Assembly: GCF_030553305.1 (NCBI RefSeq)
Contig: NZ_JARRAH010000001.1
Coordinates: 2,108,001 to 2,172,000, forward strand
Source of the DNA: Halomarina ordinaria
GTDB lineage: Archaea > Halobacteriota > Halobacteria > Halobacteriales > Haloarculaceae
Reading direction: 5' to 3'
DNA: 64,000 bases
The position numbers were made by a program, and so were the translations under genes. Below are positions 1 to 64,000 of the stretch, one piece after another; the stretch's first letter is position 1, and every line of letters begins with the position of its first letter. The notes under the pieces are model-generated. The model was not told the origin of the DNA. It saw only the letters and a program-made list of their open reading frames with translations, and searched no databases.

Positions 1-811
1 GCGCGAACACGAGGTTCTCCTTTCGCTCCATCACCCGCCGCGAGAAGTACGAGAGCCACCGGTCACCGTAGGGGACGTACTGGTACACCTCGTAGTCGCG
101 CGCCAGTTCGACCTGCGCGTCCTCCCGCACCCCCATCAACATCTGTATCTCGAAGTCCGTCCCGTACGCGCCGTGGAGGTCGATAGCACGCTCGATCATC
201 CGCGGGTCGTGACTCCCCACCGCGACGGTGCCCCCATCCTCCCGGAAGAGGTACTCCAGATGTTCCTCGTAGGCCTCGTTGACCGCCTGCCGTCCCTTCA
301 GCGAGATGTCGGCCGGTTCGTCGTAGGCACCCTTGACGAGGCGGACCTTCCCCGGCAGGTCGACGAGGCGTTCCAGGTCGTCGCGGGTGCGCTTCAGGTT
401 CGCCTGTACACACACCCCCATCCGCGGATACTCGGAGACGAGGCGCTCGAAGGCGTCGAGCGTCGCGTCGGTCGTCGTGTGGTCCTCCATGTCCACCCAG
501 ACGAACACCCCCTCGTCGCGGGCCGTCGCGACGATGTCCCCGAGGTTCGCCTCGAACGTCTCGGCGTCGACGCCGAGTCCGACCTGTGAGGGCTTCACCG
601 AGATACACCCGTCGACGTCGGCCTGCGCGATGTCGGCGACCAGCCGGCGGTAGGCGGCCGCGTCCTCGGCGGCCGGCTCGGGGTCGTGGTAGTGCTCGCC
701 GAGCAGGTTGACGATGCTCTTGACGCCGTCGGCCCGCAACTGCCGGGCGTGTTCGAGCACCTCCGCGGGGGTCTCGCCGGCGACGAACCGGCGCGCGATG
801 GGGGGGATCAT
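1..811 (-). CDS. Proline dehydrogenase, C-terminal end cut off by the window edge
   Basis: This is the FAD-dependent oxidation of L-proline to pyrroline-5-carboxylate, the first step of proline catabolism. About 270 residues are readable from the ATG at 811. They show the pattern of the PRODH barrel: VNLLGEHY near residues 34-41, VWVDMEDH in the middle, and at the window edge YVPYGDRWLSYFSRRVMER. That last motif supplies the Tyr and paired Arg that hold the substrate carboxylate in known PRODH enzymes. A TATA-like CTCAAGTG lies about 27 nt upstream of the start, suggesting a leaderless transcript divergent from carS. The last residues lie beyond base 1. Family assignment is firm; the physiological substrate is inferred from the family. 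Confidence 0.9.
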   Translation of the reverse strand, partial: MIPPIARRFVAGETPAEVLEHARQLRADGVKSIVNLLGEHYHDPEPAAEDAAAYRRLVADIAQADVDGCISVKPSQVGLGVDAETFEANLGDIVATARDEGVFVWVDMEDHTTTDATLDAFERLVSEYPRMGVCVQANLKRTRDDLERLVDLPGKVRLVKGAYDEPADISLKGRQAVNEAYEEHLEYLFREDGGTVAVGSHDPRMIERAIDLHGAYGTDFEIQMLMGVREDAQVELARDYEVYQYVPYGDRWLSYFSRRVMERKENLVFA

Positions 812-877
812 CGGTGGTAAATTTCGCCGGCGCTCACTTGAGAACTCCCTTTCACGAACGCCGGTCGTTCCACCCTG

Positions 878-888
878 CTTTATACTCT
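878..888 (+). promoter_or_regulatory. TATA element of carS
   Basis: The sequence TGCTTTATACT is centred about 27 nt before the carS ATG. This is the spacing expected for a leaderless archaeal transcript. Confidence 0.55.
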
Positions 889-908
889 CGCTCGGCGGAG
901 TGTGGGCC

Positions 909-1448
909 ATGTTAGAGGCCGTGGCCCGCGCCGTCTGGGCGATGCTCCCCGCGTACGTTCCGAACAACGCCGCCGTCCTCTTCGGCGGCGGCCGCCCCAT
1001 CGACGGTGGCCGGGAGTGGGGGGGCCGTCGGCTCCTCGGCGACGGCAAGACCTGGCGCGGCACCCTCGCCGGCACCCTCGTCGGGACGGCCCTCTCGGTC
1101 CTCCTGAACCGCCTCGCGCCCGCCGCCGAGGCGCGGACCGACTGGTCGCTCCCCCGGTTCTCGCTCCGGTCGGGCGTCGCCCTCGCGTTCGGCGCGATGG
1201 CCGGCGACATCGCGGGCTCGTTCTTCAAGCGCCGGACCGGCCTCGCGCGCGGCGAGATGGCCCTCGGCCTCGACCAGCTCGACTTCGTGGCGGGCGCGCT
1301 CGCGCTCGCCCGCGCCTGCTCGCCGCGCTGGTTCGCCCGGACGTTCACCCGCCCCACCGTGGCCGTCGTCCTCCTGCTCACGCCGCTGCTCCACGTCCTC
1401 ACCAACGCCATCGCCTACGGACTGGGGCTGAAGGACGAGCCCTACTAG
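909..1448 (+). CDS. carS: CDP-archaeol synthase
   Basis: The family transfers CMP from CTP to 2,3-di-O-geranylgeranylglyceryl phosphate, giving CDP-archaeol, the precursor of archaeal ether-lipid head groups. The 179-residue product is an integral membrane protein with several hydrophobic helices. It shows the diagnostic PNNAAVLFGGGRPIDGG loop near residue 17, LGDGKTWRG near residue 44, and a central GDIAGSFFKRR followed by LDQLDF. These polar motifs line the CDP-transfer site in this family. Length is normal. The ATG at 909 is preceded by a well-placed TATA element. The gene is monocistronic, followed by a hairpin-rich spacer. Confidence 0.93.
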   Translation: MLEAVARAVWAMLPAYVPNNAAVLFGGGRPIDGGREWGGRRLLGDGKTWRGTLAGTLVGTALSVLLNRLAPAAEARTDWSLPRFSLRSGVALAFGAMAGDIAGSFFKRRTGLARGEMALGLDQLDFVAGALALARACSPRWFARTFTRPTVAVVLLLTPLLHVLTNAIAYGLGLKDEPY

Positions 1449-1720
1449 CCCCCACGTTTTGCCGCGCGGGCGGCCGCCCGCTGGCAAAACCTGGACTAAA
1501 ACCGCCCCTCACCTCCTTCGGAGGTTCGGGGCGTCCGCTCGCTCGGTCGCTACGCTCACTCGCTCGCGGCACGGTACAGGGGGAGACCGCCCTTCCTGCG
1601 TTCCCTGTCACGTACCGTGCCCTCCCGAGCCCTCCCGTGGTGTGTTTCCCGTGCACGCCGGTGTTCGGTTGCACGTGAATCGCTCTCACGTGGGGTGGTC
1701 TCCAGTCGAAGAGGTACCCT
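1449..1720. repeat. Hairpin-rich intergenic spacer
   Basis: No gene is supported here. Three inverted repeats follow one another. The first is TTTTGCC...GGCAAAA enclosing a perfect GC palindrome (1457-1489). The second is ACCTCC-TTC-GGAGGT (1511-1525). The third has arms GGCACGGTAC/GTACCGTGCC (1568-1577 and 1612-1621). Between them lies a low-complexity stretch built from CGCTCG/CGGTCG words. The first hairpin directly follows the carS stop and could serve in termination. The whole block resembles the dispersed intergenic elements common in haloarchaeal genomes. Confidence 0.5.
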
Positions 1721-2842
1721 TCAGTCGAGGCGGTCGAGGACGGCCTCGGCGTCGTAGGCCAGCGAGAGTTCCCGCGAGCGGCCGCGTCCCTCGACGCTGG
1801 TGTAGCGGGCCTCGATGATGCCGAGCTGGTCGAGCTTGTTGATGAGTTCGGAGTAGCGCGTGTAGCCGAGACCGGTCGCCGCCTCGAACGCCTCGTAGAC
1901 GTCGCCGGCGCGGGCCCCCTCGTGCTCGGCGACGACCCGGACCAGGTCGACCTCCGACTCCGCGAGCCCCTGGAGGTGCCGCGAGAGGTGGACGTACTTC
2001 GACTTGCTGTAGGCCGTCTCGACGTCCTCCGCCTCGACGGTCGGGCTGGCGCGCATCTCGGCGGTGAGGCCCGCGCGGCGCAACAGGTCGATGCCCACCC
2101 GGAGGTCGCCACCGGTGCTCGCGGTGAGTTCGGCCACCCGGTCGAGCACGTCGGGGCCGGTCACGCCCGTGCGGAACCCACGCTCGACCCGTTCGTTGAG
2201 GATCGTGGCTATCTCGGCCTCGTCGTAGCGGGGGAAGAACACCTCCTCGGGGCGGAAGACGCTCTGGACGCGCTCGTCCAGTTCCTCGACGATGTCGAGG
2301 TCGAGGTCCGAGGAGACGATGATGACGCCGATCTTCGCGCCGGAGTGCGCCTCGTGCGCCCGGAGCAGCGAGTAGAGCGTGTCGCTCGCCTCCCCTTCGT
2401 AGAAGAGGTAGTTCACGTCGTCGAGCGCGACGACGAGCACCTCGTCCTCCTCGACCAGTCTGTCGGTAATCTGGCCGAAGAGCTTCTTGAACGAGATGCC
2501 GCTCGTGGGCGGTTCGTACTCGAACATCTCCTCGAAGAGCCGCGAGAACACCGCGTAGCGCGTCGAGTCGACCTGGCAGTTCACGCGCGCGACGTTCACG
2601 TCGGAGACGGCCTCCAGTTCGCCGAAGAGCTTCTGGACGGCCGTCGTCTTGCCCGTCCCCGGCGGCCCGCGCGCCATCACGTTCAGCGGGCGCGACCCGC
2701 GGACGGCCGGCCGGAGGGCGTACTTCAGGCTCCGCATCTGCTCCTCGCGGTGGCGGAACGTCTCGGGGAGGTAGTCTATCTCGAAGACGTGCTCGTCGCG
2801 GAAGACCGACTCGTCCCACGACAACATCTCATCGTCCGCCAT
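1721..2842 (-). CDS. Orc1/Cdc6-family AAA+ ATPase
   Basis: Members bind origin repeats and load the MCM helicase. The 373-residue protein has an N-terminal segment FEIDYLPETFRHREEQ, Walker A GPPGTGKTT near residue 60, a Walker-B-like VVALDDVNYLF in which the usual Asp-Glu is Asp-Asp, and a C-terminal winged helix (about residues 290-373). Sensor 1 reads VSSD rather than the common SND. Haloarchaea carry many such paralogues, so this need not be the initiator of the main origin. The 70-base upstream gap has no AT-rich unwinding element or origin-recognition repeats that I can see. It lies downstream of the mutS-like gene on the same strand. Confidence 0.88.
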   Translation of the reverse strand: MADDEMLSWDESVFRDEHVFEIDYLPETFRHREEQMRSLKYALRPAVRGSRPLNVMARGPPGTGKTTAVQKLFGELEAVSDVNVARVNCQVDSTRYAVFSRLFEEMFEYEPPTSGISFKKLFGQITDRLVEEDEVLVVALDDVNYLFYEGEASDTLYSLLRAHEAHSGAKIGVIIVSSDLDLDIVEELDERVQSVFRPEEVFFPRYDEAEIATILNERVERGFRTGVTGPDVLDRVAELTASTGGDLRVGIDLLRRAGLTAEMRASPTVEAEDVETAYSKSKYVHLSRHLQGLAESEVDLVRVVAEHEGARAGDVYEAFEAATGLGYTRYSELINKLDQLGIIEARYTSVEGRGRSRELSLAYDAEAVLDRLD

Positions 2843-2914
2843 TCACTTTCACCAGACTCCCCGGAGTACTTAATCCTTCGTCCGGTCTCGCACGGCGGGA
2901 GAACGCGCGGCCGC

Positions 2915-4888
2915 TCACTCCGCGAACTTCCCGAGCAACCGGTCGTAGAAGGCGTCGTCCTCGGCGGTCGCCAGTTTCTCGACGATGAGTTCCGGCGTCG
3001 AGCGCGCGAGTCGACCCTTCACGGGCGAGCGGTTCACCTGCAACTCCCCGTCGACCAGTCCAACGGCCTCGATGCCGTCGACCTGCACGTCGAAGCCCGT
3101 CGCCTCGCGTATCTCGCCGGCGAGGTGCGAGACGAAGACGGCCGTCGCGCCCTGCTCGTCGAGCGATTCGAGGATGCCGGCGATTATCTTCGCGCTCGCG
3201 CCGGGTTCGGTGATGCTCTCCAGTTCGTCGACCAGCACCAGTCTGTTGCCCTCGTCGGTGACGAGGCCGCCGAACTCCCGGAGCGTGGACTCGAACGCGC
3301 CGGCGTCGAGGGTGCCCTGGCTCTTGGCCTGGTAGTGCAGCGCGTCGAACCGCTCCAGACGGACGCGCTCTGCGGGCACGGGCAGGCCCATCTGCGCCAG
3401 GACGACCGTGAGGCCGACGAGGTCGATGGTCGACGTCTTCCCTCCGCTGTTGACCCCCGAGAGGAGCGCGACCCCCTCGACCCGGTAGTCGACGGGGTCG
3501 ACCTCGGCGAACTCGACGTCGAGCAGGGGCGAGCGTCCGCCCTCGAGGTCGACGCCCCGCCCCTCGAACGTCGGGAGGACGCACTCGAAGTCGCGGGCGA
3601 ACCGCGCGACGGCGAGTTCCACGTCGAGTTCCAGCGCCGCGCTGACGAGCGCCTCGACCGGGTCGCGCAGCGCGTTCAGGTCCGACGCGAGGTCCGCCTT
3701 CAGCCGGGCGGCGCGGCGGTCCCGCGCGGCGTCGAGTTCCGACTGGAGCCGGGAGACGGCCGCCTCGTCGCGCTCGACGGGGAAGTGGGGGTCGTCGCGG
3801 AACACTCCCTCCGCGAGGTCGGCGTGGTCGTCCAACCGGAGGGCGTCGACGACGTGCTCGCGGGCGGCCGCGACTGCCTCGTCGAACTCGTCGGCGAGTT
3901 CGCGGTCGAGCAGCGTGTCGACGCGCGCGCCCTGCTCGACCAGCGAGAGGAGGTCCGCCCCCTCGATGGTCACGTCCCGTGCCTGGATGACCTCGCGGAG
4001 GCGGTCGTTGGCGACGCTCTCGCCCGTCGAGACGGCGGCGTCGACGTCGGCGGCGGCGTCCTGTAGGCGCCCGAGTTCCGCGTCGCCCTTCACCGTCCCG
4101 TCCGCGTCGAGGCGGTCGAGGCCGTCGCGGAGGGCGTCGAGGTCGCAGGGTGCGTCGAGGTCCGCCGCCTCGTGGGCGTCGGCGGCGGCGAGCAGGCGCG
4201 CGCGGTTCTCCGCGAAGAACGCGAGCAGACGCTCGGGGAGCACCTCGTCGACGCGCGCCTCGGGGTCGGGGACGACGCGCACGTCGCCGGGGAGGTCGAG
4301 GCCGGCGAACGACTCGTCGAGCGCGACGACGGTGGCGTACCCCCGCGCGAGTTCCGCGAGGTCCTGCGTGTCCTCGACGAGTTCGACGCTCAGTTCGGGG
4401 AACGCGCGCTCGGCGCGGGCGTAGGTCTCCGCCTCGCTCGTGGCCAGACAGCGTTCGCGCACCCGGAGGCCGCCCGGGTCGGCGAGCGGCGCGACGCCCG
4501 AGAGCGCCTCCACGACCGTGGGGTCGGCGTCGCGCGCCATCGCCTCGGTGACGAACGCGCGCACCTCCTCGATGCGGTCGGCCGACGCGCTCGGGTAGAA
4601 CGTCTCGACGCGGCGCTTCGCGTAGTCGGTGACGGCGCGCTCCTGCAGCAGTGCGAGCGCGTCGTCGTACAGTTCGCGCGCCCGGTCGGTGCGCAGGAAG
4701 CGACTCGTGTCGCCGTGGCGTTCGCGGATGGCACCCCGGGCGATGCGGGCGGCCTGCCCCTCGGTGATGCCCGGCGCGCGGGCGAGCGCCGCCACGTCGC
4801 CGTCCGTGAGGGCGCGCTCGGCGTCGTCGAGGGCGGCCAGTCGCTCGGCCGTCTTCGCGCCGACGCCCGGGATGGCCTCCAGGTCCAT
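2915..4888 (-). CDS. MutS-family ATPase with N-terminal helix-hairpin-helix
   Basis: This is a 657-residue MutS homologue of the archaeal MutS5/MutS2-like type. A helix-hairpin-helix (IPGVGAKTAERL, residues 6-17) opens the protein. A long helical core domain follows. The ATPase at the C-terminus has Walker A GVNSGGKTS, Walker B LVLVDELESI and an H-loop AVFVSH. There is no MutS1-type mismatch-recognition domain and no Smr nuclease tail visible. A role in recombination intermediates or DNA structure processing rather than classical mismatch repair is inferred from that architecture. I chose the ATG at 4888 because the HhH begins six residues later; upstream codons in this frame look non-coding. 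Confidence 0.88.
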   Translation of the reverse strand: MDLEAIPGVGAKTAERLAALDDAERALTDGDVAALARAPGITEGQAARIARGAIRERHGDTSRFLRTDRARELYDDALALLQERAVTDYAKRRVETFYPSASADRIEEVRAFVTEAMARDADPTVVEALSGVAPLADPGGLRVRERCLATSEAETYARAERAFPELSVELVEDTQDLAELARGYATVVALDESFAGLDLPGDVRVVPDPEARVDEVLPERLLAFFAENRARLLAAADAHEAADLDAPCDLDALRDGLDRLDADGTVKGDAELGRLQDAAADVDAAVSTGESVANDRLREVIQARDVTIEGADLLSLVEQGARVDTLLDRELADEFDEAVAAAREHVVDALRLDDHADLAEGVFRDDPHFPVERDEAAVSRLQSELDAARDRRAARLKADLASDLNALRDPVEALVSAALELDVELAVARFARDFECVLPTFEGRGVDLEGGRSPLLDVEFAEVDPVDYRVEGVALLSGVNSGGKTSTIDLVGLTVVLAQMGLPVPAERVRLERFDALHYQAKSQGTLDAGAFESTLREFGGLVTDEGNRLVLVDELESITEPGASAKIIAGILESLDEQGATAVFVSHLAGEIREATGFDVQVDGIEAVGLVDGELQVNRSPVKGRLARSTPELIVEKLATAEDDAFYDRLLGKFAE

Positions 4889-5000
4889 ACCCGGCCCGTT
4901 GCGGTGACGTGGCAAAACTGCAACGTTCCCGACACGGTTCGACGACGCCCCACCGCGGCGCACACAACGCGCTTTTCTCTCCCCCCGCCGAACGCCGGGC

Positions 5001-5849
5001 ATGAACGTCGCGGACAAACGTGCTGCCGCGCTGGACGCGCTCTCCGAGCGCGACGGCGTCCTCGTCGCCTTCTCCGGCGGCGTCGACTCGAGCCTCGTCG
5101 CCGCCCTCGCCCACGAGGCGCTCGGCGACCGGGCGGTCGCCTGCACCGCCCGGAGCGAGACGCTCCCCGCCGAGGAACTGGACGACGCCCGCCGCGTCGC
5201 AGACGAAATCGGCATCCGCCACGTCGAAGTCGAGTTCTCCGAACTGGACAACCCGGACTTCGTCGAGAACGACGGCGACCGCTGCTACCACTGCCGGACG
5301 ATGCGCCTCGGGAAGATGTTCGAGCAGGCCCGCGACCTCGGCATCGAGACGGTCTGTGACGGGACGAACGCGAGCGACCCCGGCGAGGGTCACCGCCCCG
5401 GCCTGCGCGCCGTCGAGGAACTGGAGGTGTTCTCGCCCCTGCTCGCCCACGGTATCGCCAAGTCCGAGGTGCGCGAACTGGCCGGCGACTACGACCTCTC
5501 GGTGGCCGACAAGCCCTCGATGGCGTGTCTCTCCTCGCGCATTCCGACCGGTATCGAGGTGACCGAGGAACGCCTCTCGCGCGTCGAGCGCGCGGAGGGC
5601 CTCCTGCGGGCGTGGGGGTTCACGCAGTTCCGCGTGCGCGACCACGACGGCCTCGCGCGCATCGAGGTGGGACACGACGAACTCGACCGGGCGCTCGACG
5701 CCGACTTCGTCCGGGCGGCTCGCACCCACCTCCGCGAGGCCGGCTTCGACCACGTCACCCTCGACCTCGAGGGCTACCGGACGGGGAGCGTCAGCCCCGC
5801 CGAGGGGGGCGTCTCCGTCTTCGACGCCGAGTACCCCACCTCCGACTGA
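5001..5849 (+). CDS. larE: LarE-type ATP-dependent sulfur transferase
   Basis: LarE adenylates a carboxylate on a nicotinate-derived precursor and inserts sulfur during nickel-pincer nucleotide synthesis. The 282-residue protein starts with a PP-loop FSGGVDSS (residues 25-32). It carries CYHC around residue 96 and MACLSSRIPTG around residue 175. The Cys in the last motif is the sacrificial cysteine of Lactobacillus LarE. The additional CxxC matches the subgroup that instead binds a [4Fe-4S] cluster with three cysteines. No larA, larB or larC is adjacent, so the pathway here is unproven. The start at 5001 is the first ATG and gives normal length. Confidence 0.85.
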   Translation: MNVADKRAAALDALSERDGVLVAFSGGVDSSLVAALAHEALGDRAVACTARSETLPAEELDDARRVADEIGIRHVEVEFSELDNPDFVENDGDRCYHCRTMRLGKMFEQARDLGIETVCDGTNASDPGEGHRPGLRAVEELEVFSPLLAHGIAKSEVRELAGDYDLSVADKPSMACLSSRIPTGIEVTEERLSRVERAEGLLRAWGFTQFRVRDHDGLARIEVGHDELDRALDADFVRAARTHLREAGFDHVTLDLEGYRTGSVSPAEGGVSVFDAEYPTSD

Positions 5850-5853
5850 CGGC

Positions 5854-6507
5854 TCAGGCGTGGCCGTCCCGTCGGCCCCCCACCGACGGCTCCTCGTCGG
5901 TCCACGGCGTCGCGTTCTCGTACTGCAACCTGGCCTCCTCGTCGACCCGTATCTCGTTCAGACAGCAGTTGTCGAGGTGGTGCGTGAGCACCGACTCGGG
6001 GAGGTCCATCCCCTTCAGGTGGCCGAGGACCATCTGGATGGGGCCGCCGTGGGTGACGACGAGCGTCGTCCCCGCTCCCCCCGCGACCGCGTCCCAGCCG
6101 TCGAGCACCCGCTCGCGCATCCCGGCGAGGCTCTCGCCGCCCTCCGGCGTCTCGTCGTGGGCGTACGCCGCCTCCTCGCCGAGCGCGAAGTTCGGGAAGC
6201 GCTCGCGCATGGTGTCGTAGTCGAGCCCCTGGTAGACGCCGACGCCGCGCTCGCGCCAGTCGTCGGTGAACGAGCGGGGGACGTCGTCGAGGCCGCCCAC
6301 CTCGTTGACGTGCCGTGCCGTCTCGACCGTCCGGTGGAGGTCGGAGACGACGACGCGGTCGACGTCGTACTGCTCGGCGACGTGCGCGCCGGCCGCCCGC
6401 GCCTGTTCGCGTCCGCGGTCGGTGAGCGGGACGGGCGCCCACCCCTGCATCCGTCGGTCGCGGTTCCACGTCGTCTCGCCGTGTCGCATGAGTATCACCG
6501 TCGCCAT
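5854..6507 (-). CDS. Histidine phosphatase family protein
   Basis: This is a 217-residue enzyme of the phosphoglycerate-mutase-like superfamily. The phosphohistidine motif LMRHGETTWN is at residues 6-15, the second Arg lies in SDLHRTVETAR, and the second catalytic His is in VVTHGGPIQ. The fold transfers phosphate through the first His. Short members like this are usually broad-specificity phosphatases or cobalamin/sugar phosphate phosphatases rather than glycolytic mutases. Nothing nearby identifies the substrate. It converges on larE with only four bases between the stops. Confidence 0.88.
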   Translation of the reverse strand: MATVILMRHGETTWNRDRRMQGWAPVPLTDRGREQARAAGAHVAEQYDVDRVVVSDLHRTVETARHVNEVGGLDDVPRSFTDDWRERGVGVYQGLDYDTMRERFPNFALGEEAAYAHDETPEGGESLAGMRERVLDGWDAVAGGAGTTLVVTHGGPIQMVLGHLKGMDLPESVLTHHLDNCCLNEIRVDEEARLQYENATPWTDEEPSVGGRRDGHA

Positions 6508-6568
6508 CGGGTCAGAAGGGGGTTCGCGGGCGGGCGATATGTGCGTTGGCGTCGGCCGGTGGCGTCGC

Positions 6569-7633
6569 TCAGCGCTTCGCCCAGCGCAGGATGAGGAGCG
6601 TCCCCTCGAACAGCGTCACCATCGTCACGGCGACGATGATGGGCGCCATCCCGGTGGGGTCGGGGCTGAACAGGAGCGCGACGCCGAGGAAGCCACCCCA
6701 GAAGTAGAGGCGACGGCGCGCCAGCCACTCGCGGCTGGTGAGGTTCATCATCACCGCGAGCATGATGAGCAGGGGAATCTGGAAGACGGCGGCGAAGAAG
6801 CCCATCATCAACAGCATGAGGTTGAACGTCTCGGTCAGGCCGAAGGCGACGTTCGCCGCCACGTCGGTGTAGCTGACGAAGTAGATGAAGATGGCCGGGA
6901 GGACGAGGAAGAACGCGAAGCCGACGCCGATGACGGCGAGCACGAGGCTCGTCGGCACCGCCGCGAGGTAGTAGCGCCGCTCGTGGCGGTAGAGGCCGGG
7001 GCGCATGAACAGGTACGTCTCGTAGACGAAGACGGGGAGCGCGATGACGAACCCCGCGAGCGACGCCACCTTCAGCCGCGCGAGCAACAGCGCCAGCGGC
7101 TGGTAGACGTGCGGACGGGCCACGTCCTCCTGGACCCGGCCCAGGATGCCGTTCCAGATGACGTTGATGAACTGGTCGGAGAACGGGAGGACGACGACTG
7201 CGACCAGCGCCATGGCGACGGCGACGATGCCGAGGCGGTTTATCATCTCCTCGATGTGCTCGGCCAGCGGCATCTCCTGGTCGCTCTCGGGACCGTCGAA
7301 CAGCGGGTCGTCGTCCGCCGGCGCGTACCCGCTCCCCGCGCCCGCCTCGCCGTCGGCGACGTTCGTGCCGCCGTCGGAGGCCGCCGCGTCGGCCGGGAGG
7401 TGCTCGTCGTCGGCTTCTCCCCCCGCCGCATCGATGTCCTCGTTCGCGTCGATGTCCTCGTTCGCGTCGATGTCCTCGTTCGCGTCGCCGTCCACCGGGT
7501 CGGCGCGCTCCGCGTCCCCGTCCGTCTCCTCGGACGACCCGCCGTCGGCGCGGTAGCGACCGCTGTCCCCGTCGGTGGCGGGCGGGTCCTCGGTCGCGTC
7601 CCGTCCCGGGCCGGGACGCCCGTCGCCGGTCAT
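6569..7633 (-). CDS. tatC1: Sec-independent translocase TatC, single-domain form
   Basis: TatC recognises twin-arginine signal peptides and forms the core of the Tat translocase, the main export route in haloarchaea. The 354-residue protein has an N-terminal acidic, presumably disordered region of about 135 residues. That region includes three exact copies of the hexapeptide DANEDI (DNA 7431-7484). The TatC domain starts at MPLAEHIEEMINRL, with six hydrophobic helices and the FSPDPTGMAP loop near the end. It is divergent from the double TatC gene with an 88-base gap. The ATG at 7633 is taken because the acidic leader is in frame and compositionally haloarchaeal. Confidence 0.92.
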   Translation of the reverse strand: MTGDGRPGPGRDATEDPPATDGDSGRYRADGGSSEETDGDAERADPVDGDANEDIDANEDIDANEDIDAAGGEADDEHLPADAAASDGGTNVADGEAGAGSGYAPADDDPLFDGPESDQEMPLAEHIEEMINRLGIVAVAMALVAVVVLPFSDQFINVIWNGILGRVQEDVARPHVYQPLALLLARLKVASLAGFVIALPVFVYETYLFMRPGLYRHERRYYLAAVPTSLVLAVIGVGFAFFLVLPAIFIYFVSYTDVAANVAFGLTETFNLMLLMMGFFAAVFQIPLLIMLAVMMNLTSREWLARRRLYFWGGFLGVALLFSPDPTGMAPIIVAVTMVTLFEGTLLILRWAKR

Positions 7634-7690
7634 TACCCGTTCGTAGGTATCCCGGCGGTTGTAAGCCTTCTCACCTCCGGCGACAGAAAA

Positions 7691-7700
7691 GATTGATAAC
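7691..7700 (+). promoter_or_regulatory. Probable TATA element of the double tatC gene
   Basis: GATTGATAAC is centred about 26 nt before the GTG start at 7722, fitting a leaderless transcript. The match to a TATA box is imperfect. Confidence 0.35.
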
Positions 7701-7721
7701 CGCAAGTTTGCTAGGTCCGGT

Positions 7722-9902
7722 GTGTCGAGCGTAGTCAACGAGGACACCGCACGGGCTATCGACGACGGGAGGGCGGCGCTCGGGGCGGTCCTGCGAGCGG
7801 CCCAGAAGCACCTCCAGAAGGTGTTCATCCTCTTCGTCGTCGGGCTCATGGGGACCATCTACTACCTCCAGGAGTGGGGCTGGACGATGCTGAAGGCGGA
7901 CCTCCTCGCCCGGTCGAGCGAGGACACCATCATCGTCGCCGTCACCCCCTTCGACGTCATCCTCCTGCAGGTGAAAATCGGGCTCGTCGTCGGCGTCCTC
8001 CTCGCGCTCCCGCTGTTGCTGTACTTCTCTCGCGACGCCTTCAGGAAGCGCGGCTGGTGGCCCGAGGGGAAGATACCGGTCTGGAAGGGTGTTATCCTCG
8101 GGTCCTTCTCGCTCGGGCTGTTCGCCCTCGGCGTCGCCTACGGCTACTTCCTCTTCTTCCCCATCATGTTCGAGTTCCTCTCGAACAACGCCTCCGCCGC
8201 CGGCTTCGAGCCGACGTACTCCATCGTCAAGTGGGCGGAGTTCGTCCTCGTCCTCACGCTCTCGTTCGGCCTCGCCGCCCAGCTCCCGCTCGCGATGAGC
8301 GGCCTCGCGTACTCGGGGGTCGTCCGCTACGAGACGTTCCGCGAGAAGTGGCGCTACGCCGTCGTCGCCATCTTCGTCTTCGGCGCCCTGTTCTCCCCGC
8401 CGGACCCCTTCACGCAGATCATGTGGGCGGTGCCGCTGCTGTTCCTCTACGTCCTCAGCCTCTGGTTCACGAAGGTCGTGGTCACGCTGAAGCACTCCCG
8501 CGACTCGGTCGGCTTCCGGCGACTCTTTCGCGCGCACTGGCACACCGTCCTCGGGTCGGCGGTGCTCGCCGGCGCGGTCACCTACTACGGCCTGCAGACG
8601 GGCGTTCGCGAGGCCGTCAACGAGTACACCCTGTCGCTCCCCGCCGACTACGCCTTCGCCTTCCTGCCCATCGAGACGGTCCTCGGCCTCCCGCGCGAGC
8701 AGGCGCTCGTCGTCGCCGCCGTCGCCGTCGGGAGCGTCGCCGCGCTCGTCGTCTTCTTCGTCCACCTGTCGGCCGCGCTCAAGCGGCTCACCGCCGAGAC
8801 CGGCCCCGTCGGGGCGATGGGCGACCCGACCGCCATCGACCTCGCGACCCTCGACGCCGCCGGCGTCCGGGCGGCCCCGCCGGAGGTCTTCGCGGAGTTG
8901 AGCGAGGACGAGACCCTGGAGCACGCCCGCGCCGCCATGGCGGCCGACGACGGCGAGAAGGCCCAGGCCATCCTCGACCGCTTCGACGACGCGGAGACGG
9001 CCCGCGAGGCGGAAGCGGAGACCGAAGCGGACCGGGAAGCGGAGGAGGAGGACGCCGGCGTCGTCACGCGGACGACAACCGGGATGTTCAACGCCTTCTC
9101 CGAGGAGGAGCGCGACGAGGACGACATCGGCGGCTACTTCTACGACATCCAGTTCGTCGCCGGCACGCTCCTCTCGAAGTCCTTCCGTCTCGTCGCGGTG
9201 TTCCTCGTCGTGATGGCCGGAACGTTCCTCTGGTTCTACACCGAGGGTATCGGCCAGTTGCGGGACAACTTCCTCGCGCGCATCCCCGAGGTGGTGCGCC
9301 CGGAGGTGAGCGTCGTGACGCTCCACCCCGTCGAGGCGCTCATCTTCGAGATCAAGGTGGCGACCATCCTCGGCGCCATCGCGACGCTCCCGCTGTTGCT
9401 CTACTACGCGTGGCCCGCGCTGAAGGAGCGCGGCGTCGTCACCGGCTCTCGCGGGGCGCTGTTCACGTGGGCGACGACGACGGCCGTCGCGCTCGTCGCC
9501 GGGAGCGCGCTCGGCTACTTCGTCGTCGCGCCGAACGTCATCTCGTGGCTCGCGTGGGACGCCATCGACTCGAACATGATCATCCGGTACCGCATCAACA
9601 GCGCCGGGTGGCTCGTCTTCTTCACGACCATCGGCGTCGGCCTCCTCGCGAGCATCCCCTCGTCGATGTTCCTCCTCCACCGCGCCGGGCTGGTCCCCTT
9701 CCGGGTCATGCGCGGTCGGTGGCGCGAGGTGGTCGTCGCCGTCCTCACCCTGACGGCGCTCGCGACGCCCGGCGGCGTGTTCGCCATGTTCCTGTTCACC
9801 ATCCCCATCGCCATCGCGTACTTCGTCGGCCTCGCGCTGCTCTGGCTCTACACCCTCGGCGGTCGCCGCGGCGGTCGCCCCCGCGGTCAACGTGTCGGGT
9901 GA
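7722..9902 (+). CDS. tatC2: Double-length TatC (tandem TatC fusion)
   Basis: This is the haloarchaeal TatCt: two TatC domains on one 726-residue chain joined by extra membrane helices. The first domain (about residues 20-270) begins at RAAQKHLQKVF and includes PTYSIVKW and FSPPDPFTQIMW. The second (about 470-720) begins near DDIGGYFYDIQFV and ends with the ATPGGVFAMF loop. Between them lie further hydrophobic helices and a charged cytoplasmic segment with EAEAETEADREAEEED. The start is GTG, just after a TATA-like element. Haloarchaeal TatCt is essential in the species studied. Here it is paired head-to-head with the single TatC. Confidence 0.94.
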   Translation: MSSVVNEDTARAIDDGRAALGAVLRAAQKHLQKVFILFVVGLMGTIYYLQEWGWTMLKADLLARSSEDTIIVAVTPFDVILLQVKIGLVVGVLLALPLLLYFSRDAFRKRGWWPEGKIPVWKGVILGSFSLGLFALGVAYGYFLFFPIMFEFLSNNASAAGFEPTYSIVKWAEFVLVLTLSFGLAAQLPLAMSGLAYSGVVRYETFREKWRYAVVAIFVFGALFSPPDPFTQIMWAVPLLFLYVLSLWFTKVVVTLKHSRDSVGFRRLFRAHWHTVLGSAVLAGAVTYYGLQTGVREAVNEYTLSLPADYAFAFLPIETVLGLPREQALVVAAVAVGSVAALVVFFVHLSAALKRLTAETGPVGAMGDPTAIDLATLDAAGVRAAPPEVFAELSEDETLEHARAAMAADDGEKAQAILDRFDDAETAREAEAETEADREAEEEDAGVVTRTTTGMFNAFSEEERDEDDIGGYFYDIQFVAGTLLSKSFRLVAVFLVVMAGTFLWFYTEGIGQLRDNFLARIPEVVRPEVSVVTLHPVEALIFEIKVATILGAIATLPLLLYYAWPALKERGVVTGSRGALFTWATTTAVALVAGSALGYFVVAPNVISWLAWDAIDSNMIIRYRINSAGWLVFFTTIGVGLLASIPSSMFLLHRAGLVPFRVMRGRWREVVVAVLTLTALATPGGVFAMFLFTIPIAIAYFVGLALLWLYTLGGRRGGRPRGQRVG

Positions 9903-10018
9903 TTGTACGTTTCGGCCGGATACGGCCGTCTGACGGTTCGAGAGCGCCGCTCGACGGCCACGAGGCGTTCGGCGACGTCACTGAAACCTTATGGGTCAGG
10001 ACGTTGGAAGGTAGGGCC

Positions 10019-10099
10019 ATGCTCGACTTCACGCCGTCCGACGCCACCGTCCCACCGGCGCGCACGTCGCGTCCGTCCCCGTGTGGTGGCGTCCGATGA
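10019..10099 (+). CDS. Possible 26-residue leader ORF
   Basis: The ATG at 10019 lies 29 nt after a good promoter-like sequence (GAAACCTTATGG at 9983-9994). It would therefore be the first codon of a leaderless mRNA. The ORF reads MLDFTPSDATVPPA and onward, and its TGA overlaps the ATG of the next gene in an ATGA junction, suggesting translational coupling. No family is recognised. It may be a regulatory leader or a chance ORF whose ATG marks a transcript with a 5' leader. Confidence 0.35.
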   Translation: MLDFTPSDATVPPARTSRPSPCGGVR

Positions 10100-10494
10100 C
10101 GCCCGAGTTCGACGTCACCCCCAGGGAGGGTGACCGCCGAGGGTGGGCCGTCGCGGCGACGTACGCGGCCGGCCTCGTCGCCGCCGCCGCCCTGGTCGCG
10201 GGGTCTCGCCTCGTCGTCGGCGACGCGCTCTACGGTGCGACGCTCCCGTGGCTCCTCGTCGGGACGCCGCCGGTCGTCGCGGCGCTGGCGACCCTCCGCG
10301 GCGGCGGCCTCGCCGCCAGCCTCGTCATCGGCCTGCTGCCGGCGGTGCTGTTCGCGGCGTTCGTGTTCTTCGCTCCGGCCGACGACCCGCTCGTCGGGAG
10401 CGCGCTCGTGGCTGGCGTCTGTCTCGCCGGGAGCGTCACCGGGTTCGCGGTCGGCTACGCGGCCCGCGACCTCCTGCGACTGTTCCAGGGGTAG
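10096..10494 (+). CDS. Membrane protein of unknown function
   Basis: The 132-residue product has a short charged N-terminus (MTPEFDVTPREGDRRG) and four hydrophobic helices separated by short Gly-rich turns. It ends with a cytoplasmic-looking RDLLRLFQG. I do not recognise a named family. The ATG at 10096 overlaps the stop of the small upstream ORF; a GTG at 10081 is an in-frame alternative. It precedes a ribbon-helix-helix gene and a transporter on the same strand, but each of those appears to have its own promoter. Confidence 0.7.
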   Translation: MTPEFDVTPREGDRRGWAVAATYAAGLVAAAALVAGSRLVVGDALYGATLPWLLVGTPPVVAALATLRGGGLAASLVIGLLPAVLFAAFVFFAPADDPLVGSALVAGVCLAGSVTGFAVGYAARDLLRLFQG

Positions 10495-10539
10495 CAGGCG
10501 TACCGATGGCGTTTCGTACTCTCGGAGTGTTCTCCGGGT

Positions 10540-10719
10540 ATGCCCAAGATAAGCGTCGAGATACCGCAGGAACTGCTCGACGACCTCGACGACCACGTCG
10601 GCGACGAGGGGAAGTTCGTCAACCGGAGCGACGCCATCCGGTCGTCCATCCGCAAGACGCTCGACATCCTCGACGACATCGACGCCCGCCACGGTCGACT
10701 CGACGGGGACGATGAGTAG
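10540..10719 (+). CDS. Ribbon-helix-helix (CopG-like) DNA-binding protein
   Basis: This 59-residue protein reads MPKISVEIPQELLDDLDDHV, then NRSDAIRSSIRKTLDILDDI. It is the classic ribbon-helix-helix layout, with a beta strand that inserts in the major groove followed by two dimerising helices. Such proteins bind DNA as dimers and often regulate an adjacent gene. Its last eight bases overlap the start of the transporter gene downstream, so the two are translated from one message. A TATA-like GCGTTTCGTAC lies about 26 nt before the ATG. Confidence 0.85.
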   Translation: MPKISVEIPQELLDDLDDHVGDEGKFVNRSDAIRSSIRKTLDILDDIDARHGRLDGDDE

Positions 10720-11446
10720 CCGGCGCGCCACCGACCCGGACCACGCCCTCGCGGTCCCGCTGGCCGCACTCGCGCTCGTCGCGCTGTTCGTGACGGCGCT
10801 CGTGACGGCGCAGTTGACCGCCTCGAAGGTGCTCCAGTTCGCGCTCCCGGTCGCGCTGCCCGTCACCGGCGACGCGCTCGTCCTCCCGGGGGCGGCGCTC
10901 GCCTACGCGCTGACGTTCTTCGCCAGCGACTGCGTCGCCGAACTGTACGGCAAGCGCACCGCGCAGGCGATGGTCAACGTCGGTTTCGTCATGAACCTCG
11001 TCCTGCTGGCGCTCGTCTGGTCGACCATCCTCGCGCCCGCCGCGCCGACGAGCGTCCCGGCCGACCAGTTCGCCACCGTCCTCGGCGCGAGCACGAACAT
11101 CGTCGCCGGGAGCCTGCTCGCGTACCTCGTCAGCCAGAACTGGGACGTGCTCGTCTTCCACCGCCTGCGCGAGGCCACCGGCGGCGAGGCGCTCTGGCTG
11201 CGGAACGTCGGGTCGACCGCGACGAGCCAGCTGCTCGACACCGTCATCTTCGTCGGCGTCGCCTTCTGGGCCGCGCCGACGGTCCTCGGCGGCGACCCCC
11301 TCCCTGGCGCGGTGCTCGCGTCGCTCGCCGTCGGCCAGTACCTCCTGAAACTCGCCATCGCCGTCGCCGACACGCCGTTCGTCTACGCCGTCGTCGGGAC
11401 GGTCCGCGGGCGGCGGACGGACGGGACGCCGACGCTCGGCGACTGA
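10712..11446 (+). CDS. Queuosine/archaeosine precursor transporter, VUT (YhhQ) family
   Basis: This 244-residue integral membrane protein of the VUT1/YhhQ family imports queuosine-type 7-deazapurine precursors in bacteria. In archaea the plausible cargo is a 7-deazaguanine for archaeosine in tRNA, which is inference. Family marks are TASKVLQF in the first helix, ASDCVAELYGKRTAQ, the helix SQNWDVLVFHRLRE, and LWLRNVGSTATSQLLDTVIF with the conserved Arg-Asn and Gln-Leu-Asp-Thr. The ATG at 10712 lies inside the end of the ribbon-helix-helix gene, an 8-base overlap that points to coupled expression. Confidence 0.85.
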   Translation: MSSRRATDPDHALAVPLAALALVALFVTALVTAQLTASKVLQFALPVALPVTGDALVLPGAALAYALTFFASDCVAELYGKRTAQAMVNVGFVMNLVLLALVWSTILAPAAPTSVPADQFATVLGASTNIVAGSLLAYLVSQNWDVLVFHRLREATGGEALWLRNVGSTATSQLLDTVIFVGVAFWAAPTVLGGDPLPGAVLASLAVGQYLLKLAIAVADTPFVYAVVGTVRGRRTDGTPTLGD

Positions 11447-11447
11447 C

Positions 11448-12218
11448 CTACTCCCCGTCGGCGCGCGTCGCGAACGCGAAGCGCGGCTTCACGTCCGTGA
11501 CGCGCACCCTGAGGCTGTCGCCGGCCTCGGTGTCGGGAACGAACAGCGTGAACCCCTCCACCTTGGCGATGCCGTCGCCCTCGTTCCCGACGTCCTCGAT
11601 TTCGACGTCGAGTTTATCCCCGACGCGCACCGGCGCGGTGAGCCGTCGCTTGGCGACGAGGTACAGTTCGGAGGACTCCTTGCGGGAGGCCTCGGGGCGC
11701 ACCTCGCGGACGTAGTCGAACTCGCGCTCCACGTCGCGCTTCAGGTCGTTCAGGTCGGGGCCGTCGAACACCTTGGCGACGAAGTCGCCGCCCGGCCCGA
11801 GCAGTTCGCAGGCCGTCTCGAAGGCCATCCGCGCGAGGTACACCGAGCGGGCGTGGTCGAGCGAGTACTCCCCGCTCATGTTCGGCGCCATGTCCGAGAC
11901 GACGACGTCCGCCTCCTCGCCGTCGAGCGCGTGTTTGATGCGCTCTCTGGTCTCCTCCTCGGTCATGTCGCCGCGAACCGTCTCGACGCCCTCCAGCGGT
12001 TTGATGCGCTGGAGGTCGACGCCGACGACGGTGCCCCCCTCCCCGGCGAGTTCGTGCGCCACCTGGAGCCACCCGCCGGGGGCGGCGCCGAGGTCGACGA
12101 CCGTGTCGCCCGACTGGACGAGCCCCGCCGTCTCGTTCAACTGTTCGAGCTTGTAGGCCGCGCGCGAGCGATAGCCCTGCTGTTTCGCGCGGTTGTAGTA
12201 CTCGTCCTTGCGAGCCAT
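11448..12218 (-). CDS. rlmE: 23S rRNA 2'-O-ribose methyltransferase RlmE with C-terminal TRAM domain
   Basis: The RrmJ/FtsJ-type domain (residues 1-190) contains the AdoMet motif VVDLGAAPGGW. It also has the K-D-K-E catalytic set: Lys in SRAAYKLEQ, Asp in VVSDMAPNMSG, Lys in FVAKVFDG and Glu in SSELYLVAKR. The last 60 residues form a TRAM RNA-binding domain (KLDVEIEDVGNEGDGIAKVEGFTLFVP), a fusion typical of haloarchaea. The enzyme methylates a uridine in the A-loop of 23S rRNA. Length is 256 residues. It is divergent from pcn. Confidence 0.93.
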   Translation of the reverse strand: MARKDEYYNRAKQQGYRSRAAYKLEQLNETAGLVQSGDTVVDLGAAPGGWLQVAHELAGEGGTVVGVDLQRIKPLEGVETVRGDMTEEETRERIKHALDGEEADVVVSDMAPNMSGEYSLDHARSVYLARMAFETACELLGPGGDFVAKVFDGPDLNDLKRDVEREFDYVREVRPEASRKESSELYLVAKRRLTAPVRVGDKLDVEIEDVGNEGDGIAKVEGFTLFVPDTEAGDSLRVRVTDVKPRFAFATRADGE

Positions 12219-12327
12219 GCCGGCGGGTACGCGAGGCCGCCGGATACGCGCTTCGTCTCGACGTGCGAGCCGGTGAGGGTAGCTTCGAGCGGGGGGCACC
12301 GTCGCACGCACGCGCGTGAACCGTTCA

Positions 12328-12337
12328 TGTTTTTATG
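12328..12337 (+). promoter_or_regulatory. TATA element of pcn
   Basis: The TGTTTTTATG sequence is centred about 26 nt before the pcn ATG, consistent with a leaderless transcript. Confidence 0.6.
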
Positions 12338-12358
12338 CCGTCGCCGTAATCCGCGTTC

Positions 12359-13102
12359 ATGTTCAAGGCTATCGTGAGTTCGGGGACGCTCCGGGCCGCG
12401 CTCGACTCGGTGAGCGTGCTGGTAGACGAGTGCAAGATACGACTGGAGGAAGACGAGCTCACGATTCGGGCCGTCGACCCCGCCAACGTCGGGATGGTCG
12501 ACCTCTCGCTGTCGGCGGCGGCGTTCGAGTCCTACGAGGCCGACGGCGGCGTCATCGGCGTCAACCTCACGCGGCTGGAGGACATCGCCAAGATGGCCGA
12601 CGCCGACCAGCTCGTCCAGTTCGAACTCGACGAGGAGACGCGAAAGCTCCACATCCAGATCGAGGGCCTCGAGTACACCCTCGCGCTCATCGACCCCGAC
12701 TCCATCCGTCAGGAACCGGACCTGCCCGACCTCGACCTCCCGGCGACGGTGGTCGTCGAGGGACGCGACATCGACCGCGCGGTGAAGGCCGCCGACATGG
12801 TGAGCGACCACATCGCCCTCGGCGTCGACGTCGACGAGGAGGTGTTCTACGTGGACGCGGAGGGCGACACCGACGACGTCCACTTCGAACTCGACCGCGA
12901 GGACCTCATCGACCTCTCGGCGGGCGAGGCGCGCTCGCTGTTCAGCCTCGACTACCTGAAGGAGATGAACAAGGCGCTCCCGAAGGACGGCGAGATCACC
13001 ATCGAACTCGGCCAGGAGTTCCCCGTCAAACTCCACCTCGAAATCGCCGAGGGGCAGGGACAGGTCACCTACATGCTCGCCCCGCGCATCCAGAGCGACT
13101 GA
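12359..13102 (+). CDS. pcn: DNA polymerase sliding clamp (PCNA)
   Basis: This is the homotrimeric ring that tethers replicative polymerases and repair factors to DNA. The 247-residue protein contains two PCNA folds, the interdomain loop (residues 116-125, [10 protein letters not shown]) and a C-terminal [11 protein letters not shown] that lines the PIP-box pocket. Surface acidity is very high even for PCNA, as in Haloferax. Length and termini are normal. It is followed by priL about 2 kb further on, a replication neighbourhood seen in other haloarchaea. Confidence 0.97.
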
Positions 13103-13252
13103 CGCGACCCGTCCCCCGACGCTCCACTTCTCCGACCGACCCGACCTCCGGAGCCGTCGGGCCGTCCCGTGGCGCACGTCGTAGGACGGACGTCCGCTCT
13201 CCGTCAGACGACGGCCACGGCGCTTAAGCGTCGGCTGGCGCACTCTGCCACT

Positions 13253-13489
13253 ATGGCCTCACCGCACGCCCGGTTCCTCGGCGGTACGTTCGGCCTCGGC
13301 CTCGGGGTCTCCCTGCTCGTCGTCGGGACGGTGTTCGCGCTCGGGTGTCTCACGACGGTGACCGCGATTCCGGCCTGCGGGAAGGACGCCGACGCCGCCG
13401 CCCGGTCGCTGCTCTTTCTGGTCGTCGGCACCGCCTCGGCCGTCGCGGGCGTCCGGGCGACGCGGTGGGCGTGGCGCCCCCCGCGTTAG
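13253..13489 (+). CDS. Small membrane protein, unknown function
   Basis: The 78-residue product has two hydrophobic helices (about residues 8-33 and 51-68) joined by a loop with a CxxxxxxxxxxC spacing (CLTTVTAIPAC) and an Arg-rich end. The ATG at 13253 lies 28 nt after CGCTTAAGC, a typical haloarchaeal TATA form, which decides the start. Its TAG overlaps the TAA of the opposing gene in the four bases TTAG. No family is recognised. Confidence 0.65.
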   Translation: MASPHARFLGGTFGLGLGVSLLVVGTVFALGCLTTVTAIPACGKDADAAARSLLFLVVGTASAVAGVRATRWAWRPPR

Positions 13490-14076
13490 ACGCTCCGTTC
13501 GACGACGGCGGCGGCCTCCCGGGCGGCCTGTCGCCAGCCGTACGCCTGCGCGTAGACGTGTCGCTTCGAGTCGACCACCTCGCCGGGACTGGCCTCGTCG
13601 AACCCCCCTCGCGCCCACGTCCCGCTCTCCTCCAGCCAGTCGACGACCCGCTCGCGGGTCTCCTGCCACGAGAAGCCGACGCTCCGGTAGTACGCGACCA
13701 GCGAGAAGACGGCGTGGTCGTGACAGCCGGGGACGCTCCCGTGTTCGTAGATGGTCTGGAGGGAGTCCTCGGAGGGGACGGCGACCTCCTCCCTGTACTC
13801 GGCGGGCGAGAGGAGTTCGAGGGCACCGCCGGGCGTCTCCTGGACGCGCTGGTCGTGGCGCAGGCGACTCAGCGCGGCCGAGTGGACCCGGTCCCACGGA
13901 CCGTCGACCGCCTCCCTGAGTCGGCCCTCCCGCGTCGCGCCCGTCGAGAGCACGCCGAGGATGCTCACGTACGCCCGCTCGATGTCCTCCCACGCGGTCC
14001 CGTCGAACCGGCAGTCGGGGTCGTGCAGGCTGTTCGTGGAGCGACAGTCCGGACAGGGATAGCGAAACCGCGGCAC
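13486..14076 (-). CDS. Conserved haloarchaeal protein with N-terminal CPxC motif
   Basis: The 196-residue protein starts with VPRFRYPCPDCRSTN and then CRFDG, a small zinc-binding head. A helical body follows, containing YEHGSVPGCHDHAVFSLVAYYRSVGFSW and ESGTWARGGFDEASPGEVVDSKRHVY. I recall this arrangement from other Halobacteria but know of no assigned function. The GTG at 14076 places a CTATTACG element 26 nt upstream and removes a non-conserved N-terminal extension. The conserved His, Cys and Glu residues could be catalytic or structural. Confidence 0.7.
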   Translation of the reverse strand: MPRFRYPCPDCRSTNSLHDPDCRFDGTAWEDIERAYVSILGVLSTGATREGRLREAVDGPWDRVHSAALSRLRHDQRVQETPGGALELLSPAEYREEVAVPSEDSLQTIYEHGSVPGCHDHAVFSLVAYYRSVGFSWQETRERVVDWLEESGTWARGGFDEASPGEVVDSKRHVYAQAYGWRQAAREAAAVVERSV

Positions 14077-14456
14077 GGACCGTACGTGGTCAGCGAGCGT
14101 AATAGCGTGTTCGACTCGGCGGACACACCTCACGAACCGGACGGCTGGGGGTGCAGTCGAGAACCACCCCGACAGCCGCGCGGTCGGCGGTGATGGTCGC
14201 CGCGGAACGCGAGCGACCGTGTGGTCGTGTCCACCACGCGGCCGGTGAGCTGGCGGACTCACGGTGTCGCCGTCGGCCGGCGACGCGCCGCGTGGTCCCC
14301 GGAGGGCGACCAGCCACAAGCGATTCGGGTGACCGCTGGATGCGAGGGACGGTCACCGCGTTGGAACACCGAATGCGGCCGTCTGTCGCCCGCCGGGTAC
14401 TCGTGACCACACGTGACGGTCAAATCAGGGTTGAGCATGGTACACCAGCCCCGGTG
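14077..14456. other. Intergenic region without a supported gene
   Basis: These 380 bases separate the CPxC protein gene from a Bat-type regulator gene; both neighbours are on the minus strand. Reading frames exist but have neither a haloarchaeal acidic composition nor a well-placed promoter. The CTATTACG element near 14097-14104 serves the gene to the left. Nothing else was recognised. Confidence 0.5.
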
Positions 14457-15125
14457 TCAGTCACGCCACCCGTCGCGTTCGTCGGCCCCGAGGGTGTCCT
14501 CGACGAGCGCGACGATGGCGCGCCGCAGGCGCTCGGTGACCGCCTGGTCGGAGATGCCGAGCGTCTCGGCGAGTTCGATGGTGGTACACTGTCGCGGGAT
14601 GGCGTAGTACCCCCGCTGGACGGCGAGCGAGAGCGTCTCGCGCTGGCGGTCGGTCAGGCCGAACCGCGGGCGGCCGGGGGTCTCCGGCGAGCGCACGCGC
14701 AGCACCTCCAGCGGTATCCGCTCGCTCCGGCAGTGACGCCTGAACGCCGAGAGCGACTCGTGGTCGGGGAACCGGAACTTGAACGTCCAGCGGTCGGGGA
14801 CCGCCGTCGCGCGCAGGACGTGGCCCTCCTCGGCGCGGACCGCGCTGAAGACGTCGTCGGTGTCGAGGTTCCACTCGACGGCGTAGAGCGCCCGGTCGTC
14901 GTAGACGTCGACCGGTTCGAGGCAGTCGTCGTCGCGGGAGACTGCGCTCCCCCGCTCGGCCGCGCCCGTCCGGTCGTCGACGCGGTACATCCAGACGAAG
15001 GGAACGGCACTGTCGCCGAGTGGAACGACGGATTCGAGTTCGAGGGCGGTCCCCGAGCGCACGTCGAGCGTCCGACCCAGTTCGAAGGCCGTCGCGGGGA
15101 TGCGGAGCTCCGCGATGACGCTCAT
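14457..15125 (-). CDS. Bat-like helix-turn-helix transcription regulator
   Basis: This 222-residue protein is of the bacterioopsin-activator type. Residues 1-150 form the Bat sensory domain (MSVIAELRIPATAFELGRTL, then LDTDDVFSAVRAEEGHVLRATAVPDRWTF in the family pattern). Residues 157-215 are the HTH_10 DNA-binding domain: LTDRQRETLSLAVQRGYYAIPRQCTTIELAETLGIS in family order. The signal it senses cannot be read from the sequence. No adjacent gene is an obvious target. The ATG start gives the canonical Bat-domain N-terminus. Confidence 0.87.
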   Translation of the reverse strand: MSVIAELRIPATAFELGRTLDVRSGTALELESVVPLGDSAVPFVWMYRVDDRTGAAERGSAVSRDDDCLEPVDVYDDRALYAVEWNLDTDDVFSAVRAEEGHVLRATAVPDRWTFKFRFPDHESLSAFRRHCRSERIPLEVLRVRSPETPGRPRFGLTDRQRETLSLAVQRGYYAIPRQCTTIELAETLGISDQAVTERLRRAIVALVEDTLGADERDGWRD

Positions 15126-15344
15126 CGGCGGCCACGCCCGCGGCGAGCGGCGTCGTCCGGAGCGAGTGATACCGGCGCTGTCGTCCGGTCGAGGGTCTCC
15201 CGAGACCGGAGACAGCAGGTCGTGGTCATACGTCGTTACTCACCCGACCCGATTGACGACCCGAACGTAAACCTCTACCGCCGCCCCCGGGCGGTCGACC
15301 GCGGCTTCAGAGCGCTTAACCGGCCGCGTCCGGTGATGGGGGGT

Positions 15345-16325
15345 ATGGACGCGTCGCACGCCCGCTACCCGTTTCTCGACGCCGCCCGCGAGGCCGTCGG
15401 CGCGGCGGGCGTCGACCTCCTCTCGCTCGTCCAGGAGGACCACCCCGCGGTCGACCGCGGCCGCGAGCGCGTCGAGCGCGCCCTCGTCGCGGGGACCGTC
15501 GAGACCGACCGCCGGGTCACCCCGCGCGTCGAGGTGCTCTCGTACCCCGTCGCGCGCGTCCTCGTCTCGCTGCTCGAGGTCCCCGGCGCCGTCGAGAAGT
15601 ACGCCGCCGCCGAGGCGGCGACCGCCTACGAGCGCCTCTCCGAGGAGTTCTCCGGGACCCGCCCCGGCGGGGCGACGCTCGCGCTCCCCGACCTCCTCGG
15701 CGAGTTCGGCCTCGATGACGAGGTCAGGGAGGCGGCCGACGGCTACCGCGTGCGCGTCGGCACCTACCTCCGCCTCGCGCCCGGCGGCGAGGGGTGGGCG
15801 CTCGTGCGCCGCGACCTCGCGTCGGGGACCGTCGGCGTCACGCGCGCCGAACTCCACGAACTCCTCCGGCGGGCGGTCGAGGAACGGGTCGCCGCCGGCC
15901 TCCCGCTCGACGTCCCCGACCCCATCGCGTCGGCGCTCGACTCGACCGCCCGCGACGTCGAGCGCGCGCTGTCGAGTCGCAACTACCCGCGGTCGTTCGA
16001 CGCCGACCCAACGAGCGAGGCGTTCCCGCCCTGTATCGAACACCTCCTCGCGGCCGCCCGCGACGACGATGACCTCCCGGCGCACTCCACGTTCGCGCTG
16101 GTGTCGTTCCTCGCGCGCGTCGGGATGAGCGACGAGGAGATACGTGCGCTGACCGGTCGCGACGGGGAGGCGTTCGGCTACGCCCTCGAACGCCTGGCGA
16201 GCGAGGGCGGGACCTACGCCCCGCCGAGTTGCGCGACGATGCAGGCGCTCGGCGACTGCGTGAATCCGGACGACCTCTGTGCGACCATCTCGCACCCGCT
16301 CGAGTACTACGCGGAGGAACTGTAA
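15345..16325 (+). CDS. priL: DNA primase large subunit
   Basis: PriL partners PriS to make RNA primers. The 326-residue protein has the archaeal N-terminal helical domain (YPFLDAAREAV at residue 7) and a C-terminal iron-sulfur domain. Its four cysteines are visible in PPCIEHLL, PPSCATMQALGDC and PDDLC, spaced as in other PriL proteins. The ATG at 15345 is 29 nt after an AGCGCTTAACC promoter-like element, which favours this start over the open frame upstream. It sits between pcn and hjc in a replication/recombination block. Confidence 0.93.
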   Translation: MDASHARYPFLDAAREAVGAAGVDLLSLVQEDHPAVDRGRERVERALVAGTVETDRRVTPRVEVLSYPVARVLVSLLEVPGAVEKYAAAEAATAYERLSEEFSGTRPGGATLALPDLLGEFGLDDEVREAADGYRVRVGTYLRLAPGGEGWALVRRDLASGTVGVTRAELHELLRRAVEERVAAGLPLDVPDPIASALDSTARDVERALSSRNYPRSFDADPTSEAFPPCIEHLLAAARDDDDLPAHSTFALVSFLARVGMSDEEIRALTGRDGEAFGYALERLASEGGTYAPPSCATMQALGDCVNPDDLCATISHPLEYYAEEL

Positions 16326-16328
16326 CCG

Positions 16329-16541
16329 TTATCGCCCGGTCCGACCGGCGAGGAAGTAGCCGACGAGCGACATCACGAGGACGAACCCGCCGATGCTGGC
16401 GATGAGCGCGATGGCGCCCTCGTTCGAGAGGCCGGTCGACCCGTTGTAGGTCACGCCGATGCCGACGATGACGGCGATGAACAGCCCGACGGCGACGATG
16501 GAGACGGCGATTTCGAGCAACGCCTCCCGTTCGAGAGCCAT
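16329..16541 (-). CDS. Small two-helix membrane protein
   Basis: The 70-residue product MALEREALLEIAVSIVAVGL has two long hydrophobic helices joined by a polar loop (TYNGSTGLSNEG) and ends in AGRTGR. It belongs to a widespread type of haloarchaeal small membrane protein next to priL. No function is known to me. It converges on priL with a three-base gap. Confidence 0.72.
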   Translation of the reverse strand: MALEREALLEIAVSIVAVGLFIAVIVGIGVTYNGSTGLSNEGAIALIASIGGFVLVMSLVGYFLAGRTGR

Positions 16542-16682
16542 ATCCCGCGGTTTCGACGGCCGGAGCAAAAGCGCTTCGAAGCGGACCAATCGACTCGGCT
16601 TGCGCCGGCGGGCGAGCGACTCATACGTCTGCGCGACCTACGTTTCCCGTGGAGCGATTCGCTCGCTCCGGAGCCGAAAACC

Positions 16683-17378
16683 ATGACGCCAACCGAAATC
16701 ACACCAGCGTCACCGCGGACCGCACTCGCCCCCGACACCCGCCGACTCGACCCGAGAGCCGCGCGGGCGTGGACCGAGCGGATGGCCGTCAGCGTCCGTG
16801 GTGGCGGCGTCTACGACGTGTACAGCCAGAGCGGGCACACCTACACCGTCGACCTCGTCGACGGCGTCTGCTCGTGTCCCGACAACCAGTACCGCGAGGA
16901 GCGCTGCAAACACATCCGCCGAGTTGCACTCGAAATAACGGGGGGTCGCGTCCCTGCCCCGGGCTACCGCGCCGTCACCTGTCGCGGCTGTGGCCGGGAG
17001 GCGTTCGTCCGCGAGGAACGGCCCGCGCTCTGCGACGACTGCTACCTCCCGCCCGGCACGACCGTCCGCGACCGCGAGACCGACGCGCTCGTCGTCGTCG
17101 TCGAACCCTCGGACGTGCCGGCCGACGAGTCGCCCGTTCCGCTCCGACAGACCACCCTCGACGAGGTGGCGCGGGACCTGCCGACCGTCGAGACGACCGT
17201 CGCGGACTACCCCGGCAACGAGCGCTACCCGGCCGACGACCCCGTCGTCCGCGTCGTCTACCCGTTCTCGGGACCCGCCGACGGCGAGTTCGAGGACCTC
17301 CAGCGCTACTCGTTCCCGCTGTCGCGCCTCGAACGGGTCGCCCCGCGCGAGCGCGCCCCGCCGGCGCTCACGGTCTGA
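16683..17378 (+). CDS. SWIM zinc-finger protein with second zinc ribbon
   Basis: The 231-residue protein carries a SWIM motif, CSCPDNQYREERCKHIRR (CxC...CxH, about residues 62-79), preceded by YDVYSQSGHTYTVDLVDG. A four-Cys ribbon, CRGCGREAFVREERPALCDDC, follows. SWIM domains bind DNA or protein partners and occur in recombination-associated factors. The position between priL and hjc would fit a role in DNA transactions, but that is inference. The C-terminal 100 residues are acidic and unassigned. Confidence 0.82.
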   Translation: MTPTEITPASPRTALAPDTRRLDPRAARAWTERMAVSVRGGGVYDVYSQSGHTYTVDLVDGVCSCPDNQYREERCKHIRRVALEITGGRVPAPGYRAVTCRGCGREAFVREERPALCDDCYLPPGTTVRDRETDALVVVVEPSDVPADESPVPLRQTTLDEVARDLPTVETTVADYPGNERYPADDPVVRVVYPFSGPADGEFEDLQRYSFPLSRLERVAPRERAPPALTV

Positions 17379-17404
17379 GCGCCCGGCAGCTTCGACTTAC
17401 TTCG

Positions 17405-17830
17405 CTACTCCTCGCCGTCCACGAGTCGGGTCTGCGCCGGTCCGCCCGTGAGTTCCTCGACGTCCGTCCCCTCGGAGAGCGCCGTCTCCTTCTTCACGCG
17501 GTAGTTGCCGCCGTCGGTCACGTGGAGGTCCGCGGGGTGGAAGAAGTACCAGTCCTCGCGGTCGAAGCGGACGGCGATGCGGGGTTTCGCGCCGAAGTTC
17601 CGCGCGAAGTAGACCAGCGCCTCGACTTCCTCGCCGGTGAGGTAGATGGGCCGCCCCGCCGACGCCTTCGCCTCGATGGCGTAGAACACGTCGCCGTTGC
17701 CGGCGAGGACGTCGGGCAGTTCGCGGGTCGTCGCGCTCCCGCTGGCGGGCGCGCGCATGACGGCGAAGCCCCGGTCGTCGAGGAGGTTGACGAGTTCGCG
17801 CTCGCGCCGGTTCCCCTTCGAGTTCGACAT
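17405..17830 (-). CDS. hjc: Archaeal Holliday junction resolvase Hjc
   Basis: Hjc is a homodimeric endonuclease that cuts four-way DNA junctions. The 141-residue protein follows the nuclease motif order of the family: [20 protein letters not shown] with the catalytic Glu, [16 protein letters not shown] with the active-site Ser and Asp, and IEAKAS with the Glu-X-Lys pair. The C-terminal 40 residues are an acidic extension. The ATG at 17830 has a TATA-like CTGATTTATCC about 26 nt upstream. It converges on the SWIM gene. Confidence 0.93.
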
Positions 17831-17989
17831 TTGCTCTCATTCGCCCCGCACCGCGGATAAATCAGTCGACTCAGGGCGAGCACGCGGCCGCTCGCCCGCG
17901 ATTTCGGCGACCGGGTCGGTGGTATCGCCCCTGCACCCGGTGGGGCCGCCGCCGGTCGAGTCGACCCGGGTCGGCGCGCCTCGGGTACC

Positions 17990-19351
17990 TTACGTCCCGT
18001 GGCGCCAGTCGTCCATGTACTCCGTCTGCTCGTCGCTGAGGTCGTCGATGTCGATGCCCTCGGCGTCGAGTTTCACGGTGGCCACCTCGCGGTCGAGGGC
18101 GTCGGGAACCGCGTGGAGGCCGGGACCGTAGGTGTCCTCGCCGACCGCCTCGAGGCGGTCGGCACGCCCGAGGCGTTCGCGGAGCGTCTCCGCGAGGCGG
18201 TCGCGCAGACCGCCGCTGTGGGCGGCCACGAGTTCGCGCACGCAGACCGCCTGCACGCCGAAGCTCTGGTCCATCACCTCGACGGGGTGGCCGAGGCCGA
18301 GCGGCCCGGCGAGGTTGACGAGACGGCCCTCCGCGAGCACGTTGAGACGGCGGCCGTCGTCCAGTTCGTACTCCATCACGCCGTCGCGGACCTCCCGGAC
18401 GTCCGCGGCGAGGTCCGAGAGGTCGTCGAGGTTCACCTCGACGTCGAAGTGGCCGGCGTTGGCCAGCAGGACGCCGTCCTGCATCCGCTCGAAGTGCTCG
18501 CGCGACACCACGTCGCGGTTGCCCGTGACGGTGATGAACACGTCGCCCTTCTCGGCGGCCTCGACCATCGGCAGGACCTCGTAGCCCTCCATGTGCGCCT
18601 CCAGCGCGCGCCGGGGGTCGACCTCCGTGACGACGACGTGGGCGTTCTGCCCCGCGGCCTTCTTCGCGACGCCGCGTCCGCAGTCGCCGAAGCCGGCGAC
18701 GACGACCGTCTTGCCCGCGTACGAGAGGTTGGTCGTCATGGCGATGTTCGCCAGCGCGGACTCGCCGGTGCCGTGGACGTTGTCGAACAGTCGCTTCATC
18801 GGCGTGTCGTTGACGGCGAACACCGGGTAGTCGAGCGCGCCGTCGCGGTCCATCGCACGCAGGCGGTGGACGCCCGTGGTCGTCTCCTCACAGCCGCCGA
18901 TGATGCCGTCGACGAGGTCGGGGTGTTCCTCGTGGATACGGAAGACGAGGTCGCCGCCGTCGTCGACGGTGATGGTCGGGTCGAGGTCGATGGTCGCCTC
19001 GATGGCCTCGTAGTACGCCTCGTCGTCGACACCGCGCTTGGCGTAGGAGGTGATGTTCTCGTTGGCGTCGAGGGCGGCGCTCACGTCGTCGTGCGTCGAG
19101 AGCGGGTTGCAGCCGGTGATGGCGACGTCGGCGCCGCCGGCGGCGAGCGTCTCCGTCAGCGCGGCCGTCTTCGCCTCGACGTGCATCGCCATGGCGATGC
19201 GCTGGCCCTCGAAGGGGCGCAGGTCCTCGAACTCCTCGCGGAGCGCCGCGAGGATGGGCATGTGCTGTCTCGCCCAATCGATCTTCCGTCGGCCCTCCTC
19301 GCGAGCGCCCTCGACGTCGTCGAGTTGCTCGCTGATGCACGGATAGGACAT
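17990..19351 (-). CDS. ahcY: Adenosylhomocysteinase (S-adenosyl- or S-inosyl-homocysteine hydrolase)
   Basis: The enzyme splits S-adenosylhomocysteine to homocysteine and adenosine, using tightly bound NAD. The 453-residue protein contains the substrate motif HVEAKTAALTETL, GCNPLSTHDDV, the hinge and NAD fold VVVAGFGDCGRGVAKKA, and HPVEVMDQSFGVQ near the C-terminus. Archaeal members lack the extra insert of eukaryotic enzymes. In methanogens the homologue prefers S-inosylhomocysteine, so the true substrate is open. An adenosine-type deaminase gene lies 0.9 kb upstream on the same strand. Confidence 0.93.
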   Translation of the reverse strand: MSYPCISEQLDDVEGAREEGRRKIDWARQHMPILAALREEFEDLRPFEGQRIAMAMHVEAKTAALTETLAAGGADVAITGCNPLSTHDDVSAALDANENITSYAKRGVDDEAYYEAIEATIDLDPTITVDDGGDLVFRIHEEHPDLVDGIIGGCEETTTGVHRLRAMDRDGALDYPVFAVNDTPMKRLFDNVHGTGESALANIAMTTNLSYAGKTVVVAGFGDCGRGVAKKAAGQNAHVVVTEVDPRRALEAHMEGYEVLPMVEAAEKGDVFITVTGNRDVVSREHFERMQDGVLLANAGHFDVEVNLDDLSDLAADVREVRDGVMEYELDDGRRLNVLAEGRLVNLAGPLGLGHPVEVMDQSFGVQAVCVRELVAAHSGGLRDRLAETLRERLGRADRLEAVGEDTYGPGLHAVPDALDREVATVKLDAEGIDIDDLSDEQTEYMDDWRHGT

Positions 19352-19437
19352 GCTCGATACGTCGAATACGGCGGGGAAAACCCTACCGGGTCGTCCTCGG
19401 AAAAGTCGTGGTTGGTCGGCCGCTTCGACTCCGAGTG

Positions 19438-20166
19438 TCAGCGACCGGGCGGCCCCTGACCGTTCCCGGGGCGGTCGGCGGGCGGACCGCGGCGGTCGGC
19501 GTCCTCCCCTCGTTCGTCGCCTTCACGGTCCTCCCCACCACGCCGGTCGTCGGCGTGGGGCGGGCCGGCGTGGTCGGGCCGGTTGTCGTGGCTCGGGTTG
19601 TTCGCCGTGACGAACTCCGAGACGATGGCGCCGAACGAGCGGTCCTCGTCGCCGCCGTCCCCGTAGCGTTCCTGCAGGTGGTGGACGAACTGCGCGACGC
19701 GCTGACCGAAGGCGTTCGACTCGGGTTCTTCCGTCGCTCGCAGCGTGACGCGCTCCGTCGCCGTGGCGTCGCCCGCCGTCGCCGTCACCGTCACGACGAC
19801 GTCCGTCTCCGGGGTCGGCAGGTCGACCGACCCGTTCGCGTCGGTCCGGTACTCGCCCGTGCCCGCGTAAGCCTCCGCGTCCGCGTCGACGCTCTCGTTT
19901 CCGTCCGTCTCGTTTCCGTCCGTCTCGTTTCCGTCCGTCTCGTTTCCGTCCGTCTCGTTCGCGGTCGCGTTCCCGTCGAGCGCGACGACGATCGTCGCGT
20001 TCTCGACCGCGCTCCCGTTCTCCGTCACGGTCACCGTGACCGCCTCGTCCTGCGAGACGGTCACGTCGATTTCCTCCGACTCCGCCGCCGCGACGCCCGG
20101 TGCGACCACCGAGAGCACGAGCAGCAGCGTCACCGTGAGCACGAACCGCGTCTTGTCTTCTGACAT
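19438..20166 (-). CDS. Secreted acidic protein with Asn-Glu-Thr-Asp-Gly repeats
   Basis: The 242-residue precursor has a Sec signal peptide (TRFVLTVTLLLVLSVVAPGVAAAES). An Ig-like or adhesin-like segment with TVTENGSAVENATIVVAL follows, then four tandem NETDG units (DNA 19893-19952). Each unit holds an Asn-X-Thr N-glycosylation site. A middle beta-rich part ends at VTLRATEEPE. After QFVHHLQERYGDGG comes a polar tail rich in His, Asp, Arg and Gly. No lipobox or sortase-like anchor is visible. The function is unknown; a cell-surface role is inferred. Confidence 0.75.
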   Translation of the reverse strand: MSEDKTRFVLTVTLLLVLSVVAPGVAAAESEEIDVTVSQDEAVTVTVTENGSAVENATIVVALDGNATANETDGNETDGNETDGNETDGNESVDADAEAYAGTGEYRTDANGSVDLPTPETDVVVTVTATAGDATATERVTLRATEEPESNAFGQRVAQFVHHLQERYGDGGDEDRSFGAIVSEFVTANNPSHDNRPDHAGPPHADDRRGGEDREGDERGEDADRRGPPADRPGNGQGPPGR

Positions 20167-20280
20167 ACGAGAGATTCGATGACAGTCACGGAGATAAATA
20201 GGTGGTGTCGTTCGTTGCGTTCACGAGCCGACGGGACGCTCCGAGCGTCGTTTATATCGTTTACGAACGCCTCTCGACGT

Positions 20281-21573
20281 TCAATTCGCGCGGGTGACGA
20301 GGTCGCGTGCGCGGTCGGCGGCCTCGGCGCGGACCGCGTCGGCGTCGAGCGTCAGGACCTCCCGGTCGCGCATCAGGACGCGCCCGTCGCAGACCGTGTG
20401 GCGGACGTCGCTCGCGGCGGCGGCGTAGGCGAGGTGGCTGACGGGGTCGTGGACCGGCGTGAGGTGGGCCGCGTCGAGGTCGACGACGATGCAGTCGGCC
20501 GCCTCGCCGGGCGCGATGCGTCCACCCGGGAGGGAGAGGGCGTCGGCGCTCCCGGCGGTCGCCATCCGGACGGCGTCCGGCGCGGCGACGGCGCTCGCGT
20601 CGTCCGCGGCGAGTTTGCCGAGCATGGCCGCGTCGCGCAGTTCGCCGAGGAGGCTGAGGTCGTTGTTCGAGGCCGCCCCGTCGGTCCCGAGGCCGACGCC
20701 GACGCCGGCGTCGAGCAGGCGCTGGACCGGCGCCATCCCGCTCGCGAGTTTCATGTTCGACGCCGGGCAGTGGACCACGCTCGCGCCGGTCTCCGCCAGC
20801 AGTTCGACTTCGGTCTCGTCGACGTGGACGCCGTGGGCGAGGAAGTCCTCGGGTTCGAGGAGGCCGACCTCGCGGGCGTACTCCAGGGGACGCACGCCGT
20901 GTTCCTCGACGAGTGGGTCGACCTCGCCGCGCGTCTCGTTGGCGTGGATGTGGACCGGGACGTCGAGGTCGCGAGCGCGCGCGACGCCCTCGCGCAGGTA
21001 CTCCTCGCCGACGGTGGTGAGGCTGTGGGGCATGAACGCCGTCTCGATGCGGTCGCTGGTCTCGCGGACCGTCTCGGCGACGTCGAGACTCTCCTCGACG
21101 TCGGCCCAGGCCGCCGCCTCGTCCTTCCCGACGGTGACGACGCCGTGCCCGAGGCGCGCGCGCAGGCCCGCCGTCTCGACCACCTCGGCCACCCGGGGGA
21201 CGTGGAAGTACATGTCGGCGAAGCCAGTCGTCCCCGAGCGAATCATCTCGAGGGCGGCGAGTCGGGTGCCGGCGGCGATGTCGTCGAGCGTCAGTTCGGC
21301 CTCGGCTGGCCAGACGTCCTCGCGGAGCCACGACTCGAGGGGCTTGTCGTCGGCGTACCCCCGCAGGAGCGTCATCGCGGCGTGGGTGTGGGCGTTGACG
21401 AGGCCGGGGACGACGAGGCCGCCGCTCGCGTCCAACCGCTCGTCGGCGTCCCGGCCGGCGTCGGGGCCGACGTCGAGTACCTCGCCCCCCTCCCGGTCGA
21501 CGAGGACGTCCGCCTCCTCGACGGACAGGTCGGGTCGGAGGACGCGGCCGTCGGTGATTCCGAGGGTCGTCAT
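20281..21573 (-). CDS. Amidohydrolase: MTA/SAH or 5'-deoxyadenosine deaminase
   Basis: This 430-residue metal-dependent amidohydrolase converts adenine nucleosides such as methylthioadenosine, S-adenosylhomocysteine or 5'-deoxyadenosine to the inosine form. Metal ligands are visible: NAHTHAAMTLLRG, VHIHANET, LAHGVHVDETE and LGTDGAASNNDLSLL. The C-terminal strand domain (ADCIVVDLDAAHLTPV) completes the two-domain fold. The ATG at 21573 is chosen because ITDGRVL and VVPGLVN sit where the family expects. Substrate choice within the group cannot be made from sequence. It lies upstream of ahcY on the same strand. Confidence 0.85.
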   Translation of the reverse strand: MTTLGITDGRVLRPDLSVEEADVLVDREGGEVLDVGPDAGRDADERLDASGGLVVPGLVNAHTHAAMTLLRGYADDKPLESWLREDVWPAEAELTLDDIAAGTRLAALEMIRSGTTGFADMYFHVPRVAEVVETAGLRARLGHGVVTVGKDEAAAWADVEESLDVAETVRETSDRIETAFMPHSLTTVGEEYLREGVARARDLDVPVHIHANETRGEVDPLVEEHGVRPLEYAREVGLLEPEDFLAHGVHVDETEVELLAETGASVVHCPASNMKLASGMAPVQRLLDAGVGVGLGTDGAASNNDLSLLGELRDAAMLGKLAADDASAVAAPDAVRMATAGSADALSLPGGRIAPGEAADCIVVDLDAAHLTPVHDPVSHLAYAAAASDVRHTVCDGRVLMRDREVLTLDADAVRAEAADRARDLVTRAN

Positions 21574-21666
21574 ACCTCGACTATCCGGGGGCGGGGCGTC
21601 AATCCACCGAAGCGACCTGGATGGGCAGGCAGGACGCTTTCCCCGGCCACTGACGTCCGTCGGGGT

Positions 21667-21828
21667 ATGGCCTACCAGTTCGACTGCGCCGTCGACGGCT
21701 GTTCGTTCACCGCGCAGGGAGCCACGGAGAGCGAGGTGCTGAACAGCATCGAGGACCACACGCAGCGCGAGCACCCCGAGACGGACCTCGACGCCCAGCG
21801 CGTCCGAAACGGTATCCGGACGGTCTGA
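21667..21828 (+). CDS. DUF1059 small zinc-site protein
   Basis: The 53-residue protein [20 protein letters not shown] has a CxxxxC pair. It continues with [19 protein letters not shown], giving two histidines in the same arrangement as DUF1059 proteins. This suggests a C2H2-like metal site. The function is not known. The start ATG directly follows a short GC-rich leader; the gene is too short for most predictors. Confidence 0.8.
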
Positions 21829-21877
21829 GCGTCGAGCGAGGGAAAGACAGTTCCCCGGCGCCCGCGAGACGGAGGGT

Positions 21878-22723
21878 ATGCGAATCGCCGTGCCCAACAA
21901 GGGCCGCCTGCACGACCCGACCATCGACCTCCTCGAACGCGCCGGCCTCCACCTCGTCGACGGCGCGGACCGGAAACTGTACGCCGAGACGGTCGACCCC
22001 GACGTCACCGTCCTCTTCGCGCGCGCCGCCGACATCCCGGAGTACGTCGCCGACGGTGCCGCAGCCGTCGGCGTCACGGGTCTCGACATGCAGCGCGAGT
22101 CCGGCACGGACCTCGTCGACCTGCTGGACCTCGGGTTCGGCCAGTGCCGCCTCGTCCTCGCCGCCCCCGAGGACGACGCCGTCGAGTCGGTCGCCGACCT
22201 CGACGGGGGCACCGTCGCCACCGAGTTCCCCCGCATCACCCGCGAGTTCTTCGCCGAGCGCGGCGTCGAGGTGTCGGTCGCGGAGGTCTCCGGGGCGACG
22301 GAGCTCACCCCCCACGTCGACATCGCCGACGCCATCGTCGACATCACGAGCACGGGGACGACCCTCCGGATGAACCGACTCGGTGTCGTCAGCGAGGTGA
22401 TGGCCAGTTCCGTCCGCCTGTTCGCCCACCCCGACGCCGTCGAGAGCGAGAAGGTCCGGCAGGTCCGCACCGCCCTCGAGTCGGTGCTCGCCGCCGCCGG
22501 CAAGCGCTACCTGATGATGAACGTCCCCCGCGACCGCCTCGACAACGTGAAGGCGGTCATCCCCGGTCTCGGCGGGCCGACGGTGATGGACATCGCCGGC
22601 GACGACATGCTCGCGGTCCACGTCGTCGTCGACGAGCGCGACGTCTTCGAGACCATCTCGAAGCTCCGCGAGCAGGGCGCGAGCGGCATCCTCGTGACCG
22701 AAATCGAACGTCTCGTGGAGTGA
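21878..22723 (+). CDS. hisG: ATP phosphoribosyltransferase, long form
   Basis: This is the first and regulated step of histidine synthesis, condensing ATP with PRPP. The 281-residue protein has the catalytic periplasmic-binding fold: [14 protein letters not shown], then VTGLDM, then [10 protein letters not shown], and the PRPP loop [16 protein letters not shown]. It also has a C-terminal ACT-like regulatory domain (about residues 205-281: [25 protein letters not shown]) that binds histidine. That domain makes it the HisZ-independent form. hisH lies 34 kb away on the other strand. Confidence 0.95.
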
Positions 22724-22726
22724 CGG

Positions 22727-23122
22727 TCACCCGGGTGCGCTCGACAGGATGAACAGCAGGTTCGTGACGGTGAGGCTCAGGATGACCGTCACGGCGTAGT
22801 GGACGACGGTGATGAGCGTCCCGAGTTTCGCCCGGACGCGGTAGACGAGGCGGATGGCGAGGAAGTCGCCGACCAGTCCGACGAGTATCATCGCCCACGT
22901 GGGGTACTGCTGGAGCAGGAGCGTCACTCCCGCGGGGACGGGACCGACCAGCAGCGCCCGCGAGTACGGGACGTCGCCGAGGACGTACCGGGCGGCGATG
23001 TGGGCGGTGAGCGCGAACAGGAGGGTGAGGACGACGAACGTCCCCAGCACCGCGAGCGGGCCGCCCGCGGTCGGCACTACGTCCTGGAGTACCGGCGCGC
23101 CGACCGCACCAGAAAGTGTCAT
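22727..23122 (-). CDS. Four-helix membrane protein, unknown function
   Basis: The 131-residue product has four hydrophobic segments. The first begins at LAVLGTFVVLTLLFAL and the last ends in NLLFILSSAPG. The central motif QYPTWAMILVGLVGDFLAIRLVYRVR looks conserved in haloarchaeal relatives that I recall, with no function assigned. It lies six bases downstream of tbp on the same strand and may be co-transcribed with it. It converges on hisG. Confidence 0.7.
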   Translation of the reverse strand: MTLSGAVGAPVLQDVVPTAGGPLAVLGTFVVLTLLFALTAHIAARYVLGDVPYSRALLVGPVPAGVTLLLQQYPTWAMILVGLVGDFLAIRLVYRVRAKLGTLITVVHYAVTVILSLTVTNLLFILSSAPG

Positions 23123-23128
23123 GCTCGC

Positions 23129-23689
23129 TTACTCGAGCAGGCCGAGGTCCTCGAGACGCGAGACGATCTTGTCGACGGCATGTTCGGCGTCGACGGGCTG
23201 TTTCCCCCCCGTGATGACCAGCTTCCCGGAACCGAACAGCAGCGCGACCACGTCGGGGTCGTCGAGGCGGTAGACGAGGCCGGGGAACTGCTCCGGCTCG
23301 TACTCGATGTTCTCCAGACCGAGCCCGATGGCGATGGCGTTGAGGTTGAGCGTGCGCCCGAGGTCGGCGCTCGTGACGATGTTCTGGACGACGATTTCGG
23401 GGTCCTCGTCGACCTGAATCTCGAGGTCGCGGAGCTTGTCGAAGACGATGCGGAGGCTCTCGTGGACGTCGTCGGTGCTCTTCGCCCCCGTACAGACGAT
23501 TTTCCCCGACCGGAAGATGAGCGCGGCGGACTTCGGCTCCTGGGTCCGGTAGACGAGGCCGGGGAACTGCTCGGGGTCGTAATCGGCCCCTTCGAGGTCC
23601 ATCGCGACGCTCTGAAGGTCCAGCTCCTGGCCGATGCCGGTCGAGGCCACCACGTTCTCGATGTTGATGGTTTCCTTGGGGTCGGTCAT
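23129..23689 (-). CDS. tbp: TATA-box-binding protein
   Basis: TBP nucleates transcription initiation with TFB. The 186-residue protein is the expected two-fold saddle. Repeat 1 has INIENVVASTGIGQELDL, FPGLVYRTQEPKSAALIFRSGKIVCTGAKS; repeat 2 has VQNIVTSADLGRTLNLNAI, FPGLVYRLDDPDVVALLFGSGKLVITGGK. Both stirrup phenylalanine positions are readable. Haloarchaea often have several TBPs; this one has the composition of the housekeeping copy. An inverted repeat lies between its likely TATA element and the ATG. Confidence 0.96.
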   Translation of the reverse strand: MTDPKETINIENVVASTGIGQELDLQSVAMDLEGADYDPEQFPGLVYRTQEPKSAALIFRSGKIVCTGAKSTDDVHESLRIVFDKLRDLEIQVDEDPEIVVQNIVTSADLGRTLNLNAIAIGLGLENIEYEPEQFPGLVYRLDDPDVVALLFGSGKLVITGGKQPVDAEHAVDKIVSRLEDLGLLE

Positions 23690-23810
23690 GTGTTTCGACT
23701 TAAAACACGTATTTAACCTTTATAAATATGAGGGGGATGTCCTGACAGGTCGAGGATGGAACCTTCGGGCATCCGGTACGCTCAAGCGACCGCGTCGGCG
23801 ACTCCCCTCC
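23690..23810. promoter_or_regulatory. Divergent promoter region of tbp and the tRNA methyltransferase gene
   Basis: This is the most AT-rich stretch nearby (23700-23730). ATTTAA at 23711-23716 is about 25 nt upstream of the tbp ATG. TTTATAAATA at 23719-23728 is a second strong TATA form. The arms GTGTTT (23690-23695) and AAACAC (23703-23708) form an inverted repeat just before the tbp start. For the plus-strand gene, CGCTCAAGCG near 23785 sits 26 nt before the GTG at 23811. Confidence 0.5.
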
Positions 23811-24782
23811 GTGTACCTGCTCGAACTCGTCGGCGAGGACGACGCCTTCGCGCGCGCCGAGGCCGCGAGCGCCTGCTCCGACGTCCGGTCGCTCGCGCCC
23901 GCCCTCGCCACCGCCCGGGGCTGTGCCGACCGGGTCGCGTCGCTCGCGTACACCCGCCGGGTCTGTGACCTCGTCGGGACGACCGACGCGAGCGTCGAGA
24001 GCGCCCGCGCCCTGCTCGACGCCGCCGGCATCGACAGGGAGGGGACGGTCGCCGTCCGCGCGAGCGCGCTCCGGGGGTGCGAGGTGGACACCCGGCGCGC
24101 CGAGCGCGAACTCGGGAGCGTCCTCGTCGCCCGCGGGTTCGCCGTCGACCTCGACGCCCCCGACCACGAACTCCGGGCGTACTTCGCGGGCGACACCTGC
24201 GCGCTGGGGTGGCTCGCGGTCGAGACGCCCCGCGACTTCAGCGCCCGGCGCCCCACCGACCGCCCCTTCTTCCAGCCGGGGAGCATGGACCCGATGTTCG
24301 CCCGGGCGCTGGTCAACCTCGCCGGCGCTCGCCCCGGGACTCGCCTCCTCGACCCGATGTGCGGCACCGGCGGCGTCCTCGTCGAGGCGGGACTCGTCGG
24401 CGCCGACGTCCTCGGCCTCGACGCTCAGGCGAAGATGACCCGCGGTGCCCGCGAGAACCTGGCGCACTACCTCGGCGCCGACCGCGCCCGGACCCTTCAG
24501 GGGGACGCCACGCACCTCCCCCTCCGCGACGACAGCGTCGACGCCGTCGTCTTCGACGCCCCCTACGGTCGGCAGTCGAAGGTCGTCGGCGGCCTCGACG
24601 AACTGGTCGGCGAGGCCCTCGCCGAGGCGCGCCGGGTCGCCCCGCGATGCGTCCTCGTCGCCGACCGCTCCTGGTGCGAGGCGGCCGAGACCGCCGGCTG
24701 GGCCGTCGAGGCGCGCTTCAGCCGTCGGGTCCACCGCTCGCTCGACCGCCACGTGCTCGTCCTCTCTCGCGACGCTCCCTGA
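23811..24782 (+). CDS. tRNA guanosine N2-methyltransferase, Trm-G10/Trm11 type
   Basis: The protein has an N-terminal THUMP-like RNA-binding half (VYLLELVGEDDAFARAEA, residues 1 to about 150). A Rossmann methyltransferase follows, with LLDPMCGTGGVLVEAGL (AdoMet motif I, about residue 180) and the catalytic loop DAPYGRQSKV. The usual loop is Asp-Pro-Pro-Tyr; here it is Asp-Ala-Pro-Tyr, which still fits N2-guanine methyltransferases. The likely target is G10 of tRNA. The GTG at 23811 gives a family-like N-terminus, and a CTCAAGCG promoter element lies 26 nt before it. Confidence 0.87.
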   Translation: MYLLELVGEDDAFARAEAASACSDVRSLAPALATARGCADRVASLAYTRRVCDLVGTTDASVESARALLDAAGIDREGTVAVRASALRGCEVDTRRAERELGSVLVARGFAVDLDAPDHELRAYFAGDTCALGWLAVETPRDFSARRPTDRPFFQPGSMDPMFARALVNLAGARPGTRLLDPMCGTGGVLVEAGLVGADVLGLDAQAKMTRGARENLAHYLGADRARTLQGDATHLPLRDDSVDAVVFDAPYGRQSKVVGGLDELVGEALAEARRVAPRCVLVADRSWCEAAETAGWAVEARFSRRVHRSLDRHVLVLSRDAP

Positions 24783-24862
24783 CTGTCGTCGCCGGCCGTG
24801 ACTGTCGGCCACGCGGTGGGGTACAGCAAGTGTTAACACACCTCGAACGTCTACCCCGTTGC

Positions 24863-24991
24863 ATGAGCAGTGACCAGCCCTACTACGAGTGTCAGGGGTG
24901 CCTGAAGCGCTACCGGACCGACGACCACGGCCGGCGCTGTCCGGGCTGTGGCGGCTACCTGCGGAACCTCGCGGTCCCGCGAAACGAGTAA
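24863..24991 (+). CDS. Small rubrerythrin-like zinc-ribbon protein
   Basis: This 42-residue protein contains YYECQGCLKRYRTDDHGRRC and PGCGG, a two-knuckle four-Cys zinc ribbon like the rubredoxin-type domain of rubrerythrin. Such stand-alone ribbons are abundant in haloarchaea and mostly uncharacterised. The palindrome GTGTTAACAC (24830-24839) is centred 28 nt before the ATG and can act as the TATA element of a leaderless message. Confidence 0.75.
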   Translation: MSSDQPYYECQGCLKRYRTDDHGRRCPGCGGYLRNLAVPRNE

Positions 24992-25028
24992 CGACGCGTT
25001 CGACTTCCCCGCTCCTCCGCGCTCCCTC

Positions 25029-26033
25029 TCAGGCCGAGCGTCCGAGTTCGGCGAGCAGGTGCGCGAGGTGGATGCGGTCGCTCGCCCCCTCCGCGAGGTC
25101 GAGGTCGACCTCGCCGGCGAGGCGGTGCAGGCGCGCGAGCTCCGCTCCCGAGTGCCGGGAGCGGGCGACCCGCAGCACGTCGCTCAGTATCTCCTGCCCG
25201 CTGTAGCCCTCGTCGACGAGGAGGGTGTCGAGCGTGTTCCGAGCCGCGGAGAACTCGCCCGCCTCGGCGTCGGCGAGCATCTCCTCGACGGTCCCCGTGA
25301 GGCCGACGTCGCCGAGGGCCTCGTAGGCCGCGTTCATCGTCACCGCGTCCGCCGTCTCGGCGGTCGTCTGCGCCGCGAGTATCGCCCGCCTGAGGTCGCC
25401 GTTCGCGTAGCCCGCGACGTACTCCAGGCCGTCGTCGTCGTGCTCGACGTCCTCGCGCTCGACGACGGTCCGGAGCACCGACACCACCTCGTCGTGCGTC
25501 GGCGCCCGCACGGGGACGCTGAAACAGCGCGAGCGGAGCGGCGGGATGAGCTTCGAGGGTTGACGGGTGGCGATGACGAACTGCGTGGTGCGGTGGTGGC
25601 GCTCCATCACCCGGCGCAGCGCCTGCTGGAAGTCCTCGCGGATGGTCTCCGCGTTGTCGAGCAGGAGGGTCTTGTACGACCCCGAGACGGGCGCGTAGGC
25701 CGCCGACTCCTTGAGGACGTGGTGTATCATGTCGCGCTTCGACATGCGCGAGCGCCCGACGAGGAACGACGCGAAGCGCGGGTCGTTCTTCACCTCCGTC
25801 TTCGTCCGGGAGAAGAAGTCGTCGACGTTCAACTCGACGAGGTCGTTGTCCGTGTCGTCGTGGGCCTCCCGCGCCAGCGCGCGGACGGCGGCGGTCTTGC
25901 CGGCGCCCTGCGGCCCGTAGCACACGAGGTTCATCGGCTCGTCGACCGCCCGCCCGACCGCGTCGCGCACCTCCGCCTGCGGGAGCTCCTCGAGCGTCGG
26001 CGCGTGCGTCTCGGTCCACAGCGGGCCGTCCAT
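25029..26033 (-). CDS. rfcC: Replication factor C small-subunit paralogue
   Basis: This is an AAA+ subunit of the PCNA clamp loader family. The 334-residue protein has Walker A YGPQGAGKTAAV (about residue 39), a Walker-B region LLLDNAETI in which the usual Asp-Glu-Ala-Asp is Asp-Asn-Ala-Glu, and the arginine-finger motif RSRCFSV. The C-terminal collar helices follow. Haloarchaea encode RfcA and RfcC beside the large subunit RfcB. The altered Walker B points to the divergent small subunit, so I use rfcC with moderate certainty. Ends and length are normal. Confidence 0.8.
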   Translation of the reverse strand: MDGPLWTETHAPTLEELPQAEVRDAVGRAVDEPMNLVCYGPQGAGKTAAVRALAREAHDDTDNDLVELNVDDFFSRTKTEVKNDPRFASFLVGRSRMSKRDMIHHVLKESAAYAPVSGSYKTLLLDNAETIREDFQQALRRVMERHHRTTQFVIATRQPSKLIPPLRSRCFSVPVRAPTHDEVVSVLRTVVEREDVEHDDDGLEYVAGYANGDLRRAILAAQTTAETADAVTMNAAYEALGDVGLTGTVEEMLADAEAGEFSAARNTLDTLLVDEGYSGQEILSDVLRVARSRHSGAELARLHRLAGEVDLDLAEGASDRIHLAHLLAELGRSA

Positions 26034-26104
26034 ACCCGACCTGGCCGCCCGACGGCTATGAATCGGTCGGTCGTCGACCGTGGGACGCTTCCCGGCGGAC
26101 GTGG

Positions 26105-26332
26105 CTACGCCCCGTCGGCTTCGGGGTTCGGGTCGAGCGCGTCGCCGCCGGTCGCGTCGTCACCGCCGGTGACGGCCGCGCGCTCCGTGGTGTCGTCGTC
26201 CGGGTCGGGTGTCGGCCCGTCGTCGTCCGAGTCGTCCGAGTCGTCCGCCGCGTCCATCAGGGGGGTCGCCCCGAGGACGCCGGCGACGGCGACGAGGCCG
26301 ACGAGCAGGAGGGTGGCTCGTGGTCGGTCCAT
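26105..26332 (-). CDS. Small membrane-anchored acidic protein
   Basis: The 75-residue product begins MDRPRATLLLVGLVAVAGVLGA, a single hydrophobic segment that could be an uncleaved anchor or a signal peptide. The rest is an Asp-Ser-rich, disordered tail (DDSDDSDDDGPTPDPDDD). No family is recognised. The composition is haloarchaeal, which supports coding. The ATG at 26332 begins the hydrophobic helix. Confidence 0.55.
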   Translation of the reverse strand: MDRPRATLLLVGLVAVAGVLGATPLMDAADDSDDSDDDGPTPDPDDDTTERAAVTGGDDATGGDALDPNPEADGA

Positions 26333-26434
26333 CACGGCTCGCCGTACTCGTCCCCCCGACAAAACACGGTCGACCGTTCGGGAGCGTTCAGCGCGACCGC
26401 CGTCCGGCGATTGAACGGTCTGAACGGTGCCGGT

Positions 26435-26944
26435 TCAGGCGTCCTCGAACTCGCGCTCCCGAGGGGGCTCGTGCCCGCGCCTCCGCTCTCGGCTCCGCCA
26501 CTCCGCCGCCGACTCCGGGCTCTCGGTCTCGAGGAGACGGTCGAGTTTCCGCTCGAACTGCGCGTCGGTGAGGTCGCCGCGGGCGTACCGCGACCGGAGC
26601 GTCTCGACGGCGTCCGTGAGCGGGGGGTCGCCGTCGTCGTCGACCGTGCGGTGCGTCTCGCGGCGCCGGCGGGCGCTCCACGGGTCGGCCGCGCGTTCGA
26701 GGTCGCGACCCAGGCGCGACATGCTCCGGTCGAGGTCGTCGAGCATCGCCTCGTCTGCTCGGTCGTCGTCCTCGAGGAGAATCGCGAGGAGGGGGAGGAC
26801 GACGGCGAACCCGACGACCCAGACGACGTAGAAGGGGACGCCGGGGACGACTCCGAGGAAGAGGTCGAGGAACCCGAGACCGAAGATGACGAAGACCGCC
26901 ACCTCGACGACCGTCTCCCGCGTCCGCTCGCTGAGGGGACTCAT
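26435..26944 (-). CDS. Membrane protein with C-terminal SHOCT domain
   Basis: The 169-residue protein has two transmembrane helices near the N-terminus (VVEVAVFVIFGLGFLDLFLG and FYVVWVVGFAVVLPLLAIL). A charged linker follows, then a SHOCT motif, AVETLRSRYARGDLTDAQFE, about residues 112-140. SHOCT domains are short oligomerisation modules often at the end of membrane proteins. A role at the membrane is likely but undefined. The gene is divergent from RNase Z. Confidence 0.8.
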   Translation of the reverse strand: MSPLSERTRETVVEVAVFVIFGLGFLDLFLGVVPGVPFYVVWVVGFAVVLPLLAILLEDDDRADEAMLDDLDRSMSRLGRDLERAADPWSARRRRETHRTVDDDGDPPLTDAVETLRSRYARGDLTDAQFERKLDRLLETESPESAAEWRSRERRRGHEPPREREFEDA

Positions 26945-27024
26945 ACCTCGATATCGCCCGAACGAGGGCAAAAAGCTTCGCGCGCTTTCGAAGCGGCTAT
27001 CCGACCGCCGCGGCCAGTGTGCGT

Positions 27025-27945
27025 ATGCACGTGACGTTCCTCGGGACCAGCGGGGCCGTCCCGACGACCGAGCGCAACACGAGCGCCGTCTTCCTCCGCC
27101 GGGAGGGCGAGCGGTTCCTCTTCGACGTCGGCGAGGGGACCCAGCGCCAGATGATGCGCTTCCGGACGGGCTTCGACGTCTCGCATATCTTCCTCTCTCA
27201 CCTCCACGGCGACCACGTCCTCGGCCTCCCCGGCCTCTGTCAGACGATGGACTTCAACGACCGCGAGGCGGCGCTCGCGGTCCACGTCCCGCCCGGCACC
27301 CGCCGCGACGTCGAGGCACTCCTCCGCGCGACCAGTACGCACCCCGCCTACCCGTTGCGAATCAACGAGGTCCGCCCCGGCGAGGTGGCGCTCCGCGGCG
27401 ACGCCTACGAGGTGCGCGCGTTCCGCACCGACCACCGGACGAACTCCGTCGGCTACGCCGTCGTCGAGGACGAGCGCAAGGGCCGGTTCGACCGCGAGCG
27501 CGCCGAGGAACTCGGCGTCCCGACCGGACCGAAGTTCTCGGAACTCCACGCGGGCGACGCGGTCGAACTGGCCGACGGGACGGTCGTGGACCCCGAACAG
27601 GTCGTCGGTGCCCCCCGCCCCGGCCGTCGCGTCGTCTACACCGGCGACACCCGCCCCACCGACGCCACCGTCGAGGCCGCCTCCAAAGCGGACCTCCTGA
27701 TACACGACGCGACGTTCGCCGACGACAACGCCGAGCGCGCCCCCCAGACCGGCCACTCGACCGCTCGCGAGGCCGCCAGCGTGGCCAGCCGCGCCGGGGC
27801 GAAACGCCTCGCGCTCATCCACGTCTCGACGCGCTACGGGGGGTACGTGGACCCCCTCCTCGCGGACGCCCGCGAGGCCTTCGACGGCGAGGTGTTCGTC
27901 GCCGAGGACGGCCAGGAACTCGACGTCCCCTACCCGGACTCGTAG
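27025..27945 (+). CDS. rnz: Ribonuclease Z (tRNA 3'-endonuclease)
   Basis: This is a metallo-beta-lactamase-fold enzyme that removes 3' trailers from pre-tRNA. The 306-residue protein has the zinc motif HLHGDHVLG (residues 60-68), FRTDHRTNSVGYAV with a further His, YTGDTRPT with the bridging Asp, and HSTAREAASVA plus IHVSTRY near the end. The exosite that grips tRNA lies in the insert RKGRFDRERAEELGVPTGP. I take the ATG at 27025; a GTG two codons earlier is possible. Confidence 0.94.
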   Translation: MHVTFLGTSGAVPTTERNTSAVFLRREGERFLFDVGEGTQRQMMRFRTGFDVSHIFLSHLHGDHVLGLPGLCQTMDFNDREAALAVHVPPGTRRDVEALLRATSTHPAYPLRINEVRPGEVALRGDAYEVRAFRTDHRTNSVGYAVVEDERKGRFDRERAEELGVPTGPKFSELHAGDAVELADGTVVDPEQVVGAPRPGRRVVYTGDTRPTDATVEAASKADLLIHDATFADDNAERAPQTGHSTAREAASVASRAGAKRLALIHVSTRYGGYVDPLLADAREAFDGEVFVAEDGQELDVPYPDS

Positions 27946-28022
27946 CCCTCCGGAACCGCTCTCGCGGGTCGCCGCCGGGCCACGACGGCCGTCGCTCCGT
28001 CGACGCCCCCGCGACCGTCACG

Positions 28023-28033
28023 AGGTTTTTATC
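28023..28033 (+). promoter_or_regulatory. TATA element of the DUF460 gene
   Basis: GAGGTTTTTAT is centred about 27 nt before the GTG at 28056. This supports that codon as the start of a leaderless message. Confidence 0.5.
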
Positions 28034-28055
28034 GCCGCGCCGTCTAGCGAACGCC

Positions 28056-30053
28056 GTGAGTACCCGCACGAGTGCGCTCGACGCGGTCGTGTTCGGTGTC
28101 GACGTCCAGAGCGGCGACGTCCGCGGCGACGCCCCCTCCTACGCCGTCGTCGCGTTCGACGGCGAGCACCTCGACCGCGACGTGGTCTCCCTGCGAAAGC
28201 TCCGACGGCTCATCGACCGCGAGCGGCCCGCCATCGTGGCGACGGACAACATGTACGAACTGGCCGCCGACAAGGACGCGCTCGTCCACTTCCTCCGCAG
28301 TCTCCCCGAGGAGACGACACTGGTGCAGGTGACCGGTGCCGAGCGCCCGGAACCGCTCTCGCGGGTCGCCTCGCGCCACGGCGTCCCCTACGGCAAGAAG
28401 CCGATGAAGGAGGCGGAGGCGGCCGCCCGCCTCGCCGCCGCCAACGTCGGCTACGAGGTGAGCGCGTTCACCAACACCACGACCGTGAAGGTCGCCCGCG
28501 GTCGCTCGACCGGCAAGGGCGGCTGGTCGGAGGACCGCTACACGCGGCGCATCCACGGCCACGTGCAGAACCGGACCCGGAAGGTCGAGTCCGACCTCCG
28601 AGACGCCGGGCTGGAGTTCACCGTCGAGAAGACCGAGAAGTACGGCGGGCTCTCGAACGCCGTCTTCACCGTCGAGGCGCGCCCCGGCGACCTCCCCGTC
28701 TCTAGCGTCCGGCGCGGCGACGTGCGCGTCGAAATCGAACGCGAGCGCCGCGACGGCATCGAGTTCCAGCCGCTGGCGAAGCGCCGCGACCACGTCATCG
28801 TCGGCGTCGACCCGGGGACGACCACCGCCGTCGCCGTCGTCGGCCTCGGCGGGACGGTCCTCGACGTGCTCTCGACGCGGACGGCCGACACCGCCGACGT
28901 CATCGAGTGGATCATCGAGCGCGGGCGGCCCATCCTCGTCGCCGCCGACGTGACGCCGATGCCCGAGACGGTCGAGAAACTCCGCCGGAGCTTCGACGCC
29001 GCGCCGTGGACGCCCGAACGCGACCTCCCGGTCGACTCGAAACAGCACCGGACCCGCGAGGTCGGCTACGACAACGACCACGAGCGCGACGCCACCGCCG
29101 CCGCCCTCTTCGCGTTCGACCACCACGAGGACCAGTTCGACCGCATCGCCCGGAAGGTGCCCGCGCCGCTGGACCGCGGCGAGGTCATCGCGCGCGTCCT
29201 CACCGGCGAGGAGTCTGTCGAGGCGGTCGTCGACGACCTCACGGCGGACGACGCGCCCGAGGAAGACGAGCACGAACACACCGTCCGCGAACTGACGGCC
29301 GAGGAGAAGCGCATCAAGCGCCTGGAGGCGCGCATCGAGCGCCTCGAGTCCCACGCCGACAGCCTCCGCGAGACCATCGACACGAAGGACGAGCGCCTGG
29401 AGGAGTACGAGCGCGAACTGAGCGAGGCCCGCCGCGAGGAGCGCCGCGAGGCCCGCGAGCGCCGGGCGGTCGTCCGCCTCGAACGCGAGAACGACCAGCT
29501 GAAACGTCGACTCGACGACCAGCGCGAGGAGACGGAGGCGCTCTCGGAGAAGCTCGAACGCCTGAAGACGCTCTGGAAGCTCGACCACTCGAACTTCGCC
29601 GACGTGGCCGACCACCAGCGCGACCTGGTGCCCGTGAAGGTGGTCGAGCAGTTCACGAAGGGGGCCATCGAGAGCGCCGAGGAGCGCTTCGGCCTCGCGA
29701 CGGGCGACGTGGTGTACCTGCGCGACGCGAGCGGTGCCGGCCGTTCCACGGCCGAGCGCCTCGCCGAGACGGAGCCGCGCGTCGTCCTCCGGCAGGGCGG
29801 CCTCTCGGACGTGGCGGACGAGGTGCTGTTCGACCACGGGATACCGGTCGGCCCCGCGGACGACGTGACGATACAGGAGATAGACGAACTCGCGGTCGCC
29901 CGCGAACCGGAGATCGAGGCGGTCGTCGACGACTGGGAGGAGCGCGCCGAGGCGCGCCGCCGCGAGCGCAAGGGGTCGATGGTCGACCGCCTCATCAGCG
30001 AGCACCGGGCGGGGGTCGACGACCCCGAACGCGCCGACGGGACGGGCGGCTAG
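28056..30053 (+). CDS. DUF460 RNase-H-like protein with long coiled coil
   Basis: The 665-residue protein belongs to an archaeal family of unknown function. Residues 10-230 form a first RNase-H-like half (VVFGVDVQSGD, IVATDNMYEL). A second half begins at VIVGVDPGTTTAVAVVGLGG (about residue 250) and holds LVAADVTPMP and DNDHERDATAAALFAF, where conserved acidic residues resemble a Holliday-resolvase-type active site. A coiled coil of about 110 residues (KRIKRLEARIERLESHADSL and onward) follows. A C-terminal domain ends with RKGSMVDRLISEHRAG. Nuclease activity is an inference from the fold. Confidence 0.85.
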   Translation: MSTRTSALDAVVFGVDVQSGDVRGDAPSYAVVAFDGEHLDRDVVSLRKLRRLIDRERPAIVATDNMYELAADKDALVHFLRSLPEETTLVQVTGAERPEPLSRVASRHGVPYGKKPMKEAEAAARLAAANVGYEVSAFTNTTTVKVARGRSTGKGGWSEDRYTRRIHGHVQNRTRKVESDLRDAGLEFTVEKTEKYGGLSNAVFTVEARPGDLPVSSVRRGDVRVEIERERRDGIEFQPLAKRRDHVIVGVDPGTTTAVAVVGLGGTVLDVLSTRTADTADVIEWIIERGRPILVAADVTPMPETVEKLRRSFDAAPWTPERDLPVDSKQHRTREVGYDNDHERDATAAALFAFDHHEDQFDRIARKVPAPLDRGEVIARVLTGEESVEAVVDDLTADDAPEEDEHEHTVRELTAEEKRIKRLEARIERLESHADSLRETIDTKDERLEEYERELSEARREERREARERRAVVRLERENDQLKRRLDDQREETEALSEKLERLKTLWKLDHSNFADVADHQRDLVPVKVVEQFTKGAIESAEERFGLATGDVVYLRDASGAGRSTAERLAETEPRVVLRQGGLSDVADEVLFDHGIPVGPADDVTIQEIDELAVAREPEIEAVVDDWEERAEARRRERKGSMVDRLISEHRAGVDDPERADGTGG

Positions 30054-30229
30054 CGCATCCCGAACGCCGAGAGCATCGACCCGACGAGTCCCCGCGCCAC
30101 CAGCAGGAGGCCGAGCAGGACGAGCGCGATGCCCCCCGCGATGACGACGTTCTCGAGCGCGAGCAGCGCGAGGCCGCCGAGCACCAGGAGGACGCCCGCG
30201 AAGCCGGTCCGACCGAGTCTTCCGAACAT
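30050..30229 (-). CDS. Small hydrophobic membrane protein
   Basis: The 59-residue protein [20 protein letters not shown] consists of two closely spaced hydrophobic helices and ends [12 protein letters not shown]. The ATG at 30229 is preceded by a CGCTTTTGG element 26 nt upstream, favouring it over longer in-frame starts. Its TAG and the TAG of the DUF460 gene on the other strand share the four bases CTAG. The function is unknown. Confidence 0.65.
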
Positions 30230-30423
30230 GGCCACGCTGGCCGACGCGCGGCCAAAAGCGTGCCGGGTACGGTGCCGCCGGCCGCTCGACTCCGCCTCCG
30301 GAACCGACCGACAGCCGGTCGTTTCGTCCCCTCGTCCGACCGGTCGGACGCCGGGAACGACCCGTAGCGTACGGCACTCGCAGGTTTGCAAGTTTTAACC
30401 GTCCACCCCACGAACGGGGGCAC

Positions 30424-30711
30424 ATGAGCGACAGCAACGGGAGGAAAGACCTCCGAATGCCGGACGACGGGGAGGTGTTCGCCGTCGTCACGAACATGCT
30501 CGGCGCGAACCGCGTGCAGGTCCGCTGTATGGACGGGACGGAGCGCACCGCCCGCATCCCGGGGCGGATGCAGAAGCGCATCTGGATTCGCGAGGACGAC
30601 GTCGTCCTCGTCGAACCCTGGGACTGGCAGGACGAGAAGGCGGACGTCGTCTGGCGCTACGAGAAGCAGGACGCCGACCAGCTCCGCCGCGAGGGGCACA
30701 TCCGGCAGTGA
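30424..30711 (+). CDS. eif1A: Translation initiation factor aIF1A
   Basis: aIF1A binds the A site of the small subunit and helps scanning and start selection. The 95-residue protein has an OB fold: [20 protein letters not shown], then [33 protein letters not shown]. The family signature GRMQKRIWI is intact. It has the normal short archaeal N-terminus and C-terminus. A TATA-like AAGTTTTAACC is about 30 nt before the ATG. It heads a cluster with rio1 and, further on, the KH protein. Confidence 0.96.
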
Positions 30712-30715
30712 GCGT

Positions 30716-30781
30716 ATGAGCGACTCGCTCGCGGGTGCCGGGGAGAGACCGGACGAGGAACGTGCGGGGGGACGCCCGTGA
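30716..30781 (+). CDS. Possible micro-ORF between eif1A and rio1
   Basis: An ATG four bases after the eif1A stop opens a 21-codon frame (MSDSLAGAGERPDEERAGGR and one more residue). Its TGA overlaps the rio1 GTG as GTGA. It could encode a tiny protein or simply carry ribosomes from eif1A to rio1. No homologue is known to me, so coding is uncertain. Confidence 0.35.
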   Translation: MSDSLAGAGERPDEERAGGRP

Positions 30782-31635
30782 GCGGCAGTCGCGAGGAGTA
30801 CGGGCTGCTCGACTTCGAGAACGTCGAGGGGGTCGGCGACGAGTGGGAGGAGGTCGACGTCTCCGACACCGAGGCCGACCGCATCGCCCGCAAGCGCGAC
30901 CGCGAGTTCCTCGAGTTCCGGAAGCGCATCAAGGACGCCGAGCAGTTCAAGGTCGAGGGGTCGGTGTTCGACGACGCGACGTTCGCGGCCATCTACAAAC
31001 TCGTCCAGGACGGCCACATCGACGCGTTCGGCGGCCCCCTCTCGTCGGGGAAGGAGGCGTCGGTGTACGAGGCGCTCGGTCCCGACGGGACCGTCGCGGT
31101 GAAGGTGTATCGCATCTCCGCGAGCGACTTCAAGCAGATGCGCGACTACCTCGACGGCGACCCCCGCTTCGAGGGCATCGGCAACGACAAGTCGAAGGTG
31201 GTGCTGGCGTGGGTCAGAAAGGAGTACGCCAACATGCGCCGCGCCCGCGACGCGGGGGTTCGCGTCCCCCGCCCCATCGCCGTCGAGCGGAACGTTCTCG
31301 TCATGGAGTACGTCGGCGACGACGGCCAGCGCGGCCACCGCCTCGCGGAGGTCTCCGTCGAGAACCCCGAGACGGCCTACGAGGTGGTCCGGGAGTACAC
31401 CCGTCGGCTCTACGACGCGGGGCTGGTCCACGGCGACCTGAGCGAGTACAACATCGTCGTCCACGAGGGGGAACTGTACGTCATCGACCTCGGCCAGGCC
31501 GTCACGGTCCACCACCCCAACAGCCGCGACTTCCTCGAACGCGACTGCCGGAACGTGGCGAACTTCTTCTCGCGGCAGGGCTACGACGTCACCGGCGAGG
31601 AGATGCTCGCGTTCGTCACCGGCGAGTCCGAGTGA
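30778..31635 (+). CDS. rio1: Rio1-type atypical serine kinase
   Basis: RIO1 is an ATPase/kinase of late small-subunit maturation. The 285-residue protein shows the flexible-loop ATP motif LSSGKEASVYEA (about residue 86), the catalytic Lys in VAVKVYRI, the hinge LVMEYVG, the catalytic loop VHGDLSEYNIVV and the metal motif YVIDLGQAV. These match Rio1 rather than Rio2, which would have an N-terminal winged helix. The GTG start is coupled to the upstream frame by a four-base overlap. Confidence 0.94.
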   Translation: MSGSREEYGLLDFENVEGVGDEWEEVDVSDTEADRIARKRDREFLEFRKRIKDAEQFKVEGSVFDDATFAAIYKLVQDGHIDAFGGPLSSGKEASVYEALGPDGTVAVKVYRISASDFKQMRDYLDGDPRFEGIGNDKSKVVLAWVRKEYANMRRARDAGVRVPRPIAVERNVLVMEYVGDDGQRGHRLAEVSVENPETAYEVVREYTRRLYDAGLVHGDLSEYNIVVHEGELYVIDLGQAVTVHHPNSRDFLERDCRNVANFFSRQGYDVTGEEMLAFVTGESE

Positions 31636-31675
31636 GCGACGCAACGCTATTCTCCCCCGCCCGCAGTTGGCAGGT

Positions 31676-32542
31676 ATGGACGACACGGCACCGTCGGACT
31701 CCCCCATCACGGTCGACCGGCGGCCCCCCGGCGAGGTGTTCGCCCTCCTCGGCAACGACCTCCGGGTGGACGTCCTCCGGGCGCTGGCCGAGGCCGGCCA
31801 GGAACCGCGGACGTTCTCCGCGCTCCGCGAGCGCGTCGGCGAACGTGACTCGGGGAAGTTCAACTACCACCTCGGGAAACTGGTCGGGCCGTTCGTGCGT
31901 CGCGAGGCGGACGGCTACGCCCTCACGCTCGCCGGCCAGCAGGTCGTGGGGGCGCTGCTCGCCGGCACCTACACCGCCGAGGGGCGACTGGAGACGCTCG
32001 ACGTCCACGACCCCTGTCCGGTCTGCGAGGCCACGCCGCTCGCCGTCTCCTACGAGGACGACCACGTCACCATCGAGTGTCCCGCCTGCGAGGAGTGGTA
32101 CAACTACTTCTCGTTCCCGCCGGGGACGCTCGACCAGTACGACCCGGACGAACTCCCCGAGGCGTTCGACCGCTGGATGTACACCCTGTTCGGGCGCATC
32201 ACCGCCGGCTTCTGCGCCAGTTGTGCGGGGCGGGTGACCGGCCGACTGGAACCGGAGCACGACCGGCCGTCCATCGCCTGGGCCTGCGACCGCTGCGGCG
32301 ACGTCGCCCGTGTGTCGGCGTCGGTCCCCCTCCTGTATCACCCCGCCACCCTGGGGTTCCTCTACGACCACGGCGTCGACACGACACGCACCCCGTCGTG
32401 GCGACTGCTGCCCGAGCGCGATGTCGCCTACGACGTCGACGCCGACGGGGTGACCGTCACACTCACCCTCGACGGCGAGTCGCTCACCGGCCACGTCGAC
32501 GAACGGGGGCGCGTCGCCGGCGTCGAACGCGCCGACCGCTGA
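31676..32542 (+). CDS. Winged-helix regulator with C-terminal zinc ribbons
   Basis: The 288-residue protein has an ArsR-like winged helix (PGEVFALLGNDLRVDVLRAL to LVGPFVRREADGYALT, residues 15-85). Three CxxC pairs follow: CPVCEATPL with CPACEEWY, then CASCAGR with CDRCGD. Such DNA-binding proteins with treble ribbons are common haloarchaeal regulators of unknown targets. The ATG at 31676 lies 26 nt after an ACGCTATTCTC element. It interrupts the usual order rio1-KH protein. Confidence 0.83.
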   Translation: MDDTAPSDSPITVDRRPPGEVFALLGNDLRVDVLRALAEAGQEPRTFSALRERVGERDSGKFNYHLGKLVGPFVRREADGYALTLAGQQVVGALLAGTYTAEGRLETLDVHDPCPVCEATPLAVSYEDDHVTIECPACEEWYNYFSFPPGTLDQYDPDELPEAFDRWMYTLFGRITAGFCASCAGRVTGRLEPEHDRPSIAWACDRCGDVARVSASVPLLYHPATLGFLYDHGVDTTRTPSWRLLPERDVAYDVDADGVTVTLTLDGESLTGHVDERGRVAGVERADR

Positions 32543-32578
32543 CGACGGGCGTCCTCGCGTTTCCAACCGCGACGACCG

Positions 32579-32767
32579 CAACCGTTTTTTCGCTCGCACG
32601 GCTCTCTCTACCCGATGACCGGGCCGTCCCGCTGGCGCTGGTCGCCCCCCTCGCCAGCGGACAGTCCCCTCGGCGTCGCCGTCGCGGCCTAACCGCGACT
32701 GGCGGGCCGTCGGCGCTCCCTCCGCTCTCCTTCTCGCCTCGCCGCCGACCACCCCGACTCGACTCCG
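32579..32767 (+). promoter_or_regulatory. trpS 5' leader with candidate Trp-sensing hairpins
   Basis: A TATA-like ACCGTTTTTTCG (32581-32592) would start a leaderless message at the ATG at 32615. The leader contains a perfect stem CGCTGGCG (32630-32637) / CGCCAGCG (32652-32659), which includes the first Trp codon. A second perfect stem, GTCGCGG (32681-32687) / CCGCGAC (32693-32699), has the small ORF's TAA at the 3' end of its loop. No TATA element is visible just before trpS itself. The structure looks like a ribosome-position sensor. That role is inferred. Confidence 0.4.
32615..32692 (+). CDS. Candidate 25-residue leader peptide upstream of trpS
   Basis: The frame reads MTGPSRWRWSPPSPADSPLG and five more residues. 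It has two Trp codons separated by one Arg codon, an unusual content directly upstream of tryptophanyl-tRNA synthetase. The ATG is 29 nt downstream of the TATA-like element. The Trp codons lie in and next to one arm of a stable hairpin. No homology is claimed. It may be a sensor peptide rather than a functional protein. Confidence 0.4.
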   Translation: MTGPSRWRWSPPSPADSPLGVAVAA

Positions 32768-34006
32768 ATGCCGACGAACCACGACCCCGACACACCCGAC
32801 GCGCCCGACAGTACCGCTTCCGACCACGCCGCCGACTCCACGACCCTCGACCCCCGGGACGTCGACTACGAGACGCCCGTCGAGCGCTTCGGCGCCGCCG
32901 AACTGACCGACGACCACCTCGCCCGGTTCCCCCAGCCACCGCACCCGATGCTCCGTCGTGGCGTCTTCTACGCCGGTCGCGACGTCGACGCCCTGCTCGA
33001 CGCCTGCGAGTCGGAGGCGCCGCTTTCGGTCGTCACCGGCGTCGGTCCCTCCGGGCCGATGCACCTCGGCCACGTCCTGCCCTTCTACGTCGCGAAGTGG
33101 TTGCAGGCGGCGACCGGCGCGCACGTCTACCTCCCGCTCTCGGACGACGAGAAGTACCTCACGCGGGACCTCTCGCTCGCCGACGTGCGGTGGTACACCC
33201 GCGAGAACCTCAGGGACCTCCTCGCGGTCGGCTTCGACCCCGAGCGCACCCGTATCGTCGTCGACACGGCCGACGCGGACGTGGTCTACCCGCTGGCGAC
33301 CGCCCTCTCGAAGCACCTCACCCCGGCCACCGTCGAGGCGGTGTACGGCGCGCCCGACTCCGCCGGGGCGGGGTTCTACCCGGCGGTGCAGGCGACGCAC
33401 CTCCTGCTCCCCCAGTTCGTCCGCGGCCCTCACACCACCACCGTCCCCATCGCCGTCGACCAGGACCCGCACGTCCGCCTGGCGCGCGACCTCGCCGCCA
33501 AGGAGCGGTTCGACGTCGAGAAACCGGGGGCGCTCCTCGCGCGCTTCCTCCCGGCGCTCGACGGGCCGGGCAAGATGAGTACGACGAGCGGCGACGGGGC
33601 GCCGACCATCGCCCTCACCGACGACCGCGAGACGGTCCACGAGAAGGTGGCCCGCTACGCCTACTCCGGCGGGCAATCGAGCGTCGCGGCCCACCGCGAA
33701 CACGGCGGCGACCCCGAGGTCGACGTCGCCTTCCGGTACCTCCGGGCGTTCTTCGAACCGGACGACGCGACGGTCGAACGGCTGGCCCGGGACTACCGCT
33801 CGGGGGACCTCCTGACCGGCGAGCTGAAGGCGTACGCCGCAGACCGCATCGCGGACTTCCTCGACGCCCACCGGGCGCGCCGGCCGAGCGACGCCGACCT
33901 CGACGCCGCGCTCGCGCCCTACCGGCTCACCGACCGCGAGCGCGAACGGGCGCTCGCGGCCGTCGGTCTCGGCCCCGACCTGTCGACGGCCGCCGGCGAA
34001 CACTGA
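32768..34006 (+). CDS. trpS: Tryptophan--tRNA ligase
   Basis: This class I synthetase charges tRNA-Trp. The 412-residue protein has the HIGH-type motif SGPMHLGHVLPF (about residue 95) and the KMSKS-type motif GPGKMSTTSGDG (about residue 270). The archaeal/eukaryal TrpRS pattern AVDQDPHVRLARDLAAKE lies between them. The N-terminal extension is acidic and disordered. Haloarchaea commonly carry two TrpRS paralogues; I cannot tell which this is. It lies between a zinc-ribbon regulator and a GNAT gene. Confidence 0.94.
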   Translation: MPTNHDPDTPDAPDSTASDHAADSTTLDPRDVDYETPVERFGAAELTDDHLARFPQPPHPMLRRGVFYAGRDVDALLDACESEAPLSVVTGVGPSGPMHLGHVLPFYVAKWLQAATGAHVYLPLSDDEKYLTRDLSLADVRWYTRENLRDLLAVGFDPERTRIVVDTADADVVYPLATALSKHLTPATVEAVYGAPDSAGAGFYPAVQATHLLLPQFVRGPHTTTVPIAVDQDPHVRLARDLAAKERFDVEKPGALLARFLPALDGPGKMSTTSGDGAPTIALTDDRETVHEKVARYAYSGGQSSVAAHREHGGDPEVDVAFRYLRAFFEPDDATVERLARDYRSGDLLTGELKAYAADRIADFLDAHRARRPSDADLDAALAPYRLTDRERERALAAVGLGPDLSTAAGEH

Positions 34007-34032
34007 AGCGCCGGCACGTCGAGGGGGTTCCT

Positions 34033-34545
34033 ATGACAGAGGTCACCGTCCGACCGGCCGCCGCCGCCGACGTCGACGGGATTCGGCGCGTCGCCCAGTT
34101 GGGATGGGAGGCCGCCTACGGGGCGTTCCTCGACGCCGAGACGGTCGAGCGCGCCATGCGCGAGTGGTACGACCCCGACGTGGTCGCCGAGGGTATCGAG
34201 GACCCGTCGGTCGTCTACCGCGTCGCCGCCTCCGACGGGGTGGTGGGCTACGCCACCGGTCGCCTCGACCGCGCGACGGGTCACCTCACCTCCCTCTACG
34301 TCGACCCCGGGCGGTGGGGCGAGGGGGTCGGGAGTCGGCTGTTCGAGGCCGTCCTCGAACGGCTCGCCGAGCGCGGGGCCGAGTACGTCGAGATTCGCGT
34401 GCTCGCCGAGAACGAGGTCGGCCGGTCGTTCTACGCTGGGCGGGGCGTCCGACTCGTCATCGAGTCGGAGACCGACCTCTTCGGCGAACGCGTCCGTGAG
34501 GTGGTCTACGCCGGCCCGGTCCGGAGTGCGCTGGCGAAGGCTTGA
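34033..34545 (+). CDS. GNAT-family N-acetyltransferase
   Basis: The 170-residue protein follows the GNAT order: VRPAAAADVDGIRRVAQLGWEAAY, strand-loop LTSLYVDPGRWGEGVGSRLFEAVL with the acetyl-CoA pyrophosphate loop WGEGVGSRL, and VLAENEVGRSFYAGRGVRLV. Substrate is unknown. It starts 27 bases after trpS and ends 25 bases before the KH protein gene, so it may be part of the same transcript. It is similar in layout to the GNAT at 45854. Confidence 0.88.
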   Translation: MTEVTVRPAAAADVDGIRRVAQLGWEAAYGAFLDAETVERAMREWYDPDVVAEGIEDPSVVYRVAASDGVVGYATGRLDRATGHLTSLYVDPGRWGEGVGSRLFEAVLERLAERGAEYVEIRVLAENEVGRSFYAGRGVRLVIESETDLFGERVREVVYAGPVRSALAKA

Positions 34546-34570
34546 AACGCACCCACCCGTTAGCAGGCCC

Positions 34571-35119
34571 ATGCAGCACGTGACGATTCCGCAGGACCGC
34601 ATCGGCGCCCTCATCGGCGAGGGCGGCGAGACGATGCGGCGAATCGAGGACCGGGCCGAGGTGCGACTCGACATCGACTCCGAGACCGGTGCGGTCGCCG
34701 TCGAGACGGTCGGCGACCCCGTCACCGGGCTGATGGGTCCCGACATCGTCCGCGCCATCGGCCGCGGGTTCGCCCCCGAGGAGGCGCTCTCCCTGCTCGA
34801 CGACGACATGCGGATGTTCGAACTCGTCGACCTCGACGCCGCGACCAGAAACAAGAACGACCTCCGGCGACAGAAGGGCCGACTCATCGGCGAGGACGGC
34901 CGGACCCGTCAGCTCATGCAGGAACTCTCCGGCGCGTCCGTCGTCATCTACGGCTCGACCGTCGGTATCATCGGCGGCCCCGAGCAGGTCCGTACCGTCC
35001 GGAGCGCGGTCGAGATGCTCCTCGACGGTGCGCCCCACGGGGCGGTCTACTCGTTCCTCGAACGCCGTCGCAGCGAGATGAAGCGCCAGGGGCTGAGCTA
35101 CCACGAGTTCTCGGGGTAG
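34571..35119 (+). CDS. KH-domain RNA-binding protein (Dim2/Pno1-like)
   Basis: The 182-residue protein has two KH domains. The first is VTIPQDRIGALIGEGGETMRRIE, with the GxxG loop IGEGGE. The second is KGRLIGEDGRTRQLMQELSG near residue 100. It is the archaeal counterpart of Pno1/Dim2, which accompanies 18S/16S rRNA maturation and interacts with aIF2alpha in crenarchaea. The family is normally encoded right after eif1A and rio1. Here three genes stand between, one of them trpS. Confidence 0.9.
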   Translation: MQHVTIPQDRIGALIGEGGETMRRIEDRAEVRLDIDSETGAVAVETVGDPVTGLMGPDIVRAIGRGFAPEEALSLLDDDMRMFELVDLDAATRNKNDLRRQKGRLIGEDGRTRQLMQELSGASVVIYGSTVGIIGGPEQVRTVRSAVEMLLDGAPHGAVYSFLERRRSEMKRQGLSYHEFSG

Positions 35120-35193
35120 CCCCTCGCTTCGTCCCGGCTACACCTCGTCCCCGCGTCCCGCACCTTTTTCGCATCTGCCTGCAAGTCCCTCGC

Positions 35194-36489
35194 ATGGTCT
35201 GGAACGACATCGAGACCGCCTCACGCGAGCGCGTCCGCGAACGTCAGGACGACCGCCTCGCCGACGTGTTCTCGCACGTCTACGAGAACGTCCCCTTCTA
35301 CCGCGAGCGCTTGGACGAGGCCGGACTCTCCCCCGGGGACGTCGACGGCGTCGCGGACCTCGACCGCCTCCCGTTCACCACCAAGGAGGACCTCCGCGAC
35401 ACCTACCCCGACGGGCTGTTCGCCGTCGCGGACGACGAGATGCGCTGCATCCACGCCTCCTCGGGGACGACCGGCGCACCGAAGATAATCGGCTACACCC
35501 GCTCGGACCTCGACCTCTGGCGGGAGGTGATGGCCCGCTCGCTGACGGCGGCGGGCGTCGAGCGAGGGCAGACCGTCCAGAACGCCTACGGCTACGGGCT
35601 GTTCACCGGCGGCCTCGGCGTCCACCACGGCTGCGACGAGGTGGGGGCGACGGTCATCCCCATCGGCGGCGGTCAGACGAAACGCCAGCTCCAGCTCCTC
35701 TCCGACCTCGGGAGCGAGACGCTCACCTGCACGCCCTCCTACGCGCTCTACCTCGCCGAGGCGGCCGAGGAGGCGGGCGTCGACCTCGCGGACCTCCCGC
35801 TCTCGACCGTCATCTTCGGTGCGGAGCCGTGTACCGAACCCATGCGGGCGGCCATCGAGGAGCGCCTCGACGTCACCGGCGTCGACATCTACGGGCTCTC
35901 GGAGGTCATCGGGCCCGGCGTCGCCATCGAATGTGCGGAGGCACAGGCCGGCCTCCACCTCTGGGACGACCACTTCTACCCGGAGGTCGTCGACCCGGGG
36001 ACGGGCGAGGTCCTGGAGGAGGGCGAGGAGGGCGAACTGGTGCTCACGACGCTGACGAAGGAGGGCCTCCCCGTCCTGCGCTACCGGACGGGCGACATGA
36101 CCAGCCTCCGGTTCGACGAGTGCGACTGCGGACGGACGACCGCCCGGATGGACAACGTCACCGGCCGGGCCGACGACCTCCTCATCGTTCGCGGGGTCAA
36201 CCTCTACCCGAGCGAGATCGAGGCCACGATACTCGACATCGAGGGCGTCGAACCGCAGTACCGCATCGACCTCCACCGCGCCGCCGAACTCGACGAGATA
36301 GAGATAACCGTCGAACGGGCCAGCGAGTACGACGGTGACGTCAGGGCGCTCAGGGAGCGCGTCCAGCGGGAACTCGACGCGCAACTCGCGTTCTCGCCCG
36401 ACGCCGTGAGGATGGTCGACCCGGGCGGCATCGAGCGTCAGGAGACCGGGAAGGTCAAGCGCGTGTTCGACCACCGCGAGGTGGAGTGA
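35194..36489 (+). CDS. paaK: Phenylacetate--CoA ligase
   Basis: The enzyme activates phenylacetate to phenylacetyl-CoA at the start of aerobic phenylacetate catabolism. The 431-residue adenylate-forming enzyme has HASSGTTGAPKIIGYT (the P-loop-like motif, about residue 88), VIFGAEPCTEPMR, DIYGLSEVIGPGVAIEC and LPVLRYRTGD. A C-terminal domain has RADDLLIVRGVNLYPSEIE and the lysine GKVKRVFD. These match PaaK rather than generic acyl-CoA synthetases. A CCTTTTTCGC element lies about 28 nt before the ATG. The remaining paa genes lie 6.6 kb downstream. Confidence 0.92.
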   Translation: MVWNDIETASRERVRERQDDRLADVFSHVYENVPFYRERLDEAGLSPGDVDGVADLDRLPFTTKEDLRDTYPDGLFAVADDEMRCIHASSGTTGAPKIIGYTRSDLDLWREVMARSLTAAGVERGQTVQNAYGYGLFTGGLGVHHGCDEVGATVIPIGGGQTKRQLQLLSDLGSETLTCTPSYALYLAEAAEEAGVDLADLPLSTVIFGAEPCTEPMRAAIEERLDVTGVDIYGLSEVIGPGVAIECAEAQAGLHLWDDHFYPEVVDPGTGEVLEEGEEGELVLTTLTKEGLPVLRYRTGDMTSLRFDECDCGRTTARMDNVTGRADDLLIVRGVNLYPSEIEATILDIEGVEPQYRIDLHRAAELDEIEITVERASEYDGDVRALRERVQRELDAQLAFSPDAVRMVDPGGIERQETGKVKRVFDHREVE

Positions 36490-36577
36490 GCGGTCGGGGT
36501 CCGGGCGCGTCTCCGGACCCCTCACGAACCCCTCGCTCGGCGGTAGCTTCATGTCCTCCACGTCGGAGTCGTAGTGC

Positions 36578-37039
36578 ATGGCGTACAGCTACGAGCCGCA
36601 CTACTTCGAGGACATGGAGGTCGGCACGACCTTCGAGAGCGCCGGTCGAACCATCACCGAGGCGGACTTCGTCTTCCACTCCGCGTTCGCGGGCGACTGG
36701 ACGGAACTCCACACGAACAAGGAGTACTCCGAGGACGGACCCTTCGGGGAGCGCATCGGGCACGGCCCGATGACGTTCATCCTCACGACGGGCCTGGTCC
36801 AGCGCTGCGGGTTCGTCGAGCGCACCGTCGTCGCCTTCCTCGGGATGAACTACATGGACATCCCGAACCCCGTCTACATCGGCGACACCGTCCAGGCGGA
36901 GTTCGAGGTGACCGAGAGACGTGCGTTCGAGAGCCGCGAGGACGCCGGCCTCGTCGTCATCGACGCCCACACCACCAATCAGGACGGCGAGGAGGTGTTC
37001 GCGGGCGACATGAAGTTCATGTTCAAGCGCCGCGAGTAG
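36578..37039 (+). CDS. MaoC-like hot-dog dehydratase
   Basis: The 153-residue protein has the R-hydratase hot-dog motif: FESAGRTITEADFVFHSAFAGDW, then LHTNKEYSEDGPFGERIGHGPM with catalytic Asp and His positions. The end is YIGDTVQAEFEV and DGEEVFAGDMKFMFKRRE. Members hydrate or dehydrate enoyl-CoA thioesters. The position after paaK suggests a step in processing the ring-cleavage product, but this is inference from neighbourhood. A TATA-like GGTAGCTTCATG precedes the ATG by 29 nt. Confidence 0.85.
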   Translation: MAYSYEPHYFEDMEVGTTFESAGRTITEADFVFHSAFAGDWTELHTNKEYSEDGPFGERIGHGPMTFILTTGLVQRCGFVERTVVAFLGMNYMDIPNPVYIGDTVQAEFEVTERRAFESREDAGLVVIDAHTTNQDGEEVFAGDMKFMFKRRE

Positions 37040-37047
37040 ACCCTCCC

Positions 37048-37221
37048 TCACTTCCGCAGTCGGGCGAGTCGATACCCGACGACGACGCTCACCGCCGCGA
37101 CGAGGTAGCCGACGACCAGCGTGCGGTAGCTCTCCTCGTCCTCCCGGAGCCCGTAGTACGTGCCGAGGCCGAGCGCTGTCAGTACGTTCGTCGCTAGCTG
37201 TTTGCGGGGGTCGCGTGACAC
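37048..37221 (-). CDS. Small membrane protein, unknown function
   Basis: The 57-residue product VSRDPRKQLATNVLTALGLG carries two weakly hydrophobic helices and ends VVVGYRLARLRK. The GTG at 37221 follows a GGAGG sequence at Shine-Dalgarno distance, which decides the start against longer frames. It converges on the maoC gene. Nothing further can be assigned. Confidence 0.5.
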   Translation of the reverse strand: MSRDPRKQLATNVLTALGLGTYYGLREDEESYRTLVVGYLVAAVSVVVGYRLARLRK

Positions 37222-37365
37222 GCCCTCCTCCTCGTCGCCCGCGGGTATAGTCGTACGCCCTGGGCCGACTCTCAGGTGTCGCCGCTCCCGGCGGCGAAGA
37301 AGCGCGAGGAGGGAGTGAAAATAAGATGAGAGTGGCGACGAGCGCACGTGCGCTCGCGTCGGTCC

Positions 37366-39051
37366 TCAGTAGTAGCTCGGCGCCGTCCCGAGGGAGAACT
37401 CGGCGCTGTAGTCGCCCGAGGCCGTCTCGGTCGAGCCGTCGGGGTACGTCAGCGTGCCCGTGAACTCGCCGTCGGAGGGGACCCCGTCGGGGTAGCCGAA
37501 CTCGACGCTGACGCCCCGCAGGTCGGCGTCACCCTCGATGGTCGTGGTCTCGCCCGCGTCGGGGTAGCGCTTCTCCATCGTCGTGAGGACGCCGTCGTCG
37601 GTCTGGTACTCCTTCGTCACGAAGAGGACGCCGTCCCGGTCGAGCGTCACCTCGTGGTCGCCGGTGACGGCGTCGCCGGAGGCGGACGCGCCGGCCTCGT
37701 AGTCGAAGCCGACCGCGCCGTACTTGTCGCGGACGGTCTCGTCGAAGTACGTCTCGCCGTCGTGTTCGAACGCCAGCGAGACGGGACTGTCGTACTCGTA
37801 GTTGGTCGCCTCCGCGCGCACCGTCTCCGCGTCGGCGGCCGGTTCGAACCGGGCACCCTGGCTCGGGACGGTCTCCGACTCGCCGTCGACGGTCATCTCG
37901 CCCTCCCAGACGCCCTCGTGTCCGTCGAACTGGACGGCGTACGGCGACGTCTCGCTCTCGTCGTTTTGGTCGTCGGGTCGCTGGTCGGTGGCACCGCCGG
38001 CGCGGGCGACGACCTCACCGTCGACCTTCACGACGGCCTTCCCCGAGACCTGGACCTGCCGGAGGTCGCCGGTGAACTCGTAGGCGTCGTAGCCGTCGTC
38101 GACCTGCCCGGAGAGCGTACTCCCGTCGGGTCCGATGGTGTCGTCGTCGGTACCACCACGCAGCGGCGTCAACTCGCCCGAGACGGTCACCTGGTAGGTG
38201 CTCGTCGACGCCTGCTGGCCGTCGACGACCAGCGTGTGCGTCTCCCCGTCGCTCGCGGCCGAGTCGTCGGAATCGGAGTCGTCGGAGTCGTCGGAGTCGT
38301 CCGCGGAGGAGTCGTCGGAGTCGTCGGAGTCGTCAGAGTTGTCGGAGTCGTCCGAGTCGTCGGAGTCGTCAGAGTTGTCGGAGTCGTCCGAGTCGTCGGA
38401 GTCGTCAGAGTTGTCGGAGTCGTCCGCGGAGGAGTCGTCAGAGGAATCATCGGAGTCGTCGGAACCCTCCGAATCGCCGTCACTCGATTCGTCGTCCGAA
38501 TCACCGTCGTCAGCGTCGGAGTCGTCGGAGTCGGTCGAGTCGTCGGTGTTCGAATCGTCCGACCCGTCGTCGTTCACGTCCGGGTCGTCCGACCCGTCGT
38601 CGCTCTCGTCAGTGACGGAGTCGTCGGTCGAGTCCGAGTCGTCGGAGTCCGCACCGTCGTCGCTCGCACCGTCGGAAGAATCGGAGTCGTCCGAACTGGA
38701 GGTGTCGCCGTCGTCAGCGCCGTCCGGCGGGTCAGAGTCACCGGTCCCGTCGTCGTCTTCGTCGGCGACCCCTTCGCCCGACTCGCTCTCGGTTCCATCG
38801 TCGGTCCCGTTCGTCTCGGAACTCGCGGCGTCGGTGATGTCGTCCGTCGTGTCGATGGTGTCGTTCTCGTCTCCCGCCGCCGCCCGGTCGTCGAGCATGG
38901 GGAGGACGCCCCAGACGACGACGGAGCCGACGGCGACGAGGAGGACCGCGGCCGCGACGGCCGCGACCGTCATCCCGCCGATCGATTCGAGTATGCTGTC
39001 GTCTGCGCCGCGGGAACCGCCCGAGCGCGTCTGACGCCTGTCGGGTGCCAT
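37366..39051 (-). CDS. Membrane-anchored surface protein with long Ser-Asp repeat region
   Basis: The 561-residue protein starts with a short cytoplasmic segment. One transmembrane helix follows (GGMTVAAVAAAVLLVAVGSVVVWGVL, about residues 25-50). Next comes a region of about 220 residues made almost only of Asp and Ser with occasional Gly/Asn. Two exact 36-bp DNA units (38332-38403) plus a partial third encode part of it. The C-terminal 290 residues are beta-rich (HTLVVDGQQASTSTYQVTVSGEL to FSLGTAPSYY). The layout resembles Sdr-type stalks that hold a domain away from the cell. A TATA-like TACTTAATATC lies about 25 nt upstream. Confidence 0.8.
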   Translation of the reverse strand: MAPDRRQTRSGGSRGADDSILESIGGMTVAAVAAAVLLVAVGSVVVWGVLPMLDDRAAAGDENDTIDTTDDITDAASSETNGTDDGTESESGEGVADEDDDGTGDSDPPDGADDGDTSSSDDSDSSDGASDDGADSDDSDSTDDSVTDESDDGSDDPDVNDDGSDDSNTDDSTDSDDSDADDGDSDDESSDGDSEGSDDSDDSSDDSSADDSDNSDDSDDSDDSDNSDDSDDSDDSDNSDDSDDSDDSSADDSDDSDDSDSDDSAASDGETHTLVVDGQQASTSTYQVTVSGELTPLRGGTDDDTIGPDGSTLSGQVDDGYDAYEFTGDLRQVQVSGKAVVKVDGEVVARAGGATDQRPDDQNDESETSPYAVQFDGHEGVWEGEMTVDGESETVPSQGARFEPAADAETVRAEATNYEYDSPVSLAFEHDGETYFDETVRDKYGAVGFDYEAGASASGDAVTGDHEVTLDRDGVLFVTKEYQTDDGVLTTMEKRYPDAGETTTIEGDADLRGVSVEFGYPDGVPSDGEFTGTLTYPDGSTETASGDYSAEFSLGTAPSYY

Positions 39052-39423
39052 TGATGCTATCTCACCAGTACTGATATTAAGTACCGAAGACGTTTCGACC
39101 CGATTCAGGACCTTTCGTATCGGATAAGCGGTTGCTACCGCGTGAAAGGTCCGGTTAAGGACTGCCATACGGCCCCGAGAGACGACGAGACGGCGCTCCT
39201 CGGGCCCTCGAACGTAGTGGGTAGGGCTGATGGTCGGCACTCGTCGTGAACTGCGGGCGTGTCTCCGTCGTCGCGTCGGCCCCGGGCGTACAAAAGAGGG
39301 GACGTACAGGCTCGACCCATCGGGCACGTCTCCGTCCGTGGTCCGTTCCGCCCGTGGTCCGCCGGTCGATTGAGTGGACGCGACCGATGTCTCTCCGACG
39401 GATGGCCGGTCGACGTGCGGCGT
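39052..39423. other. Intergenic region, no gene recognised
   Basis: This stretch carries the upstream promoter of the Ser-Asp repeat protein at its left end and otherwise only weak open frames without haloarchaeal composition. No repeats or RNA-like structures were recognised. Confidence 0.45.
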
Positions 39424-39606
39424 CTATCGCCGCCGTCCGGTCGCGGCGTCCATGAACACGATACCGTCGGCCGACCCGACGACCCTGCGCGTCCGTCCGG
39501 GACGACCCCACAACCGGTCGAGGAGTCCCGTGCGGCGGGGGGCCGGAGGGTGGTCGGCGACGGTCACAGTGAGGGGGGTAGAGTGCGATTCGCTGTCAGT
39601 GACCAT
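39424..39606 (-). CDS. Possible small protein
   Basis: This 60-residue frame begins MVTDSESHSTPLTVTVADHP and ends FMDAATGRRR. Its ATG lies 27 nt after GATGTTTAACATC, a well-placed TATA form that falls within an otherwise unremarkable spacer. The first half is acidic as in true haloarchaeal genes, while the second half is Arg-rich. I recognise no family. Coding is plausible but not certain. Confidence 0.4.
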   Translation of the reverse strand: MVTDSESHSTPLTVTVADHPPAPRRTGLLDRLWGRPGRTRRVVGSADGIVFMDAATGRRR

Positions 39607-39670
39607 GCACTCACCTGCGTCCGGGCGATGTTAAACATGTCTATCATCCGACCAGAAAGCTTATGCCGTC

Positions 39671-39928
39671 TCACTCGCCGGCCGACGCGAGTGCCGTCGC
39701 TCGCGCCCTCGCGGACGGGCGAGACGGCGCTGCGTCGTCGAACAGGGTGAGCGCCAGGTCGTCGTCCTCGGCCACGCGTGCGTACCCCACGTGTCGCGGT
39801 CGGGTCACCCCGGCCAGGTCGTAGCGCTCTCGGACCGCCTCCTCGATGCGGTGGAAGTGCGCGCCGATGAGGTCGCCGCTTCCCCGGAGCGTGACGCCGT
39901 TCGGTCCCGCCAGCACTGCGTATCCCAT
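39671..39928 (-). CDS. Small protein of unknown function
   Basis: The 85-residue product reads MGYAVLAGPNGVTLRGSGDL, then AHFHRIEEAVRERYDLAGVTRPRHVGYARVAEDDDLALTLF as a compact alpha/beta pattern. It ends in a Ser/Arg/Ala tail. A CGCTTATGCC element lies about 27 nt before the ATG at 39928, supporting that start. No family is recognised. It is divergent from the four-gene acidic operon. Confidence 0.6.
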   Translation of the reverse strand: MGYAVLAGPNGVTLRGSGDLIGAHFHRIEEAVRERYDLAGVTRPRHVGYARVAEDDDLALTLFDDAAPSRPSARARATALASAGE

Positions 39929-40087
39929 AGCCGATTCGCACGGCCACGGGGGCATAAGCGTTCTCCCGAGTCCACCTCCCGTTTCGCCCCCACGACCCGC
40001 CGACGGGCGTTCGGTCGCCCCTGATAAAGCCGGACTTGCGAGCGCAACCCCAACTGCTATCGGCGTTTCGCGTGCACGTCAGAGGAC

Positions 40088-40603
40088 ATGGACGGTGTCC
40101 ACCCGACGGTTATCGACGACGACGTGGTAGAGGGGCGACTGCTCACTGACGGCGGCGAGGAGGAAGACGAGGGGGAATCGGGCGATGACGGCGAGAGCGG
40201 TGGCGAGGGCGAGACGACGAGCGTCCTCGACCTGGACCTCGACGGTCTCGACCTCGACCTGCTCGGTCTCGAGGTCCACCTCGACGATGTCAACCTCGAC
40301 GTCGAGGCGGTCGAGGCGGAGGGGAACCTCGTCGGCAACCTCCTCTCGGCGGTGGCACACCTGCTCGACGGCGGGCTCCAGGACCTGCTCAACGGGTTGC
40401 TCAACCCGCTCGAAGGACTCGGCGAGGACGTCCGGGAGCGACTCTCGAACGCCTTCGAGGGGCTGAGCGACTCGGCGTCGGGGACGCTCGGGAGCCTCCC
40501 GCTGCGCGAACTGTTCGTCGAAGTGCTCGTCTCGGTCGTCAAGCAGTTGCTGAGCAGCGGGTCGTCCGACGACGGGAACGGAGGGGACGAGGCCAGCGCA
40601 TGA
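40088..40603 (+). CDS. Acidic protein with LDLLGL/GNLLGNLL-type domain (operon gene 1)
   Basis: The 171-residue protein starts with an acidic, Gly-rich leader (residues 1-42). A regular alternating segment, VLDLDLDGLDLDLLGLEVHL, follows, then LDVEAVEAEGNLVGNLLSAVAHLLDGGL and an amphipathic helical end. The pair LDLLGL plus GNLxGNLLxAVAxLLD resembles a domain I recall from secreted bacterial proteins of unknown function. Here there is no signal peptide, so the protein is probably intracellular or membrane-peripheral. The TGA overlaps the next ATG (ATGA). Confidence 0.75.
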   Translation: MDGVHPTVIDDDVVEGRLLTDGGEEEDEGESGDDGESGGEGETTSVLDLDLDGLDLDLLGLEVHLDDVNLDVEAVEAEGNLVGNLLSAVAHLLDGGLQDLLNGLLNPLEGLGEDVRERLSNAFEGLSDSASGTLGSLPLRELFVEVLVSVVKQLLSSGSSDDGNGGDEASA

Positions 40604-40890
40604 GCGAGACGCTGACCAGCCGCATCGACCTCGACGAGGTGCTCGAGGACGTCGACCTGGCGGAGCTGTTCGCCGACACGCCGCTGGCGGAGCTGTTCGC
40701 CCCCGGCGAGGGCGAGGGCGAGGGCGACGGTGACGCCGAGGGCGGCATCGGCGCGTCGCTCGGCGCCTACCTCGGCGAACTCCTCGGCGCGCTCCTCGGA
40801 GCGGCCGTCGGTCGGCTCGTCGGCGAGTCGCTCCTCGCCGAACTGCTCGGCGGGGACGACGGCGGCGACGGTGAGGGTGACGACGCGTGA
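40600..40890 (+). CDS. Small protein with glycine-zipper helix (operon gene 2)
   Basis: The 96-residue protein begins MSETLTSRIDLDEVLEDVDLAELF. It then has an acidic Gly-Glu linker and a strongly hydrophobic glycine-zipper segment GASLGAYLGELLGALLGAA, followed by VGRLVGESLLAELLGG. Glycine zippers pack tightly and often oligomerise in membranes. The end is acidic. No family is known to me. It starts inside the stop of gene 1 and is followed after 12 bases by gene 3. Confidence 0.7.
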   Translation: MSETLTSRIDLDEVLEDVDLAELFADTPLAELFAPGEGEGEGDGDAEGGIGASLGAYLGELLGALLGAAVGRLVGESLLAELLGGDDGGDGEGDDA

Positions 40891-40902
40891 CGGTGAGCCA
40901 CG

Positions 40903-41709
40903 ATGAGTGACGACTCGTCGCTCGGCGACCTCGTAGCCTCGGGGCTGAACGACGCCATCGCGAGCGACGAGGTGGCCGAGGAGGTCGGCCGACAGCTCGG
41001 CGCGCGCGTGGGACGGGAACTGGGTCGACAGATCGGCGCGGCCATCGAGGCGGCGGTCGTCGAGGGTATCCAGGAGGGCAAGTCCATCCGGGAGATACTC
41101 GCCGACGCGAAGGACCGCCTCGTCGAGAGCGTCCGCGAGGTGCTGACCGACCGCGAACTCGTCGAGTCGCTCTCGGAGGCGGTCGGCGACATCGCGTCCG
41201 AGGAGGCGGCCAGACAGCTCAAGAGCGCGGCGCAGTCGAAGGCCGAGGAGACCGCCGGGGAAGTCGAGGAGGCCGCCTCCGACGCGGCCGACCAGGCGAC
41301 TTCAACCGCCGAAGAGGCGGACGGGGCGGTCGCCGAAGCGGCAGAGAAGGTGACCGCCGCCCTTTCGGAGAGCGAAGAGACGGCCGAGGAAAGTGCGGAG
41401 GAGGCCGAAGCAGCGGCCGAAGAGACTGCTGAAGGAACCGATGAGGCCGAAGAGGGAGCGGAGGAAGCGGCCGGGGAGGCCGAAGAAGCAGCCGAGGACG
41501 CCGAATCCGAGGCGTCGTCGCTCCTCCCCGACGACGCTGCCTCGCTGCGCGAGGAGACGTTCCGCGAACTGCTCGACGTGATGTCGTACCGCGAACTCCA
41601 GTCTATCGCCAAGGAGGTCGACGTGAAGGCGAACCTCAGCCGCGAGGAGATGACGGACGAAATCGTCGAGCAGTTTACGAACGCTGAGGACGAAGCCTCC
41701 GAGGAATGA
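40903..41709 (+). CDS. Ala/Glu-rich coiled-coil protein with Rho-N/SAP-like end (operon gene 3)
   Basis: The 268-residue protein has an N-terminal helical part with glycine-zipper spacing (LGARVGRELGRQIGAAIEAA), then SIREILADAKDRLVESVREVL. A long Ala-Glu low-complexity helical region spans about residues 105-205. The last 50 residues (FRELLDVMSYRELQSIAKEV, then DVKANLSREEMTDEIVEQF) resemble a Rho N-terminal or SAP-type helix-extended-loop-helix, a module that often contacts nucleic acid. The middle resembles phasin-like or apolipoprotein-like amphipathic helices. Assignment beyond this would be guesswork. Confidence 0.75.
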   Translation: MSDDSSLGDLVASGLNDAIASDEVAEEVGRQLGARVGRELGRQIGAAIEAAVVEGIQEGKSIREILADAKDRLVESVREVLTDRELVESLSEAVGDIASEEAARQLKSAAQSKAEETAGEVEEAASDAADQATSTAEEADGAVAEAAEKVTAALSESEETAEESAEEAEAAAEETAEGTDEAEEGAEEAAGEAEEAAEDAESEASSLLPDDAASLREETFRELLDVMSYRELQSIAKEVDVKANLSREEMTDEIVEQFTNAEDEASEE

Positions 41710-42371
41710 GCGACTCACTGGCCGACCGCGTCGAGGGGGTGCTCGCGGATGCGGGGACCCTCTTCGGCGACGAAGACGGGGAAGAGAGCGGGGGCGACGC
41801 GAGCGACGCGCTCCGCGAGACGGCCGAGGAGGCCGCCGCGGTCGTCGAGGAGGCCGACTCGGTGGCGCTCCTCGAGGCCGTCGGCGTGACGGGTCCCGAC
41901 GGCGAGGCCGACTACGGGTCCATCCCCGAGGCGCTCGCCGAGGGCGACGAGGGCCGCGTCCTCGACCTCGAACGACTGCTGAAGCTCTCGAAGCTCTCGC
42001 GCTCGTGGGACGACGACGAGGCCGCCTCCGGTCTCCGCGAGGAACTCACCGACCTCTTCGCCGACGGCGAAGCGACGGAGGAGGAGGAGTCGACGCCGGA
42101 CGACGCATCCGACGGTACCGACGAGGACGCGGAGAGCGAGGCGGGAGCGGAGTCCTCGCCGCTCGACTCCCTCCGGAACGCGGTCGACCAGACGAGCGCC
42201 CTGCTCGACGACATCGGTGACGACGAGGACGAAGCCGAGGACGCGGAGGAGGACGACGCGGAGGACGAGGACAAAGAGGCGCCGCCGCGGTTCACTTCGA
42301 GCCTCTCCACGATGCCGTCCCAGGACTCCCGCTCGGACATGCACTCGACGATGCCCAGGCGACGCACGTAG
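41706..42371 (+). CDS. Acidic protein of unknown function (operon gene 4)
   Basis: The 221-residue protein has a first half with SLADRVEGVLADAGTLFGDE, and then VALLEAVGVTGPDGEADYGSIPEALAEGDEGRVLDLERLLKLSKL, which looks like a small folded helical domain. The second half is highly acidic, with a helix SSPLDSLRNAVDQTSALLDDI. The extreme C-terminus is suddenly basic and Ser/Met-rich, with STMP present twice (LSTMPSQDSRSDMHSTMPRRR). The ATG overlaps the stop of gene 3. No function is recognised. Confidence 0.72.
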   Translation: MSDSLADRVEGVLADAGTLFGDEDGEESGGDASDALRETAEEAAAVVEEADSVALLEAVGVTGPDGEADYGSIPEALAEGDEGRVLDLERLLKLSKLSRSWDDDEAASGLREELTDLFADGEATEEEESTPDDASDGTDEDAESEAGAESSPLDSLRNAVDQTSALLDDIGDDEDEAEDAEEDDAEDEDKEAPPRFTSSLSTMPSQDSRSDMHSTMPRRRT

Positions 42372-42377
42372 CCCTTT

Positions 42378-43016
42378 TCACCCGAACATCCGTTCCGCCA
42401 GCGTCCGTTCCGCCCGCCGGAGTCGCTCGAGGAACGCGGACTTGCTGATACCCAGCGCCCCGGCGACGGCGGCCGCGTCCGTCCGTCGCGGGACGTCGAA
42501 GTACCCCATCTCGAACGCCGTCCGGAGGGCCGCCTCCTGCCGTTCGGTGAGGTCCCAGCGCGTGGCGACCGGGTGGTCGTCGTCATCGCCGAGGGGGTAG
42601 ACGCGCTGGAGGCTCACACCGACCGTCTCGCCCGCGCGGTCCATCACCCCCTCCAGCACGTCGTGGCCGACCACCGCCCCCCGGATACGCGCGTCGCCGG
42701 CGCGGTAGGTGAGCGACTCGACGACGAGGCCGACGCTGACGAGTTCGTGGACGACGCAGGGGTGTTTCGACAGACAGCGGTAGTTGTCCCGACCGTCGAC
42801 GCGCGAGCGGTGGAGGTAGCGGATGCGGTCGTCGTCGTCGAGGGCGTCCGCGAGTCGGTCGTCGGCCGGCGCCGAGAACTGGAGGAGCGCGTAGCCGTCG
42901 GCGCGCAACTGCGGCGGCCGCGCGTCGACGACGACCGGCACCTCGCGGGTGGCCGTCGCCAGCGGACAGTCGTCGCCGCGCACCCCCACCTCGACGACGA
43001 GGCACTCCGGAATCAC
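42378..43016 (-). CDS. Bat-like HTH regulator, divergent from paaA
   Basis: The 212-residue protein begins VIPECLVVEVGVRGDDCPLA, the typical N-terminus of this haloarchaeal regulator group, with DCPLATATREV. It ends with HTH_10 (LTERQEAALRTAFEMGYFDV to LGISKSAFLERLRRAERTL). I take the GTG at 43016: it matches the family and lies 26 nt after a TATA element. An ATG at 43040 would overlap that element. The position divergent from paaA makes it a likely regulator of phenylacetate catabolism, by inference from context. Confidence 0.83.
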   Translation of the reverse strand: MIPECLVVEVGVRGDDCPLATATREVPVVVDARPPQLRADGYALLQFSAPADDRLADALDDDDRIRYLHRSRVDGRDNYRCLSKHPCVVHELVSVGLVVESLTYRAGDARIRGAVVGHDVLEGVMDRAGETVGVSLQRVYPLGDDDDHPVATRWDLTERQEAALRTAFEMGYFDVPRRTDAAAVAGALGISKSAFLERLRRAERTLAERMFG

Positions 43017-43035
43017 GTGACGAGTTAGCACGACG

Positions 43036-43047
43036 TACATATAAAGG
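43036..43047. promoter_or_regulatory. Shared bidirectional TATA element, regulator/paaA
   Basis: TACATATAAAGG is the only TATA-like sequence between the two genes. Read to the right it is about 29 nt before the paaA ATG at 43072. Read to the left (CCTTTATATGTA) it is about 26 nt before the regulator GTG at 43016. It could thus drive two divergent leaderless transcripts. Confidence 0.5.
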
Positions 43048-43071
43048 CCGTGTATGGACGGGCCAACCGGT

Positions 43072-44037
43072 ATGCCAATCCGTTACAGATTATCCGGTAT
43101 GGACATCGAGGAGGTCAAGCGCCGGGCCGGGCCGCGTGAGTTCGGCCCGCAGGACGACATGCCGGAGGAGTACCGGAAGGCGGCCACCCGGATGATACAG
43201 TTCCACGCGAACTCGGAGATAATGGGGGCGTACATCGAGCGCCCGTTCATCCGCCAGTCGCCGAGTCTCGAACGCAAACTCGCCGTCAGCGCGCAGGTGC
43301 AGGACGAGATCGGCCACGGGCAGTTGCTCTACCGCGCCGCCGAGAACCTGGGTATCAAGACGCGCGAGCAGATGCTCGACGAACTGGCCAACGGCGAGGG
43401 GAAGTTCCTCAACTGCTTCCACTACCCCCTCGCCGACTGGTACGAACTGCCGATGATCATGTTCTTCGTCGACGGGGCGGCGATGCGCCGGCAGGCGACG
43501 CTGAAGCGCACCTCGTGGGAACCCTACGCGCACGCCATCGACAAGATCTGCTTCGAGGAGGGCTTCCACATCAAACACGGCGAGGACATCCTGAAGGAAC
43601 TCGCCGCCGGGTCCCGGCGCGACCGCCAGCGCCTCCAGGAGGCGTTCGACCTGTGGTGGCCCCGCATCCTGCAGTTCTTCGGTCCCACGAACGACCGTTC
43701 GACGCACAGCGACTTCTCCAGCGCGGTGGGCCTGAAGACGATGGGGAACGACGAACTCCGGACGGCGTTCCTCAACGTCTACCTCCCGAAGGCCGAAAAG
43801 TACGGCCTCGAGGTCCCCGACACGCCGCGCATCTGGTACGACGACTACGAGGAGCGCTACCGCGTCGCCGAGGACGAACTCGACTGGGAGGAGTTCGGCC
43901 TCATCGCCCGCAACGAGTACCCGCAGGGGGCGGGCCAGATAGCCAAGCGCCACCGGACCCAGGAGGCCGTCGAGTGGGTCCGCGAGTCGCTCGAGACGCC
44001 CGGGGCGCCGGGGGTGACCGGCGCGGCGGCCGACTGA
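43072..44037 (+). CDS. paaA: Phenylacetyl-CoA 1,2-epoxidase catalytic subunit PaaA
   Basis: PaaA carries the di-iron centre that epoxidises the aromatic ring of phenylacetyl-CoA. The 321-residue protein has the four-helix-bundle ligand motifs VQDEIGHGQLLYRAAENLG and CFEEGFHIKHGEDIL (Glu-x-x-His pairs). It also has the family signatures RAGPREFGPQDDMPEEYRKAA and FLNCFHYPLADWYE. The ATG at 43072 follows the TATA element by 29 nt; the family-like N-terminus MDIEEVKRR begins at 43099, so that is an alternative start. It heads the paaABCD operon. Confidence 0.94.
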   Translation: MPIRYRLSGMDIEEVKRRAGPREFGPQDDMPEEYRKAATRMIQFHANSEIMGAYIERPFIRQSPSLERKLAVSAQVQDEIGHGQLLYRAAENLGIKTREQMLDELANGEGKFLNCFHYPLADWYELPMIMFFVDGAAMRRQATLKRTSWEPYAHAIDKICFEEGFHIKHGEDILKELAAGSRRDRQRLQEAFDLWWPRILQFFGPTNDRSTHSDFSSAVGLKTMGNDELRTAFLNVYLPKAEKYGLEVPDTPRIWYDDYEERYRVAEDELDWEEFGLIARNEYPQGAGQIAKRHRTQEAVEWVRESLETPGAPGVTGAAAD

Positions 44038-44039
44038 CC

Positions 44040-44357
44040 ATGATCTGGGAAGTGTTCAGACAGGAGAAGAAGAAGGACTACCACGTCCACGTGGGCAACG
44101 TCCACGCCCCCGACCGCGAGATGGCGCTCACCTTCGCGCAGGTGATGCACGCCCGGCGCAAGCCGGCCAACTCGCTGTGGGTCGTCCCCAAGGACGAGAT
44201 AGCCGAGGTGGACGCGAGCGAGACGGCCTTCGGCGGGACGACGGACAAGAGCTACCGGTGGGCACCGACGTTCGCCACCGACGAGACGTTCGCGTCGGAG
44301 ATAGAGGCCTCCCAGCGCGAGCAGGAGGCGGCGAGCGAGGCCCGGGGTGAGCGATGA
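44040..44357 (+). CDS. paaB: Phenylacetyl-CoA epoxidase subunit PaaB
   Basis: PaaB is the small bridging subunit of the epoxidase complex. The 105-residue protein reads MIWEVFRQEKKKDYHVHVGN, then VHAPDREMALTFAQVMHARRKPANSLWVVPKDEI, the family core. The C-terminal 25 residues are a haloarchaeal acidic tail. It starts two bases after paaA ends and overlaps paaC by four bases. Confidence 0.94.
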   Translation: MIWEVFRQEKKKDYHVHVGNVHAPDREMALTFAQVMHARRKPANSLWVVPKDEIAEVDASETAFGGTTDKSYRWAPTFATDETFASEIEASQREQEAASEARGER

Positions 44358-45196
44358 GCGCAGCGACGCTCCCCGGGCCCAACGAACTCGACGACCGCGA
44401 GCGGGCGGCCGTCGAGGCGCTCCTGCGCGCGCTCGCGGACGACGAGTACGTCGCCGCCGAGCGCTACATCGACTGGCAGGTCCGCGGCCCCACGCTGGAG
44501 GCCGACATCTCCATCGCCAACATCGCACAGGACGAACTCGGTCACGCCCGTCTCTGGTACGACCTGCTTCAGGACTTCGGTTACCGCGAGCAGGACCTCA
44601 TCTGGGAACGCGCGCCCGACGACTTCCGTCACGCGACGCTGCTCGAACTCCCCTTCGAGCGCGGCGACTGGGCCGACTGCGTCCTCCGGTCGTACTTCCA
44701 CGACGTGGCCGAACACCTCCGACTGGAGGCGCTCGCGGGCAGTTCCTACCCGCGCATCGCCGACCGCGTCGCCAAGGTGCAGGCCGAGGAGTCCTACCAC
44801 CGCGAGCACGCCCAGAACTGGCTCGAACGCCTCTGCGACGACGACCCGGGCCGCGAGCGCGTCCAGGCGGCGCTCGACCGCCTGTTCCCCTACGCGCTGA
44901 CGCTGTTCGAGCCCACCGAACAGGAGGACGCCATCGTCGACCTGGGCGTCCGGACCGAGTCCATCGAGACGCTCCGGGAGGACTGGCTGGCCATCGTCGT
45001 CCCGTTCCTCGAGTCGCTCGGCCTGCGCGTCACCGACGGCGAGGTGAACCTCGCCGCGCTGGTGCCCGAGGCCCACGGGCGCGACGGCACGCACACCGAC
45101 CACTGGCAGCGCCTCTACAACGAGATGACCTACACCTACGAGCAACTCGGCCGGCGCGAGCCCCGGCGCATCATGCGGGACCCCGACGATGAGTGA
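44354..45196 (+). CDS. paaC: Phenylacetyl-CoA epoxidase structural subunit PaaC
   Basis: PaaC is a ferritin-like partner of PaaA, structural rather than catalytic in the studied bacterial complex. The 280-residue protein has IANIAQDELGHARLWYDLLQ, FERGDWADCVLRSYFHDVAEHL and QAEESYHREHAQNWLERL. The glutamate and histidine positions of the metal site are largely retained. It overlaps both neighbours (4 bases with paaB, 8 with paaD), showing tight operon packing. Confidence 0.94.
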   Translation: MSAATLPGPNELDDRERAAVEALLRALADDEYVAAERYIDWQVRGPTLEADISIANIAQDELGHARLWYDLLQDFGYREQDLIWERAPDDFRHATLLELPFERGDWADCVLRSYFHDVAEHLRLEALAGSSYPRIADRVAKVQAEESYHREHAQNWLERLCDDDPGRERVQAALDRLFPYALTLFEPTEQEDAIVDLGVRTESIETLREDWLAIVVPFLESLGLRVTDGEVNLAALVPEAHGRDGTHTDHWQRLYNEMTYTYEQLGRREPRRIMRDPDDE

Positions 45197-45650
45197 CGAC
45201 GAGTTCGCTCCCGACCCGAACGACGACGTCAGGGTCGACGACCCGACGGAGTCGCGCGCGTGCGCGTACACCAGCTACGACCGCGGGCAGGCCCACGAGG
45301 CGTTCCCCCGGACGGGCACGGGGACGACGGGCCTCGAACGCGCGGTCTGGGACGCGCTCTACGACGTCGAGGACCCCGAGATGCCCGTCAGCGTCGTCGA
45401 CCTCGGTCTCGTCTACGGCGTCGCGCTCGACGACCGCGAGGACGGCGCGCACGTCGTCGTGGACTTCACGCTGACGTACACCGGCTGTCCGGCCCGCGAG
45501 ATGCTGCTCTCGGACGTCGAGGAGGCGGCCGCCTCGCCCGAGGGCGTCGCGAGCGCCGAGGTGCGCCTCGTCTGGTCGCCGCCGTGGTCCGTCGAGATGG
45601 TCACCGAGGCGGGGCGCGAGGACCTCCGCGAGTTCGGGGTGAGCGTATGA
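45189..45650 (+). CDS. paaD: PaaD-like MIP18-family protein
   Basis: PaaD is thought to mature or insert iron into the epoxidase. The 153-residue protein contains the MIP18 (DUF59) domain: VWDALYDVEDPEMPVSVVDLGLVYGVAL, the cysteine in TYTGCPAREML, and LVWSPPWSVEMVTEAGRE. In most bacteria PaaD continues with a C-terminal zinc ribbon. Here the frame ends, and the ribbon is a separate overlapping gene. It begins inside the end of paaC. Confidence 0.9.
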   Translation: MSDDEFAPDPNDDVRVDDPTESRACAYTSYDRGQAHEAFPRTGTGTTGLERAVWDALYDVEDPEMPVSVVDLGLVYGVALDDREDGAHVVVDFTLTYTGCPAREMLLSDVEEAAASPEGVASAEVRLVWSPPWSVEMVTEAGREDLREFGVSV

Positions 45651-45814
45651 GGGGCCTCGACCCGAGCGTGGCCGCCGGTGGCGAGGGCGCGCCCGCGCGC
45701 TGTCCGTACTGCGGGGGGACGAACACCGAGCGCGAGCACCCGAAGGGACCGTCGCTCTGCCGGTCGATTCACTTCTGTGCGGACTGCGAGGAACCGTTCG
45801 AGGCGATGGGCTGA
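45647..45814 (+). CDS. Stand-alone zinc-ribbon part of PaaD
   Basis: The 55-residue protein ends CPYCGGTNTEREHPKGPSLC, then RSIHFCADCEEPFEAMG. This matches the zinc-ribbon tail of bacterial PaaD proteins (CPxCG...CxxCxEPFD). Its ATG overlaps the paaD stop as ATGA, so the two halves are made side by side. Metal binding by four cysteines is expected. It is the last gene of the paa run. Confidence 0.82.
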   Translation: MRGLDPSVAAGGEGAPARCPYCGGTNTEREHPKGPSLCRSIHFCADCEEPFEAMG

Positions 45815-45853
45815 CGGGTAGGCGTTAAGCCGCCACCCGTGGTACCACGGGAC

Positions 45854-46333
45854 ATGAACGTCAGGGAAGCGACGCTCGCCGACGTCCCGGCGCTCAGACG
45901 TATCGCCCGCGCGTCCTGGGAGCGCGACGAGGTGCTCACCCGCGAGACGGCCACCGAGACGGTCGAGGAGTGGTACGACGAGTCGCGACTCGCCGCCGAC
46001 GTCGAGAGTCCCGGCGTGCTCGTGCTGGCCGCCGCGATGCGCGACGCGGTCATCGGCTTCGCCCACGCCGTCGTCCACGGCGACACGGGGACCGTCCTGC
46101 GCCTCTACGTGGAACCGGACCGCCGCCGGACCGGCGTCGGGACCCAGTTGCTCGAAGCGACGTGCGAGGAACTCGCTGCACGGGGGGTCGAGCGCGTCCA
46201 GGCGATGACGCTCGCGGCGAACGACCCCGGAACGGCGTTCTACGAGGCCAACGGCTTCGAGCGGACGAGCAAGGGGACGACGACCATCGGCGGGGAGTCG
46301 TACCCCGAACACGTCTACACCCGTCCCGTTTGA
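45854..46333 (+). CDS. GNAT-family N-acetyltransferase
   Basis: The 159-residue protein has the GNAT core: VREATLADVPALRRIARASW, VLRLYVEPDRRRTGVGTQLLEATCEEL with the acetyl-CoA loop RRRTGVGTQLL, and AANDPGTAFYEANGFERT. Substrate unknown. A GGCGTTAAGCC element lies 27 nt before the ATG, so it is transcribed separately from the paa genes. Confidence 0.88.
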   Translation: MNVREATLADVPALRRIARASWERDEVLTRETATETVEEWYDESRLAADVESPGVLVLAAAMRDAVIGFAHAVVHGDTGTVLRLYVEPDRRRTGVGTQLLEATCEELAARGVERVQAMTLAANDPGTAFYEANGFERTSKGTTTIGGESYPEHVYTRPV

Positions 46334-46411
46334 GTATTTAAAAGAAGACGAAACCGACGATATCGGCCGTCTCTCGGGGGGACTGTGTGCCGGTTTCGCA
46401 TATCACTCCGA

Positions 46412-46425
46412 CGCTTTTATATAGA
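46412..46425 (+). promoter_or_regulatory. TATA element of the thermosome gene
   Basis: CGCTTTTATATAGA is a strong TATA form centred about 31 nt before the ATG at 46451. Haloarchaeal thermosome genes are heat-shock induced, and a strong core promoter here fits that expectation. Confidence 0.6.
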
Positions 46426-46450
46426 ATCACATTCAATCATTCGGCTGACT

Positions 46451-48130
46451 ATGTCCCAACACATGGGCAACCAGCCCCTCATCGTACTCTCGGAGGAGAG
46501 CCAGCGCACCTCCGGGCGCGACGCGCAGTCGATGAACATCACGGCGGGGAAGGCCGTGGCCGAGGCGGTACGGACGACTCTCGGCCCGAAAGGGATGGAC
46601 AAGATGCTCGTCGACTCGACGGGCAACGTCGTCGTCACGAACGACGGCGTCACCATCCTCGACGAGATGGACATCGAGCACCCCGCCGCGAACATGATAG
46701 TGGAGGTCGCCCAGACGCAGGAGGACGAGGTGGGTGACGGGACCACCACCGCCGTCGTCATCTCGGGCGAACTCCTCGCGAAGGCCGAGGACCTCCTCGA
46801 ACAGGACATCCACGCCACCATCCTCGCGCAGGGGTACCGACAGGCCGCCGCGAAGGCCAAGGAACTCCTCGAGGAGATGGCCATCGAGGTCGACGAGGAC
46901 GACACCGAACTGCTCGAGCAGATCGCCTCGACCGCGATGACCGGCAAGGGCGCCGAGTCCGCGAAGGACCACCTCGCGGCGCTCGTCGTCGACGCCGTCC
47001 GGGCCATCGCCGACGAGGAAGGCATCGACACGGAGAACGTGAAGGTCGAGAAGGTCGTCGGCGGCTCCATCGACGAGTCCGAACTCATCGAGGGCGTCAT
47101 CATCGACAAGGAGCGCGTCCACGACAACATGCCGTACTTCAAGGAGGACGCCAACATCGCGCTCCTCGACTCGGCCATCGAGGTCAAGGAGACGGAAATC
47201 GACGCCGAGGTCAACGTCACCGACCCCGACCAGCTCCAGCAGTTCCTCGACCAGGAGGAGAAACAGCTGAAGGAGATGGTCGACCAGCTCGTCGAGGTCG
47301 GCGCCGACGTCGTCTTCTGCCAGAAGGGCATCGACGACATGGCCCAGCACTACCTGGCCCAGGAGGGCATCATCGCCGTCCGCCGCGCGAAGAAGTCCGA
47401 CATGAAGCGCCTCGCGCGCGCCACGGGCGGCCGCGTCGTCTCCAACCTCGACGACATCGAGGCCGACGACCTCGGCTTCGCCGGCAGCGTCGCCGAGAAG
47501 GACATCGGCGGCGACGAGCGCATCTTCGTCGAGGACGTCGAGGAGGCGAAGTCCGTCACGCTCGTCCTCCGCGGCGGCACGGAGCACGTCGTCGACGAGG
47601 TCGAGCGCGCCATCGACGACTCGCTCGGCGTCGTCCGCGTCACGCTCGAGGACGGGAAGGTGCTGCCCGGCGGCGGCGCCCCCGAGACGGAACTCGCGCT
47701 CGAACTGCGCGACTACGCCGACTCCGTCGGCGGCCGCGAGCAGCTCGCCATCGAGTCGTTCGCCGACGCCATCGACGTCGTCCCGCGCATGCTCGCGGAG
47801 AACGCCGGCCTCGACCCCATCGACTCGCTGGTCGACCTCCGCTCGAAGCACTCGGGCGGCGAGGGCACCTCCGGCCTCGACGCCTACACCGGCGAGGTCA
47901 TCGACATGGAGGCCGAGGGCGTCGTCGAACCCCTCCGCGTCAAGACCCAGGCCATCGAGAGCGCGACGGAGGCGGCCGTCATGATCCTCCGCATCGACGA
48001 CGTCATCGCCGCGGGCGACCTGAAGGGCGGCGGCAGCGACGACGACGACGAGGACATGGACATGCCGGGCGGCGGCATGGGCGGTATGGGCGGCATGGGC
48101 GGTATGGGCGGCATGGGCGGCGCGATGTGA
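46451..48130 (+). CDS. Thermosome subunit (group II chaperonin)
   Basis: This is an ATP-driven folding chamber subunit that forms double eight-membered rings. The 559-residue protein has [32 protein letters not shown], the GDGTT nucleotide motif in [14 protein letters not shown], and [14 protein letters not shown]. It ends with a Gly-Gly-Met repeat tail ([15 protein letters not shown]). It is of the cct1/thsA kind; haloarchaea usually have two or three paralogues. The gene is monocistronic, followed by a T-tract. Confidence 0.96.
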
Positions 48131-48203
48131 GCGCCGAACAGGCACCCACTACGTCCCCCTGACCCCACACGTCACTCGCACCGCGCTTCGACCACTTCTC
48201 CGA

Positions 48204-48208
48204 TTTTT
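48204..48208 (+). terminator. T-tract downstream of the thermosome gene
   Basis: A run of five T in CGATTTTTCG, about 75 bases after the stop and in otherwise GC-rich DNA, is a plausible archaeal termination signal. This is weak evidence. Confidence 0.25.
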
Positions 48209-48282
48209 CGCCTCGACGAGCCGCGGCGCCTGCCGACTCGTCGCGTTTTATTGTGCCGGGTGCGCTACTCTCGACGACTGAG

Positions 48283-49212
48283 ATGGTCACGAGTATCGCC
48301 GTGGACGTCGTCCTCGTCGTCGTCGGTGTCGTCGGGTTGTGGCTCGGCGCGCGCCTGTTCGTCGACGGCGCCGCGGTGTTCGCGCGCCGCGCCGGCCTCT
48401 CGGACCTCGTCATCGGTCTCACGGTGGTCTCGGCCGGCACCTCCCTGCCCGAGGCGACGGTCTCGGTCGAGGCGGCGCTGGTCGGCAGCCCCGACATCGC
48501 CGTCGGCAACGTCGTCGGCTCGAACCTGTTCAACATCGGGTTCGTCCTCGGCCTCGTCGCCCTCCTCGGGGGCGTCGGTGCCTCCCGCGCGCTCGTCCGA
48601 CGCGACGGGGGCGTCCTCGTCGGGTCGGCGCTCCTCGTCCTCGCGTTCCTCCTCGACCTCCGCGTCTCCCGCGTCGAGGGCCTCCTGTTGCTCCTCGGGT
48701 TCGCCGCCTACCTCGCCCTCCTCCTGCGGAGCGACGACGCCCCGACGGAGGCCGTTCCCGCCACCTCGTCGTCGGTCCCGCGGACCGTCGGTGCGCTGGT
48801 CGCCGGTCTCGTCCTCGTCGTCGTCGGGGCCAGCGTCCTCGTCGCGTCGGCGAGCGACCTCGCGCGCCTCGCCGGCCTCTCTGAGTGGCTCATCGGCGTG
48901 ACCGTCGTCGCGGTCGGGACCTCCTCGCCGGAGATAGCCGCGAGCGTGGCCGCCGCCCGCCGGGGACTGGGCGGTATCGCGGCGGGCAACCTCGTCGGCA
49001 GCAACGTGTTCAACGCGCTCGGCATCCTCGGCCTCACGGCGGCCGTCCACCCCGTCGACGTCTCCCCGGCGGCGCTCCCGGACGCGACGTGGCTGGTTGG
49101 ACTCTCCGTGGTCGTCGTCGTCCTGTTCGCGTCCGGCCGGCGCCTCTCGCGGCCCGAAGGCGTGCTGTTGCTGGCCGCGACGCTCGTCAGGTGGGTCCTC
49201 GACGCGCTGTAA
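48283..49212 (+). CDS. Calcium/sodium antiporter (CaCA family)
   Basis: The 309-residue membrane protein has two inverted halves, each with the alpha-repeat that forms the ion site. The first is VIGLTVVSAGTSLPEATVSV with GNVVGSNLFNIGFVLG. The second is LIGVTVVAVGTSSPEIAASV with GNLVGSNVFNALGILG. The conserved Glu residues in both TSxPE motifs coordinate cations. It exchanges Na+ for Ca2+ or another cation. The ATG at 48283 is taken; a GTG at 48253 would overlap the likely TATA element. Confidence 0.92.
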   Translation: MVTSIAVDVVLVVVGVVGLWLGARLFVDGAAVFARRAGLSDLVIGLTVVSAGTSLPEATVSVEAALVGSPDIAVGNVVGSNLFNIGFVLGLVALLGGVGASRALVRRDGGVLVGSALLVLAFLLDLRVSRVEGLLLLLGFAAYLALLLRSDDAPTEAVPATSSSVPRTVGALVAGLVLVVVGASVLVASASDLARLAGLSEWLIGVTVVAVGTSSPEIAASVAAARRGLGGIAAGNLVGSNVFNALGILGLTAAVHPVDVSPAALPDATWLVGLSVVVVVLFASGRRLSRPEGVLLLAATLVRWVLDAL

Positions 49213-49226
49213 GAGGGGGTGGTCGC

Positions 49227-49685
49227 TTACTCCGGGACTTCCAGCGGGAACTGCTCGTGTTCGCTGACCGCGCTGAGCACGACGCTGGTGTTGGACTCCT
49301 TGATGTTGGCGTCGGTGAGCAGTTCCTTGATCTGTCGGTTCATCCCATCGGTGTCCTTGAACTTGCCGATGGCGATGATGTCGTGGTCACCCGTGACCTC
49401 GTAGACCGAGATCATCTGCCGGGCGTTCCGGAGGGTGTCCGCGACGTCCTGGAGGGCGTTGCCCTCGACCTTCAGCTGGATGACGGCGGTCACGTCGTAG
49501 CCGACGGCGTCGTAGTCCACGATGGGGGCGTACCCCTGGATGACGCCGTTCGATTCGAGGTCCTTCAGGTGGTTCGAGACGGTCGTGACCGAGACGTCGA
49601 GTTCTTCGGCGAGACTGCGAAGACTGGCGCGTCCGTCCTCCAGGAGGGCGTTGACCAGCTTCTCGTCTAGATTTTCGTACGTCAT
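49227..49685 (-). CDS. lrp: Lrp/AsnC-family transcription regulator
   Basis: The 152-residue protein has an N-terminal HTH ([20 protein letters not shown], then [24 protein letters not shown]) and a RAM ligand-binding domain ([19 protein letters not shown] to [17 protein letters not shown]). Such regulators sense amino acids or glutamine. It is divergent from glnA; in other haloarchaea an Lrp gene also faces glnA, so control of glutamine synthesis is likely but inferred. A TATA-like AAAATTATAG lies 30 nt upstream. Confidence 0.93.
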
Positions 49686-49812
49686 TACACCTACCCAGTG
49701 AGTGGAGGGACTATAATTTTACGTTTATCCATTTCCACAGGACCGCGGGCGAGGGTTGCACTGACCAGTATCGCTTTATACGAATAGACGGATGTATGCA
49801 CAACGCGCAAAG
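49686..49812. promoter_or_regulatory. Divergent lrp/glnA promoter region
   Basis: An AT-rich core CTATAATTTTACGTTTATCC (49711-49730) serves lrp to the left. TCGCTTTATACG (49771-49782) serves glnA to the right, placing its transcript start about 10 bases before the ATG at 49813. No clear Lrp operator could be defined by eye. Confidence 0.5.
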
Positions 49813-51177
49813 ATGACAAACCCAAACGTAACTCCGGATGGGGGGTTGACGACGGCGGCCCAGGCGGTCGTCGACGAGATCGAATCGGAAGGCGTCGACT
49901 TCCTCCGGCTCCAGTTCACTGACATCCTCGGGACGGTCAAGAACGTTGCCGTTCCGGCCTCACAGGCCGAGAAGGCGTTCACCGAAGGCATCTACTTCGA
50001 CGGCTCCTCCATCGAGGGGTTCGTCCGTATCCAGGAGAGCGACATGCGACTCGTCCCGGACCCGGCGACGTTCGCCATCCTCCCGTGGCGCGACGGCAAG
50101 TCCGCCCGCCTGATGTGCGACGTCATCGACACCTCGACGGGCGAACCGTTCACGGGCGACCCGCGGTACGTCCTCAAGCAGGCGCTCGCCCGCGCCGACG
50201 ACATGGGCTACCAGGTCAACGCCGCGCCCGAACCCGAGTTCTTCCTGTTCGAGGAGGGCGAGGACGGCACCGCGACGACGACGACCAACGACGCCGGTGG
50301 CTACTTCGACGTCGCCCCCAAGGACCTCGCGAGCGACGTCCGCCGCGACATCATCTACGGCCTCGAGAACATGGACTTCGAGATAGAGGCCAGCCACCAC
50401 GAGGTCGCCGAGGGCCAACACGAGATCAACTTCAAGTACGACGACGCGCTGGCGACGGCCGACAACGTCGCGACGTTCCGGATGGTCGTCCGCGCCATCG
50501 CGGCCGAACACGGCTACCACGCGACGTTCATGCCCAAGCCCATCGCGCGCATCAACGGCTCGGGGATGCACACGCACGTCTCGCTGTTCACCGAGGACGG
50601 CGAGAACGCGTTCCACGACGACGACGACGAGTTCAACCTCTCGTCGACGGCCCACTCGTTCCTCGCGGGCGTCCTCGAACACGCGCCGGCCATCACGGCC
50701 ATCTGCAACCCGACGGTCAACAGCTACAAGCGCCTCGTCCCCGGCTACGAGGCCCCCGTCTACGTCGCCTGGTCCGACCGCAACCGCTCGGCGCTCATCC
50801 GCAAGCCGGCCGCCCGCGTCCCGGCCGCCTCCCGCGTCGAACTCCGCTCGCCCGACCCGTCGTGTAACCCCTACCTCGCGCTCGCGGTCATCATCCACGC
50901 CGGCCTCGACGGCGTCGAGCGCGACCTGGAGGCGCCCGACCCGGTCCGCGAGAACATCTACGAGTTCGACGAGGCGAAACGCGAGGAGTACGGCATCGAC
51001 ACGCTCCCGGCGAACCTCGGGCAGGCGCTCGACGCGCTCCAGGACGACGAGGTCGTCCGCGACGCGCTCGGCGAGCACGTCGTCGAGAAGTTCGTCGCGG
51101 CGAAGACCCAGGAGTACGACGAGTTCCGCGTCGACGTCTCCCAGTGGGAACTCGACCGCTACCTCGAGACGTTCTGA
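49813..51177 (+). CDS. glnA: Glutamine synthetase type I
   Basis: This enzyme is ATP-dependent amidation of glutamate, the main ammonium assimilation step. The 454-residue protein has [27 protein letters not shown], the metal/ammonium motif [45 protein letters not shown] and the glutamate-binding loop RSALIRKPA. There is no adenylylation site of the bacterial beta type. The ATG at 49813 gives the family-like N-terminus; an upstream ATG at 49792 adds seven unconserved residues. Confidence 0.96.
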
Positions 51178-51235
51178 ACCGACCACGAGACCCTTCTTTC
51201 GGCGCTCGACCCCACCCCGCCAGCGCTGCCTCCCG

Positions 51236-52141
51236 CTATCCGGGCGCTCGCACCGCCTCCCGTCCCCGGCCGACCACCGGCAGGGCGACGGCGGCGGCGA
51301 CGCCCGCACCCGCACCGACCGCCAGCAGCGCGCCGAGCCACGACCCGTCGAGGACGACGGGCAGGACGGCCGCCAGTACCAGTGCCCCGCCGCCGGCCAC
51401 CAGCGCGGTCGCCGACCGCCAGTCGGCCCGCGAGACGAGCGTCCAGCCGACGAGCGCGCCGGCGGCCGCGCCGAGTTCCGCGGCCGCCGTCACCCCGCCG
51501 TCGAACCAGACCGCCGCCAGCGCCGCCACGAGCGCGAGCCACAGCGCGCGGACCGGTCGCTCGACGGCGTCGAGGCCGACGAACACCGCGATGAGCGCGA
51601 CACCGAGCACCACCCCGGCGACCACGTCGACGAGGTAGTGGACGCCGAGGACGAGCCGCGAGAACGAGACGACGCCCACGAGCGTCGCGACGGCGAGCGC
51701 CCGCCGCCGGGGCGTCCAGACGTCGGCGACGAGCGCGAGCGTCCCCCAGACGACCGTCGAACCGATGGCGTGACCGCTCGGGAAGCCGTAGCCCGTCGCC
51801 GTCGCGGCGTCGACGTATGCCGCACCCACGACCGACGGGAGGGCGTCGCGGAACGGGATGGCCTCGACGGTCGGGCGCGGGAAGGCGAACAGTCCCTTGA
51901 GCGCCGTCGTGAGCGCCAGTGCCGTGATGGCGGCGGCGACGACCAGCGCCGCCCGTCGCCGGTCGAGCCACGGGACGCGCTCGGCGCCGACGTAGGCGCC
52001 GGCGGTGACGAGCCCGAGCAGCCACGGGTCGCCGAGCTGCGTGAGCACGGCGAAGAGGGTGACGGCGACCTCCGGGAGGAGGTCCCGTATCTCCGCCGTT
52101 ACCCCGAGGTTTCGGCCGACGGCGACGGTCGAGACGTACAT
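51236..52141 (-). CDS. PAP2-superfamily membrane phosphatase
   Basis: The 301-residue protein has many transmembrane helices and the three PAP2 active-site motifs. These are KGLFAFPRPT (Lys-x6-Arg-Pro), GFPSGHAIGS (Ser-Gly-His) and SFSRLVLGVHYLVDVVAGV (Ser-Arg-x5-His-x3-Asp). The family dephosphorylates lipid phosphates or polyprenyl diphosphates. The C-terminal 120 residues add hydrophobic helices of unknown role. The ATG at 52141 is chosen over a GTG one codon earlier. Confidence 0.9.
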   Translation of the reverse strand: MYVSTVAVGRNLGVTAEIRDLLPEVAVTLFAVLTQLGDPWLLGLVTAGAYVGAERVPWLDRRRAALVVAAAITALALTTALKGLFAFPRPTVEAIPFRDALPSVVGAAYVDAATATGYGFPSGHAIGSTVVWGTLALVADVWTPRRRALAVATLVGVVSFSRLVLGVHYLVDVVAGVVLGVALIAVFVGLDAVERPVRALWLALVAALAAVWFDGGVTAAAELGAAAGALVGWTLVSRADWRSATALVAGGGALVLAAVLPVVLDGSWLGALLAVGAGAGVAAAVALPVVGRGREAVRAPG

Positions 52142-52190
52142 CACTCGGCAGTTGCACTCGCCGTCACAATAGGACTGTGGTGTGTCGCGT

Positions 52191-53471
52191 CTAGCTCCGG
52201 AACTGCTGGACGCGGTCGCGCAGACGGCCGGGGACGCCGACGAGGTTGAACCCGAGGCCGACGGCGACGAACACGACGTAGAGGCCGAGCGTCGAGAGCC
52301 AGATGACGAGCATGGCGGCGACGGCCCACGCGCCGCTGTCGAGCAGCCAGAACGCCCCGAGGGTCATCGCCGTCCCGTACAGCAACACGAGGTACGGCCC
52401 CCAGCCGCGGGCCTTCCCGCGGCGCATGCGTCCGCGGACGTATCGCTTCAGGTCCCGTTCGATGTCGTCGCGGTGGACGGTCCGCTCCTCGATGTCCTGC
52501 TCGAACGAGGCGACCTGTTCGCGCAGTCGGCGGACCTCCGCCTTTAGCTCTTCGTCGTCCAGTTCCGTCTCCAGTCGGTCGAAGTCTTCGTCTGCCATGA
52601 GCGAGGGTGATGTCGTTTGCGTCTCCGATTCGTCTCCGGTACCGTCGTCGTCTTCGTCGGCCTCGATACGCCCCGCGAGGACGGCGTTCAGCACGACGCC
52701 CACCAGCAGGATGAGCGCGCCGAAGTACATCCACGTCACCAGCAACAGCACGCCGGCGATGGCGCCGTAGAGTTCGTTGCTCGCACCGGCCGCCTCGGCG
52801 TAGTAGCGAAACCCGGTCTGGAGGACCGTCCAGCCGACCGCCGCGAACATCGCGCCGGGGAGCGCGTCGGCGAGCGTCACCGTCGACGACGGGAGGAAGT
52901 AGTAGAGCGGGAGGAACGTCAGCGTCAGGCCGACGAGCAACAGCAGCGTCCCGAGCATCCCGAGGAGGTCGACGCCGGCGACCACGAGGTCGAACTGCGG
53001 GAGCGCGAGGAGCGTCCCGACACCGACGGTGAACCCGATGCCGAGGAGGACGGCGACGAGCGTGACCAGGCCGTTCCTGACCTGCTGGAGCAACCCCTCC
53101 GGGCCGGGCGCCCGGTAGGCCTCCGAGAAGCCGATGTCGAGGCCGCGAAAGAGCTTCAGTGCGCTCCAGAGGAGCGCGACGGTCCCGAGGACCGTCGCGC
53201 CGCCCGCGCCCGCCTGGTTCGACAGGATGCTCTCGACTTGTTCGCCGGCCGTCTCGCTTCCGAGCTGGTCGACGGCTATCGCCGCCATCTCCTGGGCGAA
53301 CTGTTCGCCGCCGACGACGGTGGCGACGAGGACGCCGAACAGCAACAGCGGAATCAGCGAGATGAACGCGTAGTACGCGATGCTGGCGGCGATGAAGGTG
53401 ATGCGCTCCGATTGGACCCCCTCCACCACCCCCTTCGTGATCGAGATCGCGCGTGGCGCCGCTTGACTCAC
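52191..53471 (-). CDS. YihY/BrkB-family membrane protein
   Basis: The 426-residue protein has the conserved YihY N-terminal half, with ITFIAASIAYYAFISLIPLLL and six hydrophobic segments to GAIAGVLLLVTWMYFGALILLVGVVLNAVLAGRIE. A linker with acidic residues follows. After that come a coiled coil (ETELDDEELKAEVRRLREQV) and two further helices at the C-terminus, an addition not usual in bacterial YihY. The molecular function of the family is unsettled. Start is GTG. Confidence 0.85.
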   Translation of the reverse strand: MSQAAPRAISITKGVVEGVQSERITFIAASIAYYAFISLIPLLLFGVLVATVVGGEQFAQEMAAIAVDQLGSETAGEQVESILSNQAGAGGATVLGTVALLWSALKLFRGLDIGFSEAYRAPGPEGLLQQVRNGLVTLVAVLLGIGFTVGVGTLLALPQFDLVVAGVDLLGMLGTLLLLVGLTLTFLPLYYFLPSSTVTLADALPGAMFAAVGWTVLQTGFRYYAEAAGASNELYGAIAGVLLLVTWMYFGALILLVGVVLNAVLAGRIEADEDDDGTGDESETQTTSPSLMADEDFDRLETELDDEELKAEVRRLREQVASFEQDIEERTVHRDDIERDLKRYVRGRMRRGKARGWGPYLVLLYGTAMTLGAFWLLDSGAWAVAAMLVIWLSTLGLYVVFVAVGLGFNLVGVPGRLRDRVQQFRS

Positions 53472-53528
53472 GCTACCCCTATCGAGGGTGGATTACATAT
53501 AATGACGGGGGACCTTCCGGGGACTCGC

Positions 53529-54635
53529 TCAGGTGGTCGCGCGCCGAATCTCCTCGACGTCGGCCGTCGTCTTGACCGTCGTCCCCCCGAAGTGACTCCG
53601 CGAGGCCTCGTGGCCGGCGTCGTGCAGGCGTTCCAGGAACTCGTCCATCCCGATGGCGGAGATGCCCCACCGCTTCGAGAGGACGTGCTGGTCGTAGTGT
53701 GTCGGGACGTCGAGTTCGCCCTCCAGCGCGTCGAGCAACCGTCGGGCACGCTTCGCCGTCCCCATCTCCTCGGTGACGTGTGCGCGCGTCGCCGCGACGA
53801 ACGCGGGGTCGTGGGCTCGGCCCAGCCAGACCGGCCCGGCGGTCAGCACCTGCTCGCCGCCGCAGTTCGGGCAGTCGTCGAGTGGGTCCGCGACGAGCCC
53901 CGGGTCGTGCTCGCGGTAGAGGCACTCCGGGCAGTGATAGAGGTAGCCCAGTTCGTCGAGCGCGGCGTTGGCGTCGGTCGCCCGGCCGCTGACGCGGAGG
54001 TAGGTCCGCACGTAGTGGCGCGTCGCGTGGCTCAACACGGGCGTCACGCCCACGTCGTAGCGGGCGGCGGTTCGGGCGAGCGCCGACAGCAGGATTCGCA
54101 GGCCCATCTCGGCGTGGTAGTCGGTGTTGCGCGGAATCGCGCCGTACTTCCGGACGCCGCTCTGGAAGTGCGCCCCGCAGAGCGGCGCGGTGTCGGTGGC
54201 GGTGACGCAGACGAGTTCGGTCGCGCTGTTGAACGCCGCGTCCGCGAACGGGATGGCCGTCCCGAACGGGTCGACGTCGACCACGTCGTAGCGCGCCTCG
54301 TGCATGTGGGCGTTCGCGTTCCGCCGGGCGACCTCGCCGTCGAGGTCGTTGCGCGCGAGGTTCGCGCGCGCCAGTTCGACCGCCTCGGGGTCGATGTCGG
54401 TGCAGGTCACCTCCCACCCCTCCGCAGCGGCGCGGACGCCGCGGACGCCGCTGGCCGCCGTCGCGTCCAGGTAGGTGCGTCCGCGCCCGTGGTCGGACTC
54501 GCGGTGGGCGCGGAGCGCGGCGACGGTGACGTCCCGGTTCAGTTCCTGCTTCGGGTTGAAGAAGACGACGTCGCCCGCACCGTGGTCCGGCTGTTCGGGT
54601 ACCTCGACGACGACGGCCCCCTCGCTAACCTCCAT
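53529..54635 (-). CDS. trm1: tRNA (guanine26-N2)-dimethyltransferase Trm1
   Basis: Trm1 methylates G26 of tRNA to N2,N2-dimethylguanosine. The 368-residue protein has [18 protein letters not shown], AdoMet motif [17 protein letters not shown], catalytic [11 protein letters not shown] and [13 protein letters not shown]. It also has a four-Cys zinc motif ([18 protein letters not shown]) and ends with [11 protein letters not shown]. Order and length fit the archaeal enzyme. The ATG at 54635 begins the family-like N-terminus [13 protein letters not shown]. Confidence 0.94.
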
Positions 54636-54767
54636 ACTCGGGCCTGCCGCCCCGGGGCGAAAAGCCGTGTCATCTCCGTACCCGCAACCGACCCCGCCGT
54701 CCGGCCGGACATCCACCCGAGACGGCTGGATACGAACGCTCATTCTCCTCCGGTCGCTAGTCGAACC

Positions 54768-55523
54768 ATGGCCATGACGGAGCCGTTCGGGCTGTGGAAC
54801 CAGTCGACCATCAGGCGGCGCGTCCGCGAGGGGTCGCTCCCCGCGTGGGTGTGCGACCACTACGAGGCTTTCCGCGCCGCGATGCTCGACGAGGACGACG
54901 CCTTCCCCTGTTACTTCGGTGTCGAGTCGGAGCGCACCGGGATGGCGCTCTACACCGCCTGCGCGTCGACGACCGACCCCGCCGCGCTGGCGACGCTCCG
55001 CGACACGCTCGTCGAGTACACGCGGGTCTTCGAGAACCACTCCGAACGCGCCTCGCTCGTCGCCTTCTTCCGACCGCCCGAGCGCCCGCTCGACGAACGC
55101 GCGTACTTCGAGCGCTTCTGGGGCGTCCTGCAGTACCTCCACGACCACGACCCCGTGCCCTGGCCCGCAGACTTCCCCGCCGACCCATCGGACCCTCACT
55201 GGGAGTTCTGCTTCGGCGGCGAGCCCATCTTCCCGACGGCGCGCGCGCCGTTCTACGAGGACCGCCGGAGTCGCTACACGCCACACGGCCTCGAAATCAC
55301 GTTCCAGCCGCGAGCCATCTTCGCGGGTATCACCGGCGACACGGCGGCGGGACGCCGCGCCCGCGAGGTCATCCGCGGTCGGCTCGAATCGTACGACGCG
55401 GTCTGTCCCCACGCCGACATCGGCGACTGGGGGGAGACCCAGGAGCGGACGCAGTACCTCCTCCCCGAGGGCGAGGGGAGTCACGAGCGCTGTCCGATAG
55501 AAATCACGACCCCCCGCTCATGA
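54768..55523 (+). CDS. YqcI/YcgG-family protein
   Basis: The 251-residue protein matches a family of unknown function by [72 protein letters not shown] and [20 protein letters not shown]. The conserved Cys, His and Asp residues suggest a small-molecule or heme-type ligand. The ATG at 54768 is chosen; another is two codons later. Its stop overlaps the following isochorismatase-like gene as ATGA. Confidence 0.85.
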
Positions 55524-56122
55524 CCGGTACTCGGCCGACCGACCACGCCGGAGAGGACGTGCCGGTCTTCCTGCTGATCGACCTCCAGAGGGGGTTCGAC
55601 GACGCGTCCTGGGGCGAGCGAAACACCCCCACGCTCGAATCGACCGTCGCCTCGCTGCTGGCCGACTGGCGCGCCCGCGGATGGCCCGTCGTCCACGCTC
55701 GCCACGCCTCGACCGACCCGGACTCCCCGCTACGACCCGACCGGCCGGGGTTCGCCTTCCTCCCCGTCGCCGAACCCGAGGCCGACGAACCGGTCTTCGA
55801 GAAGTCCGTCAACAGCGCGTTCGTCGGCACCGACCTCGAGGCGTGGCTCCGCGCACGCGGCCACGAGACGCTCGTCGTCGCTGGTCTCACCACCGAACAC
55901 TGCGTCTCGACGACGACCCGGATGGCCGAGAACCTCGGCTTCGAGGTGTACGTCCTCGCCAACGCGACGGCGACGTTCGACCGCCCCGACCACCAGGGTC
56001 GGTCGCTCTCGGCGGCGGAGAACCACCGTTTCGCGCTCGCGCACCTCCACGGCGAGTTCGCCACCGTCCTCGACAGCGCCGACCTGCCGGCGCACCTCGA
56101 TGCGCTCGACGCCGGACGCTGA
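55520..56122 (+). CDS. Isochorismatase-family cysteine hydrolase
   Basis: The 200-residue protein has the catalytic triad of this fold: Asp in [12 protein letters not shown], Lys in [11 protein letters not shown] and Cys in [18 protein letters not shown]. Members hydrolyse amides such as nicotinamide or other small molecules; the substrate here is undetermined. It is translationally coupled to the YqcI/YcgG gene upstream, which may mark a shared pathway. Confidence 0.9.
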
Positions 56123-56187
56123 TTCGGCCCGACCTCTCGGATATCCGTACCGAACCTGTTTTCCCCCCTGCGCGGCAACCTCGCGCC

Positions 56188-56535
56188 GTGACGAGAGCCG
56201 AGGAGTGGCGCAGCGCGCTGGACGAGGCGGGCGAACTCGACGCGAGCGCGGCGGGTCGCCTGCTCGACGCCCACGGGTCGCGGGCCGCCCGCGCCATCGA
56301 GGCCGTCGGCGAGCGGCGGGTCAAGGAGTACCGCGACTTCACGGTCGTCGTCGGCCACCGCGCGGAGTACGTCGTCGAGGACGGCGCCTGCACCTGCGAG
56401 GACTCGCAGTACAACCTCGACCCCACCGACCCGGAGGCCCTCTGCTGGCACGCCCTCGCGGTCGAGATCGCCCGCCGAGTCGACGCCGTCGACCACCACG
56501 ACATGTGGTACTCGGACGTCAGGGACTTCCTGTAA
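56188..56535 (+). CDS. SWIM zinc-finger domain protein
   Basis: The 115-residue protein has the SWIM motif CTCEDSQYNLDPTDPEALCWHA (CxC...CxH, with a longer spacer than classical SWIM). It is preceded by EYRDFTVVVGHRAEYVVEDGA and followed by VEIARRVDAV. It is the second SWIM protein in the window. Binding of nucleic acid or partner proteins is expected but unspecified. The GTG at 56188 follows a CCTGTTTTCC element by about 28 nt. Confidence 0.8.
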   Translation: MTRAEEWRSALDEAGELDASAAGRLLDAHGSRAARAIEAVGERRVKEYRDFTVVVGHRAEYVVEDGACTCEDSQYNLDPTDPEALCWHALAVEIARRVDAVDHHDMWYSDVRDFL

Positions 56536-56869
56536 CACGACGTCTCGCGCTGCGGGCGGACCGAAGGTCCACCCTCGGCGACCCCTCGACCGAACGCACT
56601 CCGCTCCCCCTCCATCGCTTCGCTCCGTCGGGGGGTCGTCGGCCCGCTCGCTTCCTGCGGTCGCTCGCGGGTGCCGCGCTGCCATCGGACGAGTAGTCAC
56701 TGTGCCGTCCGGACGTTTATCTCACAGAACGCGGCCAGAGCCCTCCGTGACGTGACTCGCGTCGCGGGGCGCACCACGGGTGTGCGACGCCACGCCCCGC
56801 GAACCCGTCCGCGGCGTCGCCTGTTCGAACGACCGGCCCCGTCTACGGCTGCGGTGCGAATCGACCGAG
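56536..56869. other. Intergenic region with hairpin repeat copy 1
   Basis: No gene is supported. The left half is low-complexity GC words of the haloarchaeal spacer type. A TATA-like GACGTTTATCTC (56711-56722) precedes a strong hairpin with arms GCGGGGCG (56764-56771) and CGCCCCGC (56793-56800). This hairpin recurs at 59.8 kb and might be part of a small RNA. Confidence 0.4.
56761..56800. repeat. Hairpin repeat, copy 1
   Basis: The 8-bp stem encloses a loop that includes GTGTGCGACGCCA. It is about 70% identical over 40 bases to the copy at 59818-59855. The G-C pair at stem position six is replaced there by A-T. Confidence 0.5.
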
Positions 56870-57514
56870 CTACCGCTCCGCGCAGAGCTCGACGAAGTTG
56901 CGCAGGATTTTGAGGCCCGTCTCGCCGCTCTTCTCCGGGTGGAACTGGGTGCCGAAGACGGTCCCTGCCTCGTTGGCGACGATGCTCGGGAACGTGCGGC
57001 CGTAGTCCGTCGTGGCGACGACGGCGTCCTCGTCCTCGGGGACGGCGTAGTAGGAGTGGACGAAGTAGGCGTACTCGCCATCGACACCGTCGACGAGCGG
57101 GTGCTCGCGCTCGACGTTCAGTTCGTTCCACCCCATGTGGGGCACCTTCTGTCCCTCGGCGAAGCGGACGTTGGTGCCGGGGACGAGACCGAGGCCCTCG
57201 ACGTCGCCCTGCCCGACGCGTTCCGCCTCCTCGCTCGACGTGAGCAACATCTGCATCCCGAGACAGATGCCGAACAGGGGAGTGCCCGACTCGGCCACCT
57301 CGACGAGCGCCTCGCGGAACGGCCCGGCGTTCTCCATCCCCTCGCTGAAGGCACCGACGCCCGGCAGCACGACGCCGTCGGCGCGCTCGAAGTCGGCGGG
57401 GTCGGTGCTCAACTCGACGTTCGCGCCCGCGCGCTCCAGGCCGCGCGTCGCGCTCCGGAGGTTCCCGAGGCCGTAATCGACGAGGACGACGTCCGCGGCG
57501 ACCTGCGTACTCAT
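56870..57514 (-). CDS. hisH: Imidazole glycerol phosphate synthase glutaminase subunit
   Basis: HisH hydrolyses glutamine and passes ammonia to HisF in histidine synthesis. The 214-residue class I amidotransferase has VLVDYGLGNLRS, LPGVGAFSEGM, the nucleophile loop FGICLGMQML (Cys), GWNELNVEREHPL and the His-Glu pair in FGTQFHPEKSGETGLKIL. All three triad residues are intact. It is not adjacent to other his genes; hisG is 34 kb away in the window. Confidence 0.95.
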   Translation of the reverse strand: MSTQVAADVVLVDYGLGNLRSATRGLERAGANVELSTDPADFERADGVVLPGVGAFSEGMENAGPFREALVEVAESGTPLFGICLGMQMLLTSSEEAERVGQGDVEGLGLVPGTNVRFAEGQKVPHMGWNELNVEREHPLVDGVDGEYAYFVHSYYAVPEDEDAVVATTDYGRTFPSIVANEAGTVFGTQFHPEKSGETGLKILRNFVELCAER

Positions 57515-57586
57515 ACCACCGCTTGGGAGGTGGGGTGCAAGTCGCTTTCTGTCCCCCGTCGACGGTTCGCACGGCTCCGCCGCTGC

Positions 57587-58192
57587 TCAGTAGTCGCCGA
57601 GACGCGACTGGCCGCTCCCGTCACCCGTACCGTCGCCCAGTCCCGCGAGCGCGACGGCCTCGTCCAGCGCCGCGCCGAACGTCTCCTCCTGGCTCCGGTC
57701 GTACAGCGTCGCGGCGGGGTGGACGCAGACGAGGACGCGCCGGGGGGCGCCGCCGAGGCGGTGTTCGACCACCGTGCCGGCCTCCTTCGTCACCGCGACG
57801 TCGCGCTCCAGCAGGTGTTCGGTCGGCACCTTGCCGAGCGTGACGACGAGGTCCGGGTCGACGCGGTCGAGTTCCGCCTCGAGGTAGTCCCGGCAGTTCG
57901 CCAGTTCCTCGGCGGTCGGGTCGCGGTTCTCCGGCGGACGACAGCGCACGCAGTTGGTGATGCGGACCTCCTCGCGGAGGACGCCCCGCTCGCGCAGCGC
58001 CCCCCAGAGGACGTCCCCCGAGCGGCCGACGAAGGGGCGCCCCTGTTCGTCCTCGCGCGCGCCCGGGGCCTCGCCGACGAACAGCAGGGCGGCGTCCGCG
58101 GGACCGCTCCCGTTGACGATCTGCGAGCGCGACGCGCAGAGCTCCGGACAGCGCTCACAGCCGCTGACGGTCAGGCCGTCCATGTGGTCCAT
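57587..58192 (-). CDS. Uracil-DNA glycosylase, family 4 (iron-sulfur type)
   Basis: The enzyme removes uracil arising from cytosine deamination. The 201-residue protein has the [4Fe-4S] cysteines (CERCPELC near residue 12, and ITNCVRC), motif A GEAPGAREDEQGRPFVG and motif B VHPAATLYDRSQEE. The Glu in GEAPG marks family 4. The C-terminal 20 residues are a Gly/Asp tail. The ATG at 58192 has a GGCTTGTAGTC element about 27 nt upstream. Confidence 0.9.
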   Translation of the reverse strand: MDHMDGLTVSGCERCPELCASRSQIVNGSGPADAALLFVGEAPGAREDEQGRPFVGRSGDVLWGALRERGVLREEVRITNCVRCRPPENRDPTAEELANCRDYLEAELDRVDPDLVVTLGKVPTEHLLERDVAVTKEAGTVVEHRLGGAPRRVLVCVHPAATLYDRSQEETFGAALDEAVALAGLGDGTGDGSGQSRLGDY

Positions 58193-58215
58193 GCGCAGTC
58201 GCCGCGCGGCAGCGA

Positions 58216-58824
58216 CTACAAGCCATCGGTGCGACCGAAGCGCTCGGCCGCCCGCGCCGCCAGGCGCGCCACCCGGAGGGGTTCCGGTCGCCCGCCCTCC
58301 GGCGTGTACGCTCGAACCACCCGCGCGGCCGCCTCGGCGTCGAGCCCGACGCTCTGGACGAACAGCGTCTCGGCGTCCCCGGCGTCCCCGGTGTCCTCAC
58401 CGAGCGTCACCCGTCGACGCTCGGGCAGTCGGTCGTACAGGGCGAGTCGGGCGTCGAGGGCGTCGCCGTCGAACGCGTCGCGGAGCGCGTCCTCCAGTCC
58501 CGGGCTCGCCTCGAAGGAGACGCCGATAACGGGGCGCTCGACCGCCGCCGCGAGTCGCGGCAGGTCGACGAGGTTGAACCACGCGGGCGCGACGCCCGCG
58601 ACGAGGACGTAGCCGACGTCCTCGCGGTCGAGCGTCTCCCAGAGGTCGACGTACCTCGCGGTGCCGTCGGTGCCGCCGATAGAAATCGTGGTGTACGCGA
58701 GACCGTCCAGCACGCGGTCGCGCCGACAGACCGCGCCGGCGACGGTGCTGCGCTCGCCGGCGGCGTGGGACTCGGCGATGCCCAGCGCGCGCCCGCGGAC
58801 GGTCACCGTCGCCTCCTCGTCCAC
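58216..58824 (-). CDS. DUF99 family protein
   Basis: The 202-residue protein matches archaeal DUF99: RGRALGIAESH at the N-terminus, VAGAVCRRDRVLDGLAYTTISIGGTDGT, and VLVAGVAPAWFNLVDLPRLAAAVERPVIGVSFEA. The family has been compared with the endonuclease V fold, but function is unknown. The start is GTG at 58824 with GAGGAG about ten bases upstream. It lies 23 bases upstream of the glycosylase gene, with which it may share a transcript. Confidence 0.83.
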   Translation of the reverse strand: MDEEATVTVRGRALGIAESHAAGERSTVAGAVCRRDRVLDGLAYTTISIGGTDGTARYVDLWETLDREDVGYVLVAGVAPAWFNLVDLPRLAAAVERPVIGVSFEASPGLEDALRDAFDGDALDARLALYDRLPERRRVTLGEDTGDAGDAETLFVQSVGLDAEAAARVVRAYTPEGGRPEPLRVARLAARAAERFGRTDGL

Positions 58825-58899
58825 CGTCGTCTCCTCGCCGCTCGGTTGGTCGGTTCGATACGCGACACACCGGTGCGCACCGCGCCGGTCACCGCTCCG

Positions 58900-59076
58900 T
58901 CACTCCTTCATGCTCTCGAGTCGGTCGAGCAACTCGTCGTTGCTCGCACCGAACTCGAAGCTGACGCTCCCGTCGTGGGCCTCGCCCGTCGCGAGGTCGT
59001 CGTCGTCCTCGTCCTCGAAGTCGGTGTCGAGTTGCTGGCGGTCCTGCTCGGACTCGTCGTAGCTCCCGAAGCCCAT
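58900..59076 (-). CDS. DUF5786 small acidic protein
   Basis: The 58-residue protein MGFGSYDESEQDRQQLDTDF begins with the family signature. It continues with a very acidic stretch and FEFGASNDELLDRLESMK, an amphipathic helix. It belongs to a short haloarchaeal family of unknown role. A CGCTTTTGATG element lies about 31 nt before the ATG. Confidence 0.78.
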   Translation of the reverse strand: MGFGSYDESEQDRQQLDTDFEDEDDDDLATGEAHDGSVSFEFGASNDELLDRLESMKE

Positions 59077-59157
59077 GGTCACTCGGCGCTTAGGAATCCC
59101 TCATCAAAAGCGTTGGGTGGGTCGGGGTTGAAGTGCTCGCCCCCCGAGTTTCGGGGT

Positions 59158-59769
59158 ATGGAGGTCCACCACGTCACCGAGGACGCGGAGACGTTCACCT
59201 GCAACGCCTTCCTCGCGCTCGGGGAAGTACCGACGCTCGTCGACGTCGGCGCGATGCCCGGCGTCGAAGGCGTCGTTCGCGAGCACACCGACAGCGTCGA
59301 GCGCGTCGTCCTCACCCACCAGCACGGCGACCACGTCGCCGAACTCGACGCCGTCGTCGACGCCTTCGACCCGGCGGTGTACGCCTACGCGGAGCACCCC
59401 CACCGCACCCACGCCCTCGCCGACGGCGACACCGTCCGCATCGGCGACGAGACGTTCGAGGCGGTGTTCACCCCCGGCCACGCCGACGACCACCTCGCGT
59501 TCGTCAGCGACGCGACGCTCTTCGGCGGCGACGTCGTCGTCCACGACGACGGCGCGTTCGACTACGGGAGCTTCGGCCGCACCGACATGGCCGGCCAGTC
59601 GCGCGAACGACTCATCGAGTCCATCGAGACGCTCCTCGAACGGCTGCCCGACGGCGTCGAACACATGTACTCCGGCCACGGCGGCGTCTTCCACGGCGAC
59701 GTCCGCGACGTCGTCGAGACGGCGCTCTCCCGCGCCGAGCAGCGCGAACCGAAGTACCCCGACGAGTAG
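59158..59769 (+). CDS. Metallo-beta-lactamase-fold hydrolase
   Basis: The 203-residue protein has the zinc motif VVLTHQHGDHVAEL (HxHxDH), VFTPGHADDHLAF, LFGGDVVVHDDG with the bridging Asp, and MYSGHGGVFHGDV. It is of the glyoxalase II-like group, but the C-terminal domain of glyoxalase II is missing. Substrate unknown. The ATG at 59158 is chosen because the fold begins at once. Confidence 0.88.
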   Translation: MEVHHVTEDAETFTCNAFLALGEVPTLVDVGAMPGVEGVVREHTDSVERVVLTHQHGDHVAELDAVVDAFDPAVYAYAEHPHRTHALADGDTVRIGDETFEAVFTPGHADDHLAFVSDATLFGGDVVVHDDGAFDYGSFGRTDMAGQSRERLIESIETLLERLPDGVEHMYSGHGGVFHGDVRDVVETALSRAEQREPKYPDE

Positions 59770-59949
59770 ACCGACCTTTCTACCGGGACGGACCTGCCCC
59801 CCGTGCGCTGAACGTCGTCGCGGGACGTTCATGAGTGTGCGATGCCACGTCCCGCAGGTCCACCTCTGCCGTCGTCGCGTCGCCCGGCCGCCTGCCATCG
59901 ATTGGCACGGCCCCCCAAAGGGTTTGCTCGCCCCCGATAACGTCCAGCT
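59770..59949. other. Intergenic region with hairpin repeat copy 2
   Basis: No gene is supported. A TATA-like GACCTTTCTACC (59773-59784) precedes the hairpin by about 40 bases. A GGGTTTGCTCG element near 59920 serves the GNAT gene to the right. Confidence 0.4.
59818..59855. repeat. Hairpin repeat, copy 2
   Basis: The stem arms are GCGGGACGT (59820-59828) and ACGTCCCGC (59847-59855), nine perfect pairs, around a loop with GTGTGCGATGCC. It is the partner of the copy at 56761-56800, with a compensatory change in the stem. Confidence 0.5.
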
Positions 59950-60486
59950 ATGCCCGGACCCGTCTTCCTGCGCGGCGAGTCGGTCGTGCTCCGAACCGTC
60001 GAGGACGAGGACCTGACGTTCCTCCAGGAGGCCATCAACGACCCCGTCGTGCGCCGCCACCTCGGAGCCAGTACGCCCATCAACGGCGAGCAGGAGCGCG
60101 AGTGGTTCGAGGAGCGTGCCTCGGGCGACGACCAGGTCAGCCTCCTCGTCTGCCGCGGCGAGGAGGTCATGGGCTCCATCAGCCTCCACCCTCACGGCGA
60201 ACTGCGCGTCAACGCCGAGCTCGGCCTCTTCCTCGCCGAGGAATTCTGGGGCCACGGCTACGGTACCGAGGCCAGTCGCCTCCTCACGGACTACGCGTTC
60301 CGCGAGCGACGCCACCACCGCGTGTTCGCCCGCGTCTTCGAGGGGAACGAGGGGTCGGCACGGGTCTGGGAGAAACTCGGCTTCCGTCACGAGGCGACCC
60401 ACCGCGAGTCGGCGTTCCTCGACGGCGAGTACGTGGACGTCCACCACTACGCGGTGCTCGAAGACGAGTGGTCGAGTGAGGAGTGA
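59950..60486 (+). CDS. GNAT-family N-acetyltransferase, RimJ/RimL type
   Basis: The 178-residue protein has the RimJ/RimL pattern: FLRGESVVLRTVEDEDLTFLQEAINDPVVRRHL, GSISLHPHGELRVNAELGLFLAEEFWGHGYGTEASRLLTDYAF with the CoA loop WGHGYGTEA, and NEGSARVWEKLGFRHEATHR. Targets may be protein N-termini or small amines. It ends in acidic residues. Confidence 0.9.
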   Translation: MPGPVFLRGESVVLRTVEDEDLTFLQEAINDPVVRRHLGASTPINGEQEREWFEERASGDDQVSLLVCRGEEVMGSISLHPHGELRVNAELGLFLAEEFWGHGYGTEASRLLTDYAFRERRHHRVFARVFEGNEGSARVWEKLGFRHEATHRESAFLDGEYVDVHHYAVLEDEWSSEE

Positions 60487-60680
60487 GCGGCCGAGCGAGG
60501 AGTGAGCGGTCGCCGTCCCTCGCGATTTCGAGTGCGCGAGCGGAGCGAGCGCACGAGAAACCGTCTCGGCCAGCGACCACCGCGCGAACGTCGTGAGCGC
60601 GACGGGAGCGAGCCGTCGTTTTCGTGGAGGTTCCGCCTGCGAACGGGGCGCACGGCGCCGAGTGAGTGCGGCAAAACGCC
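60487..60680. other. Intergenic spacer, low complexity
   Basis: The region contains an imperfect direct repeat of GAGCGAGGAGTGAGCGG directly after the GNAT stop, and GGAGCGAGCG-type words. No gene, tRNA or hairpin with loop conservation was recognised. Confidence 0.4.
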
Positions 60681-63600
60681 CTACATGAAGTCCGCGATGC
60701 CGCTCTGTTTGTTCTGGTCGTTCTCGAAGACGCTCTCGAGGCTCTTCTCCAGCACTTCGAGGCGCTGTTTCGTGTAGTCGCGGCAGTCGTACTCCTCGGC
60801 GACGCGGATGGCCGTGGTCATGTACTTGTTCACCGACCCCTGGTGGACGGTGAGGTTCACGCGGCCACCGCACTCGCGACAGTCGCCCGTCAGGGGCATC
60901 CGGCGGTACTTCTCCCCGCAGTCGAGACAGCGCGTCTCCTGTCGGGAGAACGCCCGGAGGTTCCCGATGAGGTCCGGCAGGAAGTGGTACTCGATGACGC
61001 GCTCCGCGACGTCCGTCTCGTCGACGGCCCGGAGCTTCCGCGCCAGCTGGAGCTGGGCGTCCATCTTCTCCATCATGCTCCCGAGGGTCTTGTACGCCGA
61101 GAGGTCCGGCCCGAGCGCGATGTTCGAGGTGTCGTGGGTGTGGTCGAAGCCGACGTACTCGCGGTCGGTACCGAGGGACGACTCGGCGATGGTGACGTCC
61201 ACCTCCTCGGGGTCGGCCAGCCGCCGCGACGCCTCGTAGAACTCCCGCGGGTAGCTCCGGACGACGTCCATGTTGTGCGCCTCGTCGTCGATTTCCGAGG
61301 GGTCGATGCGCGAGGACATCACCAGCGGCGCGTCCATCTGCCCGCCGCGCTTGTCCGGGAGGAACGACTTCGAGAAGTTGAGCAGGCCGTCCATGAGGAG
61401 CATGACGCAGTCTTCGTCCCCGTCACACTGTCGGACCGACAGGTCGTTTGCGACGAGCGAGTGGGTGTCCTCGACCGTGAGGCAGTAGACGTGGTCGGTG
61501 TCCGATTCGACGACCCTGACCTCCTCGACGGGGTCGAGCAGGTACTCGTCGGTGCCACCGTCGTAACAGTACGCGTGGCGACCATCTGGCCGGACAGCGG
61601 CGGCGTTCGAACGCAGAACGTCGTCTTTCCGACCGAGATGGAACCCGACTCGATCGGCGAACCGAACGGCGTCGTCCCGAGAAACGTCGATCTCGTACCC
61701 CGGCCGCGAGGTCGACATGTCGTCCTCGTCGTAGAACTCCGGGAACTGCTCGTGGAGCAGGAGCGGGGGCACTCGATTCACCTGTGCCGTGATGTCGAGT
61801 CGAGTGAGGAGTGCGACGAGGTCGGACGCGAGTTCCTCGCTGACCGTGCTGGCGGTGACGCGAGGCACGTCCGCGTCGGCGTGTCCGTCTCCACTGAAGT
61901 AGCCGCTCAGATACGCACCGACGACGCGGTCCGGCGCGTCGAAGACGCACTGCGGGACCCGTTTCGTGTGGGCACGAACACCCGCGTCCAGAACAGTGTC
62001 GAAGAACGTACGGAGCAGGCGACCGGAGGCGGTCACTTTCGCGTGGTTCTCCTCGTACGGTTCGACGCCGAACGCCCCCGCGAGGCCGTCGACGAAGAAC
62101 TCCCTCGCCTCCCGTTCGGTGCCGCAGATCGTGGTCTGGTGAATCGTTCCCTTCGGGGTCTCCTGTTCGCGTGCGAACCCCTCCGCCGCGTAGTACCCGA
62201 GGAGCGTCGCGAGACGTTCGTCGAGGGCGACGAACCGGTCGACCTCGGTCCGGTCGCGTTTCATCCCCAGGCGACAGTCGGCGGGGACGAACGCCAGGAG
62301 CGCCGCGTCGGTCTCGAAGAACTCCGACAGTAGCGACACCGGGATGCTCTCGCGGTAGAGGTAGTTGCTCAATCCCTTCTTCGTCAGTCCGAGGTGGTCA
62401 GCCGTGCTCTGAAGCGGGTAGAACTGACCGTTCCAGCCCTCGGAGAGGCGGTCGGTGAACAGTTCGTACAGCCGACTTCTGTCCAGCCCTTTGACCATGA
62501 GCCGGTCGTTGTCGATGCTCGGCTCGTCGAGGAACGCTTCGAGCAGGTCGAACCGGCGCTCGGTCTCCCCCGCCGACACCGAATCGAGGTGTCGGGGTTT
62601 GACCAATCGACTGTCCTCGTCGAGTTCTCTGGCTTCGACCGACGTGATCTGGCCGTGGTCCGGGTCGTAGACGTGCACCCGGTGGTCCGGCGTGACGACC
62701 AGTTCTCGACCGGATTCGGTCCTGACCTCGACCACGTGAGCCGGTGACGGGTGTTTGCTCACGGCACTGACGGGCTGGACCGACTGTGACCCGTCCGCCC
62801 CGAGGGACGGGACGTGCGGCCGTGACACACCGTCGAGTTCCTGGACGAGCGTGCCGAAGTCGTCCGACTCCGGGTCGTCGAGTCGCGCTTCGACGAACGT
62901 CTCGATGCGCTCGTGGCGCCACGCGCCGTCCTCGCCCTCGTACCACAGTTTCGTATCGGGGTGGAAGCAGTTGCGGCGCTTCGCTGCGTGAAAGTACGGA
63001 TGTGCGTAGCCGACAGCCGCGCTCGTGAATCCTACGACCCTCCCGACGACGGCGGCGGAGGTGTGGGGCGCCATGCCGAACACCAGTTCGCCGACGAGGT
63101 CCTGTCGCTCCTCGACGTCGTAGAACGGTTCCAGCCCGTAGTACTGCGTCAGGAGCGCGTCGACGAAGTCGGCGGTCTTGAGCATGTGTTCCGCGGCACC
63201 GTCGGAGAGGACGATGTCCTGGACGCGCAGTTCGACCAGTTGGTCGTCGTGGCGGAGGGGTTCGCCGTCGACGTCCGTCTCGTAGCCGAGCGACCGTAGC
63301 TGGTCGACCGAGACGTCGAGTTCGGCGGCCCGAACGGCCGTCACCGGCAGGTCGGTCATGTCGTAGCGGACGGTGCCGTCCTTGAACGTCGAGACGCCGT
63401 GTTTCGCCCGGAGGACGCCCTTCTCGATGGGTTCGGGGACCTTCTCGGCGGACGTGAGCCCCTTCACGCCCTTCAGAATCTCGAAGACGCCGGGGCGTTC
63501 GCCGACGGTCGCGAGCGCCTCGCGGTACTCGCTCGCCAGGTCGACGGTCCGGTACTCGACGGGTTCGGCGTCGCGCCCGCACCGGGGACAGACCGCGCGC

Positions 63601-64000
63601 CCCGCCTCGTCGAGTTCGGCGCGCACCTCACAGGAGTAACACTCGTAGACGGCGTCGGTGTGCGTCGAACAGTCGGGACAGCGCGCTTTGAACGTCCGCT
63701 CCCCGCAGTCGGGGCACTCGCGGCGGGCGACCTGCACCTCGACCTGACCGGCGGCGCCGCGCATCGAGTCGGTGTGCGAGGCGGCCTGCCCGAGGTTGCG
63801 CTGGCTACCGCCCGCCTCGGCGATGGGGAAGAGCGTGTGGACCGCGGGGCTCATCTCGCGCTTCTCGGACTTCTCGGGCCGGCCCATCCGGTTGCCGATG
63901 CGGGTCGGCGCGCGCTCCTGGACGGCGAAGGGGGCGACCTCCTCGACGGCCTGCTGGGCGCTCGCGCCGTCCTCCCACTCGCGCGCCGCGGGCGAGAGGG
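60681..64000 (-). CDS. polC: DNA polymerase D large subunit (PolC/DP2), N-terminus beyond the window, with intein
   Basis: PolC is the catalytic subunit of the archaeal replicative polymerase PolD. About 1,106 codons are readable. From the edge inward: PFAVQERAPTRIGNRMGRPEKSEKRE, zinc knuckles (CPDCGERTFKARCPDC, CPRCG), VVGRVVGFTSAAVGYAHPYFHAAKRRN, and after the intein CDGDEDCVMLLMDGLLNFS. A further zinc ribbon, CLDCGEKYRRMPLTGDC with CRECGG, follows, and the end is NDQNKQSGIADFM. The acidic DGDED holds catalytic Asp residues, so the intein sits right at the active site. The N-terminal domains are not in this window. Confidence 0.95.
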   Translation of the reverse strand, partial: LSPAAREWEDGASAQQAVEEVAPFAVQERAPTRIGNRMGRPEKSEKREMSPAVHTLFPIAEAGGSQRNLGQAASHTDSMRGAAGQVEVQVARRECPDCGERTFKARCPDCSTHTDAVYECYSCEVRAELDEAGRAVCPRCGRDAEPVEYRTVDLASEYREALATVGERPGVFEILKGVKGLTSAEKVPEPIEKGVLRAKHGVSTFKDGTVRYDMTDLPVTAVRAAELDVSVDQLRSLGYETDVDGEPLRHDDQLVELRVQDIVLSDGAAEHMLKTADFVDALLTQYYGLEPFYDVEERQDLVGELVFGMAPHTSAAVVGRVVGFTSAAVGYAHPYFHAAKRRNCFHPDTKLWYEGEDGAWRHERIETFVEARLDDPESDDFGTLVQELDGVSRPHVPSLGADGSQSVQPVSAVSKHPSPAHVVEVRTESGRELVVTPDHRVHVYDPDHGQITSVEARELDEDSRLVKPRHLDSVSAGETERRFDLLEAFLDEPSIDNDRLMVKGLDRSRLYELFTDRLSEGWNGQFYPLQSTADHLGLTKKGLSNYLYRESIPVSLLSEFFETDAALLAFVPADCRLGMKRDRTEVDRFVALDERLATLLGYYAAEGFAREQETPKGTIHQTTICGTEREAREFFVDGLAGAFGVEPYEENHAKVTASGRLLRTFFDTVLDAGVRAHTKRVPQCVFDAPDRVVGAYLSGYFSGDGHADADVPRVTASTVSEELASDLVALLTRLDITAQVNRVPPLLLHEQFPEFYDEDDMSTSRPGYEIDVSRDDAVRFADRVGFHLGRKDDVLRSNAAAVRPDGRHAYCYDGGTDEYLLDPVEEVRVVESDTDHVYCLTVEDTHSLVANDLSVRQCDGDEDCVMLLMDGLLNFSKSFLPDKRGGQMDAPLVMSSRIDPSEIDDEAHNMDVVRSYPREFYEASRRLADPEEVDVTIAESSLGTDREYVGFDHTHDTSNIALGPDLSAYKTLGSMMEKMDAQLQLARKLRAVDETDVAERVIEYHFLPDLIGNLRAFSRQETRCLDCGEKYRRMPLTGDCRECGGRVNLTVHQGSVNKYMTTAIRVAEEYDCRDYTKQRLEVLEKSLESVFENDQNKQSGIADFM
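61428..62969 (-). mobile_element. Intein with LAGLIDADG homing endonuclease in PolC
   Basis: This 514-residue in-frame insertion lies between AAKRRN and CDGDED of PolC. It starts with Cys (CFHPDTKLWYEGEDG) and carries the block-B-like GRELVVTPDHRVHVYD. Two dodecapeptides, LLGYYAAEGFA and YLSGYFSGDGHA, belong to the DOD endonuclease. It ends with VYCLTVEDTHSLVANDLSVRQ. The C-terminal residue is Gln instead of the usual Asn, with Arg before it. The +1 residue is Cys. Splicing competence is likely because the host frame is intact, but it was not shown. Confidence 0.92.

Follow-up and report, generated by a model that had tools for sequence, protein, structure and literature searches.

Does the DNA in front of an auxiliary tryptophanyl-tRNA synthetase gene in the haloarchaeon Halomarina ordinaria encode a leader that senses tryptophan by being translated? 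The gene, trpS2, lies in "the window", by which we mean the whole 64,000-nucleotide stretch of DNA that was analysed (contig NZ_JARRAH010000001.1, positions 2,108,001 to 2,172,000). A first-pass annotation, made without database searches, had pointed to a short ORF with two Trp codons and two hairpins upstream of the gene, and had likened the layout to bacterial attenuators. Our comparison leads us to conclude that the 200 bases upstream of trpS2 probably form an attenuator of archaeal origin that is translated, tryptophan-sensing and ribosome-mediated; this conclusion is drawn without data on expression, transcript starts or ribosomes. The features to which the argument refers are as follows.

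32577-32582, + strand: promoter BRE, CGCAAC, identified by its sequence and by the fixed-distance BRE/TATA/-11 signature in 97 leaders
32585-32590, + strand: TATA-like promoter element, T6; the predicted start is the leader ATG or an adjacent position
32615-32692, + strand: leaderless leader ORF of 25 codons, MTGPSRWRWSPPSPADSPLGVAVAA, with ATG at 32615 and stop codon TAA at 32690-32692
32633-32641, + strand: putative sensor codons TGG-CGC-TGG (Trp-Arg-Trp), with Ser codons in their place in the serS version
32626-32637, + strand: segment 1, the 5' arm of hairpin P1, including the first Trp codon (from the fold and P1 covariation)
32652-32662, + strand: segment 2, CGCCAGCGGAC, which forms the P1 3' arm or else pairs with the tail (from the fold and covariation)
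about 32663-32717, + strand: hairpin P2, with an AGU...GCU base (from the fold and covariation)
32718-32738, + strand: pyrimidine-rich tail, a candidate termination region (from the fold and 2:5 covariation)
32721-32726, + strand: segment 5, UCCGCU, within the tail; its partner in the alternative state is 32656-32661
32768-34006, + strand: trpS2, auxiliary tryptophanyl-tRNA synthetase of 412 aa, the gene proposed to be regulated (TIGR00233, 205 bits; PRK12285.1-4, 478 bits; PF00579)

When the sequence was re-checked, all coordinates in the first-pass annotation held: the ATG, ORF and stop codon, the Trp codons (TGG starting at 32633 and 32639), both stems, and the 75 nt between the leader stop and the trpS2 ATG at 32768. 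Its perfect 8-bp stem, in which CGCTGGCG (32630-32637) matches the reverse complement of CGCCAGCG (32652-32659) at every base, is only the core of a fuller P1 of 11 bp with one bulge, in which GTCC-(C)-GCTGGCG (32626-32637) pairs with CGCCAGCGGAC (32652-32662). Its 7-bp stem, GTCGCGG (32681-32687) with CCGCGAC (32693-32699) around a CCTAA loop that holds the stop codon, is merely the tip of the longer P2. The key element, the tail at 32718-32738 that is able to pair with the 3' arm of P1, had been missed. The annotation had also cautioned that GC-rich DNA forms hairpins easily, and for the window alone that was fair: among dinucleotide shuffles of 32600-32740, 9% contain a perfect 8-bp stem, 13% a 7-bp stem and 4% both. 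The caution is outweighed by the conservation and covariation reported below.

The housekeeping gene of the same genome is trpS1 (C1:1993712-1994947), and a third TrpRS gene, which is trpS2-like, is located on contig C4. Only two true copies of the leader were found in this genome, both preceding trpS2-type genes. The trpS2 of Halomarina halobia is 76% identical to that of the window, and its leader reads MTELCRWRWRAPSPADSSDRVVVAA. In the surrounding region (30778-35119), the window trpS2 has rio1 (30778-31635) and a DUF7347/DUF7351 HTH gene on one side, and an acetyltransferase-like ORF and a Pno1-like KH gene downstream. The rio1 neighbourhood upstream of trpS2 was seen again in Halorussus-type loci.

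The DNA upstream of trpS2 was collected from a sample of 392 Halobacteriales genomes. The gene is present in about 148 of them, and the leader in about 142 of those (these and the genome counts of about 178 and 29 given below are hand counts from tables). The trpS2 leaders combine a leaderless BRE/TATA start, an ORF of 19-29 codons with 2-3 Trp codons, a hairpin P1 that encloses these codons, an adjacent long P2, and a pyrimidine/T-rich tail. Nearly all carry W-R-W or a variant (WRWW, WQWRW, WHW, WPW) at the equivalent position. In a set of 97 non-redundant leaders, at least two Trp codons occur in the chosen frame of 96, and 219 of 223 Trp codons are 5' of the P1 3' arm; the set was selected for W-x-W, so its Trp count is biased. 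Outside this selection, the trpS2 leaders L001, L097, L116 and L121 have a single Trp codon and L120 has WW. The RNA motifs GGACAGU and GGCYUMACC are conserved, and a GCTC motif lies at a fairly constant distance from the trpS start, about 50-65 nt in most leaders. The first-pass annotation had held that its reading would fail if the ORF and stems were not conserved in close relatives; both are conserved there and well beyond, with covarying stems and Trp codons in nearly every leader.

Two of the single-Trp leaders, L001 (G000:C4) and L121 (G384:C52), together with the trpS2-type copies behind them, are nearly identical in two distant genera. Both start with GTG, and L001 is on a secondary contig of the window's own genome. 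Their similarity may reflect a recent exchange of the leader-trpS2 unit, which is no more than a possibility.

The promoter occupies a fixed position. In the 97 leaders the BRE is found at -38 to -33, the TATA element at -30 to -26 and a TA at -12/-11 relative to the leader ATG, and because this distance is constant we assign the transcription start to the ATG. The leaderless start that had been proposed from the TATA-like element is thus supported, in the absence of start-site data. In H. volcanii, 72% of protein-coding transcripts are leaderless (PMC4983044). Six genomes carry trpS2 without the leader; four of these have a promoter directly at trpS2, one has a truncated gene and one a partial trpS2 match. 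Since four genomes are predicted to express trpS2 from a direct promoter, the leader is not indispensable.

The encoded peptide is conserved only in part. In the Halorussus group a frame shift has occurred between the Trp codons and GCGGACAGT: the RNA is kept, the peptide reads GERTVS and not GADS, and the ORF ends early. In the leaders L006, L016 and L027 a stop codon follows the Trp codons immediately. These frame shifts and early stops indicate that the start, the Trp codons and the RNA are conserved, and the peptide tail is not. The Arg codon between the Trp codons changes synonymously among the 97 leaders. The leader of Halobacterium salinarum is given for reference.

L038:3830-3898: Halobacterium salinarum leader, MQSAPCGWRWRVRGADSFAAAA

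Several lines of evidence indicate that the pairings are maintained by compensatory change. P1 joins UCCGCUCYC and its variants, the first bases past the ATG, to GRGAGCGGAC. In an alignment of 57 diverse leaders (A1), 86.7% of P1 cells are paired, compared with just 33-47% in controls in which the arms were slid, and there are 54 double-change cells versus 14 in shuffles, none of 500 shuffles reaching 54. When changes were mapped on a TrpRS tree, position 2 of the P1 pair had changed six times, on both sides every time; this tree-based test placed segment 1 by its best match to segment 2, and a fixed-column count agrees with it. P2 begins immediately 3' of P1, and in many species the stop codon is in its loop. 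Its covariation is likewise strong, with 133 double changes versus 67 in shuffles (0/500). The shuffle tests do not fully correct for relatedness among the genomes.

The tail adjoins the 3' end of P2 and reaches a peak of 93% pyrimidine and 58% T. Its start, UYCGYUYYC, is complementary to segment 2, and this 2:5 pairing is found in 91.3% of cells (48-64% when slid), with 17 double changes versus 3 in shuffles (0/500). For example, a U in segment 2 faces an A in the tail in L113, L118 and L122. RNAalifold, applied to the whole leader set, selected 2:5 unprompted. The pairings 1:2 and 2:5 have segment 2 in common and are mutually exclusive. Intact leaders fold mostly as P1 plus P2; when the part that would lie under a stalled ribosome is removed, 96 of 97 leaders fold into one long hairpin composed of 2:5 and P2. 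Pairing comes easily between a segment 2 rich in purines and a tail rich in pyrimidines, and shuffled tails pair too: in the same blocked folding they did so in about 82% of leaders (mean 79.7 of the 97 leaders, maximum 84). Because this background is high, the claim for 2:5 depends mainly on its covariation and recurrence. In our view comparison establishes the three pairings (1:2, P2 and 2:5), where the promoter lies, and the ORF with its Trp codons; that these make up a conserved, translated leader for Trp whose RNA has two states is very likely.

The proposed mechanism goes beyond what comparison establishes; the stalling, the direction of the response, and the choice of termination over RNA decay or translation as the output are inferred from sequence alone. 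Transcription would begin at the ATG of the leaderless 25-codon ORF. When charged tRNA-Trp is ample, the ribosome would clear Trp-Arg-Trp, P1 (1:2) would re-form behind it with P2 alongside, and the tail past P2 would remain single-stranded, so that transcription would end there (OFF). When charged tRNA-Trp is scarce, the ribosome would stall at 32633-32641 and hide segment 1 under an assumed footprint of roughly 32618-32648; the freed segment 2 would then pair with the tail (2:5), lengthening P2 into one hairpin that masks the tail, and trpS2 would be transcribed (ON). With no ribosome on the leader, P1 would also form and the state would be OFF. The Trp codons are placed such that a stalled ribosome would cover the P1 5' arm. 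Sensing through stalling at these codons is likely, although both stalling and its dependence on charging are inferred. Termination at the tail, for which there are no 3'-end data, we favour by a small margin. At intergenic termination sites in H. volcanii a TC dinucleotide accompanies stretches of T, and 59% termination was measured for one hairpin tested there (PMC7237163). The window's P2 followed by a T/pyrimidine-rich tail is similar to these sites, without a long T run.

Attenuators of this kind have an ORF rich in the relevant codons before the gene, which is the case here (Trp, and Ser in the serS version), and mutually exclusive folds of which one is blocked by the ribosome, for which the evidence is comparative and computed only. 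They also precede a gene in the metabolism of the sensed amino acid, which holds for trpS2, trpS1 and trpD-trpF (Trp) and for serS (Ser). The attenuator-like reading of the first-pass annotation, with stalling at Trp codons, is supported by comparison, and its stalling, termination and induction remain inferences.

The element is not confined to trpS2. Two covariance models were built, R1 on the 2:5 structure and R2, which includes P1 and was used for searches. R2 matched 202 of the 392 genomes at E <= 0.01, and about 178 at E < 1e-6 once weak hits are left out. True and chance hits stood well apart: in one search true hits scored at least 49 bits and noise at most 28, and another search gave one true-looking hit at 35. 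Weak hits below 28 bits, in the window's genome and others, proved on inspection to be coding-region noise. A strict DNA pattern of the element had matches in 67 of the 392 genomes, which lay at trpS-type leaders apart from a single one before trpD; the reversed control gave 0. In a phylum-wide search, 14 of 247 genomes matched at E <= 1e-5, all of them in the order Halobacteriales; no element was detected outside that order in these 247 genomes, though a diverged version could have escaped.

In about 29 genomes that lack trpS2 the leader precedes the housekeeping trpS1, and it is absent altogether from many of the remaining trpS2-less genomes. Among the trpS1 genes examined in genomes that carry trpS2, none has it. 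The two synthetase genes are only distantly related, and the leader is common to both. A leader with three Trp codons, MLSAFRSWSWRWYRSGKRTVS followed by a stop (L299, G048:C166), precedes trpD-trpF in a genome that lacks trpS2; no other biosynthesis operon was seen to carry the element. In two genomes a Ser version precedes an auxiliary serS (TIGR00414, 434 bits); its loop holds four Ser codons at the place of the Trp codons. A third copy stands before a fragment of serS. These genes and the fragment are on secondary contigs and are not the housekeeping serS. The leaders begin MESTSRSRSQSSFWEVDS or MVSTSHSRSRPHRWEVDS and are located as follows.

L208:1501-1640, + strand: Ser-rich leader
L209, reverse strand: Ser-rich leader
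L247:256-400, + strand: Ser-rich leader

Diverged leaders precede genes of other kinds. Five are found before GNAT acetyltransferases (L212, L217, L286, L301, L302) and share no amino-acid run; some of these GNATs are weakly similar to bleomycin N-acetyltransferases. Drug-induced stalling is possible at the GNAT-associated leaders. Another, MMSATGLGPVLWHGSTVADSALA (L300, G294:C1:1344113-1344242, reverse strand), keeps P1, P2 and the tail and precedes an ABC exporter gene pair. A leader beginning MVSVSYLMRWLTFWEADS occurs twice in one genome (L207 and L245, G213), before a 302-aa methyltransferase of unassigned role. In the GNAT, ABC and methyltransferase versions no match between gene and amino acid is evident. 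Of ten diverged non-trpS leaders, nine have P1 in the fold, and when the 5' part is removed segment 2 pairs with the tail in all ten; this tail pairing is not significant for any single one. The genome with the two methyltransferase leaders also contains a decayed leader (L246, G213:C5) in which the frame is lost just 5' of the former Trp codons, the tail is missing and no synthetase gene follows. It is likely the remnant of a lost trpS2 copy.

The alternative that is hardest to set aside keeps the Trp-codon sensor and changes the output, so that the leader would act on translation or stability of the trpS2 message, through reinitiation or nuclease access to the tail. The fairly constant distance to the trpS start (about 50-65 nt from the GCTC motif) and the absence of a long T run in the tail speak for this possibility. 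Against it, the trpS start is not paired with the leader in either of the states predicted for the window, and a T/pyrimidine stretch right behind a stable hairpin suits termination as described in H. volcanii (PMC7237163). Neither point excludes it.

Two further alternatives deny the ORF or the RNA its role. If the leader RNA were an operator for TrpRS or another RNA-binding protein and the ORF incidental, the conserved GGACAGU and GGCYUMACC would speak for that account, and there is a bacterial precedent: synthetase autoregulation by operator mimicry occurs in bacteria, as in thrS of E. coli. However, the Trp codons are retained amid variable surroundings, with synonymous changes at the Arg codon that separates them. 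One RNA stands before the unrelated synthetases trpS1, trpS2 and serS as well as non-synthetase genes, and the loop of the serS version holds Ser codons, a version that disfavours a TrpRS-binding operator. We consider this explanation very unlikely. The view that the ORF is there to make a small protein with a function of its own, the hairpins being a side effect of GC-rich DNA, can draw on the 4% of window shuffles in which both stems arise by chance, but is all but excluded by the compensatory changes in three helices, by the strict pattern in 67 of 392 genomes against 0 for the reversed control, and by the peptide 3' of Trp-x-Trp, which is not conserved. The frame shift past the Trp codons in particular disfavours a functional protein. 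A translated Trp sensor, with termination as its tentative output, remains our preferred reading.

The first-pass annotation had supposed that no comparable system is established for archaeal synthetase genes, and this agrees with our search: the open-access literature, a scope that leaves out subscription papers, yielded no archaeal leader-peptide attenuator. As far as that literature shows, the element looks like the first archaeal example of the ribosome-stalling attenuators of bacteria. If confirmed, a class-wide element would show that archaea, too, arrived at a classical bacterial mechanism, and did so with leaderless messages and a polymerase of the eukaryote-like type, and archaeal transcription-translation coupling and conditional termination would become directly testable by two-codon changes. 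The apparent modularity (Trp, Ser, resistance-like genes) offers a way into the question of how amino-acid starvation is sensed in haloarchaea. A bolder reading, which we would neither urge nor dismiss, is that Halobacteria evolved a modular translation-sensing attenuator, a platform of P1, P2 and a maskable tail whose loop codons are swapped for each starvation or drug signal. Were it true, resistance-like genes (acetyltransferases, an ABC exporter) would be under the control of the platform along with Trp biosynthesis and the synthetases for Trp and Ser, and archaea would be using ribosome-RNA polymerase coupling for gene control.

Among known systems, T-box riboswitches resemble the proposed mechanism in that tRNA charging controls aminoacyl-tRNA synthetase and amino-acid genes, but they bind tRNA directly and have no translated ORF. 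The T-box covariance model had no match in the window in an Rfam search at E up to 1, in which the only match to any family was irrelevant. Rho-dependent leaders of the tnaC type are similar to the proposed mechanism in that a stalled ribosome sets access to a single-stranded, pyrimidine-rich stretch; there, however, stalling is induced by the peptide and Trp, and termination is by Rho. That factor is missing in archaea, which use aCPSF1/FttA instead; any role of the latter at this leader is hypothetical. Nearest in purpose is the predicted attenuator of Streptomyces avermitilis trpS2, described along with trp attenuators from Corynebacterium and Streptomyces (Seliverstov et al. 2005, PMC1262725); an attenuator of S. 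coelicolor trpRS1 has reportedly been studied as well (Vecchione and Sello 2010). In the actinobacterial leaders, too, a short ORF containing 2-3 Trp codons comes ahead of trp genes or an auxiliary TrpRS gene, and the RNA folds exclude each other. No sequence relation to them was noticed, an impression with no dedicated comparison behind it. They end in a GC-rich terminator hairpin with poly-U, and their antiterminator takes an arm of the terminator, whereas the haloarchaeal leader is archaeal and leaderless, lacks poly-U, and pairs segment 2 with the tail while P2 stays intact. In E. coli trpL, as proposed here, a ribosome stalled on Trp codons hides segment 1 and frees segment 2. Unlike trpL, the haloarchaeal leader has no Shine-Dalgarno start, and where trpL sets a 2:3 antiterminator against a 3:4 terminator, the haloarchaeal 2:5 pairing would lengthen the hairpin rather than break it.
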